In this document: piece after piece, positions 1 through 64,000 of the stretch
Numbering within the stretch: position 1 is the first letter of the stretch
Layout of the letters: every line of letters begins with the position of its first letter
Virus record (IMG/VR): IMGVR_UViG_3300012988_000003
Coordinates: 1-64,000 of that record
DNA from: a virus
DNA: 64,000 nt
Direction: 5' to 3' (one strand)
Made by a program: the position numbers and the translations under genes
Notes under the pieces: generated by a model
What the model saw: only the letters and a program-made list of their open reading frames with translations
What the model was told of the DNA's origin: nothing
Databases searched by the model: none

Positions 1-1
1 A

Positions 2-79
2 AATGCTTACGGGGGTAACGCGGTGGAGCATGGTTCCTTTCCGCCGTCCTGTGATACACTACGGCTAGAAAGGGTGTGA
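2..79 (+). CDS. Possible 3' end of a gene entering from the left
   Basis: One frame is open from the window edge to a TGA at 77-79 and codes about 25 residues that end in LRLERV. The other two plus frames stop at 16-18 and 66-68. A strong terminator follows 52 nt later, as expected after the last gene of an operon. No family can be recognised from so short a piece, and it could be non-coding. Confidence 0.25.
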   Translation, partial: NAYGGNAVEHGSFPPSCDTLRLERV

Positions 80-130
80 GTCGCCCAAGAGCCGCCAAGC
101 CGCAAGCGATTAACCCCTCGAATTTTCAAG

Positions 131-160
131 GCCCGATTCGCAATCGGGCTTTTATTTTTT
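131..160 (+). terminator. Rho-independent terminator
   Basis: A perfect 8-bp stem (GCCCGATT / AATCGGGC) with a CGC loop is followed by TTTTATTTTTT. The U-tract lies on the plus side, so it ends rightward transcription coming from before the window. It also insulates the minus-strand transposase gene that ends at 192. Confidence 0.8.
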
Positions 161-191
161 CCCGCGCTTCAATCGTACACGAAGCGCACTC

Positions 192-1049
192 TTAGAACGG
201 TTGTCTTTCTGACTCCTGAGTCTTGCCAGTCAATTCTTTGTAGGTGATCCGCTTTCCGACAATCTGCGATAGGGCGATTGAAAACCTTTCGCCATCGTTC
301 AATTTATTTCCGCTATTGTCTTTGCGGTGATTGAAACGGAACGCCTGTTCATCGACGTAGCGGAACAGGTGGAAGGGTTCGACCGCAATGTAAGTGCCGC
401 CTAGACCGCGCTTGAGCAGTGACCAGAAGTTTTCAATCCCGTTGGTGTGTACGTTTCCATCGACGTACTTTTCCAGATGATTGATTACCTTGTGCTCGTA
501 TTCATGGGTCACGAATTTATAGGCTGGAAATTCATCGGTGTAAACAGTCGCACCCTTTTCAACCGAGGGGAAAATTACAGCTTCGATTGATTCCTTTTTG
601 CGGTTTGATGCAACTTTCGCATGAACCTTGCCACCACGTTTGAGAACACCGATAACGATGGTTTTTGCTCCGGCATCTTTAACGCCTTTGCGCCGACGAG
701 CAGCAGCGTGCATGTTGCGTGCTTTGCCGCCGATGAAAGTCTCATCGACTTCGACCTCAGAGTTAGGGCCACCCATTTTGACGATCCCGCTACCTTGCAG
801 GGCCAAGCGAAGCCGATGCAAAACGAACCATGCCGACTTTTGAGTGATGCCCACAGCGCGGTGAACTTCATACGAGCTAACACCGTTCCGGCAACTGGTA
901 AGCATCCAGAGAGCTACAAGCCACTTGTTCAATTGCAGGCGGCTGAGGTTAAACCCAAGTCCGTCTGCATCTGCTCGTACACCGCAAGAAAAGACCGCTA
1001 CGGCCAGACCTACCTTGTTCGCAACACCGAACCGAAATGCCAGCAGCAC
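192..1049 (-). CDS. IS1595-family (ISXO2-like) transposase, degenerate N-terminus
   Basis: From about residue 40 the protein follows the IS1595/ISXO2 plan: LNKWLVALWML, a helix-turn-helix (SSYEVHRAVGITQKSAW), then the catalytic core with VEVDETFIGGK (first Asp), VYTDEFPAY (second Asp) and NGIENFWSLLKR (third acidic/Asn region), ending in an FNHR helix. Family members usually begin with a CxxC...CxxC zinc ribbon. Here the 40 residues before LNKW carry one cysteine, and cysteine-rich peptide appears instead in a neighbouring frame near 950-1063. This suggests a frameshift or deletion. The start is GTG at 1049. No terminal inverted repeats were seen. It may be a decayed insertion or a phage-borne transposase. 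Confidence 0.8.
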   Translation of the reverse strand: MLLAFRFGVANKVGLAVAVFSCGVRADADGLGFNLSRLQLNKWLVALWMLTSCRNGVSSYEVHRAVGITQKSAWFVLHRLRLALQGSGIVKMGGPNSEVEVDETFIGGKARNMHAAARRRKGVKDAGAKTIVIGVLKRGGKVHAKVASNRKKESIEAVIFPSVEKGATVYTDEFPAYKFVTHEYEHKVINHLEKYVDGNVHTNGIENFWSLLKRGLGGTYIAVEPFHLFRYVDEQAFRFNHRKDNSGNKLNDGERFSIALSQIVGKRITYKELTGKTQESERQPF

Positions 1050-1069
1050 GGCAGCAGGGCAACTGAAGA

Positions 1070-1330
1070 ATGAAGAAGCTTTTCAAGGCAGTAACCATTG
1101 AAGTTCTCTCTCAAGACAACAAGCGCGTTCTATCGCGTCACCGGTTCGTAGCCGACGAGGGCAACAAGAAAGTCCGGTTCACCGAACACGGCGTCGATCA
1201 GGTGATCAACACCTTCATCACCAAGTTCGAGACGGACAATCCGGGCCATCGGTACCGGCTGGCTGAACTGGCCGGCGCAAAGTTCCGGCTCGTCTGGGGT
1301 GACCATAAGCCGGTGAAAGTGCGTGGTTGA
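1070..1330 (+). CDS. Hypothetical 86-residue phage protein
   Basis: A basic, mixed alpha/beta protein beginning MKKLFKAVTIEV with regular codon use. It starts 21 bp after the transposase start on the opposite strand. The end overlaps the tail of a minus-strand membrane-protein frame (1218-1559) by 113 bp. No family is recognised. A weak purine run (GAAGA) precedes the ATG. Position at the head of the tail-protein region suggests a small virion or assembly protein, but nothing in the sequence proves this. Confidence 0.55.
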   Translation: MKKLFKAVTIEVLSQDNKRVLSRHRFVADEGNKKVRFTEHGVDQVINTFITKFETDNPGHRYRLAELAGAKFRLVWGDHKPVKVRG

Positions 1331-1559
1331 TCCAGAAGTCCTCGATGTAGGGGCGGGGATCGGAAACTTCTTTCCTATCCAGCCATTCGAGGCGGGCTAA
1401 AGAAGTCCACAGTATCGCCGCAAAAGCACATAACGCCATCCAGCCATAGTGGTAGTAGGCGTAACTGATGCCAAAACCGATGGCGTAGGCGAACGCCGCT
1501 AAACCAAAAATTAAAACTGTTATCACGGACTCAATTCTAGCTCCACTTTCTCCTTCCAT
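1218..1559 (-). CDS. Possible small membrane protein
   Basis: Residues 11-55 form two hydrophobic helices (VITVLIFGLAAFAYAIGFG and YYHYGWMALCAFAAILW), followed by a polar tail. Its ATG (1559-1557) overlaps the ATG of the plus-strand gene at 1558, so the two start codons share two bases and diverge. The last 113 bp overlap the gene at 1070-1330 and look less protein-like, so the reading frame may have been extended by loss of its original stop. The membrane segment is the main support. It could be spurious. Confidence 0.4.
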   Translation of the reverse strand: MEGESGARIESVITVLIFGLAAFAYAIGFGISYAYYHYGWMALCAFAAILWTSLARLEWLDRKEVSDPRPYIEDFWINHALSPAYGHPRRAGTLRRPVQPAGTDGPDCPSRTW

Positions 1560-3639
1560 GAAAAAACTTCTCTCTCTCCTGCTACTCGTGTCCTCCTACG
1601 CCTTTGCTGGCACGGTGACCGGTCAAATCACAACGGCCACATCTGGCCCGATCATCAACGGCACTTTGACGCTCACGCCAACTCAGGCGTTTGTTGTTAC
1701 CGGTACGGCCACGGTCGTTTCCTCCGCGGTGGCTTGCTACACCGATGCCTCGGGTAATGTGGTGGGCGAACCGAATCCTTTGGTTGCTCCGGTGGTCACA
1801 CCGAATACTGGAAGCGGCACGCTGACGGCTGGCACTTACTTCACACGCTTTGCCTATCAGGATGCGACCGGGACCACGTTCTATTCCTTCGAGACGACCA
1901 CAATTCTTACCTCGACCGGTAGCCTTATCGTTACAGCGCCCGTAAAGCAGCCGGCAACGGCCACAGGGTACAAAGTATTCATCTCGACCAGCTCAAGCAC
2001 AGAGACGCTACAGGGCACCGTTACCGGTACACCGGGAACATGGGCGAACTACACGCAGAGCGTTCCACTCGCTGCCGGATCCGCGTTACCTTCTACCAAC
2101 ACGACGGCCTGTAAGCCGTACTTCAGCGATGAGGGCATACCGGGATTCTCCTACCTTGTCGGCCTTTCCAACTCGTCAGGATCGAACGTCTCAGGGTTTC
2201 CGCAGCGCTGGCGTTTGTTTGGCGGCTCGGCTGGTACCGTAAACCTTAGCCTGGGCATGCCGATTTCAGACGGCGTTGTGGTTTATCCGCAACCGATAAT
2301 TTCGACTCCGGCCTTTAATGCGACGCAGAGCATTCTTGGCCCGTTGAATCTGAATGGCTTTGGGTTGACTGCGGGGAATGGGACATTCAGCGGTAACATG
2401 GTGGAATCAGGTACGACCACAATAGGCAAACTGAACTCCGTCAACTTCGTCGATGGCACGAAATTCACCACGATTAACGCAGCGGAAAACGACTACGGCA
2501 GCAATCAGGGCGTAGTTGTTGTCCCGCCAACGTTCGGCACCGGTGCTGGACAATCGCTTCTATCCCTCGACAATATTTTCGTCATTGACCAAAGGCAGGT
2601 CTTAAACCCATGCGCACAAAATACGCACCTGCATTTCAACGTCAAAGACACAAACAACGGTAGCGTCAGGCAGAAGTGGATCGTTTGTGATGAATACCAG
2701 CCGGCTGTGAGCATGCAGCCTGGCAGCTCATCTGCGTCCGTTGAGGGTGCGGCATTTCTCGAAGGCAACTTGAACGGCCTGGGAGTGCTGGAGGCACTCA
2801 ATGGAACAACCATTGTCGATAGCGGAGCGACGAGCTCTCCCGGTGCGGTGATTGGGGTCGAAGGGACCGCCAAGGTTTTAGGCACGGTGGCCAATACGAT
2901 TACCGATGCGCGCGGCGGCACATTCAACTGCGGAGCTGCCGGAGCCGGCAACATCACAACCTGCACAGGACTCTACGCTCAGGCACCGTCGCAGAGCAGC
3001 ACGGGAACCATCGCGAACGCTGTCTCCTTTCGAGCGGAAAAGCCTACGGTTGGCACCGCCACAAATAAGAGCATTCAGTCGGATGGACAGGTACAGGTTG
3101 GAACCATCGGCGGGGCGTCAAGCGGTGGCACAAACTCCCTTCTGACGATCGTAGCCGGGGCAAACCCCGCAATGAGCTTCCAGAACACCGCCGCCGGAGT
3201 GGACAACAAGAACTGGGATGTCATAGTGAGCGGTTCGGATTATCAAGTTCGTGCCGTCAACGACGCTAACAGTGGCGCTGCTACGGCTTTTGATTGCTCG
3301 CGCTCGGGAACTTCTATCACGCAATGCCTATTCCCGGCCGGAATTAAAGTTGGTACAAACGGCACATTGATGACCTTCACACAGCACAAGCGCGTGAGCA
3401 CTGGATCAATCGGGGGCACGACCAGGGCAGAGGTACTGGTTACCTGGGCGAGCACGTTCAACGATACAAGCTATACGGTTACGTGCAACGTCGAAGATTC
3501 AATGACGGCAGCCGCGACGCAAGGACTGACATTCGAGCGGTTGAGAACTAAAAGCGCGACACAGATCGGGCTGGTTATCAACAATCCGACCGGTGGAGCG
3601 ATCACCGGGACTATTGATTGCGTTGGACATCACGACTAA
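1558..3639 (+). CDS. Exported tail-fibre-like surface protein
   Basis: A 693-residue Thr/Ser/Gly-rich protein. Residues 1-18 are a textbook signal peptide (Lys-Lys, leucine core, cleavage after AFA). Around residues 85-165 there is an FN3-like segment (TGYKVFIST). The middle repeats short beta-rich G/T/N stretches typical of fibre shafts, and the last 60 residues resemble a fibre C-terminal domain. Only a few cysteines are present. No Shine-Dalgarno sequence is visible. The gene sits with two other large beta-rich proteins (5179, 8075) that also carry export signals. A tail-fibre role is inferred from composition and position. The signal peptide would be unusual for a virion protein, so a lysogen surface adhesin is the main alternative. 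Confidence 0.65.
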   Translation: MKKLLSLLLLVSSYAFAGTVTGQITTATSGPIINGTLTLTPTQAFVVTGTATVVSSAVACYTDASGNVVGEPNPLVAPVVTPNTGSGTLTAGTYFTRFAYQDATGTTFYSFETTTILTSTGSLIVTAPVKQPATATGYKVFISTSSSTETLQGTVTGTPGTWANYTQSVPLAAGSALPSTNTTACKPYFSDEGIPGFSYLVGLSNSSGSNVSGFPQRWRLFGGSAGTVNLSLGMPISDGVVVYPQPIISTPAFNATQSILGPLNLNGFGLTAGNGTFSGNMVESGTTTIGKLNSVNFVDGTKFTTINAAENDYGSNQGVVVVPPTFGTGAGQSLLSLDNIFVIDQRQVLNPCAQNTHLHFNVKDTNNGSVRQKWIVCDEYQPAVSMQPGSSSASVEGAAFLEGNLNGLGVLEALNGTTIVDSGATSSPGAVIGVEGTAKVLGTVANTITDARGGTFNCGAAGAGNITTCTGLYAQAPSQSSTGTIANAVSFRAEKPTVGTATNKSIQSDGQVQVGTIGGASSGGTNSLLTIVAGANPAMSFQNTAAGVDNKNWDVIVSGSDYQVRAVNDANSGAATAFDCSRSGTSITQCLFPAGIKVGTNGTLMTFTQHKRVSTGSIGGTTRAEVLVTWASTFNDTSYTVTCNVEDSMTAAATQGLTFERLRTKSATQIGLVINNPTGGAITGTIDCVGHHD

Positions 3640-3650
3640 AAGGAAGACGA

Positions 3651-4451
3651 TTATCGCTTCCCTAGAACCACGTTGGCACCCTTGACCATCAGGTCTTCGG
3701 GCTCCATGTTCCTGAAAGGTTCGGCCATCTTGCTTTGTGGAGTGGGCAGTTGAGGCCAGCGAAGGAAGCCGACGGGATGAACGCTGAAGCCTGAATCGGC
3801 AAAGATTCTTTCCATCTCCGGCCACGTGATTCTGTTCGTGTAGAAGCCGGAGCGTGACATCAAGCGACTTTCCCAGACTCGTTCTGAGAAACGCAGATTG
3901 TTGAGCGCGTATTGCAGATGATCCTGGAAGTCGATGGCGTGAGACGCGACGCCGCCCGGTTTTAGGATGCGGTGAGTTTCGGCCACCAGCAGAGAGAAGT
4001 CCTTTTTGCCAACGTGCTCCATCACGGCATGAGAAAACAGGAAGTCCACTGAGCCATCGGGAATTTGAGCAAGGCCAGCGGGGCTTTCCCAAAGGTAGGT
4101 GGTGCGCGGCGGGAGCGGCAAGTCTTTGGCAAGCGGCTCAGCATCAATCAGCCACGTATGCTCTGCGCCGCGATCGGCGGCAAGTTTTCCGGTAAGCAAT
4201 CCATTACCAGGACCGAGTTCGACGATGGTCTTACCGGCGAGTGACGTGATCCCGGCGCGTTGCATGTGCAGGTTTAGTACAGTTGAGGCGAAATCAGGAT
4301 TCTGCATCTGGCCAGCACGAAACAGGTTCAACCGCTGCCAGAAGGCAAACGATCCAAGCCGTGAGAGAACGACCTTGGCTCCGATCTTGGCCCACCACGG
4401 GATTTTGGAGTGAACGAAACTAGCCTGAGAGCTTGGGGCAGCGACTTCCAT
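3651..4451 (-). CDS. Class I SAM-dependent methyltransferase (methyltransf_11 type)
   Basis: A 266-residue protein with SAM-binding motif I, VELGPGNGLL (about residues 77-86), an acidic motif II (WLIDAEP), a motif IV-like stretch (DFLFSHAVMEHV), and RILKPGG, which is typical of small-molecule, lipid or sugar methyltransferases. It is not a DNA methyltransferase (no DPPY/NPPF). It lies on the minus strand between two plus-strand structural genes, so it looks like a separately transcribed cargo gene. A good -35/-10 pair for it exists (TTGCGT, 17 bp, TAAACT at 4467-4462), which would give an almost leaderless mRNA. The substrate is unknown. Modification of surface glycan is one possibility. Confidence 0.8.
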   Translation of the reverse strand: MEVAAPSSQASFVHSKIPWWAKIGAKVVLSRLGSFAFWQRLNLFRAGQMQNPDFASTVLNLHMQRAGITSLAGKTIVELGPGNGLLTGKLAADRGAEHTWLIDAEPLAKDLPLPPRTTYLWESPAGLAQIPDGSVDFLFSHAVMEHVGKKDFSLLVAETHRILKPGGVASHAIDFQDHLQYALNNLRFSERVWESRLMSRSGFYTNRITWPEMERIFADSGFSVHPVGFLRWPQLPTPQSKMAEPFRNMEPEDLMVKGANVVLGKR

Positions 4452-4525
4452 AAGGTTCGACAGTTTAGCAGTGGAAAACTAGAAACGCAATCGCCCTACA
4501 TTTGCGGTAACTATTTTGGTAACCC

Positions 4526-4726
4526 ATGAAAAAGCTGATTCTCTTTTCCGTGATCCTTTGCGGCTGTGCCGTCAAGCACGCACCGAAGTTTCAGCCCACA
4601 GCAACAGATGAGCAACTGATGCGCGATTACTATGGCAAGCCCTATCTTGACGCGCCGAAGGGATGGCATTGGGTCTGCGCTGATTTCAACATCCCAAGCG
4701 AACGCTGCTACATCGACAAGAACTAA
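4526..4726 (+). CDS. Small lipoprotein
   Basis: A 66-residue protein starting MKKLILFSVILCGCAVK: positively charged N-terminus, short hydrophobic core and a Cys at residue 14 in a lipobox-like context (ILCGC). The mature part is hydrophilic and contains two further cysteines. It is followed after 35 bp by a gene for a one-helix membrane protein with a coiled coil. Such a pair can form a spanin, which joins inner and outer membranes at lysis, but the usual order (inner first) is reversed here and the lipobox is not canonical. Confidence 0.6.
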   Translation: MKKLILFSVILCGCAVKHAPKFQPTATDEQLMRDYYGKPYLDAPKGWHWVCADFNIPSERCYIDKN

Positions 4727-4761
4727 AACCAGAAAGATTCCGGCCACTCTGGCCGCAACCC

Positions 4762-5100
4762 ATGACCAACATGCCTTCAACCCAGACATTCTTTACCGAG
4801 CACATCAAACCGCACGCGCCGACATACATTACCTCGGTCGCCACAAGTCTCCTATTTCTCTCCACCATGATCTTCAACTATTCCGGCCAATCGCAGCACG
4901 CGAAAGACGTGCAGACATCGCAAGGCGAGAAGATCGAACAGAACCAGCAGCAGATCAAAAGCCTTCAGGACCAACTCAACAAAGAGGGAAGCGTGGTCGC
5001 GGTAATCGGCCAGTTCAAAGACGACACCACCAAGCGGCTTGACCGCATTGAGAGCCTTTTACTGCGCGATATTCACCTGAATCAGCAACCGGCTCACTAA
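4762..5100 (+). CDS. Membrane-anchored coiled-coil protein (possible spanin or holin partner)
   Basis: A 112-residue protein with one transmembrane helix at about residues 22-40 (YITSVATSLLFLSTMIF), then a Gln/Lys-rich coiled coil (about 45-75) and a second short amphipathic helix. The pattern matches an inner-membrane spanin or a regulatory membrane protein. The preceding lipoprotein gene strengthens the lysis-cassette idea. No catalytic lysin lies beside it, so the function is inference. A second in-frame ATG occurs three codons downstream. Confidence 0.6.
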   Translation: MTNMPSTQTFFTEHIKPHAPTYITSVATSLLFLSTMIFNYSGQSQHAKDVQTSQGEKIEQNQQQIKSLQDQLNKEGSVVAVIGQFKDDTTKRLDRIESLLLRDIHLNQQPAH

Positions 5101-5178
5101 GGCCCAAAGCGCTCTGTTTCGGCATTGCGCGTACAATTAGATCACTACCCCCTTTAAAGGAATCACGGGCCCCATACC

Positions 5179-6699
5179 ATGAAAAAGACCATCGTTTCGA
5201 TCCTCGCTGCCATGTGTTTAATCACAGCAGCTACCGCCCAGGCACCATCAGTCGGCGGCCGTATTCTCGTTTCGCGTTACGGCGCTTACCAACTGCAGGG
5301 CGGTACAGTACTGGCGGCATCTGGAGCAGGAACGATCAGCTTTAATAATGCCGCATGTTTTGTTCCCGTCGGCACGCGCTCAATCGTCCCCATCGCTACC
5401 AACATTCCGCTTAAAATCGTGGACGCAACCAGCGCAAACACCGAGACGGTAACGCCATCTTCTGTTTCAGTAGGTGCTGGTGTTTGCAACTTCACCGCTA
5501 CCTTCAATAACGCCCACGCGTCTTACTACGTGACATCTGGGACCGGCGGTCTGCAGGAAGCAATCCTCGACAATCCAAATCCAAGCGGGCCATTTTTGCT
5601 TGAAGCGTCCTCAACCACGACCGATGCGCAGATCAAGGCAGCGACCAGTTTCAACCCAGCAATCGTGATTGAAGATTTTCGCGGCAACGCCAATGCGGGA
5701 ATGTCCTCACCGATTTACTGGCGTATGAATCCAAGCGCCGTCACTCCGCTCTCGACGCCAACTCCAGCGGCCTTGCCGACGACTACAACCGGCTCATTGA
5801 CCTCAAACGCCTATAAGGTGACAACCGCTTATGTTGACTGCCTGGGCGGCATTGGACTCGATTCAACCGAATCAGCAGCCACGGCAACAACCACCGGTGT
5901 TGTGGTTCCATCACCGGCTGCCAAGACCGGCGCCTGTGCCTGGGTACCAAGGATTTCAAGCGCTGGTGGAACCGGTGATGAGACGCTTGCGGCTTCACCG
6001 CTGACGAATTCAATCTGTCAGCTCTCAACCGTCGAGACGGTCATTCCGGCCTGTGCGATTGGCTCGGCTGCAACGATTACTGCCAATCCTTCGGGAACTG
6101 CAAAGCCCAGCGTTGAAGCGAATGCTTTTTCAACGTACACACTGCAACCATTCAACATCATGCCGCCTCCGGTAGTTACGCATTACCCGTTTGGCGTCTT
6201 TGTCGCCTCGGCCACGCTGAACAACTCGACTGCTGACGTGGCGCAGCTCGGGCCGTTCCCGGCGGGCTACTTCAATAAACTTGGCGGTACGTGGCAAATA
6301 TGCATGAAGGGTGGTTCGGCAACCGCCGTCGCGTCCTCGGTGCTCGTGGTTAAGCTGCTTGCAGCCAACGAATACGCACAGTCTCCCGTGACTCTTTCAA
6401 CCATTACTTATCCGACGCAAACGCGCGCAGCAGCGGGAACGATGCAGGGCTGCTGGCTGATGCAAACGGCTGTGACCGGAGCTTCTGGAAAGTTCTGGGT
6501 TGGTGATACCGGAAACTGGGTATCATTTTTGAACACGACTCCATCAACCCAGGTACTGGCTGCTGATGCCTCTGCTGCGGCTTCAAGCACGATCGATCTA
6601 ACCAAGACCGTTTATCTATCGATCAATTATCTGGAAACCGCCAGCCAGAACATTACGGTGCCCATTGTGAACAGCGTTTCCATGCGGCAATTACAGTAA
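5179..6699 (+). CDS. Exported beta-rich structural/surface protein
   Basis: A 506-residue protein. Residues 1-20 are a signal peptide (MKKTIVSILAAMCLITAATA, then QAPSV). The rest is Thr/Ala/Ser-rich beta sequence with scattered cysteines (ACFVP, GVCNF, VDCLGG, GACAW), which would suit disulfides outside the cytoplasm. The C-terminal 180 residues look like a lectin- or carbohydrate-binding-like sandwich (TWQICMKGG...VYLSINYLE). It is closed by a strong terminator 30 bp downstream. Location among tail-like genes suggests a fibre or accessory surface protein; the export signal argues for secretion or surface display in the lysogen. Confidence 0.65.
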   Translation: MKKTIVSILAAMCLITAATAQAPSVGGRILVSRYGAYQLQGGTVLAASGAGTISFNNAACFVPVGTRSIVPIATNIPLKIVDATSANTETVTPSSVSVGAGVCNFTATFNNAHASYYVTSGTGGLQEAILDNPNPSGPFLLEASSTTTDAQIKAATSFNPAIVIEDFRGNANAGMSSPIYWRMNPSAVTPLSTPTPAALPTTTTGSLTSNAYKVTTAYVDCLGGIGLDSTESAATATTTGVVVPSPAAKTGACAWVPRISSAGGTGDETLAASPLTNSICQLSTVETVIPACAIGSAATITANPSGTAKPSVEANAFSTYTLQPFNIMPPPVVTHYPFGVFVASATLNNSTADVAQLGPFPAGYFNKLGGTWQICMKGGSATAVASSVLVVKLLAANEYAQSPVTLSTITYPTQTRAAAGTMQGCWLMQTAVTGASGKFWVGDTGNWVSFLNTTPSTQVLAADASAAASSTIDLTKTVYLSINYLETASQNITVPIVNSVSMRQLQ

Positions 6700-6728
6700 A
6701 CCAAGCTTACGAGCACGACTCCTCGGTA

Positions 6729-6755
6729 GGGAGCCAGAAATGGCTCCCCTTTTTA
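6729..6755 (+). terminator. Rho-independent terminator
   Basis: Perfect 8-bp stem GGGAGCCA / TGGCTCCC with a GAAA tetraloop, followed by CTTTTTA. It ends the transcript of the exported protein gene just upstream. The next gene has its own AAGGA ribosome site, so a new transcript probably begins nearby. Confidence 0.85.
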
Positions 6756-6777
6756 TTGCTATCAAAAAGGAAATCCC

Positions 6778-6969
6778 ATGCCACCCATGAACGCGACAAC
6801 GACCTCGGCTCCCTTACAGCTTGAGGGCGTCAACAAAATGAAGAACGCTCCCAAAAAGAAAAAGACTATGGGCCAGAGGATGATCGGCAGGCGTGATCCT
6901 GATGCCGCCGTCGAGGGAACGTCGAAAGACAAGTCCCGCTTTGAAGGTACGAGCAAAGACCGGTATTAA
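6778..6969 (+). CDS. Small basic protein with capsid-N-terminus mimic and GQR tag
   Basis: A 63-residue protein with good ribosome site (AAAAAGGAAATCCC-ATG). Residues 8-19 (TTSAPLQLEGVN) match the first residues of the major capsid protein (TTSAALQLEDVN). Residues 25-39 are a lysine run plus TMGQRMIGRR, a tag also found at the end of the next protein and three times in the 542-residue internal protein. The C-terminus holds a repeated EGTSKD unit. It has no recognised family. The shared peptides suggest it binds capsid partners during assembly or is packaged. Confidence 0.7.
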   Translation: MPPMNATTTSAPLQLEGVNKMKNAPKKKKTMGQRMIGRRDPDAAVEGTSKDKSRFEGTSKDRY

Positions 6970-6970
6970 C

Positions 6971-7147
6971 GTGCCCTACGTATCCGATAAACAGCGGCGC
7001 TACTTCAACGCGAACCGCGACGAAATTGGCCCCAAGGTTGTGGACGAATTCAACCAGGCCAGCAAGGGCAAGAAACTGCCCGAGCGCGCACCGAAGAAGA
7101 AAACCATGGGCCAGAGGCTTATGGGAAACAGAAAAGCGAGTAACTAA
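6971..7147 (+). CDS. Small phage protein with KLPER motif and GQR tag
   Basis: 58 residues from a GTG at 6971, one base after the previous stop. The N-terminal half (VSDKQRRYFNANRDEIG...KKLPER) resembles a widespread short phage protein that begins with a QRR/NANRDEI helix and ends in KLPER. The C-terminus is APKKKTMGQRLMGNR, nearly identical to the previous protein's lysine-GQR tag. A longer frame from 6893 exists, but it overlaps the upstream gene and lacks a ribosome site. Confidence 0.65.
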   Translation: MPYVSDKQRRYFNANRDEIGPKVVDEFNQASKGKKLPERAPKKKTMGQRLMGNRKASN

Positions 7148-7150
7148 CCC

Positions 7151-7516
7151 ATGCCCAAGACCACGTTTTACACCATGAACGCCGCTGCCGGTGCCTTCAC
7201 TGCAATTCCAGCGACCATTCCTTGCCGGTACGTCGAGGTTCGCGAGGATGAATCGGTCACGCCGCAGGGATTGATCTATCAGCGGCCCAATCTTGACCGC
7301 ACATTCTCTGTCACCGAGCAGGTCGGTACGCCGTCCAGCCCGGACGCACCGCAGATCATACTCGGGAACAAGCTGGCTGCTGGCAACGCAAAGAGCGCAT
7401 TGCTCGGTCTGCCGGCGCAGAACTCCGGTGGCTCGGCAATCGCGGCAACCATAATCCTGCAAATCAAGTCGGTGGGCGCAGGCGGCAACAAAATTCGCGT
7501 AATCGAGCATGAATGA
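7151..7516 (+). CDS. Hypothetical virion-associated protein with EDESV motif
   Basis: 121 residues, beta-rich, with CRYVEVREDESV at about residues 25-36. The protein two genes downstream (7796-8074) has CNTVLVKEDESV at the same relative position, so the two are likely distant paralogues. Four bases separate this gene from the preceding stop, and it overlaps the following start by 8 bp, so it is translated in an operon. The family is not recognised. Small, beta-rich and located in the tail region, it may be a decoration or tail accessory protein. Confidence 0.6.
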   Translation: MPKTTFYTMNAAAGAFTAIPATIPCRYVEVREDESVTPQGLIYQRPNLDRTFSVTEQVGTPSSPDAPQIILGNKLAAGNAKSALLGLPAQNSGGSAIAATIILQIKSVGAGGNKIRVIEHE

Positions 7517-7796
7517 TGCTGGTGTTCTGGTGGACACACCATTTGACCGTCCGGGCGACAAGAACATTCCCGCTGCGATGGCGCTTGATCTCACAGGCCA
7601 GCGCATCTCTCCTCTAATCCTTGCGGTCATTGGCTCTCTGCTGGAGAAAAAAGGCAGCCTAGTAATTAAAAATGCGGCGATAGAAAAACCCGGAGAGAGC
7701 GCCAAAATGTTTGGTTTCACCTTCGAAGATGGGACGGACAATAAGCACTTCTTCATCGTCTACGGGAAATGTAAAACCAGAATTGAAGTTCCATAG
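7509..7796 (+). CDS. Hypothetical 95-residue protein
   Basis: Starts at ATG 7509 inside the end of the previous gene, and its TAG overlaps the next GTG by one base (TAGTG). That indicates translational coupling on both sides. It contains a hydrophobic helix (ISPLILAVIGSLLEKKG) and a beta C-terminus (HFFIVYGKCKTRIEV). No family is recognised. Confidence 0.55.
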   Translation: MNDAGVLVDTPFDRPGDKNIPAAMALDLTGQRISPLILAVIGSLLEKKGSLVIKNAAIEKPGESAKMFGFTFEDGTDNKHFFIVYGKCKTRIEVP

Positions 7797-8074
7797 TGGC
7801 AAAAACCAAGGCCACGACTCTCACCACCACACCGCAAAACATCGTTGTCCAAAGCTCCTGTAACACCGTTCTGGTCAAGGAAGATGAATCTGTCGTCGGC
7901 TGGCCGACGGTCGCCCTTGTAATAAAAAAAGGTGCTGGTGATCCTGACACGCTGACCTCAGGCAAAAGCTACCAGTTCCTGTCGCCGCCAAATTGTCAGT
8001 TCTCGGCTGGCTCCATTCTTGGAACCATCGCCGTGGCCATTGGCTCAACATCAGGCATTCAAGACGAACAATAA
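7796..8074 (+). CDS. Hypothetical protein, paralogue of the 7151 gene product
   Basis: 92 residues from GTG 7796. The KEDESV motif and its preceding Cys-Asn-Thr-Val strand align with the 121-residue protein at 7151-7516. The rest is beta-rich and small-residue-rich, ending GTIAVAIGSTSG. It abuts the tail-spike gene directly (stop 8072-8074, next ATG 8075). Possible base or attachment subunit of the spike; this is inference from position alone. Confidence 0.55.
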   Translation: MAKTKATTLTTTPQNIVVQSSCNTVLVKEDESVVGWPTVALVIKKGAGDPDTLTSGKSYQFLSPPNCQFSAGSILGTIAVAIGSTSGIQDEQ

Positions 8075-10882
8075 ATGAAGTTAAAACTCCCGGTTACACC
8101 TCACATAAGGAAGCAGCTCGCTGCTTCATCGGTCAAGCACGGTAAACATGTTGCCGTCGATTACCAGTCTTACGCTCATTTTCAGGAGCGCATCGACCGC
8201 GAGTATCGTCATCTGTCCGAGCCTGAAAGAGATGCCCTCATCGTTACCTGCTGCCTGACCCATCCTAATCACCGAAAGAAACACGCTTCAAGGAAATGGC
8301 GCTGGATCCTCCCGGCTATAGCTGTGATCTTCGTGATTCTGTTTTTCGCTTTGGCGGCGCGCGCGCAAGGCACCAGCCAGATCGATGTCATCACCTTTCA
8401 GGATGCAGCCGGTGTGCCGATCAAAAGTTTTGCGGCACCATTCAAGATTAAATGCTCAACCAACGTTACCTGCGCGGCTTCCGGCTCGGTGCTCACGGTC
8501 ACAGCCTCGGGCGGTGGTGCTGGCGGATACGCCACGGTACAGAATGCCGGTGTCGCCATTGTGCAGGAACCGGTGTTGAATTTCCTCGGCGCTCTGGCCT
8601 GCGTGGACAATGCCGGGAATACGTCATCTGATTGCAAGATTTCAGCCAACATCGCGGTTGCCCACCAGTTCCTTACCGGGATCGATGCGAGCGGAAACTT
8701 CACGCGCGCGCAGCCTGCGTACTCAGATTTAACCGGTACTCCAACTCTTCCCGCAACGAAAGCAGCCGTAGGGTCAAACTGGATTAACTCATACGATGCG
8801 ACCACTGGATTATTCACGGCAACACGGCCAGACTACAGCGATATAACTAGCCTTCCACAACTGGCACAGACGAAATTCGCGGTAGCAAACAAGTTCCTGA
8901 CCGAGTACAACGCATCGAACGGTCTTTTTCAATTCGCACAACCGGCCTCAACCAACCTGTCCGATTTCTCGGCTGTAGCCGCTTCACACACCGGGATGCT
9001 GCCGATCTGGGACCAGCCATCAACTACCTACATCCCAGGCGATCCGATCATCACCGGGCCAGATGCCAACGGCGCGGTGCCAGTCGGTAATCCGGTAGTC
9101 ACTGCTGGATGGGATGGTACGAACGTCCGCAGAGTAAAGACTGATGCCGCCGGAGTGGTTCAGGTCAACGTGACCGGGCTGAACGTGGCTTGTGCAGGAC
9201 TTCCGGCTCTGACTGGCGACATCACAAGTCCATCTGGATCATGTGCGACCACTCTCGCTCCAACCATCGCCGGTGCTCATAGCTTCACCGGAACCATAAC
9301 ATATACAGGGCCAAATCCTTATTTTGATCCGCGCAATTACGGAGTTAATGTATGTAGCGGCTCGGGTGACGACACAACAGCTTTCAATAGCGCCATCAGC
9401 GCAGCCAATACGGCAGGTGGTGGTTGGGTACTGATTCCTACTGGCAGTGTATGCGTCATTGCGGGCCAGCTCAATATGGCTTCAATGGATGGCGTGAGGC
9501 TGGCCGGGACTCCCGGGATAGTCACATTCAACACTCCCAAGCCAATCTTGAAGTTTACCGGCACGACCTCGCCATTGATTGACGCGCGCTCATCGCAGGG
9601 TTTGGAATTCGATCACTTCACCGTCCAATACACGAATGCTGCTTTTGCTGGCAGAGTGATTGACTTTCAGCATCTCGTGGGCGTGGACAGCCAGAACTTT
9701 CGCATTCACGACATGACGATTACCGGCACGTCAACGGCAAAGGGGGCAATCTGTCTGGTCTGCGCTGATAACACGGACGTGGGAAGCGTGGATGGTGTTT
9801 CTTTCTTCTGGGCGCTCCACGCGGTCGAGGCACTGACCTCCAACATTTTCCGCGTGAGCAATTCAAACTTCGGCTCCGGCGTTGTTGGTGTGGGCGACAT
9901 CACGGGCGATTACATCACCGATCTCGGGAACAACAACACGATTGGCCCTAACAACAATTTCGAAATGTCAACGAATGTGAGCGCGATCCATTGTTCAACG
10001 TGTGGCAACAACATCAATATATTCCAGAATACAGGCAATGACTTTGTTGCCGGATACAGCGCCGTACTCTTCAATATGAACTCCAACCTGGTCAACGCGC
10101 AGGACAATTTCGTAGGTCTTGGACCGGGAGGAACATCGACATTCTTTAGTGGTGCCGGGGCTCAAGGTACATTCAATCTGGTGGGAAACACGCTAGGTAA
10201 CTGGGGAACGGCGTGGATAGGATTAAACGGGCCGGCAAAATCAGTCAACATCCAGAACAACGGCTACGGCACTATTGGCACTTTCCTGAATATCTGTTGC
10301 CCTACGTCAGGAACGATTCAGGACAACAACGGCCTCACCACAATGTACGGAACCACCGTTTTTGCTGGCAGTGCCAACAAGACTGGACAGGCCGACATCG
10401 TAGCTTCCTCTGGCGCGATCAACACATCCGAAACGGTGATCGTAAAGACACCGGCGCTCGCTGCGAGCCGACTCGTTGCTGGTACGCATTTCCGCATTAT
10501 CCTGATGGGAACATGCACCAGCACGGTAGCCAACGTCAGCACATTCACTCTGCGATGGGGAACCAACGGCACCACTGCAGATGGAACAGTTGCAGCTTTA
10601 GCCACCAGTGCAGCTGCTACGAGTGGAACCAACAACGGATTCCGCACCGTAATTGATCTGACCGTTCGTACTGCCGGAGCGTCGGCCACAAGTAACGCCT
10701 TCCTCCAGCTCACGTCAGACGGAAATATCGGCATCGTTGCCACTCCCAATGCCAAGTCAGTAGCTGGCACGGCATTCAATACGACCACGGTCAGCGGGAT
10801 TTTGAGTCTTGCCTATAAGAGCGCGGCTACCACAACGACGACCACATTCACTAACGCCACTATCGAGATTGTCCAAAACTAA
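8075..10882 (+). CDS. Tail spike with pectate-lyase-like beta-helix and an N-terminal membrane/export segment
   Basis: 935 residues. Residues 1-76 are polar and helical. About 77-98 form a hydrophobic helix (ILPAIAVIFVILFFALAARAQ) with an AxA-type cleavage site before QGTSQ. Residues 100-410 are T/A/G-rich shaft repeats. Residues about 415-690 match the start of a pectate-lyase/tail-spike beta-helix (FDPRNYGVNV...DDTTAFNSAI...GGGWVLIPTG) with many N/G-rich coils. The C-terminal 200 residues are a beta-sandwich. The beta-helix usually binds and cuts surface polysaccharide. The membrane segment is unexpected in a virion spike, so either the N-terminus is a fused extra gene or the protein is exported. 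Confidence 0.75.
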   Translation: MKLKLPVTPHIRKQLAASSVKHGKHVAVDYQSYAHFQERIDREYRHLSEPERDALIVTCCLTHPNHRKKHASRKWRWILPAIAVIFVILFFALAARAQGTSQIDVITFQDAAGVPIKSFAAPFKIKCSTNVTCAASGSVLTVTASGGGAGGYATVQNAGVAIVQEPVLNFLGALACVDNAGNTSSDCKISANIAVAHQFLTGIDASGNFTRAQPAYSDLTGTPTLPATKAAVGSNWINSYDATTGLFTATRPDYSDITSLPQLAQTKFAVANKFLTEYNASNGLFQFAQPASTNLSDFSAVAASHTGMLPIWDQPSTTYIPGDPIITGPDANGAVPVGNPVVTAGWDGTNVRRVKTDAAGVVQVNVTGLNVACAGLPALTGDITSPSGSCATTLAPTIAGAHSFTGTITYTGPNPYFDPRNYGVNVCSGSGDDTTAFNSAISAANTAGGGWVLIPTGSVCVIAGQLNMASMDGVRLAGTPGIVTFNTPKPILKFTGTTSPLIDARSSQGLEFDHFTVQYTNAAFAGRVIDFQHLVGVDSQNFRIHDMTITGTSTAKGAICLVCADNTDVGSVDGVSFFWALHAVEALTSNIFRVSNSNFGSGVVGVGDITGDYITDLGNNNTIGPNNNFEMSTNVSAIHCSTCGNNINIFQNTGNDFVAGYSAVLFNMNSNLVNAQDNFVGLGPGGTSTFFSGAGAQGTFNLVGNTLGNWGTAWIGLNGPAKSVNIQNNGYGTIGTFLNICCPTSGTIQDNNGLTTMYGTTVFAGSANKTGQADIVASSGAINTSETVIVKTPALAASRLVAGTHFRIILMGTCTSTVANVSTFTLRWGTNGTTADGTVAALATSAAATSGTNNGFRTVIDLTVRTAGASATSNAFLQLTSDGNIGIVATPNAKSVAGTAFNTTTVSGILSLAYKSAATTTTTTFTNATIEIVQN

Positions 10883-10883
10883 A

Positions 10884-11240
10884 ATGCCTTTCCCCTTCGT
10901 CACGCGCAGCCATCACGACGACATGATCTCGGAACTACGCAGACAGCTTGCGGCCAAAGAATCAGAACGCCAGAAATACATCGACATCCTCGCGCAGATG
11001 GGCTGGGGCGTGAAGGTATTCGGCGCTGGCGACCAGCCGGAAATCGAAGAGACACCGGCAGCAAAAACCTCCAGCTCGACGCCTACGGTTCCTCTGGCGC
11101 GCATGCGGCCCACTCAGGCAGCGCGTGTGATCAGCGGCAGATTGCAGCGCGAGTACGACGAACAGCTAAAGAACAACCGCAGGGCTGAAGTCCTTCAAGG
11201 CGTAGCGGCCATCATCGGCGACAAGCTTCAAGAGAACTAA
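10884..11240 (+). CDS. Hypothetical coiled-coil head protein
   Basis: 118 residues from ATG 10884, one base after the spike stop. A helix rich in Arg, Lys and Glu (about 10-40, DDMISELRRQLAAKESERQKYI) and a second helix (QREYDEQLKNNRRAEVLQG) flank a Pro/Ser/Thr linker. It lies immediately before the portal gene. Family unknown; a portal-associated or scaffolding accessory role would fit the position. Confidence 0.55.
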   Translation: MPFPFVTRSHHDDMISELRRQLAAKESERQKYIDILAQMGWGVKVFGAGDQPEIEETPAAKTSSSTPTVPLARMRPTQAARVISGRLQREYDEQLKNNRRAEVLQGVAAIIGDKLQEN

Positions 11241-11261
11241 CAAGAAAAACCCCCACAATCC

Positions 11262-13640
11262 ATGGCCACACAAGCAGTCGGTATTACCGTCCAGAAACTA
11301 CCTGTCCAGCAAGACCACGGCCAGGAAGCGACCGGCGACGACCCGAAAAAAGACAACGCGCAGACCGGCGAGACCCAACTTAGCCCTGACGAGCAAAAAG
11401 AACTGATCGAACTGGTGCGCAAGTACAAGCAACAGTGGTATCTCGCCCGGCGCATGATCCTCAAAAGAGTTCTCAAGGCGCACGAGTTCTTTAAGGGCAA
11501 CCAGTTCATCAGTTTCGACCCGCAATCCTTTCAGTGGTTCGATGCTCTGGAATCGGCCTTCTCCGGTGACAATTCCGGCGCCGATCTCGAGATGTACCAA
11601 TTCGCGACCAACTTCTACCAGATGCTTGGCTTCGCTTTTGTGGCCGCGCTTTCATCCCAGGTCCCAAAGACGCGCGCATTGCCGGAAAACGCGGAAAAAG
11701 AAGAGGACATTGCCACAGCCAAAGCTTTCTCAACGGTGCAGGAAATCATTGAACGCAAGAACCAGATTGCCAGCCTGCACAAACAGGCATTGCTCGAACT
11801 CTGGATGTCAGGCTGCTACTTCCGGCATACGCGGTATGTAGTCGATGCCGACGCGGCTGGAACACACAAAGAGCCGGCGCTCCAAATCTCGCAACAAGTC
11901 ATGATGCCCGCGCGGTACTCGTGCTCGGCTTGCGCAGCCACGACACCGGCGCAGGGCCAGCAACAGAATTGCGCCAAGTGCGGCCAGCCATTAAGCGATC
12001 AGGATTACTTCCCTGAAGAGCAGATGGAGATCCCGATAGCGCAGGAGTTCAAAGAAGTGGCCAACGGCATGGTCACGATGGACATTTACGGGCCGATGCA
12101 CGTTGACGTACACCCGCGGGCAGGCGATCTGACCGAAACACCGATATTGAATCTTGACCAGGAAGTATCGGTCGGCGTGCTGCGATCGATGTTCCCGGGC
12201 AAATGGGACGAGATCAGGAAAGAAACCGGCGGTTTATCTCAGGACAGCACACAGGAAAAACAGAGCCGGTCAATCATCTTCTCCGAAGGCACGAGCGCCG
12301 CGGCACTGACACAAGAGCAGTTACCGACATATTCCAGAACCTGGATTCAACCGTGGGCGTTCAATGACATCGATGACAAGGTAAAAGTCGATAAGTACAA
12401 AAAGCTGTTCCCCGACGGCGTTCTGCTCTGCAATATCGGTGACACCTTCCTCGACGCGCAGTCGGCCAAGCTGACCAAAGAGTGGACGCATTGCGGCACG
12501 GTCAAGAAGAAATTCGGTATGTTCCCGCCAGCCGTGGGCGATGCGGCGATTCCGGTACAGGAACGCATTAACGACACCGGCAACATCACGCACGAGTACA
12601 TGGACCGGCTCGCCGGCGGCATCATCCTGGTCAATCAGGACGGTATCGACACAAATTCCATGTCCGGTAAGCCGCTGCTGCCCGGAACCATGAATCCGGT
12701 CAAACTGCCGAAGGCGCTGCAGAACTCGCGTCTGGCTGACCAGATCGTCCAGATCAAGTGCGAACTGGACGACAACATCTATAACTACACCGACAAACTG
12801 GTCTTCTGGATGCAGTTGCTTGTCGGTACGCCGCCGCAAATCTTCGGTGGCGCGGGCGATCCGCACATTGAGACGGCGGCAGGCCAGCAGCAGCAGCTAT
12901 CGACCGCCATGGGCAAACTGGGCGGCTTCTGGGATGAATGCCGAGATGAGAACGCCAAAGCAGCCGAGCTGGCGGTGAACTGCGCAGCGGAGAACATGAA
13001 CGATGATTGGTTTGACGTTGTAACCGATTCCTCGGGCCAGTTCCGCAACGAGTACGTGTTCTTGGACGACATGCGCGGGTCGATCCATGCGTATCCGGAA
13101 ACCGATCAGGGCTTCCCGATGACGCACTCCGAGATTGCGGCATGGTGGAACAAGTTAATCGAGTATGCATCCGGCGGCAAGAATCCGCTGGCCAACGCAA
13201 TTCTGGACGAGCCGGCCAATCAGGAGCAGATTGCTATCTGGACTGGCGTGCCTGGGCTGGTAGTTCCCGGCAAGGAAATGCGCAATAAGGTCATGCAGAT
13301 CATTGACCGGCTGATCAAAGAGCAGCCACAAGAGTCGATGGCTCCGGTGCCGAACCCTGCCGATCCTACAGGCCAGTCTCAGATCATGCAGCCAATCACC
13401 ATGCCGTCGATTCAGCCAGACCCGCTGGTAGACGATATGGAGATCATCATTCAGGTAACAAAAGACTGGGCCGCAAAGAACTGGATGATGGCCGATGAAA
13501 ACCCACCGGCATGGACCAATGTTCTCGCGTACCTCAAGCTTGCCGTTTCCTATCAGCAGAAAGACCAGATGGCGCAAATGCAACTTGAAGCGCAAACTGG
13601 CGGTAAGCCGGTAGCGGCATCCAACGGTCAGGAGGAATAA
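11262..13640 (+). CDS. Portal (head-tail connector) protein with inserted zinc ribbon
   Basis: 792 residues. Length, high helical content, the Gln/Met/Pro-rich C-terminus and position before scaffold and capsid genes all point to the podoviral portal, through which DNA enters and leaves the head. Segments such as YQFATNFYQMLGFAFVAALSS and ITHEYMDRLAGGIILVNQDG fit portal stem and wing regions. Residues about 221-241 hold an extra CxxC...CxxC ribbon (cysteine codons between 11922 and 11981), which standard portals lack. Some cysteine-coordinated wing insert is likely. The identity is by order and general features, not by a diagnostic motif. Confidence 0.7.
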   Translation: MATQAVGITVQKLPVQQDHGQEATGDDPKKDNAQTGETQLSPDEQKELIELVRKYKQQWYLARRMILKRVLKAHEFFKGNQFISFDPQSFQWFDALESAFSGDNSGADLEMYQFATNFYQMLGFAFVAALSSQVPKTRALPENAEKEEDIATAKAFSTVQEIIERKNQIASLHKQALLELWMSGCYFRHTRYVVDADAAGTHKEPALQISQQVMMPARYSCSACAATTPAQGQQQNCAKCGQPLSDQDYFPEEQMEIPIAQEFKEVANGMVTMDIYGPMHVDVHPRAGDLTETPILNLDQEVSVGVLRSMFPGKWDEIRKETGGLSQDSTQEKQSRSIIFSEGTSAAALTQEQLPTYSRTWIQPWAFNDIDDKVKVDKYKKLFPDGVLLCNIGDTFLDAQSAKLTKEWTHCGTVKKKFGMFPPAVGDAAIPVQERINDTGNITHEYMDRLAGGIILVNQDGIDTNSMSGKPLLPGTMNPVKLPKALQNSRLADQIVQIKCELDDNIYNYTDKLVFWMQLLVGTPPQIFGGAGDPHIETAAGQQQQLSTAMGKLGGFWDECRDENAKAAELAVNCAAENMNDDWFDVVTDSSGQFRNEYVFLDDMRGSIHAYPETDQGFPMTHSEIAAWWNKLIEYASGGKNPLANAILDEPANQEQIAIWTGVPGLVVPGKEMRNKVMQIIDRLIKEQPQESMAPVPNPADPTGQSQIMQPITMPSIQPDPLVDDMEIIIQVTKDWAAKNWMMADENPPAWTNVLAYLKLAVSYQQKDQMAQMQLEAQTGGKPVAASNGQEE

Positions 13641-13646
13641 CTATTC

Positions 13647-13955
13647 ATGCGACTATTTGGCGATCCCATCACTTTAACCACGGTTGAGGGAAAGAAAATT
13701 ACCGCGCTGGTAATCGGTGTGCGCACCGAACCGGCCACACACATCGGCACCAACGGCGAACCGCTGCTATCGCTGGCCTACTTCACTCCGGGACCAACCT
13801 TCGGTACCGCCGATTCGGTGATTGTTCACGATGTACCACACTCATCGGTTGAAGGAATCGTCGGTGTTGGTCGCTGGGACGATTACCAGATGGAGCCGGA
13901 AAAGGCCGCAGCCGAAGAAGCCCACCCAGAAGGCTGGAAGCAGCAAAGCGCGTAA
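13647..13955 (+). CDS. Hypothetical small head-region protein
   Basis: 102 residues, six bases after the portal stop, with GGAGGAATAA as a strong ribosome site in the portal's last codons. The sequence is a compact beta fold (ITLTTVEGKKITALVIGV...SLAYFTPG...DSVIVHDVPH) followed by an acidic tail. Family unrecognised. It may be a head accessory protein. Confidence 0.6.
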   Translation: MRLFGDPITLTTVEGKKITALVIGVRTEPATHIGTNGEPLLSLAYFTPGPTFGTADSVIVHDVPHSSVEGIVGVGRWDDYQMEPEKAAAEEAHPEGWKQQSA

Positions 13956-13963
13956 ATACCGCC

Positions 13964-14164
13964 ATGTCCGAAGAGCGTTACCGCGAACTACCGAACATGC
14001 TGTACAACGGTGCTCTGGTAGGACACGTTGGCGCTCGCGACATCTTCTTTCTGAGAACCGCGCACATCCTCTGGGATGATCTAGAGACCGCGATCATTAT
14101 TCACGAAGGAACCGGTGTCAAGGTCGGGGAAATGTACCCGGAAGCACCGAAGCATATTGAGTGA
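13964..14164 (+). CDS. Hypothetical 66-residue protein
   Basis: Small alpha/beta protein (ERYRELPNMLYNGALVGHVGARDIFF...AIIIHEGTGVKVGE), eight bases after the previous gene and in line with the head operon. No cysteines, no membrane segment, no recognised family. Confidence 0.55.
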   Translation: MSEERYRELPNMLYNGALVGHVGARDIFFLRTAHILWDDLETAIIIHEGTGVKVGEMYPEAPKHIE

Positions 14165-14173
14165 GGATACTGA

Positions 14174-14401
14174 ATGCCAGACGAGAAGCACTACACGGAT
14201 TCGTATTTAATTGAACGCGGCTCTAGCGTTGACATAATCGAACGCTGCGCTGCTTTTATTCGCCAGTGCGGTGATTTTGAAGGCTTGTTGGATTATGCGG
14301 AAGACGAGAGCAACCCCGGAAAGTACCAGAAATTGCTACACGCTCTCACGAAACAAGCAATGCGCATAATTGCCAATGAATCAAAGGACTCAGGAACGTA
14401 A
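14174..14401 (+). CDS. Hypothetical 75-residue protein
   Basis: Acidic, helical protein (VDIIERCAAFIRQCGDFEGLLDYAEDES), preceded by GAGGATACTGA before its ATG. It is the last gene before a terminator, so it closes the portal transcript. Function unknown. Confidence 0.55.
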   Translation: MPDEKHYTDSYLIERGSSVDIIERCAAFIRQCGDFEGLLDYAEDESNPGKYQKLLHALTKQAMRIIANESKDSGT

Positions 14402-14419
14402 GTAGATAAACACCACGAA

Positions 14420-14433
14420 TTTAGCAGTACCCA
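14420..14433 (+). repeat. TTTAGCAGTACCCA element, copy 1
   Basis: This 14-mer recurs exactly at 18384-18397, and shorter forms (TTTAGCA) occur at 4464 and 20405. This copy sits just upstream of a terminator-like hairpin that precedes the scaffold gene. On the other strand it reads TGCTAAATT, an extended -10 promoter shape. Whether it is a promoter or a conserved leader element cannot be settled by eye. Confidence 0.5.
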
Positions 14434-14437
14434 AACA

Positions 14438-14460
14438 CCCGCCTCACTGGCGGGTTTTTT
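14438..14460 (+). terminator. Terminator or attenuator before the scaffold gene
   Basis: Stem CCCGCC / GGCGGG with a TCACT loop and TTTTTT. A near-copy with the same flanks (ACACCCGCC before, ATTGCCC-like after) precedes the gene at 20494, so this is a repeated control module ahead of highly expressed virion genes. Confidence 0.75.
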
Positions 14461-14499
14461 ATTGCCCAAAACAAATCAGGAGTTCAAAGAGAGAAGTCT

Positions 14500-15999
14500 A
14501 TGCCCGAAACCATCACCGCCCCCGCAGCACCAGTAGCCACCTCAGCACCGGCAACCACGTCCGCGCCCGCGACTACGGCGGCACCGAGCACTAGCGCAGC
14601 GCCTTCAACCGGTGCAGCGGCAGAAACAACCGCGCCCGCGACTATAACCGAAGCGCCAGCGACTGAGACCAGCCCCTTTGCCGGTAAGTCGATTGAAGAA
14701 ACAATCTTAAAGACGCTCACCGAGAAGCGTGAAGCGCGCGAGAAAGCCGCTAGCGGTGAAGTTGCGCAGCCGGAAAAGACCGACGACGAGAAGCTGGCTG
14801 CCGAACTGGGCACAGATACTCCAGAAGAAGTTAAAGCCGGGGAAGTTAAGACCGGCGATGATCAGAAAACAGAAGCCGAAGCCACCAGTGAATTCGATCT
14901 GGACGAACCGGACTTCTCGACCAAATGGCTGGACGATCTGGCCAAAGAAAACAAGATCACCTTTGCCGACGAACGCGCCAAGGGCCAACTGTTCAAGGTT
15001 GTGCGCGAGCACAGCGAGTTCCGGCCCATTGCCGAAATCTTCGGTGGCGATCTTGAGGAAGCGCAGGCCGCACAGACAGGCTCGGTCACCTTCCAACATT
15101 TTGACGGACTTTACGAACAGGCCCACACACCAGAGGGCACCCGTGGATTCCTCGAAGCTCTTGCCGCAAAGCAGCAGCAGGAGCCAATCATCGGGCAGGA
15201 CGGTAAGCCCGTTGACGTAGTAAGCGCGCTGTTCAACAACATGCGCGATATGGACTTTGCAGTATTCGAAAAGCAGTTCAAAGAAAAGGGAGACGACGAA
15301 GCCCTTGCCGCGTTGGACATTCTCAGGGAGCGTATATCGCCGAATCGCGCCCCGGCGTCAGAGAACATTCCACCGGAATTGGCTAAGCGTGAAGCTGCTG
15401 TCAAAGAGCGTGAAGAGAAGCTGAATCGCACCCAGCAACAGCAGAGCGAGAGCGCCCGTACCCAATACGAGCAGACCGTTGCCACTGATCTCGACACCGA
15501 GATTGGCAAAGTCATTGATCCGATCCTCGGGAAAACAGCCTTCTCGCCGGTGATTCAAGCCGACGTGAAGAACAAGATTTTCGACCGCGTAATGGAAGCT
15601 CTGGACAAGAGCCCGCTTTACAAGTCGAAGTCCGAAGTGCTGTTGAACAAACCCCCGACCGCTGAGAACAAGGCCGCACTGATGGCCTTCAAGATGAAGT
15701 GGTTCAATCAGGTTGCGCCACGGGTCATGAAGGAAACCATCAGAGAGTACCGCGACCCTGTAGTCAAGGCCCAGGCGGAACGCGATCAAAAGCAGGCAGC
15801 GCAAGCGATACGCAGCCGGGTAGAACCCAAGGGCCCGAGCGTTTCCACTGCTCCAGTAGCGCAACTCAGCAAAGAGCAGCAAGTCACCAAGACCATCAGC
15901 GATCTCGCGACGAAACTCGGCCGCCAGCCCAGCCACCTTGAAGTGATTCAGGCAACACTGGCAGCCAAGGCACAGCAGCGGGCGGCGCACGGGTCTTAA
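14500..15999 (+). CDS. Capsid scaffolding/assembly protein
   Basis: 499 residues. Residues 1-60 are almost only Ala, Pro, Thr and Ser (disordered). Residues 60-150 are acidic helices (SIEETILKTLTEKREAREK). A Glu/Gln/Lys-rich coiled coil (about 285-330) and a basic helical C-terminus (about 430-499) follow. This charge layout and the position between portal and capsid genes are typical of scaffolds that guide prohead assembly and then leave. No protease domain is visible. The ribosome site AGGAG lies 20 bp upstream, with a closer AGAG run. Confidence 0.7.
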   Translation: MPETITAPAAPVATSAPATTSAPATTAAPSTSAAPSTGAAAETTAPATITEAPATETSPFAGKSIEETILKTLTEKREAREKAASGEVAQPEKTDDEKLAAELGTDTPEEVKAGEVKTGDDQKTEAEATSEFDLDEPDFSTKWLDDLAKENKITFADERAKGQLFKVVREHSEFRPIAEIFGGDLEEAQAAQTGSVTFQHFDGLYEQAHTPEGTRGFLEALAAKQQQEPIIGQDGKPVDVVSALFNNMRDMDFAVFEKQFKEKGDDEALAALDILRERISPNRAPASENIPPELAKREAAVKEREEKLNRTQQQQSESARTQYEQTVATDLDTEIGKVIDPILGKTAFSPVIQADVKNKIFDRVMEALDKSPLYKSKSEVLLNKPPTAENKAALMAFKMKWFNQVAPRVMKETIREYRDPVVKAQAERDQKQAAQAIRSRVEPKGPSVSTAPVAQLSKEQQVTKTISDLATKLGRQPSHLEVIQATLAAKAQQRAAHGS

Positions 16000-16026
16000 C
16001 TCCCAACCAATTCCGCTACCCGGCTT

Positions 16027-16043
16027 GAGCGCGCAATGCGCTC
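16027..16043 (+). other. Hairpin in the capsid gene leader
   Basis: GAGCGC / GCGCTC with a GCAAT loop, 20 bp upstream of the capsid start and without a U-tract. It may stabilise the mRNA or mark a processing site ahead of the most expressed gene. Confidence 0.45.
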
Positions 16044-16063
16044 GCCACTAATGAGGCTTTACC

Positions 16064-17344
16064 TTGCCACAACTGACATCCACTACTTCCGCTGCACTGC
16101 AGTTGGAAGACGTCAATGACGTAATCCCTGTACTCGTTGAGCTCTCGAACAAGCTCGACGCTCGTATCAAAGACAACGGTCGCGCGACCCAAGTCTCCAC
16201 CAAAAGCTACCGCGTTCGCATCCAGACCGCCGACGTGGGCGACGTTGCGAAGTTCAACCTTGAAGGCGGCACCCTGCCGACCGGCGGATCCTCGACCTGG
16301 GACCAGTTCCTGGTCACTCCTCTGGCCTTCGTGAAGCCGATCGAATACACCCGTTTGGCTGATCTGACCGGCGACCCGAAGTCGGTTGCCAGCGAGAACC
16401 CGGTATCGAAAACTATTGCCGATTGCGTCAAGGGCATTCAGGTCCAGCGCGATATGTTCCTGCAGACCGCGGGAGACGGCAAAATCGGCCAGGTCCTTTC
16501 GACCTACGCCGGTGGCGGCGCCAACCCGATCACCCTTGAGCCTTCACCCTGGGGCGCGCGTCTGATGCGGCGCGGCCAGAAAATCCAGGTCATGTCAAAC
16601 GCTTTCGCGCTCCGTTCGACTGCGGTCATCACCAACGTCGTGAAGACGCTGGGCGCAACCCAGTCAATCACGGTTGACGTGGTACCCGGTGGCACGGTGG
16701 CTGGAGACTTCATTGTCCTGGCCGGCATTGCCGCAGGCGGCGCTGATCCGTTCATCAACGGTCTGCCGGTGTTCCACTCGACCTCGACGGCTGGCACCTT
16801 GCTCGGCATCTCCCGCGCCAACAACTACGTTGTGGCGAACGGCGTGAACGCCAACGGCGCGCAGATCACTCTGCCTGTCCTGCGGCTGGCCATGAACCAG
16901 GTGCTGGTTGAACTGGGCGATGAAGCGCTGAAAGATCAGCTCTTCCACACTCACCCCTCGCAGTTGGCTGCGTATGAGGAACTGGGCTTCAAAATCCAGA
17001 CCATGTACTCGGACTCCGGCAAGTTCAACGACAAGGGCTTCGACGGAATGCTCAACGCCCGCAAGATGACCATTGACGGGTACGAGATCATCTCGAACCT
17101 CCATGCCGACAACCAGGCATGGCACTTCACCAACGTGAAGAGCTGGGGCAAAGTGAAATGGGGCCAGGGAACATTCTGGTTCAAGAACCGCGGTGGCCAG
17201 ACCGTGTTCCAGCAGTACGACACGGCCACCGGCACCCCGAAGGCAGTCGAGAACAGCTACCTCGTTGACTGTATCCAAACTTATGTGGACAATCCGAAGC
17301 TGTTGTCTTCGGTCACGAGCTGCAAGCTGCCCACCGGCAACTAG
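16064..17344 (+). CDS. Major capsid protein
   Basis: 426 residues, starting at TTG 16064 after TGAGG. The alternative ATG at 16051-16053 is out of frame and soon stops. The protein has a short N-terminal arm (TTSAALQLEDVN), a long helix, then alternating strands and helices with YTRLADLTGDPKSVASENP, LEPSPWGARLMRRGQ and a conserved C-terminal beta/Trp segment (WGKVKWGQGTFWFKNRGG). This is the style of HK97-fold capsid proteins of podoviruses (N4 gp56-like). It follows the scaffold gene and is closed by a terminator. A TTG start for an abundant protein is unusual; the leader hairpin may compensate. Confidence 0.8.
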   Translation: MPQLTSTTSAALQLEDVNDVIPVLVELSNKLDARIKDNGRATQVSTKSYRVRIQTADVGDVAKFNLEGGTLPTGGSSTWDQFLVTPLAFVKPIEYTRLADLTGDPKSVASENPVSKTIADCVKGIQVQRDMFLQTAGDGKIGQVLSTYAGGGANPITLEPSPWGARLMRRGQKIQVMSNAFALRSTAVITNVVKTLGATQSITVDVVPGGTVAGDFIVLAGIAAGGADPFINGLPVFHSTSTAGTLLGISRANNYVVANGVNANGAQITLPVLRLAMNQVLVELGDEALKDQLFHTHPSQLAAYEELGFKIQTMYSDSGKFNDKGFDGMLNARKMTIDGYEIISNLHADNQAWHFTNVKSWGKVKWGQGTFWFKNRGGQTVFQQYDTATGTPKAVENSYLVDCIQTYVDNPKLLSSVTSCKLPTGN

Positions 17345-17402
17345 TTAGCCTGATATTGCCTGAGAGGTTAACCGACCCGACGGCGATGTCAACAACCCAA
17401 AT

Positions 17403-17433
17403 GGGCCGCTCTGAAATATGGGCGGCCCTTTTA
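17403..17433 (+). terminator. Terminator after the capsid gene
   Basis: Stem GGGCCGC / GCGGCCC with a 12-nt loop, followed by TTTTATTT. It would stop much of the abundant capsid transcript, allowing the downstream tail genes to be expressed at lower level. Confidence 0.75.
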
Positions 17434-17452
17434 TTTGAAGTGAGGTTTTGCA

Positions 17453-18151
17453 GTGAGAGACGACATCAAAGGCGCAGTACGCGCACCGGAATCGATTCAG
17501 GAATTTCTTGAGAACTATGGCGGCAGAACGCCCAACGGTGAACCGATGTGGCGCTTAGTGCTGTGCTCCAGCGTTTTCTGGAAGCTGGCCGGAGACTTCA
17601 AGATATGGGATGAACGTGTCCCACTGAATGAGCGCGGCGGCATCGACATGTGGCACGGTGGCAAGCAGTTTGATACACGGCCCATCCGCGTCGAGTCCGG
17701 CATGGTGGAGCGGAGAAAGTATCCCCACATTGAAGGCTGGATTTTGCAGAAGTGGTTCCCGCCAACTTTCTACTCGAAAGCTTTCTGGGAAGCGCCTGAG
17801 AACGCGATGTTTGACGGTACACCGAAGCTTGGACCATGGCCACAGTTTGGCGACTACGAACTGATGTCCGGCCCATACGAGCACGTACCGACGACCGACA
17901 AATTGCGCGACGAAATCGCGGAATATCACAACAGAATTGAAACCGCGCCAGCCTCGATTAAGCAAAGAACGCTCTTGGCGCTGGCAGCGGCACAGGAAGA
18001 AGAAGACCAGTATGCAGCAAGACTGGATGCAAAGCTCGATGCCTTCATTCGCGACCGGTCAACCTACATCAAGAGTTCATCGCTTGAGGCCGGAAGAATC
18101 AGGACTGAGTTGGCCAAGCGCTGCGGTATCACCGAGCACGTCGGCGCGTAG
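17453..18151 (+). CDS. Hypothetical head/tail-region protein
   Basis: 232 residues from GTG 17453 with a TGAGG ribosome site. The first 160 residues are rich in Trp, Phe and Pro (globular; MWRLVLCSSVFWKLAGDFKIWDERVP). Residues 160-215 form a charged helix (KLRDEIAEYHNRIE...AALAAAQEEEDQYAARL). It resembles uncharacterised proteins next to capsid genes of soil phages, from memory. Role unknown. Confidence 0.6.
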   Translation: MRDDIKGAVRAPESIQEFLENYGGRTPNGEPMWRLVLCSSVFWKLAGDFKIWDERVPLNERGGIDMWHGGKQFDTRPIRVESGMVERRKYPHIEGWILQKWFPPTFYSKAFWEAPENAMFDGTPKLGPWPQFGDYELMSGPYEHVPTTDKLRDEIAEYHNRIETAPASIKQRTLLALAAAQEEEDQYAARLDAKLDAFIRDRSTYIKSSSLEAGRIRTELAKRCGITEHVGA

Positions 18152-18153
18152 CT

Positions 18154-18375
18154 TCATTGAATAAAACGAAGCGATGGTATGCGCTGCTGGCCTATAGCTG
18201 GCACTCCGTATTCCTGCCGCTCCATTATTGCCTGCTCAAGAGCAAGGAGGTAATCAACCTTGTATTGCTTGCCGCATGGACAGCTAAAAATCATGTCGGC
18301 TGTCTCCTCTGAGTGAACGCGAACCATGCGCTCAAGGCAACAGGACGATAGCGGCAAACCAACATTCATGCACAT
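18154..18375 (-). CDS. Possible small zinc-binding protein
   Basis: 73 residues on the minus strand between two plus-strand structural genes. The centre (DMIFSCPCGKQYKVDYLLALEQAI) looks like a short cysteine-containing ribbon followed by an amphipathic helix, which is unlikely in random sequence. A second ATG lies two codons in (18369). There is no Shine-Dalgarno sequence, but an extended -10-like TGCTAAAAT ends 6-12 bp before the starts, so the mRNA could be leaderless. A cargo gene is likely if it is real. Confidence 0.4.
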   Translation of the reverse strand: MCMNVGLPLSSCCLERMVRVHSEETADMIFSCPCGKQYKVDYLLALEQAIMERQEYGVPAIGQQRIPSLRFIQ

Positions 18376-18383
18376 GCCCAGAT

Positions 18384-18397
18384 TTTAGCAGTACCCA
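18384..18397 (+). repeat. TTTAGCAGTACCCA element, copy 2
   Basis: Exact copy of the 14-mer at 14420. It lies between the start of the minus-strand zinc protein gene and the plus-strand gene at 18429. Read on the minus strand it gives TGCTAAAAT. Confidence 0.5.
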
Positions 18398-18428
18398 GCA
18401 CCATCACCCCACAAGAAAAGAGAGCAGT

Positions 18429-19424
18429 ATGGACCCGAACTATTTAGAAGGATCAGAAGTATCCACCGCATCAGCCGAAGCAATCAAGAGGCTCAACATT
18501 CAACCGCCCACAGATCAGGACTTCGACCGCGAAGCCCAGCGCCAGCGCGCCACCATGGGTAAAGCCTTTGACGAGGTATTCACCGCAGCTAACGGTGATG
18601 AAGCCACCAAGCGCTTGCTGAAAAGCCAGAACGAAGAGATCAACAAGATGAAGCGTATCGGCTTCCGTCCGGTCACGATCATCAACCTGCTTCCGTTCAA
18701 GCTGCAGATCAATGGCGTTCTGCACTCGCGGTACAACACCGTGGTTCCCCCGGCACCGCCAGAGCCACAGAAAAAAGGCGGCATACCCTACGGTCGGCGC
18801 GTGCTCGACAGAATCTACTTTGATCACAAAGACCTTGGCTCTGACATGCAGGGCATCGACCAGTTCATTGCCGTGCCGTGGCTGCCGATTGAACTGGCGC
18901 AGGACTTCGATCGCGAATACAACGAAATTCAAGGCACCGGAGCGGTCTTCTTCTACGAAGGCGACAACGTTCCTGAGTCAAGCCCGGTACTCGCCCACCA
19001 GTTGAAGGAAGCACAGAAGAGCCTCTTCAAGTGGTGCGAGAAGCGCTGCCAGGAAGCCGACCTCGAATTCGCCAACGACGAATCGCGCAAGAACATCACC
19101 GAGACGCACCGCGAAGCATGGCGCATTTTGAACCGCGCTGCCGTGGTGAAAGACGACGAGAAACCGGCGTGGCTGCATTCGATCTCGACTGGCCGTGTGG
19201 CCCCGGAACTCTGCCCGAATTGCCACAAACCGAAGGATAGTGCGATCTGCGCGAACTGCGGCGTCGTCCACAATCCTCTGGTTGCCTACCGTGATCTGTC
19301 AATGATCGAGTTTGGCCATGTTTCGTTCGGCAAGATGACCGACGAAGAATACAAAGAAGCGGTAAAAGAAAAAGAGAAGCGCGACAAACGCACCTCTCAG
19401 TTGAATAAAAAGGCCGGTAGCTAA
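18429..19424 (+). CDS. Hypothetical virion-region protein with zinc ribbon
   Basis: 331 residues. Helical N-terminus, a middle domain with hydrophobic strands (VTIINLLPFKLQINGVLHSRYNTVV) and WLPIELAQDFDREYNEI, and a C-terminal ribbon CPNCHKPKDSAICANCG (about residues 266-282), then a highly charged tail ending KKAGS. The ribosome site is a GAAAAGAGAG run before ATG 18429. Zinc ribbons are also present in the portal. The function is unknown; head completion is possible by position. Confidence 0.6.
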   Translation: MDPNYLEGSEVSTASAEAIKRLNIQPPTDQDFDREAQRQRATMGKAFDEVFTAANGDEATKRLLKSQNEEINKMKRIGFRPVTIINLLPFKLQINGVLHSRYNTVVPPAPPEPQKKGGIPYGRRVLDRIYFDHKDLGSDMQGIDQFIAVPWLPIELAQDFDREYNEIQGTGAVFFYEGDNVPESSPVLAHQLKEAQKSLFKWCEKRCQEADLEFANDESRKNITETHREAWRILNRAAVVKDDEKPAWLHSISTGRVAPELCPNCHKPKDSAICANCGVVHNPLVAYRDLSMIEFGHVSFGKMTDEEYKEAVKEKEKRDKRTSQLNKKAGS

Positions 19425-19432
19425 AAACATCC

Positions 19433-20122
19433 ATGCTCTATTCCGATCTGAAGGCACGAATCCGCGACCTGGTTGACGATGCCGGTGCAGAGTTTGCGAC
19501 CGACGACTATCTCCAGAGCAAAGTTGCCATGGCCTACGACGATCTCTACAACAAGCTGCGCATGACCGGTGCGCAGTTTGATGAGTCCGTCGTGGAGCTG
19601 ATCAATGTGCCAGTCGGTACGTCCGATCTCGGTGCATATTTTGCTTCCGGCAAGGAACTGGAGCTGCTGCTCAATCCGTCGATTGACGGATTCGACTGGA
19701 AACTTACCGGCCTCGATCCAGTGAATTACCGGACGGCTCGGCTCGTGAGCAAAGTACCGGATGTGCAAGCGGGCCAGTTCATCACGTCATTCGAGTGGAG
19801 AAAAGGAAATCTCTACTTCACTCCGATCACGTCAGCGGTGGACATTCGCATTCGCGGCGAGTTCCTCTTCTCGGCACTGAAGGCAGATGCCGACCCGATT
19901 CAGGCCGGTATCAACGTCGGGAACGTGATCGCGTACTGGACAGCAGCATTGATCGGAATAGTGCGCGGCAATCCGCAGTGGGAAAAGAGCTATCAGTTCA
20001 AAGGCGATTCCGCATTTGATGACATCGCCATCATGCTGACCAAGGCAGACCAAGCCAAGGTACAGCGTGTCGGCAGAACATCACGGCGCAGGTCGCGCAA
20101 TCGGGGTTACATCATCCGGTAG
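19433..20122 (+). CDS. Head-tail adaptor / tail tubular A-like protein
   Basis: 229 residues. Begins MLYSDLKARIRDLVDDAGAEFATDDYLQSKVAMAYDDLYNKL, the helical start common to gp11-type adaptors that sit under the portal. A beta middle follows (GNLYFTPITSAVDIRIRGEFL) and a basic C-terminus (RRRSRNRG). T7 gp11 is of similar length, and gene order (capsid, this gene, then a large nozzle-like gene) agrees. The assignment rests on order and fold pattern. Confidence 0.6.
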   Translation: MLYSDLKARIRDLVDDAGAEFATDDYLQSKVAMAYDDLYNKLRMTGAQFDESVVELINVPVGTSDLGAYFASGKELELLLNPSIDGFDWKLTGLDPVNYRTARLVSKVPDVQAGQFITSFEWRKGNLYFTPITSAVDIRIRGEFLFSALKADADPIQAGINVGNVIAYWTAALIGIVRGNPQWEKSYQFKGDSAFDDIAIMLTKADQAKVQRVGRTSRRRSRNRGYIIR

Positions 20123-20147
20123 TTAGAGGCCGATGCCTTCGCCCTGT

Positions 20148-20351
20148 TCACCTATCGGCGTCAGTGAACGCGGCGTGATCAGAAGCTAAAGTTGCCTGAC
20201 CATCGAACATTGGTGAGGGTGATGTGTGTAGCTTCCCCTCCATGTTTTGCGCAAGCTGTCTGTATTTCTTCATCTGTAGCAAGTTCGCCAGCAGAGACAA
20301 ACTCAGCAATATAACCATCGCGGCAAAAAATAGCCCATTTATGCGTATCAA
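20148..20351 (-). CDS. Possible small membrane protein
   Basis: 67 residues on the minus strand. One clear transmembrane helix (NGLFFAAMVILLSLSLLANLL) is followed by a short Lys/Gln helix and a Ser/Pro tail. The frame opens at a TTG (20351), and an internal ATG begins at the hydrophobic core. It fills an otherwise empty 371-bp space between structural genes. Possible cargo gene or lysis accessory. Weak start signals keep confidence low. Confidence 0.35.
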   Translation of the reverse strand: MIRINGLFFAAMVILLSLSLLANLLQMKKYRQLAQNMEGKLHTSPSPMFDGQATLASDHAAFTDADR

Positions 20352-20438
20352 AATAGCATCACCCTCTTTCCTCCGCCGGTTGCGTCCGTTTTTAGTTAAC
20401 CGAGTTTAGCAAACTACAACAATTTCACAAGCACGACA

Positions 20439-20461
20439 CCCGCCCGCGAGCGGGATTTTTT
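20439..20461 (+). terminator. Terminator or attenuator before the gene at 20494
   Basis: Stem CCCGC / GCGGG followed by ATTTTTT. Layout and flanks closely parallel the hairpin at 14438-14460, including a TTTAGCA element 28-34 bp upstream. Confidence 0.65.
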
Positions 20462-20493
20462 ACGCCCCTAAAGCGGGCAGGAGAAAACAAACC

Positions 20494-20871
20494 ATGGCAA
20501 ACGCACTCGCACTGCAAGAAGTGCAGACCGGCAACAACGTGGACGTTTACGTCTACAAACTCACCCTGAGCGGAAACTATGTTCAGGCCGTTCGTGGCAC
20601 CAATACCGGCGAGCGCCTTCAACCGCTCAACGCTTCCAACCTGAACTTTAATCCGAAAGCCTTCCCGGGCAACAAGGGATTCAAGCGCGGCTACGTGATT
20701 CAGGGCGGCGCTGGAAACGGCGTCGAGATCATCCCCGGTGCGGACGCTCTCAACTGGCTTCTTAAAGTCTTCTCGGCCGTCAACACCGAGTTGGTAGCCG
20801 GAGCCTACAACGCAGCCATCACCGGCGATCTGGACTTCACGATCGCGTTCGAAGCTGATCCAGTCAACTAA
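20494..20871 (+). CDS. Hypothetical small structural protein (possible decoration or tail protein)
   Basis: 125 residues with a strong ribosome site (GCAGGAGAAAACAAACC-ATG) and its own leader module. Mostly beta strands (NNVDVYVYKLTLSGNYVQAVRG...DLDFTIAFEADPVN). An individual control region suggests high expression, as for decoration proteins. No family recognised. It ends six bases before the nozzle gene. Confidence 0.55.
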   Translation: MANALALQEVQTGNNVDVYVYKLTLSGNYVQAVRGTNTGERLQPLNASNLNFNPKAFPGNKGFKRGYVIQGGAGNGVEIIPGADALNWLLKVFSAVNTELVAGAYNAAITGDLDFTIAFEADPVN

Positions 20872-20877
20872 ATCATC

Positions 20878-23529
20878 TTGGCAAACTTCACTGGGCATCA
20901 GCCGCACGCCTTAGACAAATTCAGCAGCATGGACGAGCAGTCAGATATTGACAATCTGCCGCTTGGAGTTGCCGCTGTAGCGCGTAACGTCACCTATCGC
21001 TTGACAGGTGTGCGTACACGCTGGGGCATTGGGCAGACGCTCGGTAATGTGGCTGTGGGATTTAATACCGGAAAGAATTTTCCGGTCACCGGACTGCAAT
21101 CGTTCAAGTACAACGGCAACGGAGTCACCGCCGACAAGCAAGTACCTTTGGTTTACGACCAGCAGGGCAACATGTTCATTGAAAGCCCTGCCGGTTCGGG
21201 AACCCTTGTCCCGGTGGCTCCAGCCAAAAATTCTGACGGCAACAATCTGATTTCGCTTCCAGCAGGCTACCTGCAAGCGGCACAGACATTGAACCGCGGC
21301 TATCTGGCCTTCACCGATTTAACAAGGTCTACCGGCCTGCCTGCGGCTTACGACCTCAATACCGGGATACTCGATCCGGCCAGCATGAAGCTGTTCGGTT
21401 TCAAGTGGACGGCGGGAACCGCTGTTTCTGTCGGTGAGATCGTGTCGCCAACCTCGGTTGCAGGAAACGGCCATCTCTACCGCTGCACCACAGCAGGAAT
21501 GACAGACGGAGCAGAACCGATCTGGCCGCTGACCGATGGTGGAACCATTGTTGACGGTACCGTGACGTGGACCGAATACACTCCGGTTCTGGCGCAGAGC
21601 CTACAGACTTTGCTTACCGGGGCACCGGCGGTAGCGCGCAATGCTGGCGCGGGAGCCTTTGCTGCTGCCCGTGACGTGTACATCGCAGTCACCCTGGTCA
21701 ACGGCAACGGCGAAACGCTGCTCTCTGGCATCTTCAGTTTCGTCAACACGGTATTGAATGACGCTTTCACCGTCACCAGCCCGACGCTTCCAGCTTGGGT
21801 CGTGGCGCTTACCGGCGCGAACGCGGTGACCGGCTACAACGTTTATGAAGCCGACGTGCCGACTGGCAACGCAGCGCCGATCTCTTCGGCATTCAAGAAG
21901 CAGGCGGGTGGCCCGTTTGCCATTGGCGGCAACGTCACGCTGACGGCTTCAACCGCAGGCGCAGCACCGCCAGTTACCGACCTGTCTTTCATCGTCCCGG
22001 CAGGAAACATATGTGCGGGCCAGCGCTACGCGGTGACGCTCTTCGTGAACCGGAATGGCTACATCACCGGCATGACGCAGGCTTCGGTTGTGGGTATCAA
22101 CGTAGCGGCCAACGGTTCGCAGCTTTACATGGCCAATGTCGCCATCGGGCCAAAGAACACAGCACAGCGCATCGTGGCTTTCGGTATCGCCGGTGGAACC
22201 AACGTCGGGCCATTCGCCTACATTCCAACGACCGATTCGGTCAACGGCATTCAGATGACCTCGACGGTCATCAACGACAACACGACGACCACGGCTACAT
22301 TCAATTTCACCGACATCTATCTCACGCTGCAGATGGCCACGACCACGAACGTGACCGGCTTCTTCGATAAGATCCAGATTCCTAGCTGTGTCGGCTGCTA
22401 CTTCTCTCCAACGTTGAACCGGATGATCTGGTTCCCTGATGCGCTGTCTTCCGGCTTCTACATCTCGCCGGTACGCGATCCTGAGACCATCTTCGGTTCA
22501 ACCGGCATCCTGCAGGTATCGGAAAACGACCGCGAGAAGCGTATGGGCTGGGTGGACTTTAAATCCGTCCAGTACGTGCTCAAGGAAAAGTCAGGGCATG
22601 AAGTCACTGTCAGCTCGGTCAATCCGTCTCAGTGGACTTCCCGCCGTAGGTGGACCGGTATGGGGCCATGTGGCCTACGTGCTTTCGACGTCGGACCAGA
22701 TTTCATCGCCTTCGCGCACCGGTCAGGCGCTTACGTTTTTCGCGGCGACACCCCGCAATGGGTTTCAAAAGAACTCTCGATCACCTGGAAGCGTATCAAC
22801 TGGGCTGCCGCTTCTACCATCTGGGTAGCGATTGACGACGAGACGAAGGAAGTAAGATTCGGCGTTCCGCTGGGTCTGGCCACGGTACCGAGCCACATCC
22901 TGAAGCTCAATTACGAAGAGTCGGAACTGATGGATCCGCCGGTTCATTCCTCGATCTACAGCCGCGGAAAGTTCGTCTCTTCAGCGGGCGCGCGCAAATG
23001 GTCGATCGACACGATCGCGGCCAATAGTTGCATCAGGGCCGAAAGGACACTGTTAAATCTGCCAGTTGACGGCAGTTTCGATCAGCAGACCGCACAGTCT
23101 CAGGTTCTGTTCGCATCCTCAAACCCTGACGGCGCGGTTGCCGGTGTGTTGCCGGGAGTTCTGGCCGACCTTACACCGACGGTGAGCGTAGGGATTGACT
23201 CGGTTTATGAGGGCGTCCCGCCGGGAGAAGCGCTGAAAATCCTGCAACTGGGAGGTGTGCAGGTGAACTGCGGCGGCTCGGGCGCTATCGGGATAAGTCT
23301 TCTCTCACAAAACAACAAGGCCACAGCCGACGGCGGCAATAATACTCTGGCCACCGAGAAGATACTGAAAGACCTCATCGCACCGAATATCGCCTACGTG
23401 GCGCAAGCCTCAGGCCATGCCGAACGCTGGCGGTTAAGAGTTTCTAATAAAGGATTCCCCGGGGCAGGTTTTGACCTGAAATCGGCCATCATCTGGGCGC
23501 GAGCGCTATTCCAGTCGAGAACCAAGTGA
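20878..23529 (+). CDS. Tail nozzle / tail tubular B-like protein
   Basis: 883 residues from TTG 20878. The N-terminus (SDIDNLPLGVAAVARNVTYRLTGVRTRWGI) is the typical opening of gp12/gp10-like nozzle proteins. Residues about 200-235 hold a carbohydrate-binding-like repeat (HLYRCTTAGMTDGAEPIW), residues about 300-355 an FN3-like TGYNVY segment, and the C-terminal half beta-propeller-like strands (EKRMGWVDFKSVQYVLK). It follows the adaptor gene, and its last bases overlap the next start (GTGA). In podoviruses this protein forms the tube tip that binds spikes. Confidence 0.65.
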   Translation: MANFTGHQPHALDKFSSMDEQSDIDNLPLGVAAVARNVTYRLTGVRTRWGIGQTLGNVAVGFNTGKNFPVTGLQSFKYNGNGVTADKQVPLVYDQQGNMFIESPAGSGTLVPVAPAKNSDGNNLISLPAGYLQAAQTLNRGYLAFTDLTRSTGLPAAYDLNTGILDPASMKLFGFKWTAGTAVSVGEIVSPTSVAGNGHLYRCTTAGMTDGAEPIWPLTDGGTIVDGTVTWTEYTPVLAQSLQTLLTGAPAVARNAGAGAFAAARDVYIAVTLVNGNGETLLSGIFSFVNTVLNDAFTVTSPTLPAWVVALTGANAVTGYNVYEADVPTGNAAPISSAFKKQAGGPFAIGGNVTLTASTAGAAPPVTDLSFIVPAGNICAGQRYAVTLFVNRNGYITGMTQASVVGINVAANGSQLYMANVAIGPKNTAQRIVAFGIAGGTNVGPFAYIPTTDSVNGIQMTSTVINDNTTTTATFNFTDIYLTLQMATTTNVTGFFDKIQIPSCVGCYFSPTLNRMIWFPDALSSGFYISPVRDPETIFGSTGILQVSENDREKRMGWVDFKSVQYVLKEKSGHEVTVSSVNPSQWTSRRRWTGMGPCGLRAFDVGPDFIAFAHRSGAYVFRGDTPQWVSKELSITWKRINWAAASTIWVAIDDETKEVRFGVPLGLATVPSHILKLNYEESELMDPPVHSSIYSRGKFVSSAGARKWSIDTIAANSCIRAERTLLNLPVDGSFDQQTAQSQVLFASSNPDGAVAGVLPGVLADLTPTVSVGIDSVYEGVPPGEALKILQLGGVQVNCGGSGAIGISLLSQNNKATADGGNNTLATEKILKDLIAPNIAYVAQASGHAERWRLRVSNKGFPGAGFDLKSAIIWARALFQSRTK

Positions 23530-24464
23530 GTACCTTTACTGACTACATAAACCAGTTGCCGCATGACACTCCAGAGGTATTCCGGCGCATGCTCACTGAT
23601 CTCGGTGGGATGGAAGACAGGATTTCAAGGATCCTGCCGGCCTACGGCAACGGTTTTGTGGACATGCCGCTGACCACATCGCCAACGAAGCCGGTCACCC
23701 CGCCGGCAGCAACTTTCACGGTGCTGGGGCTCGACGGCAAGTTCCAGATTACCGTCGTCCTGCCGCAAAACACCGTGGCGCCGAGTGTGGCCATGCGCCG
23801 GCAGTTGATTGTTGAAGACCAGAACTCGCTTCTGGCGCCGATGGTCCACCAGTTACAGTCGGCCACCAGCGTCAGGTTTGACGCGACCAGCGCGACGACG
23901 ACTTACGACCTGGGCGCAAATCTGACCTTTGAGGTCCAGGACCCTAACCAGACGAAGTTCTGGCGGCTCAGAAGTTCATTCGACGGGCAGGCGTGGAATG
24001 CATGGCAGATTTTCATTTCTGCTGCGGTCTGCGGGCCGGTTGCGGTTCAATCCGGCTTTGAGCGGTCAACCTCGGTTGCTCCCCGGTCAGTGCTCAATAC
24101 CAACAATGCGACGGTGAATTCGGTCGATGCCGGGGCCAGCGCAACGATCCGGATATTCGGCGGTGGTGGTGTAGGCAGTTCATACACGCGGTTCGACGGC
24201 CAGGGAAACCAGATCACAACGGCGGGCGCTTCGATTCTTGGAGCGGCTTACACCACGCAGTACGCCATCGTTCTGAATACGCTGCTGGTGCATCTGGCCT
24301 TCCCGACGGCCACACAGTATCTCTCAACGATCGCAGACGCATTTTTCTACATTGCCACGATGACCACGGTAGCGGCTGGTGGTGGTGGTGGAACTACAGG
24401 CGGCGGCCAGACAGGCGGCGGTGGCGGAACTACCGGCGGCAACAACAAGCTCCCGCAACTCTAA
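23526..24464 (+). CDS. Tail-tip protein with glycine-rich C-terminus
   Basis: 312 residues from GTG 23526, overlapping the nozzle stop by 4 bp. A beta-rich central region (TFTVLGLDGKFQITVVLPQN...KFWRLRSSFDGQAW) looks like an immunoglobulin/FN3-type fold. The last 35 residues are Gly/Thr repeats (GGGGGTTGGGQTGGGGG), likely a flexible linker or adhesive end. Translational coupling suggests it assembles on the nozzle. Confidence 0.6.
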   Translation: MSTFTDYINQLPHDTPEVFRRMLTDLGGMEDRISRILPAYGNGFVDMPLTTSPTKPVTPPAATFTVLGLDGKFQITVVLPQNTVAPSVAMRRQLIVEDQNSLLAPMVHQLQSATSVRFDATSATTTYDLGANLTFEVQDPNQTKFWRLRSSFDGQAWNAWQIFISAAVCGPVAVQSGFERSTSVAPRSVLNTNNATVNSVDAGASATIRIFGGGGVGSSYTRFDGQGNQITTAGASILGAAYTTQYAIVLNTLLVHLAFPTATQYLSTIADAFFYIATMTTVAAGGGGGTTGGGQTGGGGGTTGGNNKLPQL

Positions 24465-24474
24465 GAAATAACTT

Positions 24475-24837
24475 ATGGCCATAACACAGAAAGAAACGCT
24501 GATCCCGGAGTTGCATTCAAGGCTGGTCGTGTTCTCTGACCACTTCGGTCATGAGCACAAAGCAATCGTACCGACGCATATTGCAGTCGAAGACCCGATG
24601 AAGCCTTTTCCCGCATGGCCGGTGAATATTCAGGAATTCGATTCCCAGTTATGCAACATCGAGAAGATGATGCGCGACCGCGAGCTGGCGTTTCTACAGC
24701 ATTGCCTTCAGCATCCGGAGCACGCTTCACATCCCCTGGTACTCTCGCATCCTGATCACCCGGCAAACAAGAAATCAGAACCGGACTTCAACGCATTTGA
24801 AAAAGCGATGCAGAAGGATTGTAAGGATTGTGGCTGA
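24475..24837 (+). CDS. Hypothetical 120-residue protein
   Basis: His/Pro-rich helical protein (LQHCLQHPEHASHPLVLSHPDHPANK) with a KDCKDCG end. Its stop overlaps the start of the acetyltransferase-like gene. No family recognised; the histidines could bind metal. Confidence 0.5.
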   Translation: MAITQKETLIPELHSRLVVFSDHFGHEHKAIVPTHIAVEDPMKPFPAWPVNIQEFDSQLCNIEKMMRDRELAFLQHCLQHPEHASHPLVLSHPDHPANKKSEPDFNAFEKAMQKDCKDCG

Positions 24838-25231
24838 AGTAGCGATCCGGCAAGCGACACCTGAAGACTGGCCGGGAATACTGAAGTGCCATGCCCAGAT
24901 TGAAGAGAAGGTCGGCACAAAGCTGGACCTGCCGGAGTTGAATGATCCGGCAATTCTGGTCTTTGAAGTTGCGGTGTGTGACGGCGAAATAATCAGTTTC
25001 AGCTATCAGGAAAAAGCTATCGAGTACTGCATGGGCGGTACTGACCCGCGTGGTACGGCCGCATTCAAGGCGCGCGTCCCGGAGTTGTTTCGCGGTGCCA
25101 AGCAAATAGGAATTCGTTTCATCCACTGCGCGGTTCCAGCGGAGTGCGAAGCAGTAGGCAAGCATTTGGAAGACAGCGGCTTTTACTCGACCGCCGAATC
25201 ACTCCGATATTTCAAACTCGATCTCAGATAG
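24830..25231 (+). CDS. GNAT-like acetyltransferase
   Basis: 133 residues from GTG 24830 (AAGGATT upstream), overlapping the previous stop. AIRQATPEDWPGILKCHAQIEE is the usual first strand and helix of GNAT proteins. LVFEVAVCDGEIISF matches the beta2-beta3 hairpin, and GIRFIHCAVPAECEAVGKHLEDSGFY the late strand and helix. The acetyl-CoA-binding QxxGxG/A loop is not obvious, so the enzyme may be altered or a structural homologue. Acetyltransferases of this kind occur beside phage internal-protein genes. The substrate is unknown. Confidence 0.6.
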   Translation: MAEVAIRQATPEDWPGILKCHAQIEEKVGTKLDLPELNDPAILVFEVAVCDGEIISFSYQEKAIEYCMGGTDPRGTAAFKARVPELFRGAKQIGIRFIHCAVPAECEAVGKHLEDSGFYSTAESLRYFKLDLR

Positions 25232-25240
25232 GAACCAAAC

Positions 25241-25822
25241 GTGTCCCGAGACCAACAGAAAAAAGTGACAAACGCCGGTCTGGCGAACAGCGCAGCCGAT
25301 CAGGCCAACGCAGCCGCATCATTCGCCGGTACCAACAAAGCACTCGGCGATTACTCGAACCGGCTCAATGAATTCATCGCGGCCAACCCATACAAAGCCG
25401 GTGGCGAGTTCGCGCAGGATCAGTCCCAGATTGCGGCATCGGCGGCAGACACCAGCTCCAACGCCATCAGAGACAAACTCGCGCGCGATGCAATAACGTC
25501 TGGCGAAAACACCGGCGGGTACGCGAACAACGTCGCCGAAGCGCAGCGGCAAGCCACCCGGGACCAGGCGACACACATGGCCGGTGCGGATGCTTCGCGC
25601 ATTGGGGCCAAGAGCGCGTACGACAAGGCAGGGCTTGACGCCAGCGCGTTACCGGCAGACCTGCAAGCCAGGCTCTACGGTACGTCGATCTCTGGGGCGA
25701 ACGGAGCGCTTGGAGTGGCTGGGGATTCGGCCAAGACACCATCATTCCTCGATCGGCTGGGCGGTAGCTTTGCCGACGCATTCGGCAAGACGCTTGCTAC
25801 CGGAACAGGGGGCAACGGTTAA
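25241..25822 (+). CDS. Internal virion (ejection) protein, gp14-like position
   Basis: 193 residues from GTG 25241 with GGAACC upstream. Strongly Ala/Asn/Gly/Gln-rich helical sequence (AADQANAAASFAGTNKALGDYSNRLNEF) ending in a glycine-rich tail. Similar size, composition and place as T7 gp14, the first of the internal core proteins that exit with the DNA. The exact identity is not provable by eye. Confidence 0.55.
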   Translation: MSRDQQKKVTNAGLANSAADQANAAASFAGTNKALGDYSNRLNEFIAANPYKAGGEFAQDQSQIAASAADTSSNAIRDKLARDAITSGENTGGYANNVAEAQRQATRDQATHMAGADASRIGAKSAYDKAGLDASALPADLQARLYGTSISGANGALGVAGDSAKTPSFLDRLGGSFADAFGKTLATGTGGNG

Positions 25823-25825
25823 CCC

Positions 25826-27454
25826 ATGCCAGAAACCCAGGACTATACCTCAGATCAACCGATGACTCTCGGCCAGCGGCTGTTGCGCACCCGTGGCGCA
25901 GCCGCGCTCGAAGACGATCCCACTGGCGAACCGAGCACCGGAGCCACGCCCAACACCAAAGAACCGCACCAGAACACCGGCGCGGCGGCACAGGGCGACT
26001 CGGCGGCACAGGCACCATCCGGTAAGTCATCCATCGGTCAGCGCATGCTCGGCGGATCGAATCCCACATCCGGGATCACGGCCCATAACAATGACGGTTC
26101 ACCGGCAGAGATGGCGACCGGGACAGACGCAGCAGGACGTCCGACGATCAGCGTCAAGCCGACAACCCCAGCAGCTCCGACCATCGGCCAGCGCCTTGCG
26201 AACTTCAAAGCACCGCCAGCAGCACCGCAGCTTGATCCCGGTTACTCTGCTGCTCAGGAATCGGTACGCAAAGACGCGGTAGTTACACCGAAAGTCGATG
26301 CCCAGGGGAACACGCTTCAGCAGTACAAGCCGGGATTCGGTACACGGCTGCTGCGCGGAGTCTCTGACCTGATGACTGGTGGCATACCGGGAGTTCTTAG
26401 GGGCGCGGTCGATCCAACGGCACCCGGGTTCTACGGCAAAGGCGCAGTGAACAACCAGTACACCAAAGATGAGATTGCACGCAACAACCGCCTCAACGCC
26501 GACAAAGAAGCCGTGAAGTCCATGGACGATGAATTCAGCCAGAAAGAAAAAGGCTACGGCCACGAGCTGACCAGCTACAACGATGAAGCGCGCGCGGCAG
26601 GAAAAGCCGACTCGGACGAGATTAGGAATAAGTACCAGACCGACCTCAATACCGAGCGCACCGCCCACAATAAAGAGACAGAAGACTTGCGGGCCGAAAA
26701 CAACGACCTCAAGGCCAAACCTAAGACCTACGAGGAATACGTCGGTGCCCTCGAAAACGAGAAGGACCCGGGCAAGAAGGCCGTCCTGCAGCGCGTAGTG
26801 GACCGTCTGGAAAAACAGAAGACAGCCGGCAAGGGGCCGAAGCTCTCAGCCAAAGACCAGTTGAAGCTCGATGCCTACATGCAGGACAACAAGATTGAGG
26901 ACGTCGCCGACATGACCTCGGCTGACATCCAGAAAGCGTTGGCCAGCGGGAACGGCGCAGCGCACACCAAAGATCGCCAGAGTTTTGAGGATCACTGGGC
27001 AAAACGGTACCAGGATGTAGAGAAGCGGTACGATTCCCAGCGCCAAGCAGTCTTGAAATCCTTTGGAGCCGACAAGGATCCCAAACAGTTCGAGAGCAAC
27101 AAGGACGAAATTCAGCCCAAGCTGGCCGACATCGAAGCCAAGCGGGAAGCGGACAAGTCAGCGCTCCAGTCCGAGAAAGACAAGGAAGCCGAGCAGTATC
27201 AGGTTTACGGGAAGCCAGCGAAGCAACAGAGCGCAGCGCCCGCGGCGTCACCAGCACAATCCGAAGATTCAAAGATTGAGCAGCCTATAGCTTCGGTTCG
27301 TACCGGAGCGCCAGCACAGCAGAAGCCGTCTCCGGCAACACCGGGAGCGAAATCAATCAGTAAGGCCGATGTGCAAGCTCTGGCCCAGAAGCACGGTCTG
27401 AGTTATGAAGATGCGGCCAAGCAGTTCACCGGAAAAGGGTACGCGATCAACTAG
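25826..27454 (+). CDS. Internal virion protein with three GQR tags
   Basis: 542 residues. The first 130 are disordered and carry TLGQRLLRTR (from residue 14), SIGQRMLGGS (from 69) and TIGQRLANFK (from 119), matching the tags of the small proteins at 6778 and 6971. Residues 140-200 are hydrophobic and Gly-rich (TRLLRGVSDLMTGGIPGVLRGAV). Residues 200-440 are a long charged coiled coil. The C-terminus has a small helical domain (ISKADVQALAQKHGLSYEDAAKQF). Position matches the T7 gp15 slot. The tags may dock it to capsid or core. Confidence 0.6.
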   Translation: MPETQDYTSDQPMTLGQRLLRTRGAAALEDDPTGEPSTGATPNTKEPHQNTGAAAQGDSAAQAPSGKSSIGQRMLGGSNPTSGITAHNNDGSPAEMATGTDAAGRPTISVKPTTPAAPTIGQRLANFKAPPAAPQLDPGYSAAQESVRKDAVVTPKVDAQGNTLQQYKPGFGTRLLRGVSDLMTGGIPGVLRGAVDPTAPGFYGKGAVNNQYTKDEIARNNRLNADKEAVKSMDDEFSQKEKGYGHELTSYNDEARAAGKADSDEIRNKYQTDLNTERTAHNKETEDLRAENNDLKAKPKTYEEYVGALENEKDPGKKAVLQRVVDRLEKQKTAGKGPKLSAKDQLKLDAYMQDNKIEDVADMTSADIQKALASGNGAAHTKDRQSFEDHWAKRYQDVEKRYDSQRQAVLKSFGADKDPKQFESNKDEIQPKLADIEAKREADKSALQSEKDKEAEQYQVYGKPAKQQSAAPAASPAQSEDSKIEQPIASVRTGAPAQQKPSPATPGAKSISKADVQALAQKHGLSYEDAAKQFTGKGYAIN

Positions 27455-27855
27455 GAACGGGCGAGGTTGAGGAATATACCGGTTCTCTTGTCAGGGTCTA
27501 TGTTAGGGTGAAAGGCGTGAGCAAGGATATCGTCCACTCGCCTTGAAGGGGCTTTTACTTCTGGGACTAAAACGTCTCCAACCGTGATCCCTTCTGGAAT
27601 CATGCCGAGAACCGTGCAGTCTTTCACTGTGGCCAGAAACGATCCGCGATGGACTTTGAGGTCTGCCGAGTAAACGTGCAGTCGCATGGCCGCAACGGTC
27701 GGAGCAAGAGAAAGCAAGTTGCCAGTCAAGACATCTTCCGGCTTCGCCACCACAATCTCTTTCGGGATACTGTACACCCTGAATGGCCAGGCACGCTCTG
27801 CTGCTTTACCGGCTAAAGCAAGAGCGGCGAGCGAGAGAAAGTTTCTCCTGTCCAT
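27451..27855 (-). CDS. Tat-signal exported protein
   Basis: 134 residues from ATG 27855. It begins MDRRNFLSLAALALAGKAAE: twin-arginine motif (RRNFL), hydrophobic core and a polar end. This predicts export of a folded protein. The mature part (PFRVYSIPKEIVVAKPEDV...HVYSADLKVHRGSFLATVKDC) is beta-rich. It lies on the minus strand between two late genes, its stop overlapping the stop of the internal protein gene, so it is a separately regulated cargo gene. From memory the style is acidobacterial. Function unknown; periplasmic or surface location likely. Confidence 0.7.
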   Translation of the reverse strand: MDRRNFLSLAALALAGKAAERAWPFRVYSIPKEIVVAKPEDVLTGNLLSLAPTVAAMRLHVYSADLKVHRGSFLATVKDCTVLGMIPEGITVGDVLVPEVKAPSRRVDDILAHAFHPNIDPDKRTGIFLNLARS

Positions 27856-27871
27856 TCGCAAATAATATCAA

Positions 27872-30800
27872 ATGCCAACTGAAACACCAGACCTCGTAAG
27901 CGAGTTCGAGGATCAAAAACAATCCGCGCCCGATCTAGTCAGCGAGTTTGAGCAGCAGAAGACCGCCCAGCAGCGTCCCGACTTCACCCAGGAAGCGCTT
28001 TCCGGAAAGCTGGCACCAGCAGCCGGTAAGCCGCAAGAACCGAGCGACGGATACTTTACCAATCCGCGCACCGGTATCAGGTCGAAGATGTCAGCCGTTC
28101 CGGAAGCGGACATGGTTCCAATGGTGGATCCTGCCCGGCTAACCACTACTGGACCGGAGCAGATAGTCGGCGGCGGAAGCGATATTATTGACGCAGAGAA
28201 GCAGACAAGACAGGAACCGGGAACCTTTTATAGAAATCCCCGCACTGGCATAAAATCACCGGTTTACTCCCTCCCAGAAGATGCCCGCCGAAAAGAAGTC
28301 GCAGGAGCCGCAGATGTCCTTAGCGGTGTAGGTGACGTGTCAATGCCGCTTGTCGGAGCCTCTGCTTTATCGGCTCCAGTTAAGACCGCAGCTGGATTTG
28401 CCGCGGGAGCAGCACTTAGCGCCGGGGCAGGCAAAGCGGTTCATGGCAAGGTGTCACCGGAAGATGAATCTCTTATTCGGGCAGTGGCTCAATTCATTCC
28501 TTCGGCCGCCGCAGTGGCATCTGGACTTGAGGTCACAGCCGGACGCACACCAGAAGGCGGCTACGCTGCAGGCGCAAAAGCGTTTGGTGGAAAATTTGGA
28601 GCCGCGGTACGCTCAACGCCAGAAGCCTTCGAAGGCGCTGTGAAGGCAGGCGATACTCGGATAGGTGCATCCATCCCGCGCAACGGCGCGCAAGCACCAG
28701 CAGCCACCCAGCCGCCAGCTCTGGACGAAGCTACCGCCGCGATGGTCCGCTACGAGCAGAATGCTGGGAACATACCGAAGCCACCTCCTCCGGTACCGCC
28801 ACCGACCCCAGGCCAGCAATTCGGCAACAAGCTCTCCGGTGATCAGGTAGACCATTTAGCCCAGACCATCGCCAAGGCACCGCCGGAATCTCAGAATGCT
28901 CTTATAGAAGAAGCGCACACCAACCTCACAAAATGGATTTTGGAAAACAATGGCCATGTCTACATTGGGGGCAAGGTCATCCTAGCCAAAAGCCCGGACC
29001 AGGTTGAAGCCTTATCGGCCAAGATCATCAATGACGCTTCGAGCGCGCACGATAAAGCGCAAGACTTAGCGGCCAAGGAAGCCGAGAAAGCCGCCAAGGA
29101 ACAAGGGAAGCAGACTACCGCGAAAACTGCCCGGCCATCAGCGCCATCGCCTGCTCCTAAGCCTGCTGCCGCTCCAGCCAAGGTCGAAGCACAGCCAAAA
29201 GCCGAAGCGCCACAAAGCCAGCCAGCAGCCGAGAAACCGGTTGTGCAAAAGGTTGAGGAAAAGCCGCAGACTTCCCAAAATCCGACCGCAAATGAGGGAG
29301 CAAAACAGGAAGTAAAGCCCGTCCACGACTTCGCTTCGACTCAGGTAAACATCGATCCCAAGAGCGAACTTGGCCAGCAGCACGCGCAAGCAGTCGCGGC
29401 CATGCCTGAGGATCACATCGGGCCAAACGGCAAAGAAGATACGCCGCATGTCACGGTGCGCTACGGGTTGAAGGATGACTCGCCGGAAGCTATCGCCAAG
29501 ATCAAAGAGGCAGCTTCGAAGGTTGCGCCGTTTGAGGCCACGGTCGGCAAAACCAGTTCCTTCCCCGCCACCAAAGAAGGCGACCGTCCGATCATCGCGC
29601 ATGTTGAGAAATCACCAGAACTTAACGCCTTGCGTTCAGCCGTTGAGGGAGCAGGAGATTTCAAGGAAAACACGCACGGTGAGTACAAGCCGCACGTCAC
29701 TCTGGGCTACGTAAAGCCAGAGCATGTTGCCAAGTACGAGGGCGGCAACCATCTGGAAGGCGGCAAGGTTCCAGTCGATCACGTCACGGTAACAAAGCGC
29801 GATGGAACCAGCGAAACAATCAAACTCGGCGGTAAGCCAGTTCCAGACCTTGTATCCGAGCACGAAGCCGCTCCTGACCTTGTAGCCGAACACGAAGCGC
29901 AGCCGGAGCGCCGGACCAGCGAGGATCGCAAACCGGAGAATGCCGCCCTGCGCGCCAAGTTCGACAAGATGACGCCGGAGGAAAGAAGCAAGGCGTTAGT
30001 CGAGTACCACGAACGGGAAAGAACCAGTGAGAAGACCGGGCTGCCCAATCTCAAGGCATTCGAGGAAGACGCGGCTACCATGGCCGAGTCTCACCCTCAC
30101 GTTGGCTATGCAGACGTTGACGACTTCAAGCAGTACAATAATGCGCTTGGTCACCAGGGAGTAGACCAGGCGGTACTTCCGGCCATTGGCAAACTATTTG
30201 CTGATGCTGCCAACAAGGAACCGAATGGAAGCGTAAAGGTCTACCATCGCTCCGGTGACGAGTTCAATTTCAGATCGAAAACGCCGGAAGCCATCAAGCG
30301 GGTAGTTGGCCGGGTAAACCAAGAGCTCGCCGCAACCACGTTTAAATATCAGACCAAAGACGGTAAGATCGTCGAGAAGAAAGGTACAGGGCTCAAGCAT
30401 GGCATCGGAAGCGACCACGAATCAGCCGAAGCAAACTCAGAAATCGACAGCAAGCTCCGAACCGAAAACGGACAGCGCAGCGGAGCCCGCGACGTACCAG
30501 CGGTGGATTCACCAGGTACCGGAGGGAAGCAAGCTCCTGTCGGTGACGACACCGGACGGAACGGAGTATCCGGTAAAATAACCCGAGAAGGAATTCCTCT
30601 AAGCGATAAAGAGCAGTCTGAATATTCGCAGCAGAAATGCCACGCTCTAACTGCTGCAATGATGCAGTTCGCGCCAGCGGGAGAGCCGCTCGTCGTCGCC
30701 TCCGCATCTGATCCATCATCAATCGCGCATAGCGCATTCCGCATTCCGCACACTGACACGGTTGTAGATTCAAGCGGAGCCTACAAGGGCGTAGAAGCTT

Positions 30801-33800
30801 TCAGGCAGTCGGCGGCGCAACGCTTCAATCTCGGCGAAGATGCCACTGTACGGACAGCGACCGAATCAGAAATCCATAAGATGGTTCCCGGTGTCCCGAA
30901 GGCGAGGGCCATCGGGCAGGCGGCTTCACCCGCAAAGCGGCTTCTCGCATGGGGAGACTCTGTTGCCGGACGGAACGGAGTACAAGGTGGATCAGGAGAA
31001 AGCGGAACCAAAGAAGTAGCACCGACTGATACCGCCTCTGAGAAGAAGCGCATCTACGCCGAGATTCAAACTCTCAACAAAGAGCGCAATTCCATCGGCT
31101 TCAAGATCGACGCCGACCGCATCAATCCCAGCGCAGAAACCAAAGCACTCGTCGAACGCCACACCGAGCTCTCGCGCAAAATCCACGCACTCGATGACGA
31201 AGTAGCCAAGCTGGACGGCCAGCCAACCCGCGCAGAAAAATCAGCCATCGCCAAAAAGGAAGCCGAGAAGCCATTCGGTGAGCGCCCGAAAGAAGCCTTG
31301 AAGTATGGCGATGTTGGCCAGTCTCAGCCGTGGCAGGTTTTAGAAAAAGACTTCATTGCTAAGCGGTTCGAGAGCCAAGCCGAGAGCTACAAACGGGCTA
31401 TCGCGGACAAAGAAAAAGAAGTCGCGGCACTGAAGCCGGGAACAGCCAAACGTATAAGCGAAGAATCCAGTTTGAAATTCTGGAAAGAACGTCTCGTCAA
31501 ACTTAAGGCTGGAGACGATCCGCGCATTGCGCAGGAGTTTCGCAATGCCTACATCAAGACCGTAAAGGATGCTATCAGCCACGGTAAGCCGGTGCCTCAG
31601 TCCGTCATTGACCAGCACCCGGAATTTACCAAGGCGCAGACCTCACGCGAGACCTACGAGAAGGGTCGCCACACATCATTCTCTAACCGGTCTGTCGCCA
31701 TCAACGACACGATGCAGAAAGAGTTGGGCTTCAAGGCCAAGCGGCAGGATGGCAAGCCAATCACCGATGCGCAGATAAAAGAAATCCACAACTCGGTGAA
31801 GGATGTCGAGAGTGTGATTGGGTCGCTGGCCGACATCATGCGCGGTGTTGATCTAACCATTGCGCACACAAACGGCAAGTTCCCGTTCCTGATGTCTGAC
31901 GCCGCTGGCTTGTTTTCTGAGACCGACAAGCGTATCACGGTCGGACTTGAAAGCATGTTCAGCGCCAAGCCGATTCCAGTGTTCGCCCATGAGATCGCCC
32001 ACATGATCGACATTAAGGGCGGCAACCTGCTCGGAGAAACCACGCGAGTCTTCTCCAAGGGCGGCAAAGGGTACGAGAGTTCGTCGCTGGCAGAGGCCGA
32101 AGCAAAGAGCTATAAGAGTGACCTGATTCGCGAGGCTACTGGCACGATCAACAAGATGCGCGAAGTTCGTGCACTACTGAAGGCCAAAAAGACTGAAGAC
32201 CTCACGCCGGAAGAAAAACTTGAGATCGAAAGCGCGAAGGTAAAACTCGGTCCCTACTGGCGTGACCCACGCGAGGTGTTTGCCCGACTGTTCGAGCAGT
32301 ACATCGCCAACAAGCTTGGCAAGGTCAGCGATGCCGCGCAGAGCCCACAGACCTACGCAAAGCAGCCAGGATACTGGACACAGGATCAGTTCGAAAAGTT
32401 CATCCCGAAGATTGAGTCAGAGATCAACCGCCGTCTCGATGCCCTGCACGCAAAATACGGCAAGCCAGGGACTGAAGGCCCAAGGGCTGGAAATGGAGTA
32501 ACGCCTGCCCAGACAGAGGAGCCAGTAAAGCAGCCGAAGATGACCGAGGCTGAAGTTGATGCGATGGTCGCCAAAGACTACGCTGAGGCCAACGATACAG
32601 GTAAAGTACGCAGCAGGATTTACAACACCATCCTTGCTTCTGCGGAAAAGAAGTTCAGTAAGGGCGAGATCACCAAGAAACAACTTGATGACATAAGGGA
32701 AAAATACGGCCCAGTCCGCGACTCAAGCACCACACAAAAGATTAACCGCTCCGTAAAGGGCAAACCCTCAGAGCGCGGATTTGCCCATCTGGACATTCCC
32801 TCGGTACTGGCGCACGGTGTAGCTGATCCAGTTACCAGCTTCGTAAAAGACACCATCAAACAGACAGCCGAATCTCGCTCGGTAGACGACAAGCTCTTCG
32901 GTCTCTCCAAGCAGTATGAAGCCGATGTGCTGCGCGCCATCGAACTGATGAAGCAGGTCGGGCCGCTCTCGACACCGGAAGATCAGGCGGCAATCTATCA
33001 CCATCTGGAAGACTCCAGCGTACCGCTTGACTCAAAGCAGCAGGCCGTTCTCGACAAGATCGTCAAACCTTTGATGCAACAGTCCTCGGCCATCCGGTCA
33101 GAACTGAATACCGCCGGTGTACCGATGGGCGAAGAAGGCTACGTCCACCGCGTTGTGCAAGGAAAGTCGTCACAGCTTGAACGGGCGATGCGCGGCAAGC
33201 AGGGAACCGGCAAAGGAAATGTACTCTCAAGATCCGCAGCGTCACTGAAGCAGCGCAAGATGTTCGCGCTCGAAGACGAAGACGGCAACCGGCAAGTCGT
33301 CGCGATGGAAGGCGGCAGAATTACCGGATTCAAGAATGGGGCGCCGGAAGACCTCGGCGCCAGCCCGCGTCTCAAAGTTGGCGACAACTTCAACGACAAG
33401 ACCGCCAAACCGTGGACACTCCAGCAGGCCACCACCAAAGAGATTGAAGCGGCCACAAGCCTGAAGTATTACAAGAACGCTCTGGCCTCCGCGGTGACCG
33501 ACTACCTGCAACTGCTGCGGGCCAAGCGCGCGAACGATGCGCTTGAATCCATGAAGTCCGATCCCGGCTTCAACCAGATGGCATTCAAGAGCGAAAAAGG
33601 TTCGATGCCGCCGGAAGGATGGCGGTCCGTTGATCTGCCGCAGTTCCGCGATTACTACTTTGAGCCGCACATGGCCGAAGTATTGAACCGCTTCGCCAAA
33701 GAACTGCACCCGGACCCGGTGACATTCCTAGAGAAGGTCGGTAACTTCATGACCGCTTCTCTGTTGCTGAATCCGATCCGGCACGTCTACAACATCGGCA

Positions 33801-34876
33801 ATCACTGGCTGGTAGAACGCGGCGTCTCCGGCACATTCAACCCGCTCACCTGGCCGACAGCAGCAAAGGCCGGAATGAAAGCAATCAAGGCCGTAGTCAA
33901 CCAGAACGAAGATTTTCTGTCTGCTCTCGATCACGGCGCACCGATGATGTCGCACCGGACAGACCTGCAACAACTGCACCATGAACTATTCCAGACCATC
34001 GTCGGCCATCTCGAAAAGAACCCATCTATCGCCAACAAGATTGCGGAACTTGTCGGCTACGACAAAGCAGGCCCGGAAGATACCGGAGTGGTCAACGCGG
34101 TCGCCCGCGGCACCGGACTGCGCATGCTGAACAACGTGCGCAAGCTCGGCCAGAAAGCCATGTGGATGTCGAACGACATGATGATGCTCCAATCGGCTTA
34201 CGAGAAGATGGCCGGAAACCCGAGCCTGACTTTTGAAGACGCGATGGCTCAGACCGAGAAGCACATCCCGAACTACCGCATCCCGACCAGGATCCTGAAC
34301 TCAAAAGCCATGGGCGATTTTATGGGCTCGCGGCTGGCCTCGATGTTTGGACGGTACCACTACGGAGTTTGGCGGTCCTACGGCGAAATGCTGAAGGAAT
34401 CGCTCGGCCCGGACAGCACACCGAAAGAACGCCTCAAGGGCCTTGATCACATGATCATGCTCGGGATGATTACTTTCCTGATGTACAAGCTCGTGGACGA
34501 GGTACTGAAAAAGATCACCGGAGATCACGACGCACGCATGGTTCGCTCCGGCGCATCGGCAGCGCCGAACTCGATAAAGGAAATCATTCAGGGTCACGAA
34601 GACCCGAGCCAGCTTCTGCGCAACACGTTCACGCCGGCCATCCTGCCGCAAGCCACGGCAGAGGCAATGTTTAACCGTGACTTCTTCTCTGGCGCTCCGG
34701 TACGCAACCCGAAGCACAGCGCTGGGAAGCAAGTCATCGACGTGAGCAAGCATTTTATGAACGCTCTCGGCCCGGTGCAGCAGTACAACCATGCCACCCG
34801 TAACAGCCACCCCGCAAAGTCATTCCTGTTATCACAGGTCGGCGTGAGCACCAGCCATCCCAAGAAACACCGATAG
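27872..34876 (+). CDS. Giant polyvalent internal protein (2H phosphoesterase, GGDEF-like, Cys-His-Asp, HEXXH domains)
   Basis: 2334 residues. Two PDLVSEFE repeats occur at residues 6-30 and two PDLV(S/A)EHE repeats near 658-675. NPRTGI occurs twice before residue 130. Residues about 145-190 are hydrophobic and Gly/Ala-rich. Residues about 500-640 form a 2H phosphoesterase (2'-5' RNA ligase-like), with HVTV at 526 and HVTL at 608. Residues about 710-850 resemble a GGDEF domain (EKTGLPNLKAFE, ADVDDFKQYN, SGDEF at 794-798). Cys923-His953-Asp966 could be a papain-like triad. HEIAH at 1373 with a downstream acidic helix (DPREVFARLFEQY) suggests a zincin. Residues 1560-2334 resemble large-polyvalent-protein C-terminal domains (RHVYNIGNHW). 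It sits in the T7 gp16 slot, so it is probably ejected into the host. Confidence 0.75.
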   Translation: MPTETPDLVSEFEDQKQSAPDLVSEFEQQKTAQQRPDFTQEALSGKLAPAAGKPQEPSDGYFTNPRTGIRSKMSAVPEADMVPMVDPARLTTTGPEQIVGGGSDIIDAEKQTRQEPGTFYRNPRTGIKSPVYSLPEDARRKEVAGAADVLSGVGDVSMPLVGASALSAPVKTAAGFAAGAALSAGAGKAVHGKVSPEDESLIRAVAQFIPSAAAVASGLEVTAGRTPEGGYAAGAKAFGGKFGAAVRSTPEAFEGAVKAGDTRIGASIPRNGAQAPAATQPPALDEATAAMVRYEQNAGNIPKPPPPVPPPTPGQQFGNKLSGDQVDHLAQTIAKAPPESQNALIEEAHTNLTKWILENNGHVYIGGKVILAKSPDQVEALSAKIINDASSAHDKAQDLAAKEAEKAAKEQGKQTTAKTARPSAPSPAPKPAAAPAKVEAQPKAEAPQSQPAAEKPVVQKVEEKPQTSQNPTANEGAKQEVKPVHDFASTQVNIDPKSELGQQHAQAVAAMPEDHIGPNGKEDTPHVTVRYGLKDDSPEAIAKIKEAASKVAPFEATVGKTSSFPATKEGDRPIIAHVEKSPELNALRSAVEGAGDFKENTHGEYKPHVTLGYVKPEHVAKYEGGNHLEGGKVPVDHVTVTKRDGTSETIKLGGKPVPDLVSEHEAAPDLVAEHEAQPERRTSEDRKPENAALRAKFDKMTPEERSKALVEYHERERTSEKTGLPNLKAFEEDAATMAESHPHVGYADVDDFKQYNNALGHQGVDQAVLPAIGKLFADAANKEPNGSVKVYHRSGDEFNFRSKTPEAIKRVVGRVNQELAATTFKYQTKDGKIVEKKGTGLKHGIGSDHESAEANSEIDSKLRTENGQRSGARDVPAVDSPGTGGKQAPVGDDTGRNGVSGKITREGIPLSDKEQSEYSQQKCHALTAAMMQFAPAGEPLVVASASDPSSIAHSAFRIPHTDTVVDSSGAYKGVEAFRQSAAQRFNLGEDATVRTATESEIHKMVPGVPKARAIGQAASPAKRLLAWGDSVAGRNGVQGGSGESGTKEVAPTDTASEKKRIYAEIQTLNKERNSIGFKIDADRINPSAETKALVERHTELSRKIHALDDEVAKLDGQPTRAEKSAIAKKEAEKPFGERPKEALKYGDVGQSQPWQVLEKDFIAKRFESQAESYKRAIADKEKEVAALKPGTAKRISEESSLKFWKERLVKLKAGDDPRIAQEFRNAYIKTVKDAISHGKPVPQSVIDQHPEFTKAQTSRETYEKGRHTSFSNRSVAINDTMQKELGFKAKRQDGKPITDAQIKEIHNSVKDVESVIGSLADIMRGVDLTIAHTNGKFPFLMSDAAGLFSETDKRITVGLESMFSAKPIPVFAHEIAHMIDIKGGNLLGETTRVFSKGGKGYESSSLAEAEAKSYKSDLIREATGTINKMREVRALLKAKKTEDLTPEEKLEIESAKVKLGPYWRDPREVFARLFEQYIANKLGKVSDAAQSPQTYAKQPGYWTQDQFEKFIPKIESEINRRLDALHAKYGKPGTEGPRAGNGVTPAQTEEPVKQPKMTEAEVDAMVAKDYAEANDTGKVRSRIYNTILASAEKKFSKGEITKKQLDDIREKYGPVRDSSTTQKINRSVKGKPSERGFAHLDIPSVLAHGVADPVTSFVKDTIKQTAESRSVDDKLFGLSKQYEADVLRAIELMKQVGPLSTPEDQAAIYHHLEDSSVPLDSKQQAVLDKIVKPLMQQSSAIRSELNTAGVPMGEEGYVHRVVQGKSSQLERAMRGKQGTGKGNVLSRSAASLKQRKMFALEDEDGNRQVVAMEGGRITGFKNGAPEDLGASPRLKVGDNFNDKTAKPWTLQQATTKEIEAATSLKYYKNALASAVTDYLQLLRAKRANDALESMKSDPGFNQMAFKSEKGSMPPEGWRSVDLPQFRDYYFEPHMAEVLNRFAKELHPDPVTFLEKVGNFMTASLLLNPIRHVYNIGNHWLVERGVSGTFNPLTWPTAAKAGMKAIKAVVNQNEDFLSALDHGAPMMSHRTDLQQLHHELFQTIVGHLEKNPSIANKIAELVGYDKAGPEDTGVVNAVARGTGLRMLNNVRKLGQKAMWMSNDMMMLQSAYEKMAGNPSLTFEDAMAQTEKHIPNYRIPTRILNSKAMGDFMGSRLASMFGRYHYGVWRSYGEMLKESLGPDSTPKERLKGLDHMIMLGMITFLMYKLVDEVLKKITGDHDARMVRSGASAAPNSIKEIIQGHEDPSQLLRNTFTPAILPQATAEAMFNRDFFSGAPVRNPKHSAGKQVIDVSKHFMNALGPVQQYNHATRNSHPAKSFLLSQVGVSTSHPKKHR

Positions 34877-34886
34877 GAAGTACCTC

Positions 34887-35363
34887 ATGTCCGAAGAAGT
34901 AAAAGAAGTAAAACTTAAACCGCTGACCAAGAAGCAACTTCAATTTGTTTCCTTCTGGGAAGGGAACAATACCGACGCAGCACGCAAGGCAGGCTTGAAA
35001 CATCCGAACGTCGCCGGCGCGAAGATGATGAAATTCCCAGCGGTCAAGGCAGCAATCGAAGCCAAACAGAAAGCCATGGTCCAGTATTCCGGCGAGGAAG
35101 TGGCCAAGCGCGCGAAGGTCGGGCGTGGCGATGTCATCGAATGGCTCGCCAACGTAGCACGCACCAGCAAGAACGAATTCGCAGTAGTTTCAGCATGCGG
35201 TCATCTTTCCGAGATATTCGGAATGAAAGTGAAGCAAATCCGTGACGTTACAGACCTCTTTGAAGGCTGGAACGACGAAGAGCTTGAGGCTTACTCCCGC
35301 ACAGGAGAGTTACCTCAACGACTCAAATCTGGAAGCAAGGGCGAGAGCCCGGCTTCTATTTGA
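34887..35363 (+). CDS. terS: Terminase small subunit
   Basis: 158 residues with a GGAAGTACCTC-ATG start. LTKKQLQFVSFWEGNNTDAARKAGLKHPNVAGAKMM is the classic DNA-binding helix-turn-helix of Terminase_2-type small subunits (xTxKQxxFxxxYxxxxNxxxAAxxAGYS). It recognises the packaging site and recruits the large subunit. The C-terminus overlaps the start region of the ATPase gene by up to 121 bp. This is typical packaging gene order. Confidence 0.85.
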   Translation: MSEEVKEVKLKPLTKKQLQFVSFWEGNNTDAARKAGLKHPNVAGAKMMKFPAVKAAIEAKQKAMVQYSGEEVAKRAKVGRGDVIEWLANVARTSKNEFAVVSACGHLSEIFGMKVKQIRDVTDLFEGWNDEELEAYSRTGELPQRLKSGSKGESPASI

Positions 35364-36030
35364 GCAGCGCCGTAAGCGCTTAGCTCGCCAGAAGCAATTA
35401 GAGTCTCAGGTTAATGCTGCAACCGCTCAGCCCTACACCTGGCTTACCGAATACACTCTAACCTTCAACGAGCACTGGCAAGAGGAAAACCGGCCCAACC
35501 CTTACGAGCCTTTCCCGAAGCTGCCATATTTCCAGCCCCTCTTAGAAATATTCCAGAACGAACGAATAATCCTGATCGAGAAGTCCCGCGACATGATGAT
35601 CTCGTGGGCCTGCGTCGGCTACCTGCTCTGGGAAGCCATGCGCACACCGGAGCGCGGCATCGTCCTGCAAACACTCAAAGAGGACAAAGTAGCGCAACTG
35701 GTCGAGTACGCGAAGTGTCTCTACCGCTGCCAGCCGGACTGGCTCAAAGAATATTTCCCGTTGGCCAAACCGCTAGAACGTCAGGGCGCACTCGAACTGG
35801 AATTTAAGAATGGCGCCTATGTCGTCGGCCTGCCCGGTGGCGCGGACCAGGTTCGCTCCTATCACCCATGGGGCTATATGAATGACGAAAGCTCATTCCA
35901 GCCCGAAGCAGGAGAATGCTACAACGAAGCGCTGGCGGCCGTAAAAGGCAAGCTGATCTTTAACAGCTCGGCTGGTCCCGGCTGGTTTGCCGATTTCCGT
36001 CGTGACGTTGTTCGCAACGAAGAAGACTAA
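35242..36030 (+). CDS. terL: Terminase large subunit, ATPase half
   Basis: 262 residues from GTG 35242 (TTG 35284 is an alternative). It carries the translocation ATPase: Walker A-like EKSRDMMISW (Lys114), the helix WACVGYLLWEAM, a coupling segment (GIVLQTLKEDKVAQLVEYAKCLY) and Walker B GYMNDESS (Asp215-Glu216). It stops at 36030, where TAATG joins it to the next gene. The reading frame contains no nuclease residues, so the enzyme is completed by the following gene. The pair (262 + 381 residues) equals a normal TerL length. Confidence 0.85.
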   Translation: MTLQTSLKAGTTKSLRLTPAQESYLNDSNLEARARARLLFEQRRKRLARQKQLESQVNAATAQPYTWLTEYTLTFNEHWQEENRPNPYEPFPKLPYFQPLLEIFQNERIILIEKSRDMMISWACVGYLLWEAMRTPERGIVLQTLKEDKVAQLVEYAKCLYRCQPDWLKEYFPLAKPLERQGALELEFKNGAYVVGLPGGADQVRSYHPWGYMNDESSFQPEAGECYNEALAAVKGKLIFNSSAGPGWFADFRRDVVRNEED

Positions 36031-37175
36031 TGGACACCATCCAGACGCTAGAGAAAACCAAAACCGTACCGGCACAAACGCAGGTGGAACTCGTGCGCGG
36101 GATGACCTTGCGCCGTACCAAGGGCGGCATCCCTGTCACGCGCATTCACTACTCGGCCAATCCAGAGCGGGATCCCGACTTGAACCCGGAGTGGAAGCGG
36201 TCAGAACGAGCTGCCTACAGCTCCGAAGCATCATGGCAGCGTGAACAGGAAATAGTTGACGAGGCTGGTGGTGGAGAGCTCGTATTTGCTGACACGCTCG
36301 TCTCCCACTGGAACAAGATTGTCATTACCGATCCAGCATGGCGGCCTGATCCATTCTGGCGCGTCGATGCTGGCTTCGACCATGGCAAGACAAATCCAAC
36401 GGCATTCGGTCGCTGCTACGTCGATTACGAAGGCGTGCAGTACTTCTGCGGCGAGTACTACCAACCCGGAAAGGAAATATGGGAGCATGCCCCGGTAATG
36501 AAGTCGATGGCCGACTACGACAAGATTGGCGATGCCTACGCCGACCCGACCATCTTCCCTCAGATCATGCAGCAGTCTCAGGGCAACGGGCCGGAGCGCG
36601 CAAAATCTGTCAATGATCTATATGTCGAGGCCGGAGTCTCCATCCTGCAGCCGTTTGCCGGTGATCGCTCGGACATCAGCTTCTCGGCACGCATGATGCT
36701 GCACTGGTCGAACCTTGGGCCAGCCGACTACCTGCTAAAAAACAAGACACCGGAAGAGCGCAAGGAGATGCTGAAGGACTACCGCAAGCCAACAGTCCGA
36801 ATCGTCTGCCGCAACTATTCCGACAAGCCGCAACCGGGGCTACATGACTGGGACTCGCCAAACCTGCTTTGGGAGTTGATGCGGACCAGGCGCGTGAAAC
36901 TTTCAGCCCAGCAACTCCTGAGCCGGAATGCCGCTGAAGCGATTGTCGATAAAGACAACCACGCCAGAGATTACTGCAAATACACGACGATGAGCCACCC
37001 GGCGCCGTCGAAGAAAACTCCGGCACAGATTGCCGCAGAAGAAGTTAAAGGGCTTGACGCTACGAGTGCCATGGTGCGCTACCAACAGGTGCTCGAAAGA
37101 GAAGAAAGTAAATCAAGCACGGCCCCGGTAGCTTTAGGCCGGCGCGGGCTGATGAACGCAAGAAGGAACCGCTAG
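36030..37175 (+). CDS. terL: Terminase large subunit, nuclease half
   Basis: 381 residues, ATG overlapping the ATPase stop by one base. RVDAGFDHGKTNPTAFGRCY (Asp113) opens the RNase H-like nuclease, ADPTIF supplies the second aspartate (Asp172), and DKDNHARDYCKY the last acidic cluster (about 307-315). It cuts DNA at packaging start and end. The tail beyond residue 340 is extra and includes ATSAMVRYQQ, echoed in the giant internal protein. A natural gene split is likelier than an assembly frameshift because the second part has its own ATG in a coupled TAATG junction. Confidence 0.85.
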   Translation: MDTIQTLEKTKTVPAQTQVELVRGMTLRRTKGGIPVTRIHYSANPERDPDLNPEWKRSERAAYSSEASWQREQEIVDEAGGGELVFADTLVSHWNKIVITDPAWRPDPFWRVDAGFDHGKTNPTAFGRCYVDYEGVQYFCGEYYQPGKEIWEHAPVMKSMADYDKIGDAYADPTIFPQIMQQSQGNGPERAKSVNDLYVEAGVSILQPFAGDRSDISFSARMMLHWSNLGPADYLLKNKTPEERKEMLKDYRKPTVRIVCRNYSDKPQPGLHDWDSPNLLWELMRTRRVKLSAQQLLSRNAAEAIVDKDNHARDYCKYTTMSHPAPSKKTPAQIAAEEVKGLDATSAMVRYQQVLEREESKSSTAPVALGRRGLMNARRNR

Positions 37176-37330
37176 ACTCCAAATAATTTGATTCTCGCGC
37201 TGTGTGCTGATGTCGCTGATCCATGCCAGTTCATGCAACCGCTTCCGGGTTCAGCATCGCAATATGGGCATCTCACGTCTAAAGGCGTGTTAGTCGGCTT
37301 GCGCACAACAATGAAATCACTCGCGCTCAT
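37172..37330 (-). CDS. Small zinc-binding protein (CxxC...C...H type)
   Basis: 52 residues from ATG 37330 after GAGAGGCGGAA. VRCPYCDAEPGSGCMNWHGSATSAHSARI is a recurrent phage/actinobacterial metal-binding pattern (CPxCxAxPGxxC...H..R). It is the last gene of the long minus-strand operon; its stop overlaps the stop of the nuclease gene. It may bind nucleic acid; the exact role is unknown. Confidence 0.7.
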   Translation of the reverse strand: MSASDFIVVRKPTNTPLDVRCPYCDAEPGSGCMNWHGSATSAHSARIKLFGV

Positions 37331-37488
37331 TTCCGCCTCTCCCCCTGCGCGTCCCCGGCCCAATCCTTACCACACACAAAACAATGCTTTTTCTCGCACG
37401 CAACTGCGGAACCTATCATCGCGCCGATCCAACCGACTGCCAATATGCAAGCCAAAACAAACAGACCACAAAGAATAATTTCGATCAT
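37327..37488 (-). CDS. Membrane microprotein with a C-terminal cysteine motif
   Basis: 53 residues. ATG 37488 overlaps the preceding gene's TAA by one base, and its TGA overlaps the next ATG (ATGA), which is strong support for a real gene. GGAG lies nine bases upstream. Residues 2-30 are one transmembrane helix (IEIILCGLFVLACILAVGW), followed by CEKKHCFVCGKDW, a possible zinc site facing the cytoplasm or periplasm. No family recognised. Confidence 0.7.
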   Translation of the reverse strand: MIEIILCGLFVLACILAVGWIGAMIGSAVACEKKHCFVCGKDWAGDAQGERRK

Positions 37489-38138
37489 TATTTCTTCTCC
37501 GTTGGCGCGTCCCCGGTAGGTGGAGCGGGGAATGTTCCTGAAAATTCATACGTGTACGGTTTGCCATAATTCAGGCGTGCATCTGCCAATGCTGAGCGGC
37601 TATCAATCTGCCCACGTTCAACCCAATCATCTGCCACCTTCGCCATTTGATCAGCAGCACGTAGCTTTAAGAGCAATTCCAATCTGTCTGTCCACCCTTG
37701 CCCGTTCTGCGGCCCAGCCAGCGCGCGCACATCCGCCACCTTGAAATGCGCCCACTTCGTTCCATTCTGTTCACAGATAGCGAGTTGACGCTGTAAGTCT
37801 GTTTCGTTTGGCGGCTTCGGCGTTCCTTGCGCTGGAGAGGGGGCGGAACATAAATCCGTTCCATCTGCGTGTTTAACGCCAGCTGTATACTCGATAGTTG
37901 TTTTGTGGCACATCGGACAGTTGTGTTCTGGGCAGTGCTTTGGTGCTCCTGCACTGGCCTTACAGCCGCATGGATACCAAACTTCGGCGGATTGACTCAT
38001 GGCCTTGCGGAATGCAGCTTCCTCGGAATTTCCTTGAGACTCACGATTGGGACATGGGCCAGAATAGCCGTGATATTTGAACATTTCCTCGCCCTCTGGC
38101 ATTGGAAGTCCGCACAATTCACAGTTGCTTTCACTCAT
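37488..38138 (-). CDS. Cysteine-rich hypothetical protein
   Basis: 216 residues with AAAGGAG before ATG 38138. The first 85 residues contain a dozen cysteines in zinc-ribbon spacing (CELCG, CGCK, HCPEHNCPMCH). The rest is helical (LQRQLAICEQNGTKWAHFKVADVRALAG). The C-terminus is Pro-rich. Probably a multi-zinc protein that interacts with nucleic acid or host factors. Its ATG overlaps the stop of the small upstream gene. Confidence 0.65.
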   Translation of the reverse strand: MSESNCELCGLPMPEGEEMFKYHGYSGPCPNRESQGNSEEAAFRKAMSQSAEVWYPCGCKASAGAPKHCPEHNCPMCHKTTIEYTAGVKHADGTDLCSAPSPAQGTPKPPNETDLQRQLAICEQNGTKWAHFKVADVRALAGPQNGQGWTDRLELLLKLRAADQMAKVADDWVERGQIDSRSALADARLNYGKPYTYEFSGTFPAPPTGDAPTEKK

Positions 38139-38278
38139 AATGAACTCCTTTCGATTCTCGGATCAGGCCCACCACGAGCGATAAAGTCTGACCACGCGCC
38201 AACCGCCAAAAACTCCTCAGGCGTAAGACGCTTAAAATTCTTGCGGCAAGCCAAACGAAATAGCTCCATAAAGGTCAT
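38135..38278 (-). CDS. 47-residue hypothetical protein
   Basis: ATG 38278 follows a near-perfect GGAGGA ribosome site, and the stop overlaps the next ATG (ATGA). The peptide is MTFMELFRLACRKN at the start, then TPEEFLAVGAW and a polar end. Helical, with no membrane or zinc signature. Function unknown. Confidence 0.6.
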   Translation of the reverse strand: MTFMELFRLACRKNFKRLTPEEFLAVGAWSDFIARGGPDPRIERSSL

Positions 38279-38433
38279 CTCTTCTCCTCCGGCCCCGGCT
38301 GAGCGGGTGCTCCGGGTAAGTGCTTGCGAAGCGTTCTAGAAATTACTTCTGCTCCAAGGATGGCTTGCCCAGCAATTCTTCGTTTGTAAGTTCCGTCATC
38401 TTCTTTTCCATTACCCCATTCCCCCAGCGTCAG
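38275..38433 (-). CDS. Possible 52-residue gene with a CTG start
   Basis: A protein-like frame (LTLGEWGNGKEDDGTYKRR, then AGQAILGAEVISRTLRKHL) is open from just after the preceding gene's stop to a TGA that overlaps the next ATG (ATGA). It has no ATG, GTG or TTG. A CTG at 38433 stands ten bases after AAAAGGA. Tight coupling on the 3' side and good codon use support translation. The non-standard start keeps this tentative. Confidence 0.45.
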   Translation of the reverse strand: MTLGEWGNGKEDDGTYKRRIAGQAILGAEVISRTLRKHLPGAPAQPGPEEKR

Positions 38434-38438
38434 AAAAG

Positions 38439-38591
38439 TTAGTTCCTTTTCGCGTTTCTATACGGGCATTCAAATTCGCATTCTTCTGAACCTGCTTTCC
38501 CGCAGTTGCCCTGTCGATCCATGCCGCAATCGAATAGGCGTTCATCGTCAAGCATGTCTTCGATATCGGGATCGTCAAGATCGTCAATCAT
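38439..38591 (-). CDS. Acidic cysteine-containing small protein
   Basis: 50 residues from ATG 38591 (AGAGGAAAACA upstream). Acidic start (MIDDLDDPDIEDML) and five cysteines (FDCGMDRQGNCG, EECEFECPY), likely one metal site. A longer frame to 38660 adds a basic stretch that overlaps the next gene and lacks a ribosome site. Function unknown. Confidence 0.55.
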   Translation of the reverse strand: MIDDLDDPDIEDMLDDERLFDCGMDRQGNCGKAGSEECEFECPYRNAKRN

Positions 38592-38619
38592 TGTTTTCCT
38601 CTCTCCTCCTCTTTGCCGT

Positions 38620-38826
38620 TCACGCTGCTGCATCTTTTTCAGTCCACGGCGATTCACCATGCAGCCACTCCTGATTGCCGGTTCTTGGATTTAGGCGAAC
38701 TACGTTTTTGCCGCATTTAGAGCAGCTTCCGACTAACACGCCATCGGATAGAGACATATCAACCTGCGCACGTTTGCAGCACTTCACATGCTCATTCTTC
38801 TTCACTAAGCACAATCTATTTTCCAT
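38620..38826 (-). CDS. Small zinc-ribbon protein
   Basis: 68 residues. KCCKRAQVDMSL...GSCSKCGKNVVRLNPRTG forms a CC...CxxC ribbon. GGGGGAA precedes ATG 38826. One of many one-domain zinc proteins in this operon. No specific family recognised. Confidence 0.6.
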   Translation of the reverse strand: MENRLCLVKKNEHVKCCKRAQVDMSLSDGVLVGSCSKCGKNVVRLNPRTGNQEWLHGESPWTEKDAAA

Positions 38827-38836
38827 CGTTCCCCCT

Positions 38837-39232
38837 TTACCGTTCGCCTAGAGCGCGGATCTGCCACGCCATGCAAGGAGCCGATAGATTTGAACTCGAC
38901 TTCAGGCGATGCTCCCAGCCGTCATCAATAAACTCCGCTGGCTTCCATTTATCGCTATCGCTGCCGCACATGAAGCACACCGCCCTCGCGCACTCTTCTC
39001 TTGCTTCCTTTATGGCTGAGGAACGTTCGGATTCGGCAAAGACTGCCAACATCCTACAAATGCAGCCAATCGTTATCCCGATCGCGTGGTCATCTGGCAT
39101 CGTGCTAGGCTCCGCCAGAAGCCTCTCGTTCGCCAGATAGAGAGCTTGCTTGTTGAGCCACTCCCGCGCCTTCGCTGTCCCCTCGTCCTCTGGTTTGGAA
39201 TCTGGGCCTGATGTCTGATTGGGTTTCAACAT
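38837..39232 (-). CDS. Hypothetical protein with CxxC motif
   Basis: 131 residues, mostly helical (AKAREWLNKQALYLANERLLAEPS, EARE ECARAVCFMCG broken here for brevity) with a single CFMCG. AAAAAGGAATTTAAAA precedes the ATG. The leader upstream (to 39299) shares a GGGTAGGG module with that of the gene at 39338. Role unknown. Confidence 0.6.
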   Translation of the reverse strand: MLKPNQTSGPDSKPEDEGTAKAREWLNKQALYLANERLLAEPSTMPDDHAIGITIGCICRMLAVFAESERSSAIKEAREECARAVCFMCGSDSDKWKPAEFIDDGWEHRLKSSSNLSAPCMAWQIRALGER

Positions 39233-39299
39233 TTTTAAATTCCTTTTTCTCGCTACAGGTTCCTGCTGTGTGGTTTGCTGTATGACGGGGCCCTACCCA
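39233..39299 (-). promoter_or_regulatory. Leader with GGGTAGGG module, copy 1
   Basis: On the minus strand GGGTAGGGCCC stands about 58 bp before the start codon, followed by CAGGAACCTGTA and GAAAAAGGAA. The leader at 40433-40500 has the same parts in the same order and spacing. It could be an activator or repressor site, or part of a promoter. Confidence 0.4.
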
Positions 39300-39337
39300 G
39301 CAATCAGCCATGCTCCGTGGCTACTGCGCGAGTGCTT

Positions 39338-40432
39338 TTAAAACAGCTTCAATCCAGCCAGCGCCAGGAACCGCGATTCCATTTCAGTCCGTTCATCCCA
39401 GTCATTCCAGGTGCAAATCTGTACCGCCTCACACTTCTTTCCCGATGCGGCCGCTTTATTGATTTCGTCGATGCACATCTGCCACTGCCCGTAAGGAATC
39501 TTTCTGGCCGGCGCGGTCTTGTCCCAGATTGAATGCGCTGGATCGTTCGGGTTGTGGTCGTCAAAGCCGTCGAAGATGCACGGGATCTGGATAGCGTCTT
39601 TTTTGCCGAGATAGAATTCGATGTACTGCTGTGGGCTGCTCGGTGCGAAGCCGTTGACCCAGCCGTAACTACCGGCGCAGTTCGCTGCGACTGAAGTCTG
39701 ATTGAGTACGGTCAGGTCAGTATTGTTTTTCGCAAAGGCCGACACGTCCATCTTCGCGTTTGCCCAGCCGAATTCCCACAGCACCGGCTTACCGGCAATC
39801 TTCGTGTAGTTCGCCAGCGGTAGATACTTCTGGCGAATATAGGCCAGCGCGGAGTTGAGGACCGAGATGTGGTCGCCTGTCGCCCATTTGAACGTGCCGG
39901 CGTCAACCATGATGGAAAATTCCATTCCAAGGGGAGCAGTCGCAGCAGCAAGCAACTGAGTGAATCTGTCGGTCGGTTTGGCGAAGTCTGCCGCCTGTGG
40001 GCCGTACCAGTCCACTACGAAGCCATCTATTCCGACCGCATGGGCCGCGAGCACCTGGTTGTGCACCGTGCGGGGATCGTCTGACTGGCACACGTTGGCC
40101 ATGTGTTTTGATCCGTCGGCGCCATTGAACCAGCCCTGACAGTTAGCCAGCAGTTTTATTCCCGGTGGTAGTTGAGATTTTATGTTGAAGCTCAGCGGGC
40201 GTGCCGCAAGCTGAGACTGAAGCGCGAGGACTTTTGCAGCCAGCGATTGATCATCTGCGGTAACGAGCTTGAGTTTGCCCTGCAGGTCTGCGATTTGTGC
40301 CTTATCCAGAAGCCCCTGGTCGGTGCAGGCCTGTAGTTGGCCGTTGAGGGAATCGATGGCAGAGTTATTTTCGTCTAGAGTGGTGTCGAGTTGTGTTGCT
40401 GCGTCAATGATCGTCTGTGACTGCGTATTCAT
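39338..40432 (-). CDS. GH71/GH99-like glycoside hydrolase with N-terminal coiled coil
   Basis: 364 residues. Residues 1-75 are a leucine-rich coiled coil (LDTTLDENNSAIDSLNGQLQ). Residues 90-364 follow an alpha/beta barrel of the GH99/GH71 kind: KLLANCQGWFNG, GIDGFVVDWYGPQ, FSIMVDAGTFK, KPVLWEFGWAN, and the end motif CTWNDWDERTEME, which in GH99 (WNEWxExTxIEP) carries active-site residues. No signal peptide. It lies among early genes, not beside tail or lysis genes. It might act on host glycan at lysis, or the coiled coil might bind it to virions. The substrate is unknown. Confidence 0.65.
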   Translation of the reverse strand: MNTQSQTIIDAATQLDTTLDENNSAIDSLNGQLQACTDQGLLDKAQIADLQGKLKLVTADDQSLAAKVLALQSQLAARPLSFNIKSQLPPGIKLLANCQGWFNGADGSKHMANVCQSDDPRTVHNQVLAAHAVGIDGFVVDWYGPQAADFAKPTDRFTQLLAAATAPLGMEFSIMVDAGTFKWATGDHISVLNSALAYIRQKYLPLANYTKIAGKPVLWEFGWANAKMDVSAFAKNNTDLTVLNQTSVAANCAGSYGWVNGFAPSSPQQYIEFYLGKKDAIQIPCIFDGFDDHNPNDPAHSIWDKTAPARKIPYGQWQMCIDEINKAAASGKKCEAVQICTWNDWDERTEMESRFLALAGLKLF

Positions 40433-40500
40433 AGAATGGTTTCCTTTTCTTTTAAACGTTCCTGTTCCAAGAGAACTTGATTCTGGGTCCCTACCCCGTC
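40433..40500 (-). promoter_or_regulatory. Leader with GGGTAGGG module, copy 2
   Basis: Minus strand: GGGGTAGGGACCC about 58 bp before the hydrolase ATG, then ACAGGAACGTTTA and GAAAAGGAAACC. It parallels the leader at 39233-39299. Confidence 0.4.
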
Positions 40501-40501
40501 G

Positions 40502-40969
40502 TTATTCGGGTGTGGATGTCTTTCGGGTGTCGATGCTAGCCAGTAATGCGACGAACGCATTTAACCCCTCTTGTGTGTCGATGTGATATGAGCCAACTGC
40601 AAAGCCGTGGCAATACTCAATCGGTGAAGGACATCCGCAATGGCCTTCCACGCGAACCTGCGTTCCCCATTTTTGATGGAATTCTTCGGCCATGTTTGGC
40701 GGGATGCCTGGGCCTTCGGCAGCGTAGTAATACCATCTGCGCTCAAATTTCCATCCGTGAGAAATAGCGCTCAGGTCTGTCGGCACTTCGCCAGTTGCGC
40801 GAATACGGAAGCGGTGAATTTCTATACCTGCCTCAGTCAACTCTTTCTCTATTTGAATATTTACATCAGGGTTTTCTTCAACCGAGCCACGCTTACGGGC
40901 GAGATTGGGAAACACGTGCGCCTCTGGATTAGTTCGCTGCGCTATTCCGTTCGATGGATTCAGTGACAT
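40502..40969 (-). CDS. Hypothetical phage protein
   Basis: 155 residues. The centre (WKFERRWYYYAAEGPGIPP, then EGHCGCPSPIEYCHGFAVGSYHIDTQEGL) is a compact fold with paired cysteines and histidine that recurs in phages of soil bacteria, from memory, without known function. AGAGGAAAGT precedes ATG 40969. It is in the early operon. Confidence 0.6.
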   Translation of the reverse strand: MSLNPSNGIAQRTNPEAHVFPNLARKRGSVEENPDVNIQIEKELTEAGIEIHRFRIRATGEVPTDLSAISHGWKFERRWYYYAAEGPGIPPNMAEEFHQKWGTQVRVEGHCGCPSPIEYCHGFAVGSYHIDTQEGLNAFVALLASIDTRKTSTPE

Positions 40970-40985
40970 TACTTTCCTCTTTTCC

Positions 40986-41192
40986 TCATGCTGCTTTCTC
41001 CTTCGCCTGTAACTGTTTTGCCCTTGCCTTCAAACACAATCTACTTCCCTGGTGGATCTTCAGATTCGCCCGCCACAAGCCACACAGAGGACACGGCAAG
41101 ATCGGCAACCGCGCAGTACGTTCACGGGGCGCGCTTCTCAGCGAGCGAGTGAAGTAATACCGATTGCCGATTCTTCCGTAGGATGAACTCAT
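40986..41192 (-). CDS. Small zinc-finger protein
   Basis: 68 residues. LPCPLCGLWRANLKIHQGSRLC has CxxC...H...C spacing of a small zinc finger in a basic protein, so nucleic-acid binding is likely. The ATG overlaps the previous gene's stop (ATGA). Confidence 0.6.
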   Translation of the reverse strand: MSSSYGRIGNRYYFTRSLRSAPRERTARLPILPCPLCGLWRANLKIHQGSRLCLKARAKQLQAKEKAA

Positions 41193-41659
41193 GCTGCTGT
41201 GGCCTGTGTTACTTCCGGTGGTGGCTCGATCTGTCCATCTCCTGCCACTGCTGTTTCCGGTGCCAATTCAACAGGCGTTTCCGCGAACGGCAAAATCTCT
41301 TGCAGTTCGTTGAAAGTCATCGCCTGAACCTTGACGACCTCTCCGGTGTCGAGCCGCATGATGGTTTTCTGTGCCGGTAATGGCTCGTGGTACAGAACTT
41401 TGCACTCGATGTTCCTGTACTCGTACCCGCTGTTGAACTTTCGTGCGAGTGAACTGGTATCAGCCCGAAGGCTGGCTATGCGTTCGCCGAACTGGGCGAC
41501 GACCGCTTTCTTGGACTCTTCGGCCTCGGTCATTTCTGAAGTCTTGCGCGCCAACTCGGTTGCGAACTCGTTTAGCTCTTCACCGCTGAACACGTACTTC
41601 AGAAACTCTTTTACGATTGCACTGCGGTTTCCGTTTGTGTTGCCGTTTGTCTCAGACAT
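41189..41659 (-). CDS. Hypothetical early protein
   Basis: 156 residues. Helical charged first half (KEFLKYVFSGEELNEFATELARKTSEM, coiled coil) and a strand-rich second half (NIECKVLYHEPLPAQKTIMRLDTGEVV), then an acidic Pro-rich tail. GAGAGGAAACTAAC precedes the ATG. The family is often seen in phage early regions but has no assigned role that I can name. Confidence 0.55.
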   Translation of the reverse strand: MSETNGNTNGNRSAIVKEFLKYVFSGEELNEFATELARKTSEMTEAEESKKAVVAQFGERIASLRADTSSLARKFNSGYEYRNIECKVLYHEPLPAQKTIMRLDTGEVVKVQAMTFNELQEILPFAETPVELAPETAVAGDGQIEPPPEVTQATAA

Positions 41660-41680
41660 GTTAGTTTCCTCTCTCGGTTT

Positions 41681-42223
41681 TTAATTACTTTCTGCTTCTG
41701 GAATGCGAACTACTGCGCGCACCGGCGGTATACCGGGCTGCTGCGCATGTAGCTTGGCTCTCATCCTTCCGGCTTCCTTGATGGCCGCTACCGCCTTTAC
41801 CAGCCTGTTGTGGACGTTGGCCGCGCAGAGTGGGTACCTGATGCCAAGATTGCGCAGGAAGGCCAGTAGAAGCTCAAAGCTTTCCGGCACCATCTCGCCC
41901 TTAAGGTCGTTGCACTCAGAACAGATGTCGTCCAGGTTGTCGAACCCTGCTGTGCCGCCCTTGCCGGTTGGTATCTTGTGGTCGATGACGGCAACCATCA
42001 ACGTGATCCAGCGCGAGCAATAGTGGCACTGGTATGGTTTGTCAGGTGAGCCACGACGGGCCAGCAGCCACCGCTCAAGATCAGCGGCCTTGAACGGAAC
42101 CACGATGCCATGTTTGCGGATTCGTCCTTCGTTGCGGCCAGACTTGAATCGCTTCTCGCCGAGCCGCCGTACCATGTCGTTATGGGTTTTCAGCACTCGC
42201 TTGTGAAATTCGCTCACCGCCAT
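41681..42223 (-). CDS. HNH endonuclease
   Basis: 180 residues. CHYCSRWITLMVAVIDHKIPTGKGGTAGFDNLDDICSECNDLKGEM is a full HNH site: two CxxC pairs holding zinc, DH, and N...N/H. The flanks are basic helices for DNA binding. It lies in the early operon, far from terminase, so a role in DNA recombination or host DNA degradation is more likely than packaging. Its start overlaps the end of the HTH gene. Confidence 0.8.
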   Translation of the reverse strand: MAVSEFHKRVLKTHNDMVRRLGEKRFKSGRNEGRIRKHGIVVPFKAADLERWLLARRGSPDKPYQCHYCSRWITLMVAVIDHKIPTGKGGTAGFDNLDDICSECNDLKGEMVPESFELLLAFLRNLGIRYPLCAANVHNRLVKAVAAIKEAGRMRAKLHAQQPGIPPVRAVVRIPEAESN

Positions 42224-42513
42224 CAGGCCACCATCTCTTTCAGCCGGGCCAGCCGGTAAAGTTTTTCTGACGCGGCCACCAGGAGATCAACTTGTGCTTT
42301 CTTTTGCGGCTTGGCGCGCCGGCGGAACTGGACTTCGGCACCGATCGAGCGTTTGGCCCGTGTGACCATGTTGCGGTGAATGCCCAAGTCTCTGGCTGCC
42401 AGACCTACCGAGCCGCCATTTCTCTGCAGTGCTTCGGCAATCAGCCGGTTCCGGTATGCACTCACCAGTGTGTGATAGAGCGAACTTCCTGATTCTCTGG
42501 TAGATTGATTCAT
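42223..42513 (-). CDS. Fis-type helix-turn-helix protein
   Basis: 96 residues. YRNRLIAEALQRNGGSVGLAARDLGIHRNMVTRAKRSIG is a Fis/HTH_8-type DNA-binding domain (recognition helix HRNMVTRAKRS). A basic tail follows. AGAAAGGAAAT precedes the ATG. Likely a small early or middle gene regulator or nucleoid-type protein. Confidence 0.7.
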   Translation of the reverse strand: MNQSTRESGSSLYHTLVSAYRNRLIAEALQRNGGSVGLAARDLGIHRNMVTRAKRSIGAEVQFRRRAKPQKKAQVDLLVAASEKLYRLARLKEMVA

Positions 42514-42571
42514 ATATTTCCTTTCTCAACTCCGGAGCGCGGCTGCTAAAACAGTTTCGCGCTCTGATTCT

Positions 42572-42784
42572 TTAAGCGGCCTGATTCACAAGCGCGGCCC
42601 ATTCTTCGTTGCTGCACATCTCGTCGTTGCGAACACGTAGACTCCGGTATCCCGTTTCGCATTTCGGGCTGTTACTGCGGTGATCGTCTTCAAGCTTGTA
42701 AAACACTTCGAACACTCCAGCGTGTTCCGGAATCTCGACCGCGCCGGAGTACCGGCAATCAGGGCAAAAGTATTGCTGGATCAT
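42572..42784 (-). CDS. Small zinc-ribbon protein
   Basis: 70 residues. YFCPDCRYSG at the N-terminus and PKCETGYRS...EMC supply four cysteines, so a ribbon is likely. GGAGAGAAAACGAA precedes the ATG. No further function can be given. Confidence 0.6.
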   Translation of the reverse strand: MIQQYFCPDCRYSGAVEIPEHAGVFEVFYKLEDDHRSNSPKCETGYRSLRVRNDEMCSNEEWAALVNQAA

Positions 42785-42801
42785 TTCGTTTTCTCTCCAG
42801 T

Positions 42802-43479
42802 TCAGGCGACGGAATCTTGCACGTCGCGCACCGCGTTCTCGCGCGCATTCACGATCTCGGTAAACTTGTCCACGTTGCCGCCGACGTCCGGATGATGTTT
42901 CTTGGCCAGTTCGCGAAAGGCGCGGTCAATCATGAGCGCGTTGACGCGCTCTTCCTCGGTGAACCCAAACACCGACCGCCACGACTGAGAGGCCCGCTCC
43001 GGTAGCGCAGCAAACCCCAGAAAGGCACGCTGTAGAATCTCAGCACCGCCGTGGCGCTCAATAGCGCGCATTGCTTCCAGTGTGGCGCCCAGCGCGGCCA
43101 GGTTGTCGGCTACGCGGTCATACCGGTCAATCGCCATGGAGCGCATAGGTTCCTTCCCGCTGCGCCAGTAGATTGCCGCGCCCGGGTCATCAGGTTCGCG
43201 ATCGCCTGACCGTGGAAGTCCATCCAGTCGCGTGCGGATGTTGGTTGAGATAATCACGTCCTGCCGATCAACGCCCATTGCGCTCAACTCGCGGAGTACG
43301 CGCTCAACACCATCGGCCACGGAAAGGTCACGAGTTTTGTTCCATCTCGGGCGCACACCGTTTGTGTCGGGCGTTCCGTACTGAGTCTCTTTCTTGTTGA
43401 ACTGCGCCCGCTTGCGGTTGTTGACCGCTGTACGCTTCCAGCCTTCAGGCCACGACAGCGGATATGCTTGTTTGCTCAC
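42802..43479 (-). CDS. DnaJ-like (J-domain) protein
   Basis: 225 residues from GTG 43479, overlapping the previous stop (GTGA). The C-terminal 65 residues (ALMIDRAFRELAKKHHPDVGGNVDKFTEIVNARENAV) are a J domain with the HPD signature, which stimulates DnaK. The first 150 residues are phage-specific and helical. By analogy with phage lambda P/DnaJ chemistry it may help the host chaperone remodel the initiation complex. It sits next to the initiator gene. Confidence 0.7.
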   Translation of the reverse strand: MSKQAYPLSWPEGWKRTAVNNRKRAQFNKKETQYGTPDTNGVRPRWNKTRDLSVADGVERVLRELSAMGVDRQDVIISTNIRTRLDGLPRSGDREPDDPGAAIYWRSGKEPMRSMAIDRYDRVADNLAALGATLEAMRAIERHGGAEILQRAFLGFAALPERASQSWRSVFGFTEEERVNALMIDRAFRELAKKHHPDVGGNVDKFTEIVNARENAVRDVQDSVA

Positions 43480-44141
43480 GGTCTCTCCTCGGTGTGAAAC
43501 TTCTCGGCTAACTTCAGCGCTTCGGCTTTCTTCTGGTCAATCTCGGCATCGGATGGCGCATAGGTCGAATAGATCGAACCGGGAAACGGCTTGGCCAATT
43601 TTTCTGGCGTAGCTTCCGGTACGTCCTTCGCTGCCGTTTTCAGGACATCGGCCAGTGTTTTGCGGTCATCAACCGCCGGCATGAGTTGTGGTCTGGATTC
43701 AATCTTTGGCCGTGGCGCCCAGCAAACGCACTTCTTGACTCGGTTGCACTCGCGCTCAAAGCCAGTACCAGAGCACCGCTGGCACATAGGATCTGGTGAC
43801 CGCTCGACGTTTGCGACTCGCAACTGCTCTGCTGCCGAATCGCGGTTTGCCAGGATGCGAACAATCACATCTGGCCGCTTGGGAAAACCAGTCCATCCAC
43901 CGGGCTGCTCAATCTGTACTTCCCCGAACGCGCGGATGATCTCGCGGACTGAGAATTTCTCTGGCAGGTCCAATAGGCCCAGGTATAATTCCCGGCGCTC
44001 CCCGCTCAAGTTCTGGTCGTAATCCGCTTCCGCCGCCCTCAGAAACACCACCAGTTCCATTTCGCTTGCGGAGTGTGTCCGCCCATCCGGCATCTCGCTG
44101 CCGTTCGCGCTGGTCGGCTTTATTAATCTGTCCGTTGCCAT
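43476..44141 (-). CDS. Hypothetical replication-region protein with cysteine cluster
   Basis: 221 residues. The middle contains CQRCSGTGFERECNRVKKCVCW, a DnaJ-type zinc cluster (CxxCxGxG). The N-terminal helices LYLGLLDLPEKFSVREIIRAFGEVQIEQ resemble a small winged helix. Start at 44141 or at Met27. Either way the gene overlaps the initiator gene in another frame by at least 150 bp. Possibly a helicase loader or initiator partner. Confidence 0.55.
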   Translation of the reverse strand: MATDRLIKPTSANGSEMPDGRTHSASEMELVVFLRAAEADYDQNLSGERRELYLGLLDLPEKFSVREIIRAFGEVQIEQPGGWTGFPKRPDVIVRILANRDSAAEQLRVANVERSPDPMCQRCSGTGFERECNRVKKCVCWAPRPKIESRPQLMPAVDDRKTLADVLKTAAKDVPEATPEKLAKPFPGSIYSTYAPSDAEIDQKKAEALKLAEKFHTEERP

Positions 44142-44835
44142 TTCCGTTTAATCCTTTCGGTCCTGCAACCCACTCCAAAATGTGCCCAGCCCACAAATAA
44201 AACGGCTCTTCATGCTTCACACCTGGACTGCGCGCGCGGTTCGCCACACACTGATAAAACTCTTCAGCCGTCATAGCTTTGTGGCGTTTTAGAAGGTTTT
44301 TTAATTGGCTTCCGCCGGGATCACCGAACCACAATTCGAACCGCAGTTTCTCCCCAAACTTTTTCCAGTACCGGTGCAGGACTTCCAAGAAGGGCTGATA
44401 CCTGGGATCGATCACTTTTTTGCCGCGAGTTTTACGAGCGGAAGGTTTAGATCTTTCTTTATCTATATCTTCTTCTTTATCTATATCTTTATCTGTAAAA
44501 TCAAGTTGTTGATTCGAAAGGAGTAAAAAACCGCGTACTGTCAGCGTACTTACCGCGTGACGTACGTGTGGCCTATCCGTACGGCCTATGTGCAGTGCGC
44601 GTGCAACGTACATGGGGTCGTTTGGTATGTTCTTTCCGAACTTGCCGCGTAGTCTCCGGCATCCATCCAAGATGTACCGCTGGAACACTGTAAGGGCCAT
44701 ATATCCGTCATCTGATTCCTTGTCGGTCCAATCCTTCACCCATGGCGACGAGCCTCCGCGAACCCTACCCTTGTCGTCGGACTGGTATTTATCCCAGTTT
44801 TTGATCGCCAAAAATTTGAATTCCTGATCAGCCAA
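43909..44835 (-). CDS. Replication initiator (phage O / replisome organiser-like)
   Basis: 308 residues. FKFLAIKNWDKYQSDDKGRVRGG...MALTVFQRYILDGCRRLRGKFG...ALHIGRTDRPHVRHAVSTLTVRGFLLLSNQ is a winged-helix N-terminus as in phage replisome organisers. A DIDKEEDIDKE linker is coded by AT-rich direct repeats. A second helical domain (YQPFLEVLHRYWKKFGEKLRFELWF) resembles DnaD/O-type C-terminal regions. The last 77 residues overlap the next gene in another frame. It probably binds the origin inside its own gene and recruits host DnaB. Confidence 0.65.
   Translation of the reverse strand: MADQEFKFLAIKNWDKYQSDDKGRVRGGSSPWVKDWTDKESDDGYMALTVFQRYILDGCRRLRGKFGKNIPNDPMYVARALHIGRTDRPHVRHAVSTLTVRGFLLLSNQQLDFTDKDIDKEEDIDKERSKPSARKTRGKKVIDPRYQPFLEVLHRYWKKFGEKLRFELWFGDPGGSQLKNLLKRHKAMTAEEFYQCVANRARSPGVKHEEPFYLWAGHILEWVAGPKGLNGNGNGQINKADQRERQRDAGWADTLRKRNGTGGVSEGGGSGLRPELERGAPGIIPGPIGPAREILSPRDHPRVRGSTD
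44455..44488 (+). repeat. AT-rich direct repeats, candidate replication origin
   Basis: TTCTTTATCTATATCT occurs exactly twice (44455-44470 and 44473-44488), with a partial third unit (TTTATCTG) after it. This is a 60-bp island far more AT-rich than its surroundings, inside the initiator gene, as in lambdoid O genes. Confidence 0.5.
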
Positions 44836-44846
44836 TGATCACCCTT

Positions 44847-45149
44847 TTATTTCTTTGGTACCGGTTTACCGCCGGCGTTATGCGAATCGCTGTGACATCC
44901 ACGACGTAGCCACTTAATGCGGTGTAGTTCATCTGACTTCCGGGCACCGTGTTCATTGTGGGCGACGTCGCCGCGCGATTGAAGAATCACAGGAGTCCAA
45001 AACGCAAACTCTCCACAACCGCATTCACACAACGGCAAATGGTTCTTGTTGATCCTGCTGCGCTGATATGCCGCCCAACGCAACGCCTGGTAATCTTCGC
45101 CAAACAGTCGTACTCTGCCACCCTTGGTGATGTAGCTGCGCTCATCCAA
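44847..45149 (-). CDS. HNH/NinG-like nuclease
   Basis: About 100 residues from TTG 45149, which overlaps the upstream stop. RINKNHLPLCECGCGEFAFW begins a cysteine-rich zinc site, and HNEHGARKSDELHRIKWLRRGCHSDSHN completes an HNH-like core. A longer frame to 45404 runs through the neighbouring gene and is Arg/Ser-rich noise. Possible recombination or Holliday-type nuclease of the NinG/Rap style. Assignment is by motif only. Confidence 0.55.
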   Translation of the reverse strand: MDERSYITKGGRVRLFGEDYQALRWAAYQRSRINKNHLPLCECGCGEFAFWTPVILQSRGDVAHNEHGARKSDELHRIKWLRRGCHSDSHNAGGKPVPKK

Positions 45150-45339
45150 CCTTCCGGGAAACGGTGTCCTCGGGATCGGCTTCGAGTGCTTCGATCGCGG
45201 CTTTCCGCGTCTCTTTCTCTTTCCGTCTACAGAACGGGCTACAAAACTTATTGCCGTTCTCGTCTTCAAACGGGAACTGCGTGACGACCTTATGGCAGTG
45301 CGAGTAAGCGCACGCGAATAACTCCTCTTCGGCTTCCAT
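45142..45339 (-). CDS. Small zinc-binding protein
   Basis: 65 residues. FACAYSHCHKVVTQFPFEDENGNKFCSPFCRRKEKE gives CxxxC...CxxxC, a DksA/MYM-like metal site followed by a charged helix. AAAGGAACAAG precedes ATG 45339. Possible regulator of transcription or a nuclease partner. Confidence 0.6.
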   Translation of the reverse strand: MEAEEELFACAYSHCHKVVTQFPFEDENGNKFCSPFCRRKEKETRKAAIEALEADPEDTVSRKVG

Positions 45340-45360
45340 CTTGTTCCTTTCTGGATCACT

Positions 45361-45612
45361 TCAGATAACCTCTTCCGGATCGGCCAATTCGTAAAACTTG
45401 CCAATGCCGTAGTTCGGTAAGGTCAATTCGTCGCCTTCGTTCCAGCGCTTCTTTTTGTCTTTCTGGGATTGAAGGAATCCGGCTACAACCTGGAACCGCG
45501 AACCGCCTAGAAACTTCAAGTTGCACCTTCCTAGGCTCACCGCATGAAAGTGGTACACGTTGCCGACTTCCAACATTGAACCGGCTATCTGCTTTGCTTC
45601 ATTTCTGTTCAC
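45361..45612 (-). CDS. Hypothetical 83-residue protein
   Basis: GTG start overlapping the previous stop (GTGA). A small beta-barrel-like sequence (VGNVYHFHAVSLGRCNLKFLGGSRFQVVAGFLQS) resembling OB-like or SH3-like folds, with an acidic end. No family. Confidence 0.55.
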   Translation of the reverse strand: MNRNEAKQIAGSMLEVGNVYHFHAVSLGRCNLKFLGGSRFQVVAGFLQSQKDKKKRWNEGDELTLPNYGIGKFYELADPEEVI

Positions 45613-45896
45613 GCTGCGCTCTCCTTATCGGCCAATACCCAACTGCGGAATTTTGGAGACTCCCGCATGATGATCCCTTCGCGCTCCAATTCCTCAATCA
45701 GAGACAAAGGAATTTCTTCTGACGACCCACCGGGATAAGCCGCAAATGTCATATAAAATCTGCCTGATGGCTTAAGTTGCGGCCCACTGCCAGCCTCGTA
45801 AATATGCCGACGTTTTGGCCCTCTCCCTCGTTTCATCGGCGGATCGGGCAATCCATCAACTTCACGCAATGCTCTGATTAGGTCGTTTCTGTTCAC
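45609..45896 (-). CDS. Hypothetical 95-residue protein
   Basis: GTG 45896 overlaps the upstream TGA (GTGA). A helix (NRNDLIRALREVDGLP), a basic loop (KRGRGPKRRH) and a helix with strand at the end (IPLSLIEELEREGIIMRES). The layout suggests a small DNA-binding domain but no family is recognised. A longer frame to 45953 adds residues inside the previous gene. Confidence 0.55.
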   Translation of the reverse strand: MNRNDLIRALREVDGLPDPPMKRGRGPKRRHIYEAGSGPQLKPSGRFYMTFAAYPGGSSEEIPLSLIEELEREGIIMRESPKFRSWVLADKESAA

Positions 45897-46297
45897 GCTG
45901 TTTTCCTCGTCCTCTTGCGTGCGGCCTGTACGATCTCGATCACACGCGCACACTGCTGTTCGTCAAACTGGCCGATGTGACACCGGTCTTCCGGTAGCTG
46001 CATCTTGCGCGAGAGCCAGACGTAGGCCCCGGTCCGGCCCCAGCCTCGTTCTTTGATCATCGCGTCGAACTCTTCATGCGCTGCGATTCGCGCCTTCTTG
46101 CCGGCATCGTTCGCCGGTACGCCTAGAGGTCTGCCGTCCGGGTGGGCTCCGTGTACCGTGCGGCAATCGGGATACCGTGAGCAGCCCCAGAACTTGCGCG
46201 GCTTGCCGTTGGCGTAACTGAAACGCCTGGTCTCCCGGAGATGCATAGGTGAGCTGCACTCCGGGCAGACTGGCGCGATGATGGTTGCTGTGCTCAT
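45893..46297 (-). CDS. Topoisomerase-type zinc-finger protein
   Basis: 134 residues. CPECSSPMHLRETRRFSYANGKPRKFWGCSRYPDCRTVHG is a topoisomerase I C-terminal-type zinc finger (CPxC...FxGCSxYPxC). The C-terminal domain (WGRTGAYVWLSRKMQLPEDRCHIGQFDEQQC) fits a phage family of single-stranded DNA-related zinc proteins of unknown function. It directly follows recT with an ATGA overlap, so a role in recombination or repair is likely. Confidence 0.7.
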   Translation of the reverse strand: MSTATIIAPVCPECSSPMHLRETRRFSYANGKPRKFWGCSRYPDCRTVHGAHPDGRPLGVPANDAGKKARIAAHEEFDAMIKERGWGRTGAYVWLSRKMQLPEDRCHIGQFDEQQCARVIEIVQAARKRTRKTA

Positions 46298-47307
46298 TGC
46301 CCGAAAAGATCGCCTTTCTTGATCCCCTGTACTTCCGGCTTCTTCTTGGCTGCCCTGTCGGCGATATCTTTCTGCTCCTGCAAGACTGCTGCAAGGGTTC
46401 CCATCTCACCGAGCATCTTCTCGACTTCTGCCGGTGAGCCGCCCATGGTGAACTTCCCGGCCGCTTCTGGATCCAAGAGATAAATCTGCTCATGTAGTTC
46501 CTTGAAGCGGGTAAATTGGGAGTTCTTTGCGCGAGCTTCTTCGAGGTTGGCAGCTTCGTTATATCCGGTACGCTGCTGTGGCGCTGCTGGCTCTGGTGAC
46601 GTGTCTGAGGCTCGGCGTATGTCTACGGGTAGCTCTTGCGCTACGGTGGCCCTAACTGATTCCTGACGCGAAATACTATCCTCGGAGTAATCCATTGCCT
46701 CTTCAGCGAGGATCAACCCTTTGAGCGCATCGGGGAATTTGTCGCGTATAGCAAAACCCCGCGCACGCATTTGCAACATGCGGTCGGGATATTTTTTCCA
46801 GGTGTTTGTGCCCCACAGGTCGGCTTTCTTGGCATCCGCTACGGAGAAGCGCTGTTCATGCCAATCGGAACCCTTGCGCTTAACTCGGCATATAGCCACC
46901 CTGCTTTCGCCGGTTCCTTCGAATACTTCCTTGTGGTCTTCGTACTTCGGGTGGTTCATCATGATCGCTGGAACGGCATCGCCCCATATCGCCGGACGCC
47001 CGTTGATGACCGCGATATTCTGCAAGGCGGCCATCGGAGCTAAGCCAACTTCCGCGCCCATCTGCATAGCAATCAGGCAGTTTTCCGGTTTTTCTTTGTA
47101 GTCTTTGGGAACTAGATCGCTTTTGGCCATCGCGACCGCCATGCGCCAAGCTTCATCCAGGCTGCTGAGTACAACGCCGAAGCCGACAGGAACCTGTGGC
47201 CGGAGTATCTGAGGTTTCGGTTGCTCCTGAGTAGCGAGCGCTGCGGTTGGTTGTTGGTCTTGGGTTGGGGCCGCGTCTGTGCGGTTGGTAGCTGGTGCTG
47301 TTGCCAT
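46294..47307 (-). CDS. recT: RecT-family single-strand annealing protein
   Basis: 337 residues from ATG 47307 (GAGAGGACAATGAT upstream); ATG 47343 is an alternative. The RecT core is clear: KPENCLIAMQMGAEVGLAPMAALQNIAVINGRPAIWGDAVPAI, then HEQRFSVADAKKADLW...DRMLQMRARGFAIRDKFPDALKGLILAEE. It anneals complementary strands. The PD-(D/E)XK nuclease gene at 48732 would supply the paired exonuclease, as in RecE/RecT. Disordered N-terminus and a charged tail. Confidence 0.85.
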   Translation of the reverse strand: MATAPATNRTDAAPTQDQQPTAALATQEQPKPQILRPQVPVGFGVVLSSLDEAWRMAVAMAKSDLVPKDYKEKPENCLIAMQMGAEVGLAPMAALQNIAVINGRPAIWGDAVPAIMMNHPKYEDHKEVFEGTGESRVAICRVKRKGSDWHEQRFSVADAKKADLWGTNTWKKYPDRMLQMRARGFAIRDKFPDALKGLILAEEAMDYSEDSISRQESVRATVAQELPVDIRRASDTSPEPAAPQQRTGYNEAANLEEARAKNSQFTRFKELHEQIYLLDPEAAGKFTMGGSPAEVEKMLGEMGTLAAVLQEQKDIADRAAKKKPEVQGIKKGDLFGQ

Positions 47308-47339
47308 ATCATTGTCCTCTCTCGTGTTGTCGGTTGAGT

Positions 47340-47528
47340 TCATACAAGAAGCTGAATGTCGCCCAGCGCGATAATCCACTCTGGCGTTTCTTTGACGGCC
47401 CACGTCGAACTGCCCGTGTATTGCGAGTAGTGAACCATCGTGAAATCCTTGTGTGGATACATGGCGCTGATAGCCTCGACGTTCACGAAGAACGGTGTGT
47501 CGCTATCAGCGGTTGTGAGTTTGATCAT
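47340..47528 (-). CDS. Hypothetical 62-residue protein
   Basis: ATG 47528 overlaps the previous stop (ATGA), and its stop overlaps the alternative recT ATG at 47343. A beta fold with conserved-looking VEAISAMYPHKDFTMVHYSQYTGSSTWAV. Function unknown. Confidence 0.55.
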   Translation of the reverse strand: MIKLTTADSDTPFFVNVEAISAMYPHKDFTMVHYSQYTGSSTWAVKETPEWIIALGDIQLLV

Positions 47529-47752
47529 GCGCATTGCGTCACCGTCTGTACCTTGCGGCCTTCGATCTTGTTCTTGATGTTCTGGTGAAACCATTTGCCC
47601 GCGCTCGGTGCTGCCTGAAACTCGGCATACTGTTGCGGGGTAATGGCGTAAGCATGTGTCTGGCCGCCATTCTTGAAGACCAGGTGTAACTCGCCATCGT
47701 GATAACCCTGATGGGTAAACATGCTGCTGTCTTTTACTTCGTGCATTTCCAT
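47525..47752 (-). CDS. KTSC-domain protein
   Basis: 75 residues. MHEVKDSSMFTHQGYHDGELHLVFKNGGQTHAYAITPQQYAEFQAA...GKWFHQNIK matches the KTSC domain (KxSSxIxxxxYD...G.L.V.F..G..Y.Y..VP...F..), here with KDSS in place of KTSC. Such domains occur as single proteins in phages and beside recombination genes. They are thought to be nucleic-acid related. This is a sound family call without known biochemistry. Confidence 0.75.
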   Translation of the reverse strand: MEMHEVKDSSMFTHQGYHDGELHLVFKNGGQTHAYAITPQQYAEFQAAPSAGKWFHQNIKNKIEGRKVQTVTQCA

Positions 47753-47753
47753 T

Positions 47754-47885
47754 TCATTTCTCCTTGTGAACGCTCTTACCAGTCGGGTTCGACGGGCAAA
47801 GAGCGCAATAAGTATTCGTACAAGCGCCGTCGGTCAGCGGTGCGCCACATTCGGGACACACCGGCTTAGGCGAATTACTAGACAC
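47754..47885 (-). CDS. 43-residue zinc-ribbon microprotein
   Basis: GTG 47885 after AGGAC, overlapping the upstream stop by 8 bp. It ends just before the KTSC gene and contains that gene's AAGGAG ribosome site in its final codons. KPVCPECGAPLTDGACTNTYCALC supplies CxxC...C...CxxC, a ribbon. The coding evidence is the motif and tight packing. Confidence 0.65.
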   Translation of the reverse strand: MSSNSPKPVCPECGAPLTDGACTNTYCALCPSNPTGKSVHKEK

Positions 47886-48720
47886 GTCCTGCCAGCCCGG
47901 TATCCTGATAACTTTCTGTGCCGGGAATATTGAGCTGGGTCTTCATGGCCTTGCCGAGTTGATTGAGGGCGGTGTCGTTCAACTTCAAGAGCGACATCGG
48001 CGCTTTGCCTTCAGCAACTGCTTTCACCAGCAGCAGGAAATTGGCCTCGTACTCCGGTGTCCCGGGATCGCCCTTGATCCGCGCTTTCCAGATATTCCGG
48101 CTGCTCAAGCCTTCAATCTTGGGAACACTGGACTGCAGAATGACCGGCGGTACCCAGGCAGGAGTTGAATCGATCGGCGCAGAGATGATCTGCTCGGCCA
48201 GTTCCTTGTTCCCAGATTGCTCGGCCTCGATCGCGGCATTGATAGCGTTCTCTTCCTGCCGCTTGCGCTGTTCATCTTCAGCCTGCTTGCGCGCCAATTC
48301 CTGAAGCCGCGCCTGTTCGGCCTGCCGCTGCCGCTCGGCTTCGCGCTGAAAGCCGGTAATCGCTGCGGACAGAGCTTTGCCAATCGCTTCGGCTGGCGCC
48401 ATGCCGCGGTTGAGTTCGGCGCACAGTTCGCGATGAGAGTTAAACCGGCGCGTCTTTTCCGGCTCGAACGTCTCTTCGAGGTCTTTCATGTAGCTTTTGG
48501 CCGTGAGTAGGAGTTGGCCGGCGCGTTGATACTCGTCCGGGCTGGATACTTTGATTTTGAGTTCCGCAAGCTTGCCGTCGCGGATTACCGCAATGCTCTC
48601 GCAAAACGTGAGCGTGCGCATGACGGCCATGGACCGCCGCATGGTATCGGCATCGGGACTCTGGATCTCTGGCGCTGCCGGTACGGTGGTTAATTGAGTT
48701 TCTGTTGGTACGGTGGACAT
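47878..48720 (-). CDS. Coiled-coil recombination-region protein
   Basis: 280 residues from ATG 48720 (AAAGGAAATTTT upstream). N-terminal helix with MRRSMAVMRTLTFCESIAV, a long Arg/Glu/Gln coiled coil (AERQRQAEQARLQELARKQAEDEQ), and a C-terminal globular part (NIWKARIKGDPGTPEYEANFLLLVKAVAEG) typical of a phage family found between exonuclease and RecT genes. Probably assists recombination or DNA binding; not biochemically defined. Confidence 0.6.
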   Translation of the reverse strand: MSTVPTETQLTTVPAAPEIQSPDADTMRRSMAVMRTLTFCESIAVIRDGKLAELKIKVSSPDEYQRAGQLLLTAKSYMKDLEETFEPEKTRRFNSHRELCAELNRGMAPAEAIGKALSAAITGFQREAERQRQAEQARLQELARKQAEDEQRKRQEENAINAAIEAEQSGNKELAEQIISAPIDSTPAWVPPVILQSSVPKIEGLSSRNIWKARIKGDPGTPEYEANFLLLVKAVAEGKAPMSLLKLNDTALNQLGKAMKTQLNIPGTESYQDTGLAGRV

Positions 48721-48731
48721 AAAATTTCCTT

Positions 48732-49457
48732 TCAGTGATTGCGTTTGTCGAGAACTATGCAGAGCGCGCTCTGCCAAACTCTTAAATCTTCGGGATAGAA
48801 CACCTTGCTCTTCGGGTCATCCGATGTGTAAAGCTTGTACGTGCCGTCGTCGAACAACTGAGGAATAATCTTCAGCAGCGGACCCGATAGAATGCCCGTG
48901 GATTGTTCCGGTGTCAGCGGAACCGGGAAACGGCCAGCTCGGATCAGGCCTTTGATCCCTTCCTCATAAGCGCATTCCTGCAGCCCCCAAGAACGCTGCG
49001 CTGCGCCACTGGCATTCTTGATATCAACCAGTGCCCAGCGTCTGCCGATGGTTCCAAGTGAGTCAATCTGCCCGGTGTACCGCATACCGAATGTTTCAAA
49101 GATGTAGCGGCTTTCGTTGATTAGCGGAACATAGCCGGTATCGACGCGGAATTGCTTGTAGCCGCCGAGCCGACGCTTCACGACCGGCCAGGGATCAACA
49201 TCCCGCTCTTCGTTCAAGTCGCCGATGTCAAAGTAGTGGGCCGCCTGGTGGACAAGTTTTCCGATCTGGCGCTTACGCTCCAATGCCAGCGGATTTGTTT
49301 GCTCAACGATGGCATAGTTCGAATAGTTCATCTCGGTCAGAATTTGTGTGACCGAGGGAATCACCTTGCCGTGTTCATCCCAACAAGTGTGCGACTTCTC
49401 GTCAAACAGAAACTGGCGACCGCCAGAGAAAAACGGGATGGCTTGAGCGGTTGACAT
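48732..49457 (-). CDS. PD-(D/E)XK nuclease (RecB/Cas4-like exonuclease)
   Basis: 241 residues. IPSVTQILTEMNYSNYAIVEQ and GKLVHQAAHYFDIGDL form the N-terminal part of RecB-type nucleases. The active site is GQIDSLGTIGRRWALVDIKN (D...D-x-K), followed by the motif helix SWGLQECAYEEG. Expected to resect double-strand ends for RecT. Directly upstream of the coiled-coil protein and recT genes. Confidence 0.8.
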   Translation of the reverse strand: MSTAQAIPFFSGGRQFLFDEKSHTCWDEHGKVIPSVTQILTEMNYSNYAIVEQTNPLALERKRQIGKLVHQAAHYFDIGDLNEERDVDPWPVVKRRLGGYKQFRVDTGYVPLINESRYIFETFGMRYTGQIDSLGTIGRRWALVDIKNASGAAQRSWGLQECAYEEGIKGLIRAGRFPVPLTPEQSTGILSGPLLKIIPQLFDDGTYKLYTSDDPKSKVFYPEDLRVWQSALCIVLDKRNH

Positions 49458-49459
49458 GG

Positions 49460-49846
49460 CTACGCGGTGACCAGTTCTTTCTCTTCGGTGGGCCGCAGGG
49501 CTCCAACTTGCGTAACCGGTTCGACAGACCGCACGTAAGCGGCGACGTCCTCAATGGCCTTTTTGCCATCATGGACCAGAAAGTAAATTTCGCTGATGTC
49601 CTGAATGTGCTTGGCTGTCAGCCACGGCCAGCGCGATTTAACGCATTCCATTTCTGGGATTGGGTCGTAGCCCGACGGCAACGGTATAAGTTCCTTCCAG
49701 AATTCTTCCGCCGTTATCCCGGTGGCCAGAAGCGCACCGCCCAGAGCACAGCCACAAGAGCCATCCATTGAAAGCCATTCCATCGGATCGCCCTTTTTCA
49801 GCGTGTCGCCCAAAATAATCGCGTGTTGCAACAGCATCGTTTTCAT
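49460..49846 (-). CDS. Hypothetical early protein
   Basis: 128 residues. SMDGSCGCALGGALLATGI and RWPWLTAKHIQDISEIYFLVHDGKKAIEDVAAYVRS give a helical fold with one Cys pair. The C-terminus overlaps nothing; it is two bases from the nuclease gene. AAAGGGAAATT precedes the ATG. No named family. Confidence 0.55.
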   Translation of the reverse strand: MKTMLLQHAIILGDTLKKGDPMEWLSMDGSCGCALGGALLATGITAEEFWKELIPLPSGYDPIPEMECVKSRWPWLTAKHIQDISEIYFLVHDGKKAIEDVAAYVRSVEPVTQVGALRPTEEKELVTA

Positions 49847-49873
49847 AATTTCCCTTTCCGGTTTGCTGGTAAT

Positions 49874-49903
49874 GGCCCGCAGCCGGTTTCGGAGCTACGG
49901 GCC
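49874..49903 (-). other. Strong hairpin in the leader of the recombination block
   Basis: GGCCCGTAGC pairs with GCTGCGGGCC around a 10-nt loop, 27 bp upstream of the gene at 49460-49846 and without a U-tract. It separates the small-protein block from the recombination block, so it could be an RNA processing or antitermination-like element. Confidence 0.4.
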
Positions 49904-49958
49904 TAAGGAGTCTGAATGTTCTGGCCTTGCACTTTGGTTTATTCTTGAGGGCCGCTTT

Positions 49959-50195
49959 TCACTGCTCGGCCCGCATGGCTGCCTCCTCTCTGTGTTTCGA
50001 CCTACGTGGATAAACAATCGACATCGACTCAAGCGAGTACGAAAATTCACGGCCACAATCCAGGCAGACTTGATAAGTCCCAGTCACCAGCGCCGCCGGT
50101 GTAAGCGCGGCAGACGTTGGACGATTTCTCACCGGAGTAAACGGAGAGCTCAGGCGCTTATGTGAGCAGCCGAAGATGCGCGACCAGAGACTCAT
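49959..50195 (-). CDS. Small protein with CLDCG motif
   Basis: 78 residues, ATG overlapping the previous TGA (ATGA). SRIFGCSHKRLSSPFTP...GTYQVCLDCGREFSYSLESM: a Cys-His near the N-terminus and CLDCG later could form one zinc site. From memory, similar proteins (CLDCGREFPY) recur in acidobacterial prophages. Function unknown. Confidence 0.65.
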   Translation of the reverse strand: MSLWSRIFGCSHKRLSSPFTPVRNRPTSAALTPAALVTGTYQVCLDCGREFSYSLESMSIVYPRRSKHREEAAMRAEQ

Positions 50196-50380
50196 GCGGC
50201 TCCGTCCTGCTGCATGAAAACTCCAAACGCCTTGGTGCAGGCACTGCATAAATGCAAGGTTTCCTCTGTGGCCATCGCGTTTGCGTTCTCGTCTTTGAGG
50301 GCCGACCATTCAAGACCGAATGTTTCTTCGTTCGTTTCAAGAGTCGTCTTACAGCGGTTGCATTGGACAAGGTGGCTCAC
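50192..50380 (-). CDS. Small zinc-finger protein
   Basis: 62 residues from GTG 50380, overlapping both neighbours by 4 bp. LVQCNRCKTTLETNEETFG...LHLCSACTKAFG is a clean CxxC...CxxC ribbon with helical ends. Possible protein- or DNA-binding adaptor. Confidence 0.65.
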   Translation of the reverse strand: MSHLVQCNRCKTTLETNEETFGLEWSALKDENANAMATEETLHLCSACTKAFGVFMQQDGAA

Positions 50381-50475
50381 CGGCTACCTCCTACGGCAAT
50401 GGCCCAGCCGAGCCAGCAGCCCACGGCAAGAAGCATGAGCGTGAATAGAGCGTTAGCTGCTTTCTCCGGTGTCAC
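50377..50475 (-). CDS. 32-residue transmembrane microprotein
   Basis: GTG 50475 overlaps the upstream TGA, and its TGA overlaps the downstream GTG (GTGA at both ends). A short charged start (TPEKAANA) and one hydrophobic helix (LFTLMLLAVGCWLGWAIAVGG). The double coupling makes a real gene likely despite the length. It could be a holin-like or membrane-stress peptide. Confidence 0.6.
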   Translation of the reverse strand: MTPEKAANALFTLMLLAVGCWLGWAIAVGGSR

Positions 50476-50666
50476 AGTCCGTACCTCGCTCTCCGCTCTT
50501 CCTGTGTTTCATGGAGAAGTTGTCTGCCCTCTCTTGACTGCCAGTACAGGTGCGTGATGTACAGCGGTTCGTCGGTGTCCTGAAAGTGCAGGACCTTGCA
50601 ATGAAGGCAGTGGTAGTACGTCACCGGCTGCATCTTGACGAGTGCTGGAGCAGGAGAGGCGGTCAT
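50472..50666 (-). CDS. Small protein with CLHC zinc motif
   Basis: 64 residues from ATG 50666 (overlaps the upstream TGA). VTYYHCLHCKVLHFQDTDEPLYITHLYWQS has CxxC...H...H, a short finger. Similar YxCLHC proteins occur in acidobacterial prophages, from memory. Confidence 0.6.
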   Translation of the reverse strand: MTASPAPALVKMQPVTYYHCLHCKVLHFQDTDEPLYITHLYWQSREGRQLLHETQEERRARYGL

Positions 50667-50833
50667 GCGGCCTTCCTTTTCCGTAGCCACCTGATGACAT
50701 CTCCGAAGAACCATCCCGCAAGCAGGGCGCTGCTACCTATCAGGCCATTTGCAAAGGTGGAGTATCGCCACCAAAGCCCACCCCAAATAATCGCCAAGAC
50801 AAAACCAATCAGCGTTTTCGTGCGATGGCTCAT
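50663..50833 (-). CDS. Two-helix membrane protein
   Basis: 56 residues from ATG 50833 (ATGA overlap upstream and downstream). Two hydrophobic helices (LIGFVLAIIWGGLWW and GLIGSSALLAGWFFGDVI) joined by a short loop and a basic tail (RWLRKRKAA). Size and topology fit a small holin or a superinfection membrane factor. Confidence 0.6.
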   Translation of the reverse strand: MSHRTKTLIGFVLAIIWGGLWWRYSTFANGLIGSSALLAGWFFGDVIRWLRKRKAA

Positions 50834-50934
50834 AGCCCCACCACCAATCCATAGAACGCAGCGCCAAGAGCGCAGAAGATGAGAGAAAGACCGAAGCCGC
50901 AAACGAAGATGAACCAGGGTGAGAGCTTAGGCAT
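50830..50934 (-). CDS. 34-residue transmembrane microprotein
   Basis: ATG 50934 overlaps the end of the upstream gene by 8 bp, and its TGA overlaps the next ATG (ATGA). Almost entirely one hydrophobic helix (PWFIFVCGFGLSLIFCALGAAFYGLVVG). Its position in the chain of overlapped genes argues that it is translated. Confidence 0.6.
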   Translation of the reverse strand: MPKLSPWFIFVCGFGLSLIFCALGAAFYGLVVGL

Positions 50935-51148
50935 GGTCGGCCTCTGCTTCTTTCAGGAGTTCAGCGGCCTGAGCATTGAGGTAGGTTGCGACCCGGCAAA
51001 GCTTGTCGTGTACCGGCTGAAGTCGCATGGTCACAACCCGGGCCTTCATGATGATTTCCTGCGCACCGAGCAGAATGTCGATCTGCCGCGCTATTTCCGG
51101 TTCCGGCTCCGGTGTGTTCAGGCGGTCTGCGGTGATTTCTGTATTCAT
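50927..51148 (-). CDS. Hypothetical helical protein
   Basis: 73 residues from ATG 51148. Acidic start, then a long helix (IARQIDILLGAQEIIMKARVVTMRLQPVHDKLCRVATYLNAQAAEL) suited to coiled-coil dimerisation. A longer frame starts at 51184 inside the HNH gene. Function unknown. Confidence 0.55.
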   Translation of the reverse strand: MNTEITADRLNTPEPEPEIARQIDILLGAQEIIMKARVVTMRLQPVHDKLCRVATYLNAQAAELLKEAEADHA

Positions 51149-51149
51149 G

Positions 51150-51854
51150 TCAGGAGGCCTTCCTTCCTTTGGTCTTCCACTCACTTCCGGGGCGGCGATT
51201 GCGACTCTGTTCTGCTTTGCTTGCCCAACGGCAGTTTGTAGGCTCGTAGTTGCCGTTGTTGTCGATACGTTCCAGCGTTAATCCGCTTGGCCTAGGCCCC
51301 ATGTCCGCCAAGAAAGACCGGAATGAATTCCATCTTTCGCAAACCGCAATCCCCCTTCCGCCGTAACTAGGGAAATTCTTGTTGTTAGGGTCGTGGCATC
51401 TCCGACGCATGTTCAGCCAAGAGTTGTATTCCGGAAGCTGCTTAACACCTGGCCAGTTGCTCACTTTTTGCCGTGGCGGCTGGCGTCTTACATGGTTGAG
51501 CATGATTTGCTGGTGAGTTACCACGGCGAGATTTTCGGAGCGCCGGTTGTCCGTTCCGCGATTGTTGGTATGGCCTACTTCTTTGTCCGCTGGCGCATTT
51601 GTCAGGAAGCGATGCAGGTAGACGCGCCTTCTAGGGCCGTTCCCATATACGGTGGTGTAGGCGTACAACTTAAAGCGCTTGCCATTAGGGTAGGAATTCG
51701 CGACCCGCCAGAATCCGGCAGCCTGGACGCGATCAAGGTCTACGCGGTCGATGGATACTCCGAAGATTAAACCGTGCTTGGCGGGGCAGAAGAGAACGGC
51801 CACACTCGCGCCAACAGCTACGCGGTTGGTACGGTTCGTTCGGGTGGTTGTCAT
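51150..51854 (-). CDS. Tandem HNH homing-type endonuclease
   Basis: 234 residues with two HNH modules. First: [35 protein letters not shown] (HNH_3 pattern, residues about 78-112). Second: [16 protein letters not shown]...[23 protein letters not shown]...[18 protein letters not shown] (residues about 143-215). Each resembles a free-standing phage HNH protein, so this is a fusion or duplication. Probably a selfish homing nuclease inserted at the head of the early operon. Confidence 0.75.
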
Positions 51855-51954
51855 GGGGCAGGAACTCCAGTTCTCGGTTAGCTGCGGTTACGCTGGGGAG
51901 AAATCGACGGGTGGCTCAGGAACCTCAGACTGCGCGACATCTCCCCAACCTCTT

Positions 51955-52182
51955 TTATGCGAATCTCACTGTCTCTTCGACCGCGTAATACCCCTTCAGT
52001 GAAAGCATCTGCATAAGCCTTGTCACGCGGCCAGGATCGAGACCCATTTCTCTTGCGATCTCGCCGTTTGCCGGTCTCTTGCCGCCACGCTTCCGGGTCA
52101 TGTCCTTCAAAGCTTCAAAGAATTCGCGCTCTTTTATGGTGAGCTCGTGCTGTGGTACCAGCTTCTTTGTCGATTTTTTCAT
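51955..52182 (-). CDS. Winged-helix repressor/regulator
   Basis: 75 residues from ATG 52182. LTIKEREFFEALKDMTRKRGGKRPANGEIAREMGLDPGRVTRLMQMLSLKGYYAVEET is a LexA/MarR-like winged helix (recognition helix DPGRVTRLMQML, wing YYAVEET). It is the first gene behind a strong consensus minus-strand promoter, with an operator just after the start point, which fits autoregulation. It probably controls the lysogenic switch. A TTG 21 bp upstream is less likely. Confidence 0.7.
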   Translation of the reverse strand: MKKSTKKLVPQHELTIKEREFFEALKDMTRKRGGKRPANGEIAREMGLDPGRVTRLMQMLSLKGYYAVEETVRFA

Positions 52183-52200
52183 GGGTGCTTTTACGTCCTT

Positions 52201-52212
52201 CAAGATACCGTG
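52201..52212 (-). promoter_or_regulatory. Operator O1 (CACGGTATCTTG on the minus strand)
   Basis: Inverted relative to O2 (52322-52333), to which it is identical over 12 bp. It lies 9 bp after the -10 of the minus promoter, so bound protein would block initiation of the regulator gene. Confidence 0.7.
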
Positions 52213-52221
52213 ATCGTGCTA

Positions 52222-52250
52222 ACAGTATCCCCTTGTTTTTTGCCTGTCAA
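52222..52250 (-). promoter_or_regulatory. Minus-strand promoter of the regulator/early operon
   Basis: TTGACA (52250-52245) is a perfect -35, followed by 17 bp and TACTGT (52227-52222). Transcription would start near 52215 and read through the regulator gene into the early operon. Confidence 0.75.
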
Positions 52251-52264
52251 GAGGAAAATTTGAT

Positions 52265-52276
52265 ATTTGTACAAAT
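52265..52276. promoter_or_regulatory. 12-bp palindrome ATTTGTACAAAT
   Basis: Perfect dyad midway between the two divergent promoters, close to the -35 of the rightward one. Candidate second operator for a different regulator. Confidence 0.5.
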
Positions 52277-52278
52277 TC

Positions 52279-52307
52279 TTGTTGCAATCAAGGTAGTGTT
52301 GTATTAC
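52279..52307 (+). promoter_or_regulatory. Plus-strand promoter of the methyltransferase-excisionase-integrase operon
   Basis: TTGTTG (52279-52284), 17 bp, TATTAC (52302-52307). Moderate match to sigma-70. O2 begins 14 bp after the -10. Confidence 0.55.
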
Positions 52308-52321
52308 AGTCCCCAAAGTAA

Positions 52322-52333
52322 CACGGTATCTTG
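52322..52333 (+). promoter_or_regulatory. Operator O2 (CACGGTATCTTG)
   Basis: Same 12-mer as O1 in opposite orientation, 65 bp before the start of the gene at 52398 and just downstream of its promoter. Confidence 0.7.
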
Positions 52334-52397
52334 ATGCATCGGCAACGGTGCAGTATTCACGGTAAGTAGATGAAGGGGAAGGGAAAGGGGATTAGAC

Positions 52398-53201
52398 ATG
52401 CAAAGAGAGAAACGTATTTCTACTGACGCGCTGGCGGTTTTAAGCGAGTGCGCCGTCGCAGGCAATGCCGTCCAGCTTCCGCCGTCGATGCTTGATCGGA
52501 AGCTCTACATGGAAGTTAATGCCGTGCTTGAGGGCATCGGCGGGAAGTGGAACAAAAAAGCCAAGGCCCACTTATTTAATGAGCCCGAACCTGAAATCGC
52601 GGATTTACTTGAGGGTTGCATTCAGACGGGGCTGGCGGTACCGCTATCGCGCAATGGCTACTTCCCAACGCCGCCAGACTTGGCAGACTACGTGGTAAGG
52701 TTGGCCGAGATTGAAGACGGAAATGCGGTTCTTGAGCCAAGCGCTGGAACCGGCAACATTGTTGAAGCCGTAGTGCGTACCCGCCGGAAAGCTCAGCTAG
52801 CCGCAGTCGAGAATGACCCCAAGCTACTCCAAAAACTTGCGTTGCTGCAGGACGGGCAAAACAAATTTGCCTGCGAAATATTCATTGTGCCTAGTGATTT
52901 CCTGCAGTACGCCCCAGGCCCGGTCTATGACCGCATTGTGATGAACCCGCCATTTAGCACCAAAGGCGCACCACTGGCCGATATAGATCACATCATGCAT
53001 GCATGGGAATTGCTCAAACCCGGCGGTCGCCTTGTTTCGATTGCCAGCGCGTCTCTCACGTTCAGGCGCGAAAAGAAAGCAGTTGATTTCCGCGAACATG
53101 TTGCGCGATACGGGAGTATCGAGGAATTGCCGGAGAAGTCCTTTAAGGAATCAGGAACGCTCACGCGGACGGTCATTGTTGTTCTAGTCAAGCTCTCATG
53201 A
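52398..53201 (+). CDS. DNA adenine (N6) methyltransferase
   Basis: 267 residues. SAM motif I AVLEPSAGTGNIVEAV and catalytic motif IV DRIVMNPPFS show an N6-adenine methyltransferase of the gamma-like order. ELLKPGGRLVSIAS is the later strand. An N-terminal segment (VLEGIGGKWNKKAKAHLF) recurs in phage orphan methyltransferases. First gene of the integration operon behind operator O2. It probably protects phage DNA or alters gene control. No cognate restriction gene is near. Confidence 0.85.
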   Translation: MQREKRISTDALAVLSECAVAGNAVQLPPSMLDRKLYMEVNAVLEGIGGKWNKKAKAHLFNEPEPEIADLLEGCIQTGLAVPLSRNGYFPTPPDLADYVVRLAEIEDGNAVLEPSAGTGNIVEAVVRTRRKAQLAAVENDPKLLQKLALLQDGQNKFACEIFIVPSDFLQYAPGPVYDRIVMNPPFSTKGAPLADIDHIMHAWELLKPGGRLVSIASASLTFRREKKAVDFREHVARYGSIEELPEKSFKESGTLTRTVIVVLVKLS

Positions 53202-53425
53202 TTGAGAAATTCCCTCAACTCGTAGACCAGAAGGTAGCCGCCGAGATGCTGGCGGTAACTCCTCACACCATGGAGCGCTGGCGCTATGAGGGTACCGGAC
53301 CGGAATATATAAAGATTGGAAGTGGCAAGCGGGGCATCGTGCGCTATGATGTGCGGGTTCTCCTGGCGTTTATCCGGGCGAACACACATGTGCCTTCCGT
53401 GCGGGCCGCACAGGACAGCGCATGA
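53198..53425 (+). CDS. Excisionase (MerR/HTH_17-like)
   Basis: 75 residues. VDQKVAAEMLAVTPHTMERWRYEGTGPEYIKIG...IVRYDVRVLLAFI is the standard excisionase helix-turn-wing fold (HTH_17). ATG overlaps the methyltransferase stop, and its stop overlaps the integrase ATG (ATGA). Directs excision by bending attachment-site DNA. Confidence 0.75.
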   Translation: MIEKFPQLVDQKVAAEMLAVTPHTMERWRYEGTGPEYIKIGSGKRGIVRYDVRVLLAFIRANTHVPSVRAAQDSA

Positions 53426-54474
53426 AACTTTTCAAGAAAAAGAAATCGCAGTTCCTGCACTACGACTTCACGGTAGGCGGTAAGCGCTACCGTGGTTCAA
53501 CCGGGGAAACAAACAAGAACCGGGCCACCACCATTGCATCCATGAAGCTCTCAAAGCTGATTGATGCCGGTGATGATCCGATACCCAAAAAGACACCGAC
53601 TCTCGCCGAACTGGCCGTGAAGTTCCTTGGCTTCGTAGACCAGACCGAGCGGAAGTCAAAAACAAAAACGTACTACCGAAGCGGATGGCGCTTGCTCGAA
53701 TCGACTCCACTTCGCAATATGCGAATCGACGGCATCACGGCAGAATTGCTGAACGTAATTCCTCTGCCCGGTTCACCGTCGAACGCAAACTGCGCGCTCA
53801 GAACGCTCAGAAGAATGCTCCGGCTGGCCGAATCGACCTGGGGGTTAATACGTAAAACCCCGAAGTTTGTTCTGCGGGCCGAGCAGGGGCGTAGACAGGT
53901 GCTGACCGAAGCCTTCGAACAGAAACTGCTGGCCGCGGCCGGGAAGCTGAAATGGAGAAAGAAGACCTTCGCGCTTTTCTCTGACGTGGTGATCTTGATG
54001 CGCGAGACCGGGATGAGGAACGAAAGGGAACTGTTCCAGGTCCTGATCGAGAACATCGACCGCAACAAAAAGGTGATCTTCGTACCGGACAGTAAAACAG
54101 CGTCTGGCCGGCGCGAGGTTCCAATCACCAACCGGGCACTGGACGTTCTGGTGTCTCGGATCGGTGAGCGGCGAACCGGCTGGCTCTTTCCATCGAAGCG
54201 CAACAAGACCGGCCACCTGAAGACCATGAACAAGTATTTCCGGATTGCCAGGCGGGCGGCAAAACTCCCTGAGGATCTGGTGCTCTATTGTGGACGCCAC
54301 GACTTCGGGACCCAAGGGGTAAAACTAACCGGCAACCTGCCACTGGTGATGAAAGCGATGGGACACAAGGACATCAAAACAGCCCTGCGCTATCAGCACC
54401 CCGACACAGACACACTGCGGGAAGCGATGAACGATCGCGGCCAGAAGCAGCAACAACCCGTAAGGTACCAGTGA
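53422..54474 (+). CDS. int: Tyrosine recombinase (integrase)
   Basis: 350 residues. The N-terminal arm-binding and core-binding parts (about 1-160) are basic. In the catalytic part: RETGMRNERELFQV (first Arg), DSKTASGRREVPIT (Lys), LYCGRHDFGTQ (Arg-His of box II), MGHKDIKTALRYQHP (His and Tyr nucleophile). It lies immediately before attP. Integration into a tRNA-Arg gene is predicted from the attP core. Confidence 0.9.
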   Translation: MKLFKKKKSQFLHYDFTVGGKRYRGSTGETNKNRATTIASMKLSKLIDAGDDPIPKKTPTLAELAVKFLGFVDQTERKSKTKTYYRSGWRLLESTPLRNMRIDGITAELLNVIPLPGSPSNANCALRTLRRMLRLAESTWGLIRKTPKFVLRAEQGRRQVLTEAFEQKLLAAAGKLKWRKKTFALFSDVVILMRETGMRNERELFQVLIENIDRNKKVIFVPDSKTASGRREVPITNRALDVLVSRIGERRTGWLFPSKRNKTGHLKTMNKYFRIARRAAKLPEDLVLYCGRHDFGTQGVKLTGNLPLVMKAMGHKDIKTALRYQHPDTDTLREAMNDRGQKQQQPVRYQ

Positions 54475-54477
54475 AAT

Positions 54478-54724
54478 CACGGCACACTTTACGGCACACC
54501 TTGTTTTTAAAGACTGTGGTAATGCTTGAGGAATCAACGCGGTAGAAAGAATTTCAGGCTTTAGATTCACTGACTACGAATCAGAAGGCCGGGAGTTCGA
54601 ATCTCTCAGGGCGCGCCATTCCTTTCAAGTATTTACCCATTTCAAGGCCCGCACGGACACGTGTCTGATGTACCCGTATTTACCCGCATTTGCGGGTGAT
54701 TTACGGCACACCTACGGCACACCT
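54478..54724 (+). other. attP: tRNA-Arg fragment core with integrase arm sites
   Basis: The core 54570-54618 equals the 3' part of a tRNA-Arg(ACG): anticodon stem-loop CTGACTACGAATCAG, T-arm with TTCGAATC, acceptor GGGCGCG plus CCA. The 5' half is absent. ACGGCACAC sites lie in pairs on both sides (54479, 54491 and 54703, 54714; 11-12 bp apart), like integrase arm sites. The right arm also has two TATTTACCC copies (54630, 54677) and an ACCCGC/GCGGGT dyad (54683-54698), possible excisionase or host-factor sites. Confidence 0.8.
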
Positions 54725-54731
54725 GAGGTTT

Positions 54732-55388
54732 ATGAAGCCATACTACGAGCACGGTGGAATAACGATCTACCACGGCGATGCGCGTGAAGTTCTGCCGCAG
54801 TTGACTGTATGGCCCGATTCGATTATCACTGATCCGGTTTGGCCGAACTCGAAGCCTTGCCTCGCCGGCGCCGGCGACCCTTACGGCTTGCTCCGTGAAG
54901 CTGCTGAGTGTTTCCCATCGGTCACGCAGCGCATAGTCATTCACCTTGGACAGACTTCCGACCCGCGAATCCTTGCAGCAATTCCGAGCAGTTTTCCATT
55001 TTTGCGTGTCGCCTGGTTGGCCTTCCATCGGCCGATCAGAATGGGACGGATGCTTTACGGTGGCGATGTCGCCTACGTGTTTGGTACGGCGCCGAAGTCG
55101 CGAAAGGGTCGGCGGGTATTGAGCGGGCAGACCGCGTGTAAATATCTTGGCCGAACCGACGAACACCCATGTCCACGCCAGCTTGCCCACATGGAATGGC
55201 TGCTCAGGTTTTACGCTGACGGTTTGGTAATCGATCCATTTATGGGCCGCGGAACCACTCTCAGTGCGGCGATCTTAGCCAAGCTTCCTGCCATCGGCAT
55301 AGAGATAGAGGAAAAGTACTGCGAGATTGCAGCCAAGCGCCTCAGTCAAGAAGTGCCTAATTTTAGCGATGCAGGAGTAAACGTCTAG
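54732..55388 (+). CDS. DNA methyltransferase (beta-type N4/N6), DPVW variant
   Basis: 218 residues from ATG 54732 (TGAGGTTT upstream). Order IV-then-I: ITIYHGDAREVLPQL, catalytic SIITDPVWPNS (DPVW in place of DPPY/DPPW), and FxGxG-like DPFMGRGTTLSAAI near the C-terminus. The second Pro of the catalytic motif is replaced by Val, which may affect base choice or activity. It abuts the right arm of attP. Confidence 0.75.
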   Translation: MKPYYEHGGITIYHGDAREVLPQLTVWPDSIITDPVWPNSKPCLAGAGDPYGLLREAAECFPSVTQRIVIHLGQTSDPRILAAIPSSFPFLRVAWLAFHRPIRMGRMLYGGDVAYVFGTAPKSRKGRRVLSGQTACKYLGRTDEHPCPRQLAHMEWLLRFYADGLVIDPFMGRGTTLSAAILAKLPAIGIEIEEKYCEIAAKRLSQEVPNFSDAGVNV

Positions 55389-55483
55389 TTTCCAAATTCG
55401 ATACACCACCAACGGGTGATTACTTATGAACCAAATAAAGCTACAATTCGTTCCAAGCCGCAACCTGCGGTCTGGAGCGCCAC

Positions 55484-55666
55484 ATGAAATCTACATTAGG
55501 AAAAATTTATCTGACACTTGCCGGGATAGTGTTCACCGCAACCCTTGCAGCAGCGTACAATCATCAATCGCGCCAGGTAGTCACCTCTGGCCCAGTAGTA
55601 ACACCCCAGCAGCTTTGTTGCGATCCAATCTGTCCACCGCCGATTTCCTGTCCGCGCCAGAAATAG
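55484..55666 (+). CDS. Small exported or membrane-anchored protein
   Basis: 60 residues, GGAG eight bases before ATG. KSTLGKIYLTLAGIVFTATLAAAYNHQ is a signal peptide or anchor (AAA cleavage). The tail has three close cysteines (CCDPICPPPISCP). Function unknown; periplasmic cysteine peptide possible. Confidence 0.6.
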   Translation: MKSTLGKIYLTLAGIVFTATLAAAYNHQSRQVVTSGPVVTPQQLCCDPICPPPISCPRQK

Positions 55667-55709
55667 TTTCCGCGTTCATGGGGTCGCACTGGACCGGGAG
55701 TGCGGCTCT

Positions 55710-56471
55710 ATGACGCTCGATTTGATCCTCTGGATTACACTGGCACTCGGCCAGTCTGTGCTTTCGGTGTTGGCCATACGCAGAAAAATCCGCTGCGCTT
55801 GGTTCCCGCAGTACATCTACTTTGTAACTACAAAAACATTCATATTGATGGCCGTTGCGTTCATCACGCGCGACTTGCGCCTGTACACCGTGATCAACAT
55901 GGTAATGGCCGCAGTTGGCCCTTTCATCGCTTTACTGGTCGTCGGTTCACTGTGGCGTCAAACCTTTGGGTCTCCCGCTTCGCTTCCGCCCGGTACGCTG
56001 ACACGATTCCGCACGCTGGTTTTAGCTGTCATCTGTCCGCTGACCGTGGTGCTGATTAGTTTCTTCCGCGCGCACTCCGCGCACGCCTACTTCAACTCAC
56101 TCATCAACCTTGAAACCGTGGTTTTAAGCGCCTCTGCCGTCACTCTTGCCTTGATGGTTGTCTACTCAAAGCATCTGGGAATCTCGTGGCGCTCAAAGCC
56201 AGCGGGAATCGTAATCGGTTTTCTGTGCTCGTTTGGAACCAACTGGCTGGCCACCTTTCTGACCGGCCAGGAAATCATATCCATCTACGCTGCTCAGCGC
56301 ATAGGGCTGGTGGCGTGTTTGATCTCACTCATTGTTTGGGCGCGTGTTCTGCTCGAAAAGGAACGTGACCCGGGAATGATCGCCGATGAACAACTTGATC
56401 GCGTACTGCAGGAATTTGGTCTCGCAGAAATGTTTGGTGCCAGGCTAAGGGTAAGACCAACTCATACCTAA
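55710..56471 (+). CDS. Seven-helix membrane protein
   Basis: 253 residues with seven hydrophobic helices (about 4-23, 37-56, 61-84, 103-121, 137-155, 166-185, 196-216) and a charged C-terminal helix (DPGMIADEQLDRVLQEFG). No transporter motif is recognised; similar proteins occur in acidobacterial genomes, from memory. It may be a lysogenic-conversion gene, as it lies between the integration genes and the tRNA cluster. Confidence 0.65.
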   Translation: MTLDLILWITLALGQSVLSVLAIRRKIRCAWFPQYIYFVTTKTFILMAVAFITRDLRLYTVINMVMAAVGPFIALLVVGSLWRQTFGSPASLPPGTLTRFRTLVLAVICPLTVVLISFFRAHSAHAYFNSLINLETVVLSASAVTLALMVVYSKHLGISWRSKPAGIVIGFLCSFGTNWLATFLTGQEIISIYAAQRIGLVACLISLIVWARVLLEKERDPGMIADEQLDRVLQEFGLAEMFGARLRVRPTHT

Positions 56472-56488
56472 AAAGCCCGAAAGTTTAG

Positions 56489-56914
56489 ATGAGGTTCGAC
56501 ATGATTCTGGCCATGAGGCAACAGTTTGGAATACTGCAGCGGTTCGTTGTTGAGCAGGAAAAGATACCAGTGAAGTACCCCGATCTGCTCGACCGGAAAG
56601 AATGGATGATTTACATGGGGCAAATAAAGCAGAAGTCGAGGCTGGCGGTTGAACTTTTAGACAAGCTCGACGACTCACTCACCGATGACAGCGAATTGAC
56701 GTTTCACGTCATTGAAGCCCGGGTCCAGGGTGTGGAAACGCACCGAATGGCCAACAGTCTGTACCTGACCGGGGTATTCAGGAAAGTAACGTCAATCTCT
56801 GCCAAAGGAGAGCTGGTTCGAGCGCAGTATGATATTTTGAGTGAGCTCATAAAACACGTTTTTATGTTGCTCGGAAAGGCGGACTTGATTGCCCGTATCA
56901 GCCGAGCAATGTAA
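56489..56914 (+). CDS. Hypothetical helical protein
   Basis: 141 residues, mostly amphipathic helices (FDMILAMRQQFGILQRFVVEQEK; KAELVRAQ-like charged runs) without cysteines. 17 bp after the membrane protein gene. Family unknown. Confidence 0.5.
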   Translation: MRFDMILAMRQQFGILQRFVVEQEKIPVKYPDLLDRKEWMIYMGQIKQKSRLAVELLDKLDDSLTDDSELTFHVIEARVQGVETHRMANSLYLTGVFRKVTSISAKGELVRAQYDILSELIKHVFMLLGKADLIARISRAM

Positions 56915-56930
56915 CGAGAGAAGAAGTACT

Positions 56931-57443
56931 TTGCCCAAGAGAGAACCACCGGAGACTCAGGCCGGCGGGAGCATCGAGGACACGATACTCCGAACGCTTG
57001 AGTCTCTGCGCGACCAGATGAAGAAAGCACGGCTGTTCCTTACGGCCGCTGAAGCTGCATGCGCACAGCTTGAGGCCATCCGCGCCGGCCAAGGCGCCGA
57101 GCCGCATCCACGAGCGATTGCCGACCTGCCCTACGTCGGCATGGACGTCATTGAAGCGATCCTGCTTCTGCTCAACGAACGCGACCGAGCTTTACCGCGC
57201 CAGGAGATCATTGATACCGTGCTGGCCCGCGGAGTCTTTGTCGGCAAGGGGATCGACGCCAAGGGCGAACCGGCGGTCCAAGTGGGAAAATCCCTGAAGT
57301 ACCATCTTCTTAGCCGAGACGAAAGACAGAGGACCTACGGTAAGCGGAATATCAAAGCGGTGGATCCGGTACTGCGCGAGATGAACGGACTGATTGGACG
57401 CTCCGAATGGCCGGATGAAAAGTTTGTGGTGGAGGCGAAGTGA
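56931..57443 (+). CDS. Hypothetical winged-helix-like protein
   Basis: 170 residues from TTG 56931 (AGAGAAGAAG upstream). N-terminal helix SIEDTILRTLESLRDQMKKAR, then a winged-helix-like domain (MDVIEAILLLLNERDRALPRQEIIDTVLARG...VGKSLKYHLLSR). Likely DNA-binding. Its stop overlaps the next ATG (TGATG). Confidence 0.55.
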   Translation: MPKREPPETQAGGSIEDTILRTLESLRDQMKKARLFLTAAEAACAQLEAIRAGQGAEPHPRAIADLPYVGMDVIEAILLLLNERDRALPRQEIIDTVLARGVFVGKGIDAKGEPAVQVGKSLKYHLLSRDERQRTYGKRNIKAVDPVLREMNGLIGRSEWPDEKFVVEAK

Positions 57444-57613
57444 TGGCAGCACCGCCGATAGGAATTATGCCGAGAAATATTTGGCGCGACAAGGTTACAT
57501 CCGAGCGCGTGAACGCCCTGCTTGATGCGATGGAGAGGTACGCTGATGCCGGAAAGTCTGTGCCGCTTGAATGGTTGAAAGAATTGCGCGAATTGCTTGA
57601 CAGCGCGGCTTAG
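57443..57613 (+). CDS. 56-residue hypothetical protein
   Basis: ATG 57443 overlaps the previous TGA. Sequence IMPRNIWRDKVTSERVNALLDAMERYADAGKSVPLEWLKELREL: two helices around a KSVP turn, a recurrent small-protein pattern in phages of this kind. Probably helical dimer; role unknown. Confidence 0.6.
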   Translation: MAAPPIGIMPRNIWRDKVTSERVNALLDAMERYADAGKSVPLEWLKELRELLDSAA

Positions 57614-57760
57614 TGCTTGCCTCTCAGCGCGGTCTATTGCATACTAATTTCTGAGAAGCGGCTTCCACGGCAATTTCTCCAGAGCCTCAAAGGTGCTGTA
57701 CCCGTACAACTTGGTGGTTGTCAGCGGGCGCGAACCGGAGAGGCTTTGCTATTGGTGAAC

Positions 57761-58054
57761 TCAGGCCGCTTTCGCCGGTGTCTTCCCGCGACCTACCAGA
57801 ACAGGTTTCTTCCCAGCTGCCAGCGCTGCTTTCCGTGCTTTCCAGCGCTCTTTCATTGCCTGGGAAATTCTCTGCTTCGCCGCCGCCGAGAGCTTGCGCT
57901 TTCCCGGTACCGCGATGGTTCGGTTGACGGTGCGCGGATTCCGGATGGTTGTGACGTTGCCGCGGGTGCCGACGACGTTCTCCAGGTACTCGATTCCATC
58001 GCCGATGATGGTTTGTGCTTTCCGAAAGTCTGCAAGGACTGCTTGTAAGTTCAT
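57761..58054 (-). CDS. Small basic protein (nucleoid-like)
   Basis: 97 residues. Helix VLADFRKAQTIIGDGIEYLENV, a linker, then a strongly basic stretch (PGKRKLSAAAKQRISQAMKERWKARKAAL) like the DNA-binding arms of histone-like or NUMOD3-type modules. It is convergent with the plus-strand operon. TCGCATGAA start preceded by AAAGGAGAA. Possible silencer or DNA-condensing protein. Confidence 0.65.
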   Translation of the reverse strand: MNLQAVLADFRKAQTIIGDGIEYLENVVGTRGNVTTIRNPRTVNRTIAVPGKRKLSAAAKQRISQAMKERWKARKAALAAGKKPVLVGRGKTPAKAA

Positions 58055-58236
58055 GCGATTCTCCTTTGTCGCTTTGATGATAGTTTCGAGTATGGTGATT
58101 TTGCTTATTGAAAAACGGCGAGAACTCTGCTACCTTTAAACCTCAATGAATTTCATCACGGCAACCCCGACAGCGACACCAGCCACTACGGGTGGAGTGT
58201 ACACATAAGGGGATGCTGAAGGTTTGTTTTCGCCGA

Positions 58237-58260
58237 GGCTCCCCAAGTGGGAGCCTTTAG
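58237..58260 (+). terminator. Probable terminator before the tRNA cluster
   Basis: Stem GGCTCCC / GGGAGCC with loop CAAGT, then TTTAGTGTTTT. The U-tract is interrupted, so efficiency may be modest. Confidence 0.55.
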
Positions 58261-58270
58261 TGTTTTATGG

Positions 58271-58344
58271 GCGGGTTTGGTATAGGGGCTGTGCCCCGGT
58301 CTTCCAAACCGGAGACGCTGGTTCAAGTCCAGCAACCCGCTCCA
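58271..58344 (+). tRNA. tRNA-Gly(UCC)
   Basis: Acceptor GCGGGTT pairs with AACCCGC; anticodon stem-loop CCGGT-CTTCCAA-ACCGG; T-loop TTCAAGT; encoded CCA. Decodes GGA. Confidence 0.9.
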
Positions 58345-58348
58345 ATGA

Positions 58349-58424
58349 GCCTGGGTAGCTCAGACGGCAGAGCGCCGCCCTCGTAACGCGGAGGTCGCCG
58401 GTTCAACTCCGGCCCTTGGCTCCA
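58349..58424 (+). tRNA. tRNA-Thr(CGU)
   Basis: Starts GCCTGGG, anticodon loop CTCGTAA, T-arm GCCGG-TTCAACT-CCGGC, ends TCCA. One acceptor mismatch and a weak closing pair in the anticodon stem. Decodes ACG. Confidence 0.85.
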
Positions 58425-58426
58425 GA

Positions 58427-58500
58427 GCCTCTGTAGTTTAGTGGCAGAATACGCGCATGGTAAGCGCGTGGCCTGGGTTCGATTCCCAGCGTTGGCTCCA
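58427..58500 (+). tRNA. tRNA-Thr(GGU)
   Basis: Anticodon stem CGCGC/GCGCG with loop ATGGTAA; T-arm CTGGG-TTCGATT-CCCAG; CCA encoded. The acceptor stem has two non-paired positions, so it may fold weakly. Decodes ACC and ACU. Confidence 0.8.
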
Positions 58501-58506
58501 AAGTTT

Positions 58507-58583
58507 GCCGGTCGCAGCAGTGTTGGAACTGCACTCGCCTTGTAAGCGAGAGTAAGCGGGTTCGACTCCCGTCGCCGGCTCCA
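58507..58583 (+). tRNA. tRNA-Thr(UGU)
   Basis: Anticodon stem CTCGC/GCGAG with loop CTTGTAA; T-loop TTCGACT; starts GCCGGTC, ends GCCGGCTCCA. Decodes ACA. Third threonine tRNA in a row. Confidence 0.85.
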
Positions 58584-58589
58584 AAATGT

Positions 58590-58664
58590 GGGCGCGTAGT
58601 GTTAGCGAGAGCACGGCCGGCTTGCACCCGGTAGGCGCTGGTTTGAATCCAGTCGTGTCCACCA
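58590..58664 (+). tRNA. tRNA-Ala(UGC)
   Basis: Acceptor GGGCGCG/CGTGTCC with G-U pairs; anticodon loop CTTGCAC on stem GCCGG/CCGGT; T-loop TTTGAAT; ACCA end. Decodes GCA. Confidence 0.85.
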
Positions 58665-58668
58665 ATGT

Positions 58669-58745
58669 CGGGGTGTCGGGTAATCCGGTCGCCCACATGC
58701 CTTGGGAGCATGCTTATGGAGGTTCAAATCCTCTCACCCCGACCA
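58669..58745 (+). tRNA. tRNA-Pro(UGG)
   Basis: Acceptor CGGGGTG/CACCCCG (7 bp perfect), anticodon stem CATGC/GCATG with loop CTTGGGA, T-loop TTCAAAT, ACCA end. Decodes CCA. Confidence 0.9.
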
Positions 58746-58794
58746 ACTATTTGTGTAACATGGCCTCAGCGCTTCTGCGCTCAAGGGGTTCATC

Positions 58795-58872
58795 ATGGCA
58801 ACTGGAAAGACAAAGACGAAGAAGACGAAGGCGAAAAACAAAAAGGTCACACGGATGAAGAGAGCCGCTTAA
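58795..58872 (+). CDS. 25-residue lysine-rich peptide
   Basis: ATG follows AAGGGG at seven bases. The peptide is MATGKTKTKKTKAKNKKV plus TRMKRAA: 11 basic residues of 25 and no hydrophobic core. It resembles a nucleic-acid-condensing tail. CCGCTT/AAGCGG forms a hairpin across its stop codon. Located directly behind the tRNA array. Confidence 0.45.
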   Translation: MATGKTKTKKTKAKNKKVTRMKRAA

Positions 58873-58929
58873 AAGCGGTATACTGGCAGGGATCTGCGTA
58901 AGACCCGAATCGTGCACAGCCAGACAAGA

Positions 58930-58956
58930 CCTCGGTCCAAGGGAGCCCGGGGTTTT
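58930..58956 (+). terminator. Probable terminator of the tRNA operon
   Basis: CCTCGG / CCGGGG stem (one G-U), 11-nt loop, then TTTTGTTATTT. It lies between the tRNA/peptide transcript and the converging minus-strand gene. Confidence 0.5.
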
Positions 58957-58962
58957 GTTATT

Positions 58963-59298
58963 TCAGGCCGCTACCTGGGTTCTGTTGACCGGCGTGAATT
59001 TTCCGATCTGCTCCAGCGCTCCCCAGCACTTCTCAATGGGAATGACATCAGTGAAAGACTTGAGCTTGTCATCCACCAGGGTCCACAGGACTTTGCCATC
59101 GTTGGTGTAGCAGAAGACCGCTGCGGCTTGCGAGACCGGCTTGAATTTCTCTGACAGGTGGGTGATGGTGTTGAGCAGTTTGCCGATCGGCACGTGGGCA
59201 AGGACCGGATTACCGTCTTGGTTGAAGCCGAAAAGTGTTGTCTCAGCGTTTCCATTGAGCAGGACACCGCCGCCGTAGATTGAGCGAGTGTTTTCCAT
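58963..59298 (-). CDS. Hypothetical 111-residue protein
   Basis: ATG 59298 follows GGAGGCTTTCACA. Beta-rich (IYGGGVLLNGNAETTLFGFNQDGNPVLAHVPIGKLL) with one helix-strand module near the C-terminus. No cysteines in a metal pattern, no export signal. Family unknown; on the minus strand opposite the surrounding operons, so possibly a lysogen-expressed cargo gene. Confidence 0.6.
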   Translation of the reverse strand: MENTRSIYGGGVLLNGNAETTLFGFNQDGNPVLAHVPIGKLLNTITHLSEKFKPVSQAAAVFCYTNDGKVLWTLVDDKLKSFTDVIPIEKCWGALEQIGKFTPVNRTQVAA

Positions 59299-59331
59299 TG
59301 TGAAAGCCTCCATGGGGCAATCATACCGAAA

Positions 59332-59619
59332 TCACTTGGCCTTGTTGACCGTAGAGCAGCCGATGTAATTGGGATTTTCGTCAGAACCGAGCGTAATAGA
59401 TACCCCCTCGATTCTCCACGGCTTATCGCCGGGGAGGACCTTCCCGGCATATATTTGTGTCCGCTCGGTGGCTGTGCAGCCGATGCAGAAGCCGACTGTC
59501 TCATTCCATGGCGGAGGAACAGGAGGGCGGAACACGACTGTCGGCATGGCTATGTGGGTGTAATTCCATGCCGCAACGCCTACTGCCAGCAGTGCGCACA
59601 GTCCTAGAAATCGATTCAT
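59332..59619 (-). CDS. Small exported protein
   Basis: 95 residues from ATG 59619 after AAAGGAGGGAAC (very strong). MNRFLGLCALLAVGVAAWNY is a signal peptide or anchor. The mature part has paired cysteines (GFCIGCTATE, YIGCSTV) and is Pro-rich early (RPPVPPPW). Probably periplasmic or surface-exposed. Co-directional with the 58963 gene. Confidence 0.65.
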   Translation of the reverse strand: MNRFLGLCALLAVGVAAWNYTHIAMPTVVFRPPVPPPWNETVGFCIGCTATERTQIYAGKVLPGDKPWRIEGVSITLGSDENPNYIGCSTVNKAK

Positions 59620-59635
59620 GTTCCCTCCTTTGTGG

Positions 59636-59854
59636 CTACCAACCGCTTCGTACCGACAGACCGCGAGACACATCATCTCCCGGCCAAATGAACTTATCTC
59701 CTATACCCACAGTAACCTCGCCTGATGGCGCACGGTGTCTGGCGAAGCCTTTCATGTTGCTGCGGTCTTCGAGGGTCTGGGGTTCGAATCCGCGCGCGGT
59801 AGCGCGCTCCAGTCCCGAGCGCGCAGCGCGAGGCTCCTTTGGTTCCTTCAGCAT
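59636..59854 (-). CDS. Possible 72-residue protein
   Basis: Frame from ATG 59854 to a stop 17 bp before the exported-protein gene. Basic N-terminus, then EPQTLEDRSNMKGFARHRAPSGEVTVGIGDKFIWPGDD, which looks protein-like. A T-loop-like GGTTCGAATCC lies in the opposite strand here but no complete tRNA can be folded. Tentative. Confidence 0.35.
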   Translation of the reverse strand: MLKEPKEPRAARSGLERATARGFEPQTLEDRSNMKGFARHRAPSGEVTVGIGDKFIWPGDDVSRGLSVRSGW

Positions 59855-60006
59855 GTTGCCGCCAAAGCTTTCATGGTCTGCTTTCTGAGTGAAGTTATCA
59901 CGAACTCGACAAACTCTTCCTGGGGACAGGATTTGATCCAGTCCAGAGGACGCACCTTCTCGACACGTCGTCCCGTCGTAAGTTTCATGTGGTAGTAAAG
60001 CTATAA

Positions 60007-60021
60007 CACAGGTATCTTGTG
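60007..60021 (+). promoter_or_regulatory. Operator-like site (CACAGGTATCTTGTG)
   Basis: Matches O1/O2 (CACGGTATCTTG) with one inserted base and a gain of dyad symmetry (CACA...TGTG). TATAAC just before it (60002-60007) may be a -10. It lies 65 bp before the gene at 60086, the same distance as O2 from its gene. Confidence 0.45.
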
Positions 60022-60085
60022 GATTGAGAGAGAAAACGGTGTCCGTCGGGTAGTAAACCGTCCGGACTAACTTTTGGAGGGTTGC

Positions 60086-60421
60086 GTGGCTGTAATCGGC
60101 GTTCGACCGAGAGACGAAAAAGCCTATACAAAACTTCGTGACCACGTTGCGGAGATCGTTGCGCAATATGGAATGTGTGAGATGACAACGGAAGCTTTTC
60201 GCTATGGCTCGGCTTTGGAAACAGTAGAAATGAGCGCGGTTGAGATGAGCGCACACATCACCGATGTAATCAGCGGCAAAGCCAGATTGATGGAACCTGG
60301 GCCTAGAAACGTGACCGAATTTCTTCAGCAGATGGCCCTTGAGATGGGCTGCAAGATGTACCACCCCACAGAGCGACCGTGGAACGTAGTTTTTGAACGG
60401 CTCCCGCTATGTACGGCATGA
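60086..60421 (+). CDS. Hypothetical 111-residue protein
   Basis: GTG 60086 follows GGAGG at five bases. Alpha/beta protein: AVIGVRPRDEKAYTKLRDHVAEIVAQYGMCEMTTEAFRYGS, then several Met/Glu helices. No recognised family. An operator-like site upstream suggests control by the lysogeny regulator. Confidence 0.6.
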   Translation: MAVIGVRPRDEKAYTKLRDHVAEIVAQYGMCEMTTEAFRYGSALETVEMSAVEMSAHITDVISGKARLMEPGPRNVTEFLQQMALEMGCKMYHPTERPWNVVFERLPLCTA

Positions 60422-60512
60422 AACCGACCTAAAGTGTGCAAAAGAGTACTATTGCCTCAAGGTGTTCCTCATGCTGCACAAGCGCCGCAGAACCGAGAGC
60501 TCGAATAAGCTA

Positions 60513-60543
60513 TTGATTTTATTCAGCTACTTTGCCTTATAAT
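60513..60543 (+). promoter_or_regulatory. Probable promoter with consensus -10
   Basis: TTGATT (60513-60518), 19 bp, TATAAT (60538-60543). It reads into a 190-bp leader without a convincing gene before 60741. The stretch 60422-60740 otherwise shows only the second promoter and operator below. Confidence 0.5.
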
Positions 60544-60692
60544 ACGGCGCAGGTCATAAAGGACATTGCTGTGTCCCCCACGATTAACCCGCTTACACGG
60601 GAACCCGCGCCGCAAAAGACTCTATCCCGCTTCAACTATTCTTTCCATCAAAAAAGCTTGTATGCACTTGATTCTGTGCGGTTTATAGCTAT

Positions 60693-60704
60693 CACGATAC
60701 CGTG
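60693..60704 (+). promoter_or_regulatory. Operator O3 (CACGATACCGTG)
   Basis: Its reverse complement CACGGTATCGTG matches O1/O2 at 11 of 12 positions and is nearly palindromic. A TTGTAT-18-TTTATA promoter (60658-60687) would start transcription inside it, so binding should repress the operon at 60741. Confidence 0.6.
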
Positions 60705-60740
60705 TGAGATTTCACGGTGTAGTGTTCCGGCGGTGGCGGC

Positions 60741-61034
60741 ATGAAGTTAGTGCGCGCCAGACCGAAGTCTCCTGAGAATCTGCCAGATTGGCTGAAGTGC
60801 TGCCCTGAGCAGATACAGTTTCAGCAGGACATTGGCGAAATAATTCTCGACCTCGATGATCAATGCATGGTGGGGCCGGGGTACTGCCTATTTTGTTATG
60901 CGACTAGCCCGGGCGACCATGGGGCAAGAATAGTTTCTGGTGAGTACGCAGGCAGGCCGTTCGCTTTGAGCGCGGTAGACCTCGACGAAACAGGCGTTCC
61001 CGACGGCAACTACGTTGAAGCGGTGGGCCGATGA
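60741..61034 (+). CDS. Hypothetical 97-residue protein
   Basis: First gene of a four-gene coupled operon behind O3. Contains LKCCPEQIQFQQDIGEIILDLDDQCMVGPGYCLFCYATSPGD: four to five cysteines that could bind metal. The stop overlaps the next ATG (ATGA). Function unknown. Confidence 0.6.
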   Translation: MKLVRARPKSPENLPDWLKCCPEQIQFQQDIGEIILDLDDQCMVGPGYCLFCYATSPGDHGARIVSGEYAGRPFALSAVDLDETGVPDGNYVEAVGR

Positions 61035-61291
61035 GAACGCGCTCCAAGCCTCGGGTCACTCGCCGCAGGAAGTTTCTACCTGAGGACCGACCGACAAAAC
61101 TACAGCGCTGCATGGTGAAGTTTGCCACCTGGGAGCTAATCAACAAGCTTGCCGGTGACTGGGGTGTAGGAGCCGGAATCGACGCGCTGGCTGAAATGGC
61201 AGAATTGCTGATGCAGCGCGAGCGCGAGCAGATTGCGACCGTGAATCTATCGAGTGGAAGAAATCAGGTGACACTGGAGATGTATCGGTGA
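61031..61291 (+). CDS. Hypothetical basic protein
   Basis: 86 residues. Strongly basic start (RTRSKPRVTRRRKFLPEDRP), then helices (MVKFATWELINKLAGDWGVGAGIDALAEMAELLMQRERE). Coupled on both sides by 4-bp overlaps. The N-terminus suggests nucleic-acid contact. Confidence 0.55.
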   Translation: MRTRSKPRVTRRRKFLPEDRPTKLQRCMVKFATWELINKLAGDWGVGAGIDALAEMAELLMQREREQIATVNLSSGRNQVTLEMYR

Positions 61292-61560
61292 GCAAACCAC
61301 TGAACGGTACCGAAATGGATGCGCTGGATTATCTCTACAGCGGTGGCGATGAAACTATTGAGTGCCACAGTGCGGCTTGGGTGAAAACACGGTTTCCTCA
61401 AAAGTGCGTAAGCATTCTGCACAAAGGGCCAATGACTCAGCCAGCGGGAAGCCGTATGGTTGTTGAGCGTGCAAAAGTAGAAGGCAGATTCGGGAGTTGT
61501 TACACATGCGAGGCCTGTATTGATCGGTCAACGAAGGAACTCAAAGGAGAAACACGTTGA
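61288..61560 (+). CDS. Hypothetical cysteine-containing protein
   Basis: 90 residues from GTG 61288. ECHSAAWVKTRFPQKCVSILHKG...GSCYTCEACID provides possible CxxC-based zinc binding near the C-terminus. Overlaps the next start (TTGA). Confidence 0.55.
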   Translation: MSKPLNGTEMDALDYLYSGGDETIECHSAAWVKTRFPQKCVSILHKGPMTQPAGSRMVVERAKVEGRFGSCYTCEACIDRSTKELKGETR

Positions 61561-61769
61561 AGCCAACAATCGGAAGAATCGTTATCTACAACCATCCGGG
61601 AAGTTCGGACGGTAAGTATCCACCGCAACAATCACCCGCGATCATTCAGAACGTGGCGGAAGATGGCTCGGTGCGTCTGTTCGTGTTCGGCCCCAAAGGT
61701 CAGCACATGGACGAGGGATTGACGCAGGGTGATGGGCCTTGCCAGTGGAATTGGCCGCCCAGAGTGTAA
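61557..61769 (+). CDS. Conserved small phage/bacterial protein (GRIVIY...GPCQWNWP type)
   Basis: 70 residues from TTG 61557. TIGRIVIYNHPGSSDGKYPPQQSPAIIQNV...LFVFGPKGQHMDEGL and the GDGPCQWNWPPRV end are a well-conserved small beta-barrel family seen in many phages. No biochemical role is known to me. Family recognition is from memory and good. Confidence 0.75.
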   Translation: MKPTIGRIVIYNHPGSSDGKYPPQQSPAIIQNVAEDGSVRLFVFGPKGQHMDEGLTQGDGPCQWNWPPRV

Positions 61770-62043
61770 ACAGGGCTGCGCGTGGCCGAGTTTAGCGCGC
61801 AACCTCCCCGTGTTTCACCTTAGCTAGCTGAGCCTTTAGCAAAATTCCCTTGCTATTGTTCCAGAGACAAAGCAATAGTAGAGGTGCCCCCGAAACAGTC
61901 GTTGCAGGAAATTACAGCAGGTTCAGTTTGAGAAGCGCCACTTCTAAAGCTCTACCCGCCTCATATCCGTGCCGCTTTAGGCGGTCAGGCCCACGACAGA
62001 CGGTCTTTACGGCGCGTCGCCGTGTATCTCAAGTAAAAAATTT
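61770..62043 (+). other. Intergenic stretch without a convincing gene
   Basis: 274 bp. Open frames here are short and Arg/Ser-rich. Small hairpins (CCGC-TTTAG-GCGG near 61970) and an AT-rich end (AAGTAAAAAATTT) before the next ATG are visible. A small RNA or leader is possible. No terminator with a clear U-tract was found. Confidence 0.4.
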
Positions 62044-62469
62044 ATGCCAAGAAATTCACGTAACGTCAAAGAGGACGTGTGGGATTCTTCTTCCTTGAGC
62101 GTCCTGTTTCCCGCCTCACGCTCGAAAGTGAAGACGATGCTCGCGACAGGCGAGGTTGTCTCATTCTGTAAACGTTGCGGCCTTACCGGTACATCAGAAA
62201 CTCACAAGAGCCTTCTGGCTGCCGGTAAGCGCTGCAAAGGCGAGCGCCAGCCACACGATCTGAGCTACAAGGTCACGCCGACATTCCGCGACGTGGACCA
62301 GACGCCGGCGGCAATTACGGCGAACGAGATGCGCGCCCTGGTCGGCCTGAAGTCAAAGCAGGCGCAGAAGGCGGCAAGAATCAAAGTGGATGCCTGGCAG
62401 CAATGCGGGATGAATCTGAGAGTTCTACGCTCACCATTACCATGGACGGCCATGGCACCGTGTAGTTGA
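62044..62469 (+). CDS. Hypothetical protein with CKRCG motif
   Basis: 141 residues from ATG 62044 (ATG 62136 may be the true start). VVSFCKRCGLTGTSETHKSLLAAGKRCKGERQPHD contains CxxC, H and C, a likely zinc site. A helical region follows (NEMRALVGLKSKQAQKAARIKVDAW). The stop overlaps the TTG of the methyltransferase (TTGA). The last 20 residues look less protein-like. Confidence 0.5.
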   Translation: MPRNSRNVKEDVWDSSSLSVLFPASRSKVKTMLATGEVVSFCKRCGLTGTSETHKSLLAAGKRCKGERQPHDLSYKVTPTFRDVDQTPAAITANEMRALVGLKSKQAQKAARIKVDAWQQCGMNLRVLRSPLPWTAMAPCS

Positions 62470-63116
62470 AGGGCTGCGGTCGCAAGATAGGCCCATTTGA
62501 TTGCTGCACAGTGGTGCAAGGCGATTGCCTGAAGCTGATGGACAGGCTGCCAGACCTATGCGTTGATGCCGTGATCGTTGACCCGCCATACGGGATAAAG
62601 GCAGACACGAATCGCGGTAGCGAAAAATACGGATGGAGAAAATATCCATCCACTGGATGGGATGACAAGCGGCCCTGCCCTGCGATATTCACGGCTATAA
62701 GACGCTGTGGCAAGCGCTCAATTATCTGGGGCGGGAATTATTTTTCGGATTTGCTTCCAGCTTCAAGTAAATGGCTGATCTGGGACAAGGGTCAAACCAA
62801 TTTTTCTCTCGCCGATGCCGAGTTAGCTTGGTGTTCATTCCCCGGCGCGGTACGAAGGATCGGACTATCTCGCTCACGGGCCATGCTGGACGTAAAGGTT
62901 CATCCAACACAAAAGAGCCTAGAAGTTATGGAGTGGTGCATTAAACAATTTCCGTTGGCCCATCAGCCTAATACAATCCTGGACCCCTATGTCGGTTCTG
63001 GCACCACGCTCGTAGCGGCAAAGAGATTAGGTCGCCACTTTCTTGGGTTCGAAATCAGCAAAGCCTATTGCCGCATAGCACGGCGCAGATTGGCTGCAAC
63101 TTTGTGCCCCGCTTAA
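62466..63116 (+). CDS. DNA methyltransferase (N6/N4, DPPY type)
   Basis: 216 residues from TTG 62466. Beta-class order: VVQGDCLKLMDRLPDLCVDAVIVDPPYGI (motif IV DPPY), WLIWDKG, VHPTQKSLEVMEWCI, and motif I DPYVGSGTTLVAAKRLGRHFLGFEI. No target-recognition insert of note, as in small orphan phage methyltransferases. Third DNA methyltransferase in the window. Likely N6-adenine. Confidence 0.85.
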   Translation: MKGCGRKIGPFDCCTVVQGDCLKLMDRLPDLCVDAVIVDPPYGIKADTNRGSEKYGWRKYPSTGWDDKRPCPAIFTAIRRCGKRSIIWGGNYFSDLLPASSKWLIWDKGQTNFSLADAELAWCSFPGAVRRIGLSRSRAMLDVKVHPTQKSLEVMEWCIKQFPLAHQPNTILDPYVGSGTTLVAAKRLGRHFLGFEISKAYCRIARRRLAATLCPA

Positions 63117-63127
63117 AATCACCGAAT

Positions 63128-63367
63128 ATGGGCACAGCGATACAGAACGTGCGGTACGAAACTCTTCATGCGGACACACCGCGCGAAGTGGTGAACCAGG
63201 CGGTCTGCAGTCTTTGCGAGCAGCCTTATTTGAAAACACGTGGCGACATCGGGATCTGCGGCAGAAAGCTTTGCCGGGATGCGTATGCGAAGAACGACGG
63301 TCTGCAGCGCAGAAACCAGCGGCGACTCGCGCCCAGGAGACCGTATCAGGTGACGTGGAAAGCATGA
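63128..63367 (+). CDS. Small zinc-binding protein
   Basis: 79 residues from ATG 63128. VCSLCEQPYLKTRGDIGICGRKLCRDAYAKNDG has CxxC...C...C spacing of a short finger, followed by a basic tail. Overlaps the next ATG (ATGA). Confidence 0.6.
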   Translation: MGTAIQNVRYETLHADTPREVVNQAVCSLCEQPYLKTRGDIGICGRKLCRDAYAKNDGLQRRNQRRLAPRRPYQVTWKA

Positions 63368-63594
63368 TGCCAATGACTTTCGTAAAGACAAGCGGAACTC
63401 CGGTTAATTTTTCAGGCGGCGGTACCTGCACATGCGGAGCATGGGTCAACTATGGGGAGCTTCACCGTTGTGGCACTCCCGCTCCTTCATTCCCGGTGAC
63501 GTTTGCGCCTGCGGTGCCTAACCTCGACGCGCAGATTTTAGCCGAACTGCACCAAATCAAACTGGTGCTGCAAAAGATTCTCGACAAGCCGTGA
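63364..63594 (+). CDS. Hypothetical 76-residue protein
   Basis: ATG overlaps the upstream TGA. TCTCGAWVNYGELHRCG suggests a single metal site; the C-terminus is an amphipathic helix (LDAQILAELHQIKLVLQKIL) likely to dimerise. Stop overlaps the next GTG. Confidence 0.55.
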   Translation: MMPMTFVKTSGTPVNFSGGGTCTCGAWVNYGELHRCGTPAPSFPVTFAPAVPNLDAQILAELHQIKLVLQKILDKP

Positions 63595-63917
63595 CCGACC
63601 GCGAAGTAGTCATCTGTCCGCACTGCCAACTCAAGCAGTTCATGACGGTATCTGGAAGCTGCCGCAAGTGCCGCGGAGTGCTGAACGCACCGAAGTTCGA
63701 GAAGCCGACGACGACTTTAGTTACACCTAAACTTCTGGCGACTCCACGACCAGCGCCGACTCCAAAGCCGGTCAAGAAACACGACCGCCTGGTGCGCAGA
63801 GCCAAGCTTGGAGCTCTGGCCGAGTTTAAAGCCGCAAAGACGATGGCAGCCAAGCGTGCGGTGATTCGTTGGTATCTGAGCAACGAGAATGCCCCTTACA
63901 TTCCAGCAACTGTGTGA
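63591..63917 (+). CDS. Zinc-ribbon protein with Pro/Thr linker
   Basis: 108 residues from GTG 63591. VVICPHCQLKQFMTVSGSCRKCRG is a CxxC...CxxC ribbon. A Pro/Thr/Lys linker (about 40-60) and a basic helix (FKAAKTMAAKRAVIRWYL) follow. Probably nucleic-acid binding. Confidence 0.6.
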   Translation: MTDREVVICPHCQLKQFMTVSGSCRKCRGVLNAPKFEKPTTTLVTPKLLATPRPAPTPKPVKKHDRLVRRAKLGALAEFKAAKTMAAKRAVIRWYLSNENAPYIPATV

Positions 63918-64000
63918 ACTCGCGAACCGGGTCGCAACCAGCTACAAACTTCCAGCCGACGTTGCCCGGTTAACCGGACTGAGCGAGAAACGTGCTGAAG
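63889..64000 (+). CDS. 5' end of a gene cut by the window edge
   Basis: ATG 63889, 29 bp inside the previous gene's end. The frame stays open to the edge: PLTFQQLCELANRVATSYKL, then PADVARLTGLSEKRAE, a helical start. Too short to classify. Confidence 0.5.
   Translation, partial: MPLTFQQLCELANRVATSYKLPADVARLTGLSEKRAE

What the first reader, a model, noticed from the sequence alone, without database searches (positions are those of the whole stretch)
27872..34876. A 2334-residue phage internal protein that seems to carry four enzyme domains
Seen: HxT pairs at residues 526 and 608 (2H phosphoesterase), SGDEF at 794-798 with the surrounding GGDEF-domain landmarks, a Cys923/His953/Asp966 set, and HEIAH at 1373. 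Known: large polyvalent phage proteins can combine such domains, and T7 gp16 in the same gene slot is ejected into the cell. Inference: this protein is injected with the DNA and attacks several host defences at once, for example by cleaving 2'-5' or cyclic oligonucleotide signals (2H), acting on nucleotide second messengers (GGDEF-like) and cutting host proteins (zincin, Cys enzyme). A 2H plus GGDEF-like pair in one virion protein would be a striking anti-defence device.
Basis: partly seen in the sequence, partly recalled or inferred. Interest (0 to 1): 0.88.

Follow-up and report, generated by a model that had tools for sequence, protein, structure and literature searches.

The report
Tagged, cysteine-free multi-enzyme phage ejection protein
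A soil phage makes one giant, nearly cysteine-free protein that it probably carries in its particle and injects with its DNA; it holds an enzyme of the kind phages use to destroy bacterial alarm molecules, a partner related to enzymes that make such molecules, and short phage-specific peptide tags at its start and between its domains.

Summary
ORF 27872-34876 encodes 2334 aa. The 2H phosphoesterase is secure: Pfam E 1e-15, AlphaFold pLDDT 95, and both HxT motifs invariant in 64 relatives. Its nearest solved relatives are Acb1 by sequence, and poxvirus cGAMP phosphodiesterase and LigT/CPDase/Usb1 by fold. The GGDEF fold is also secure; metal- and guanine-binding residues are kept, and the first Gly of the motif is Ser. 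HEIAH sits in a polyvalent-type zincin context, not modelled. Cys923 is the only cysteine in the protein and has no detectable relatives.

2H and GGDEF share a polypeptide in 11 phage contigs. Polyvalent proteins with 2H, GGDEF and zincin domains were described in 2017, so this is a new variant of a known kind, not a new class. Injection is supported by the T7-gp16-like slot and by about 80-fold cysteine depletion across 47 related proteins (N4 vRNAP precedent). Simultaneous attack on several defences remains inference.

Unexpected: these proteins begin with two or three copies of a phage-specific 5-13-residue motif. In W and a relative (L101) the same junction between 2H and GGDEF carries each phage's own motif. 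I suggest a head-loading or processing tag; I found no report of this in the searches made.

The parts
27872..34876 (+). polyvalent ejection-type protein, 2334 aa, one cysteine
   Evidence: open reading frame and translation; cysteine count
27887..27910 (+). N-terminal tag copy 1, PDLVSEFE (res 6-13)
   Evidence: tandem repeat p 0.005 against shuffles
27929..27952 (+). N-terminal tag copy 2, PDLVSEFE (res 20-27); 5 synonymous and 0 amino-acid differences from copy 1
   Evidence: codon comparison
29354..29836 (+). 2H phosphoesterase domain (res 495-655); catalytic-type HxT at res 526-528 (nt 29447-29455) and 608-610 (nt 29693-29701)
   Evidence: Pfam; 64-sequence alignment; AlphaFold pLDDT 95; Foldseek; profile against PDB, best hit Acb1
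29843..29866 (+). internal tag copy PDLVSEHE (res 658-665) between 2H and GGDEF
29873..29896 (+). internal tag copy PDLVAEHE (res 668-675) between 2H and GGDEF
29999..30511 (+). GGDEF domain (res 710-880); D748, D750, N756, D765, SGDEF 794-798 (nt 30251-30265); no RxxD I-site in the usual position
   Evidence: Pfam; AlphaFold region pLDDT 80-90; Foldseek, 50 best hits all GGDEF proteins; profile against PDB E 3e-7; alignment
30584..30826 (+). candidate Cys-His-Asp enzyme (res 905-985); C923 at nt 30638-30640 is the only Cys in the protein
   Evidence: sequence only; no relatives
31769..32341 (+). zincin-like metallopeptidase region (res 1300-1490), HEIAH at nt 31988-32002, sub-threshold LPD1-like PREVFARLFEQYI at about res 1466-1478
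   Evidence: PHROG_22901 and PHROG_4529; Pfam LPD1 below cut-off; regex
32822..34873 (+). conserved C-terminal part (res 1651-2334), 81-88% identical in two close relatives and about 55% in a third, while the middle differs
25241..25822 (+). 193-aa protein, no Cys, gp14-like slot
   Evidence: position and cysteine count
25826..27454 (+). 542-aa protein, no Cys, gp15-like slot, with its own repeated TLGQRLL/SIGQRML/TIGQRLA motif
34887..35363 (+). terminase small subunit
   Evidence: PHROG_51 E 1e-10
35242..37175 (+). terminase large subunit, apparently in two ORFs (35242-36030 and 36030-37175)
   Evidence: PHROG_2 E 4e-8; PHROG_5653 E 0.0016

Best explanation
It is a polyvalent ejection protein in the T7-gp16-like slot of a temperate podovirus-like phage: loaded into the head, threaded through the tail and delivered with the DNA. 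A conserved N-terminus and C-terminal 680 residues act as the carrier; the middle is an exchangeable payload. In this phage the payload is 2H + GGDEF + a possible Cys enzyme + a zincin. Most likely the 2H domain cleaves an oligonucleotide signal of host immunity (cyclic dinucleotide or 2'-5'/2',3'-cyclic species). The adjacent GGDEF domain binds GTP and makes, or at least binds, a guanine (cyclic) nucleotide, either to reset host signalling or as a decoy. The zincin most likely processes the long chain into working pieces. The phage-specific motif at the N-terminus and between the domains is a recognition tag for head loading or for that processing. Shown by computation: domains, folds, catalytic-type residues, slot, payload exchange, cysteine exclusion, tag repetition. 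Inferred: packaging, injection, every activity, every substrate, tag function.
For: 2H: Pfam E 1.2e-15, pLDDT 95.1, HxT/HxT invariant in 64 relatives, best PDB sequence hit Acb1 9q2g E 4e-5, nearest folds penguinpox cGAMP PDE, CPDase, Usb1, LigT, Acb1; Acb1 uses the same HxT/HxT tetrad (PMC9117128). GGDEF: Foldseek E 9e-7 to DgcB, all 50 best hits GGDEF proteins; profile E 3e-7 to solved diguanylate cyclases; DxD, Asn and GDEF invariant in 9 relatives. Pairing: both domains in 11 phage contigs, 2H first in 8; in the set fetched with the unrelated ParB-like domain, 4 of 6 2H proteins also carry GGDEF (hypergeometric P about 0.007, relatedness not corrected). Payload exchange between conserved ends: L002, L003, L011. 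Slot: terminase genes follow directly; a homologous ParB-like payload domain lies in the same slot of Autographiviridae phage P-SCSP1g. Ejection: 14 Cys in 124,793 residues of 47 tagged relatives against 0.91% in other ORFs of the same loci; N4-type vRNAPs lack Cys, which authors link to injection (PMC2784036, PMC3915230). Tags.
Against: No virion proteomics and no isolate; the host is unknown (Acidobacteriota suggested only by relatives L178, L179 and Tunturi_5). The Pfam Acb1 model itself does not pass (E 0.2, below its cut-off), and the 2H fold also fits RNA-processing enzymes (Usb1, LigT). The first Gly of GGDEF is Ser here and mostly Lys in relatives, so activity is uncertain. Zincin and Cys region have no structural model. 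Close relatives lack the zincin, so processing by an internal zincin cannot be general.
Confidence: 0.6

Rival explanations
1. The 2H domain works on RNA rather than on defence signals: an injected RNase or RNA-end trimmer (Usb1/LigT-like), repairing or degrading RNA early in infection; GGDEF is an accessory nucleotide-binding domain.
For: Foldseek hits include Usb1, LigT and CPDase with TM-scores at least as good as those of Acb1; Iyer et al. 2017 proposed Usb1-like RNase or 2'-5' oligoadenylate degradation as options; the phage carries six tRNA genes.
Against: No RNA ligase or end-healing partner among the ORFs scanned; best sequence-profile hit in the PDB is Acb1; repeated pairing with GGDEF points to nucleotide signalling.
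Confidence: 0.25
2. The GGDEF domain raises c-di-GMP (or a similar nucleotide) in the newly infected cell to change host physiology, such as receptors, motility or lysis-lysogeny choice, and is not anti-defence; the 2H domain is an independent tool.
For: Guanine-type Asn and metal Asp residues kept, no I-site for product inhibition; the phage has an integrase, so is probably temperate; in three phages GGDEF and 2H are apart and in the other order.
Against: Eight phages keep 2H before GGDEF, in most with a linker of about 35-75 residues; the first Gly is replaced in nearly all members.
Confidence: 0.2
3. The enzyme-like domains are degenerate fillers and the protein is a structural ejection and conduit protein only.
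For: T7 gp16-type proteins have a conduit role; payloads vary between close relatives; GGDEF motif first position not conserved.
Against: Both HxT motifs invariant over 64 sequences, most of them 30-45% identical to W; DxD, Asn and GDEF invariant over 9: strong selection on active-site residues.
Confidence: 0.08
4. The tandem N-terminal motif and its internal copies are relics of gene duplication or fusion without present function.
For: Module fusion would leave start-type motifs at internal borders; copies in separate neighbouring genes are seen in only two phages.
Against: Copies within a protein differ by 82 synonymous and only 16 amino-acid changes (copies were picked for similarity, which biases this); at the homologous 2H-GGDEF junction W and L101 each carry their own N-terminal motif, which fusion relics would not track.
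Confidence: 0.2

Closest known systems
Phage polyvalent proteins (Iyer, Burroughs, Aravind 2017, PMC5512222)
   Same: Several unrelated enzyme domains in one chain beside virion genes; 2H, GGDEF, zincin, ART and ParB-like domains all listed there; 2H proposed there to counter nucleotide signalling.
   Different: In the passages read no 2H-GGDEF pair was described, and the terms tandem and cysteine do not occur in the text; here 2H and GGDEF recur together in 11 contigs.
Acb1 anti-CBASS nuclease (PMC9117128)
   Same: 2H fold, HxT/HxT tetrad, phage-encoded; best PDB sequence match of the 2H profile.
   Different: Acb1 is a small stand-alone protein; this is a domain of a virion-type giant, and the Pfam Acb1 model does not pass its cut-off.
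N4 virion RNA polymerase
   Same: Giant, cysteine-free, ejected multidomain protein with an HExxH domain (PMC2784036, PMC12633501).
   Different: No RNA polymerase domain found here; different payload.
T7 gp16 internal core protein
   Same: Gene slot: last of three internal-type genes, before the terminase genes.
   Different: No sequence match and no lytic transglycosylase domain found.
Diguanylate cyclase GGDEF domains; stand-alone GGDEF-like proteins of Yuavirus/Vojvodinavirus phages (AN14_48, CN1)
   Same: Fold and most catalytic-type residues; the phage proteins are sequence relatives.
   Different: First Gly Ser or Lys, no I-site; the Yuavirus proteins are small and lie outside the virion gene block.
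Panoptes OptS/mCpol (PMC12657218, PMC12657230)
   Same: GGDEF/Cas10-like synthase of cyclic dinucleotides on the host side of the same conflict; the system fires when Acb proteins remove its product.
   Different: mCpol nearly lacks the GGDEF motif; ours keeps GDEF, and it is the phage that carries it.
T4 capsid targeting sequence of internal proteins
   Same: Short N-terminal peptide that marks proteins for the head (concept only, known from memory).
   Different: Here the motif is tandem, differs from phage to phage and recurs inside the chain; no sequence similarity tested.

Membership tests
Phage polyvalent proteins | two or more unrelated enzymatic domains in one polypeptide | tested here: met
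   2H and GGDEF above Pfam cut-offs, zincin-type PHROG matches
Phage polyvalent proteins | gene among virion/late genes | tested here: met
   head decoration, weak major head protein match, terminase genes around it
Phage polyvalent proteins | delivered into the host during invasion | not testable with these tools
   only indirect: slot and cysteine exclusion
2H phosphoesterase superfamily | two HxT/S motifs in the 2H fold | tested here: met
Acb1 (anti-CBASS) | match to the family model | tested here: not met
   Pfam Acb1 E 0.2, 11.8 bits against cut-off 27; profile hit to solved Acb1 E 4e-5 shows relatedness only
Acb1 (anti-CBASS) | cleaves cyclic di-/trinucleotides | not testable with these tools
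   biochemistry needed
GGDEF diguanylate cyclases | GGDEF fold | tested here: met
   Foldseek and profile searches
GGDEF diguanylate cyclases | GG[DE]EF motif with metal Asp and guanine-binding Asn/Asp | tested here: inconclusive
   SGDEF, D748/D750, N756, D765 present; first Gly replaced; residue roles taken from memory of PleD and from PMC12657218
GGDEF diguanylate cyclases | makes c-di-GMP | not testable with these tools
   biochemistry needed
Zincin-like metallopeptidase (polyvalent MPTase) | HExxH with a third ligand in the zincin fold | tested here: inconclusive
   HEIAH and profile matches; no structure predicted; no viral relative found
Cysteine protease / transglutaminase-like | match to any family or conserved Cys-His-Asp | tested here: not met
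   no relatives in Pfam, PHROGs, phages or fetched loci
T7 gp16-like internal virion protein | gene order (internal proteins then terminase) | tested here: met
   P-SCSP1g comparison
T7 gp16-like internal virion protein | lytic transglycosylase domain / sequence match | tested here: not met

The most novel reading that the evidence does not exclude
Giant ejection proteins of many phages are built from exchangeable enzyme cassettes marked with a phage-specific peptide barcode: two or three copies at the N-terminus and further copies at cassette borders, read by that phage's own packaging or processing machinery, so that each infecting particle delivers a set of separately tagged enzymes. In the 2H-GGDEF module, one domain removes host alarm nucleotides while the other supplies a nucleotide, which could avoid tripping host guards such as Panoptes that fire when the nucleotide pool is emptied.
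Probability: 0.3. Interest if true: 0.88.

Novelty: new variant of a known kind. Interest (0 to 1): 0.72.

Why it matters
If right, a counter-defence enzyme of the Acb1 type is delivered with the genome, before any phage gene is expressed, so it could act before CBASS-like signalling starts. The recurring 2H-GGDEF pair gives a direct test of whether phages supply nucleotides as well as destroy them. The N-terminal and interdomain tags, with cysteine exclusion, give two sequence-only marks for recognising ejected cargo in metagenomes and a possible handle for how giant proteins are loaded or cut; both can be tested by proteomics of any isolate with such a gene.

Tried and rejected
Single-sequence phmmer of the 2H and zincin regions against the PDB found nothing. 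The only other hits to the Cys region (L057 and similar) are tail-fibre-like repeats, rejected. A GGDEF-only viral scan with the window sequence found no relative; the pair was found through profile searches. A first genome scan with the C-terminal profile found nothing. Most Brevundimonas/Caulobacter loci are small 2H proteins of 175-280 aa, probably cellular LigT-type, and were not used as polyvalent relatives. I considered a general presence of the tag in neighbouring genes and dropped it: only two convincing cases, no excess over swapped tags. PADLOC gave no match. RNA-repair reading kept as a rival, not adopted.

Full report
Observation. The window is part of a 69,003-base IMG/VR virus record.

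Domains. Pfam finds 2_5_RNA_ligase2 at 513-645 (E 1.2e-15) and GGDEF at 721-833 (26.2 bits, cut-off 23.8), and a sub-threshold LPD1 match at 1460-1483. PHROGs finds polyvalent-type matches over the HEIAH region, including 'minor head protein and DNA pilot'. An AlphaFold model of residues 480-1010 with five sequences was weak overall (pLDDT 57.7) but about 80-90 in most of the GGDEF part; its 50 best PDB matches are all GGDEF proteins, E down to 9e-7. A second model, of the 2H domain with 64 relatives, has mean pLDDT 95.1. Its nearest solved folds are penguinpox cGAMP phosphodiesterase, plant cyclic phosphodiesterase, Usb1, LigT and, lower down, Acb1. The best PDB hits of the 2H sequence profile are Acb1 (9q2g, E 4e-5) and YjcG. 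In the BFVD library the matches include 2H domains inside long structural-type phage proteins, for example a 'capsid morphogenesis protein'. Over 64 relatives the only invariant 2H columns are H526, T528, G532, P607, H608 and T610. Acb1 uses an HxT/HxT tetrad (PMC9117128).

The GGDEF alignment of nine relatives keeps D748, D750, K753, N756 and GDEF 795-798; D765 is Asp or Asn. From memory of PleD these include metal and guanine ligands; PMC12657218 states that Asn recognises guanine and Ser adenine in this superfamily. The first motif residue is Ser in W and L101 and mostly Lys elsewhere. Whether the domain is an active synthase is open.

The zincin is supported by sequence profile only. HExxH motifs occur in several other proteins of the set, in different contexts, but none is a detectable relative of the W zincin region. 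The Cys-His-Asp region has no relatives. Its one supporting fact is that C923 is the only cysteine of the protein.

Family. Three IMG/VR relatives (one present twice) share the N-terminal and C-terminal parts (C-terminus 88, 81 and 56% identical) and differ in the middle: L002/L004 carry 2H + GGDEF-like + ParB-like + ART-PolyVal; L003 carries GGDEF-like + ParB-like; L011 carries 2H + an ART-like stretch (by eye) + GGDEF-like + ParB-like. Scans with the ParB-like profile and the 2H profile brought 160 viral and 38 genome loci, with overlaps. 2H and GGDEF occur in one polypeptide in 11 contigs: W, L002, L011, L026, L028, L030, L101, L111 (2H first) and L102, L119, L149 (GGDEF first). L028 and L030 are near-duplicates. 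In the ParB-selected set 4 of 6 2H proteins also have GGDEF; P about 0.007 ignores relatedness. The two best genome hits are Acidobacteria MAGs, and the cultured phage Tunturi_5 (host Tunturiibacter) carries 2H with a zincin motif and ART-like stretches in a protein among head/tail genes, so an acidobacterial host is likely but unproven.

Slot and ejection. Gene order is major-head-like (weak), other structural genes, 193 aa, 542 aa, 2334 aa, TerS, TerL, as in T7-type phages. In Prochlorococcus phage P-SCSP1g a relative of the ParB-like payload domain sits in a 2563-aa protein in the equivalent slot. Forty-seven tagged relatives have 14 cysteines in 124,793 residues (36 have none), against 0.91% in other ORFs of the same loci; Trp is normal at 0.94%. 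The slot proteins of P-SCSP1g, Ruegeria phage 45A6 (partial) and Vibrio phage D478 have none either. 2H proteins without tags have more cysteine (Mann-Whitney P 2e-4). N4-type vRNAPs, which are ejected, lack cysteine, and authors link that to injection. This is indirect but strong support for ejection.

Tags. W begins with PDLVSEFE twice; further copies (PDLVSEHE, PDLVAEHE) lie between 2H and GGDEF. The same design, with another motif in each phage, recurs: DDLGFVA, DIFDQVA, SAPLDDLDQ, TLDPSEV, LPAGLFDP and others. With shuffled controls, 29 of 49 long 2H proteins have a tandem N-terminal repeat at p<=0.01 against 3 of 120 other ORFs. For 47 tagged proteins (motifs chosen partly by eye), 25 internal copies were found in 19 proteins; swapping motifs between proteins predicts 1.4; none lies inside a 2H or GGDEF domain. 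In L101 the copies flank the GGDEF domain; in L120 and L140 they flank 2H. The region holding 2H and GGDEF is 51% identical between W and L101, yet the junction carries each protein's own N-terminal motif. N-terminal copies differ by 82 synonymous and 16 amino-acid changes; because copies were picked for similarity, the count is biased, but the synonymous differences show that most are not recent DNA duplications. Copies in a neighbouring gene were found in two phages only (L002 ORF 7731, L031 ORF 4568), not above background overall. The tag may serve loading, processing or both; nothing here decides.

Known or new. Iyer et al. 2017 described polyvalent proteins with 2H, GGDEF and zincin domains, proposed that 2H may counter nucleotide signalling and that zincins process the chain. 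New here, as far as the searches made show, are the recurrent 2H-GGDEF pair, the tags with internal copies, and the extent of cysteine exclusion beyond vRNAPs. The literature search covers open-access papers only, so earlier reports of the tags may exist.

Mechanism and likelihoods. Ejected virion protein 0.9; active 2H phosphodiesterase 0.9, with a defence nucleotide as substrate 0.5; GGDEF binds guanine nucleotide 0.75, active synthase 0.5; zincin processing the chain 0.4; tags functional 0.6. Panoptes work (PMC12657218, PMC12657230) shows that removing cyclic dinucleotides can itself trigger host death, so a phage that both destroys and supplies nucleotides would make sense; this remains speculation.

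Limits.

Noticed in passing
window 27887-27952, 29843-29896; L101, L023, L086, L120, L140 and others: Phage-specific tandem N-terminal motif recurring at domain borders of polyvalent proteins.
   Followed up: yes
47 tagged proteins, e.g. L113 6385-18207, L002 7899-15680: Near-total absence of cysteine in proteins of 700-4100 residues.
   Followed up: yes
L002 7731-7898; L031 4568 (244 aa): Separate small genes directly upstream of the polyvalent gene that begin with the same motif as it; the L002 one resembles the C-terminal end of the W 542-aa protein.
   Followed up: partly
window 25826-27454; L011 4349-5707; L156 4757-6208: The upstream neighbour has its own repeated, more basic motif (TLGQRLL, SIGQRML, TASRLIPR).
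   Followed up: partly
window 35242-37175; L011 14202-16045: Large terminase appears in two adjacent ORFs, while L002 and L003 have one 506-aa ORF in that place.
   Followed up: no
window 58271-58745: Cluster of six tRNA genes (Gly, three Thr, Ala, Pro), three of them Thr isoacceptors.
   Followed up: no
Pseudomonas phage AN14 32198-32668 (L216), Bordetella phage CN1 (L217): Stand-alone relatives of the GGDEF-like domain beside an annotated antirestriction gene.
   Followed up: partly
L119 res 666-809, L149 res 745-884, L102 res 893-1035: GGDEF-like domain placed before 2H, the reverse of the usual order.
   Followed up: no
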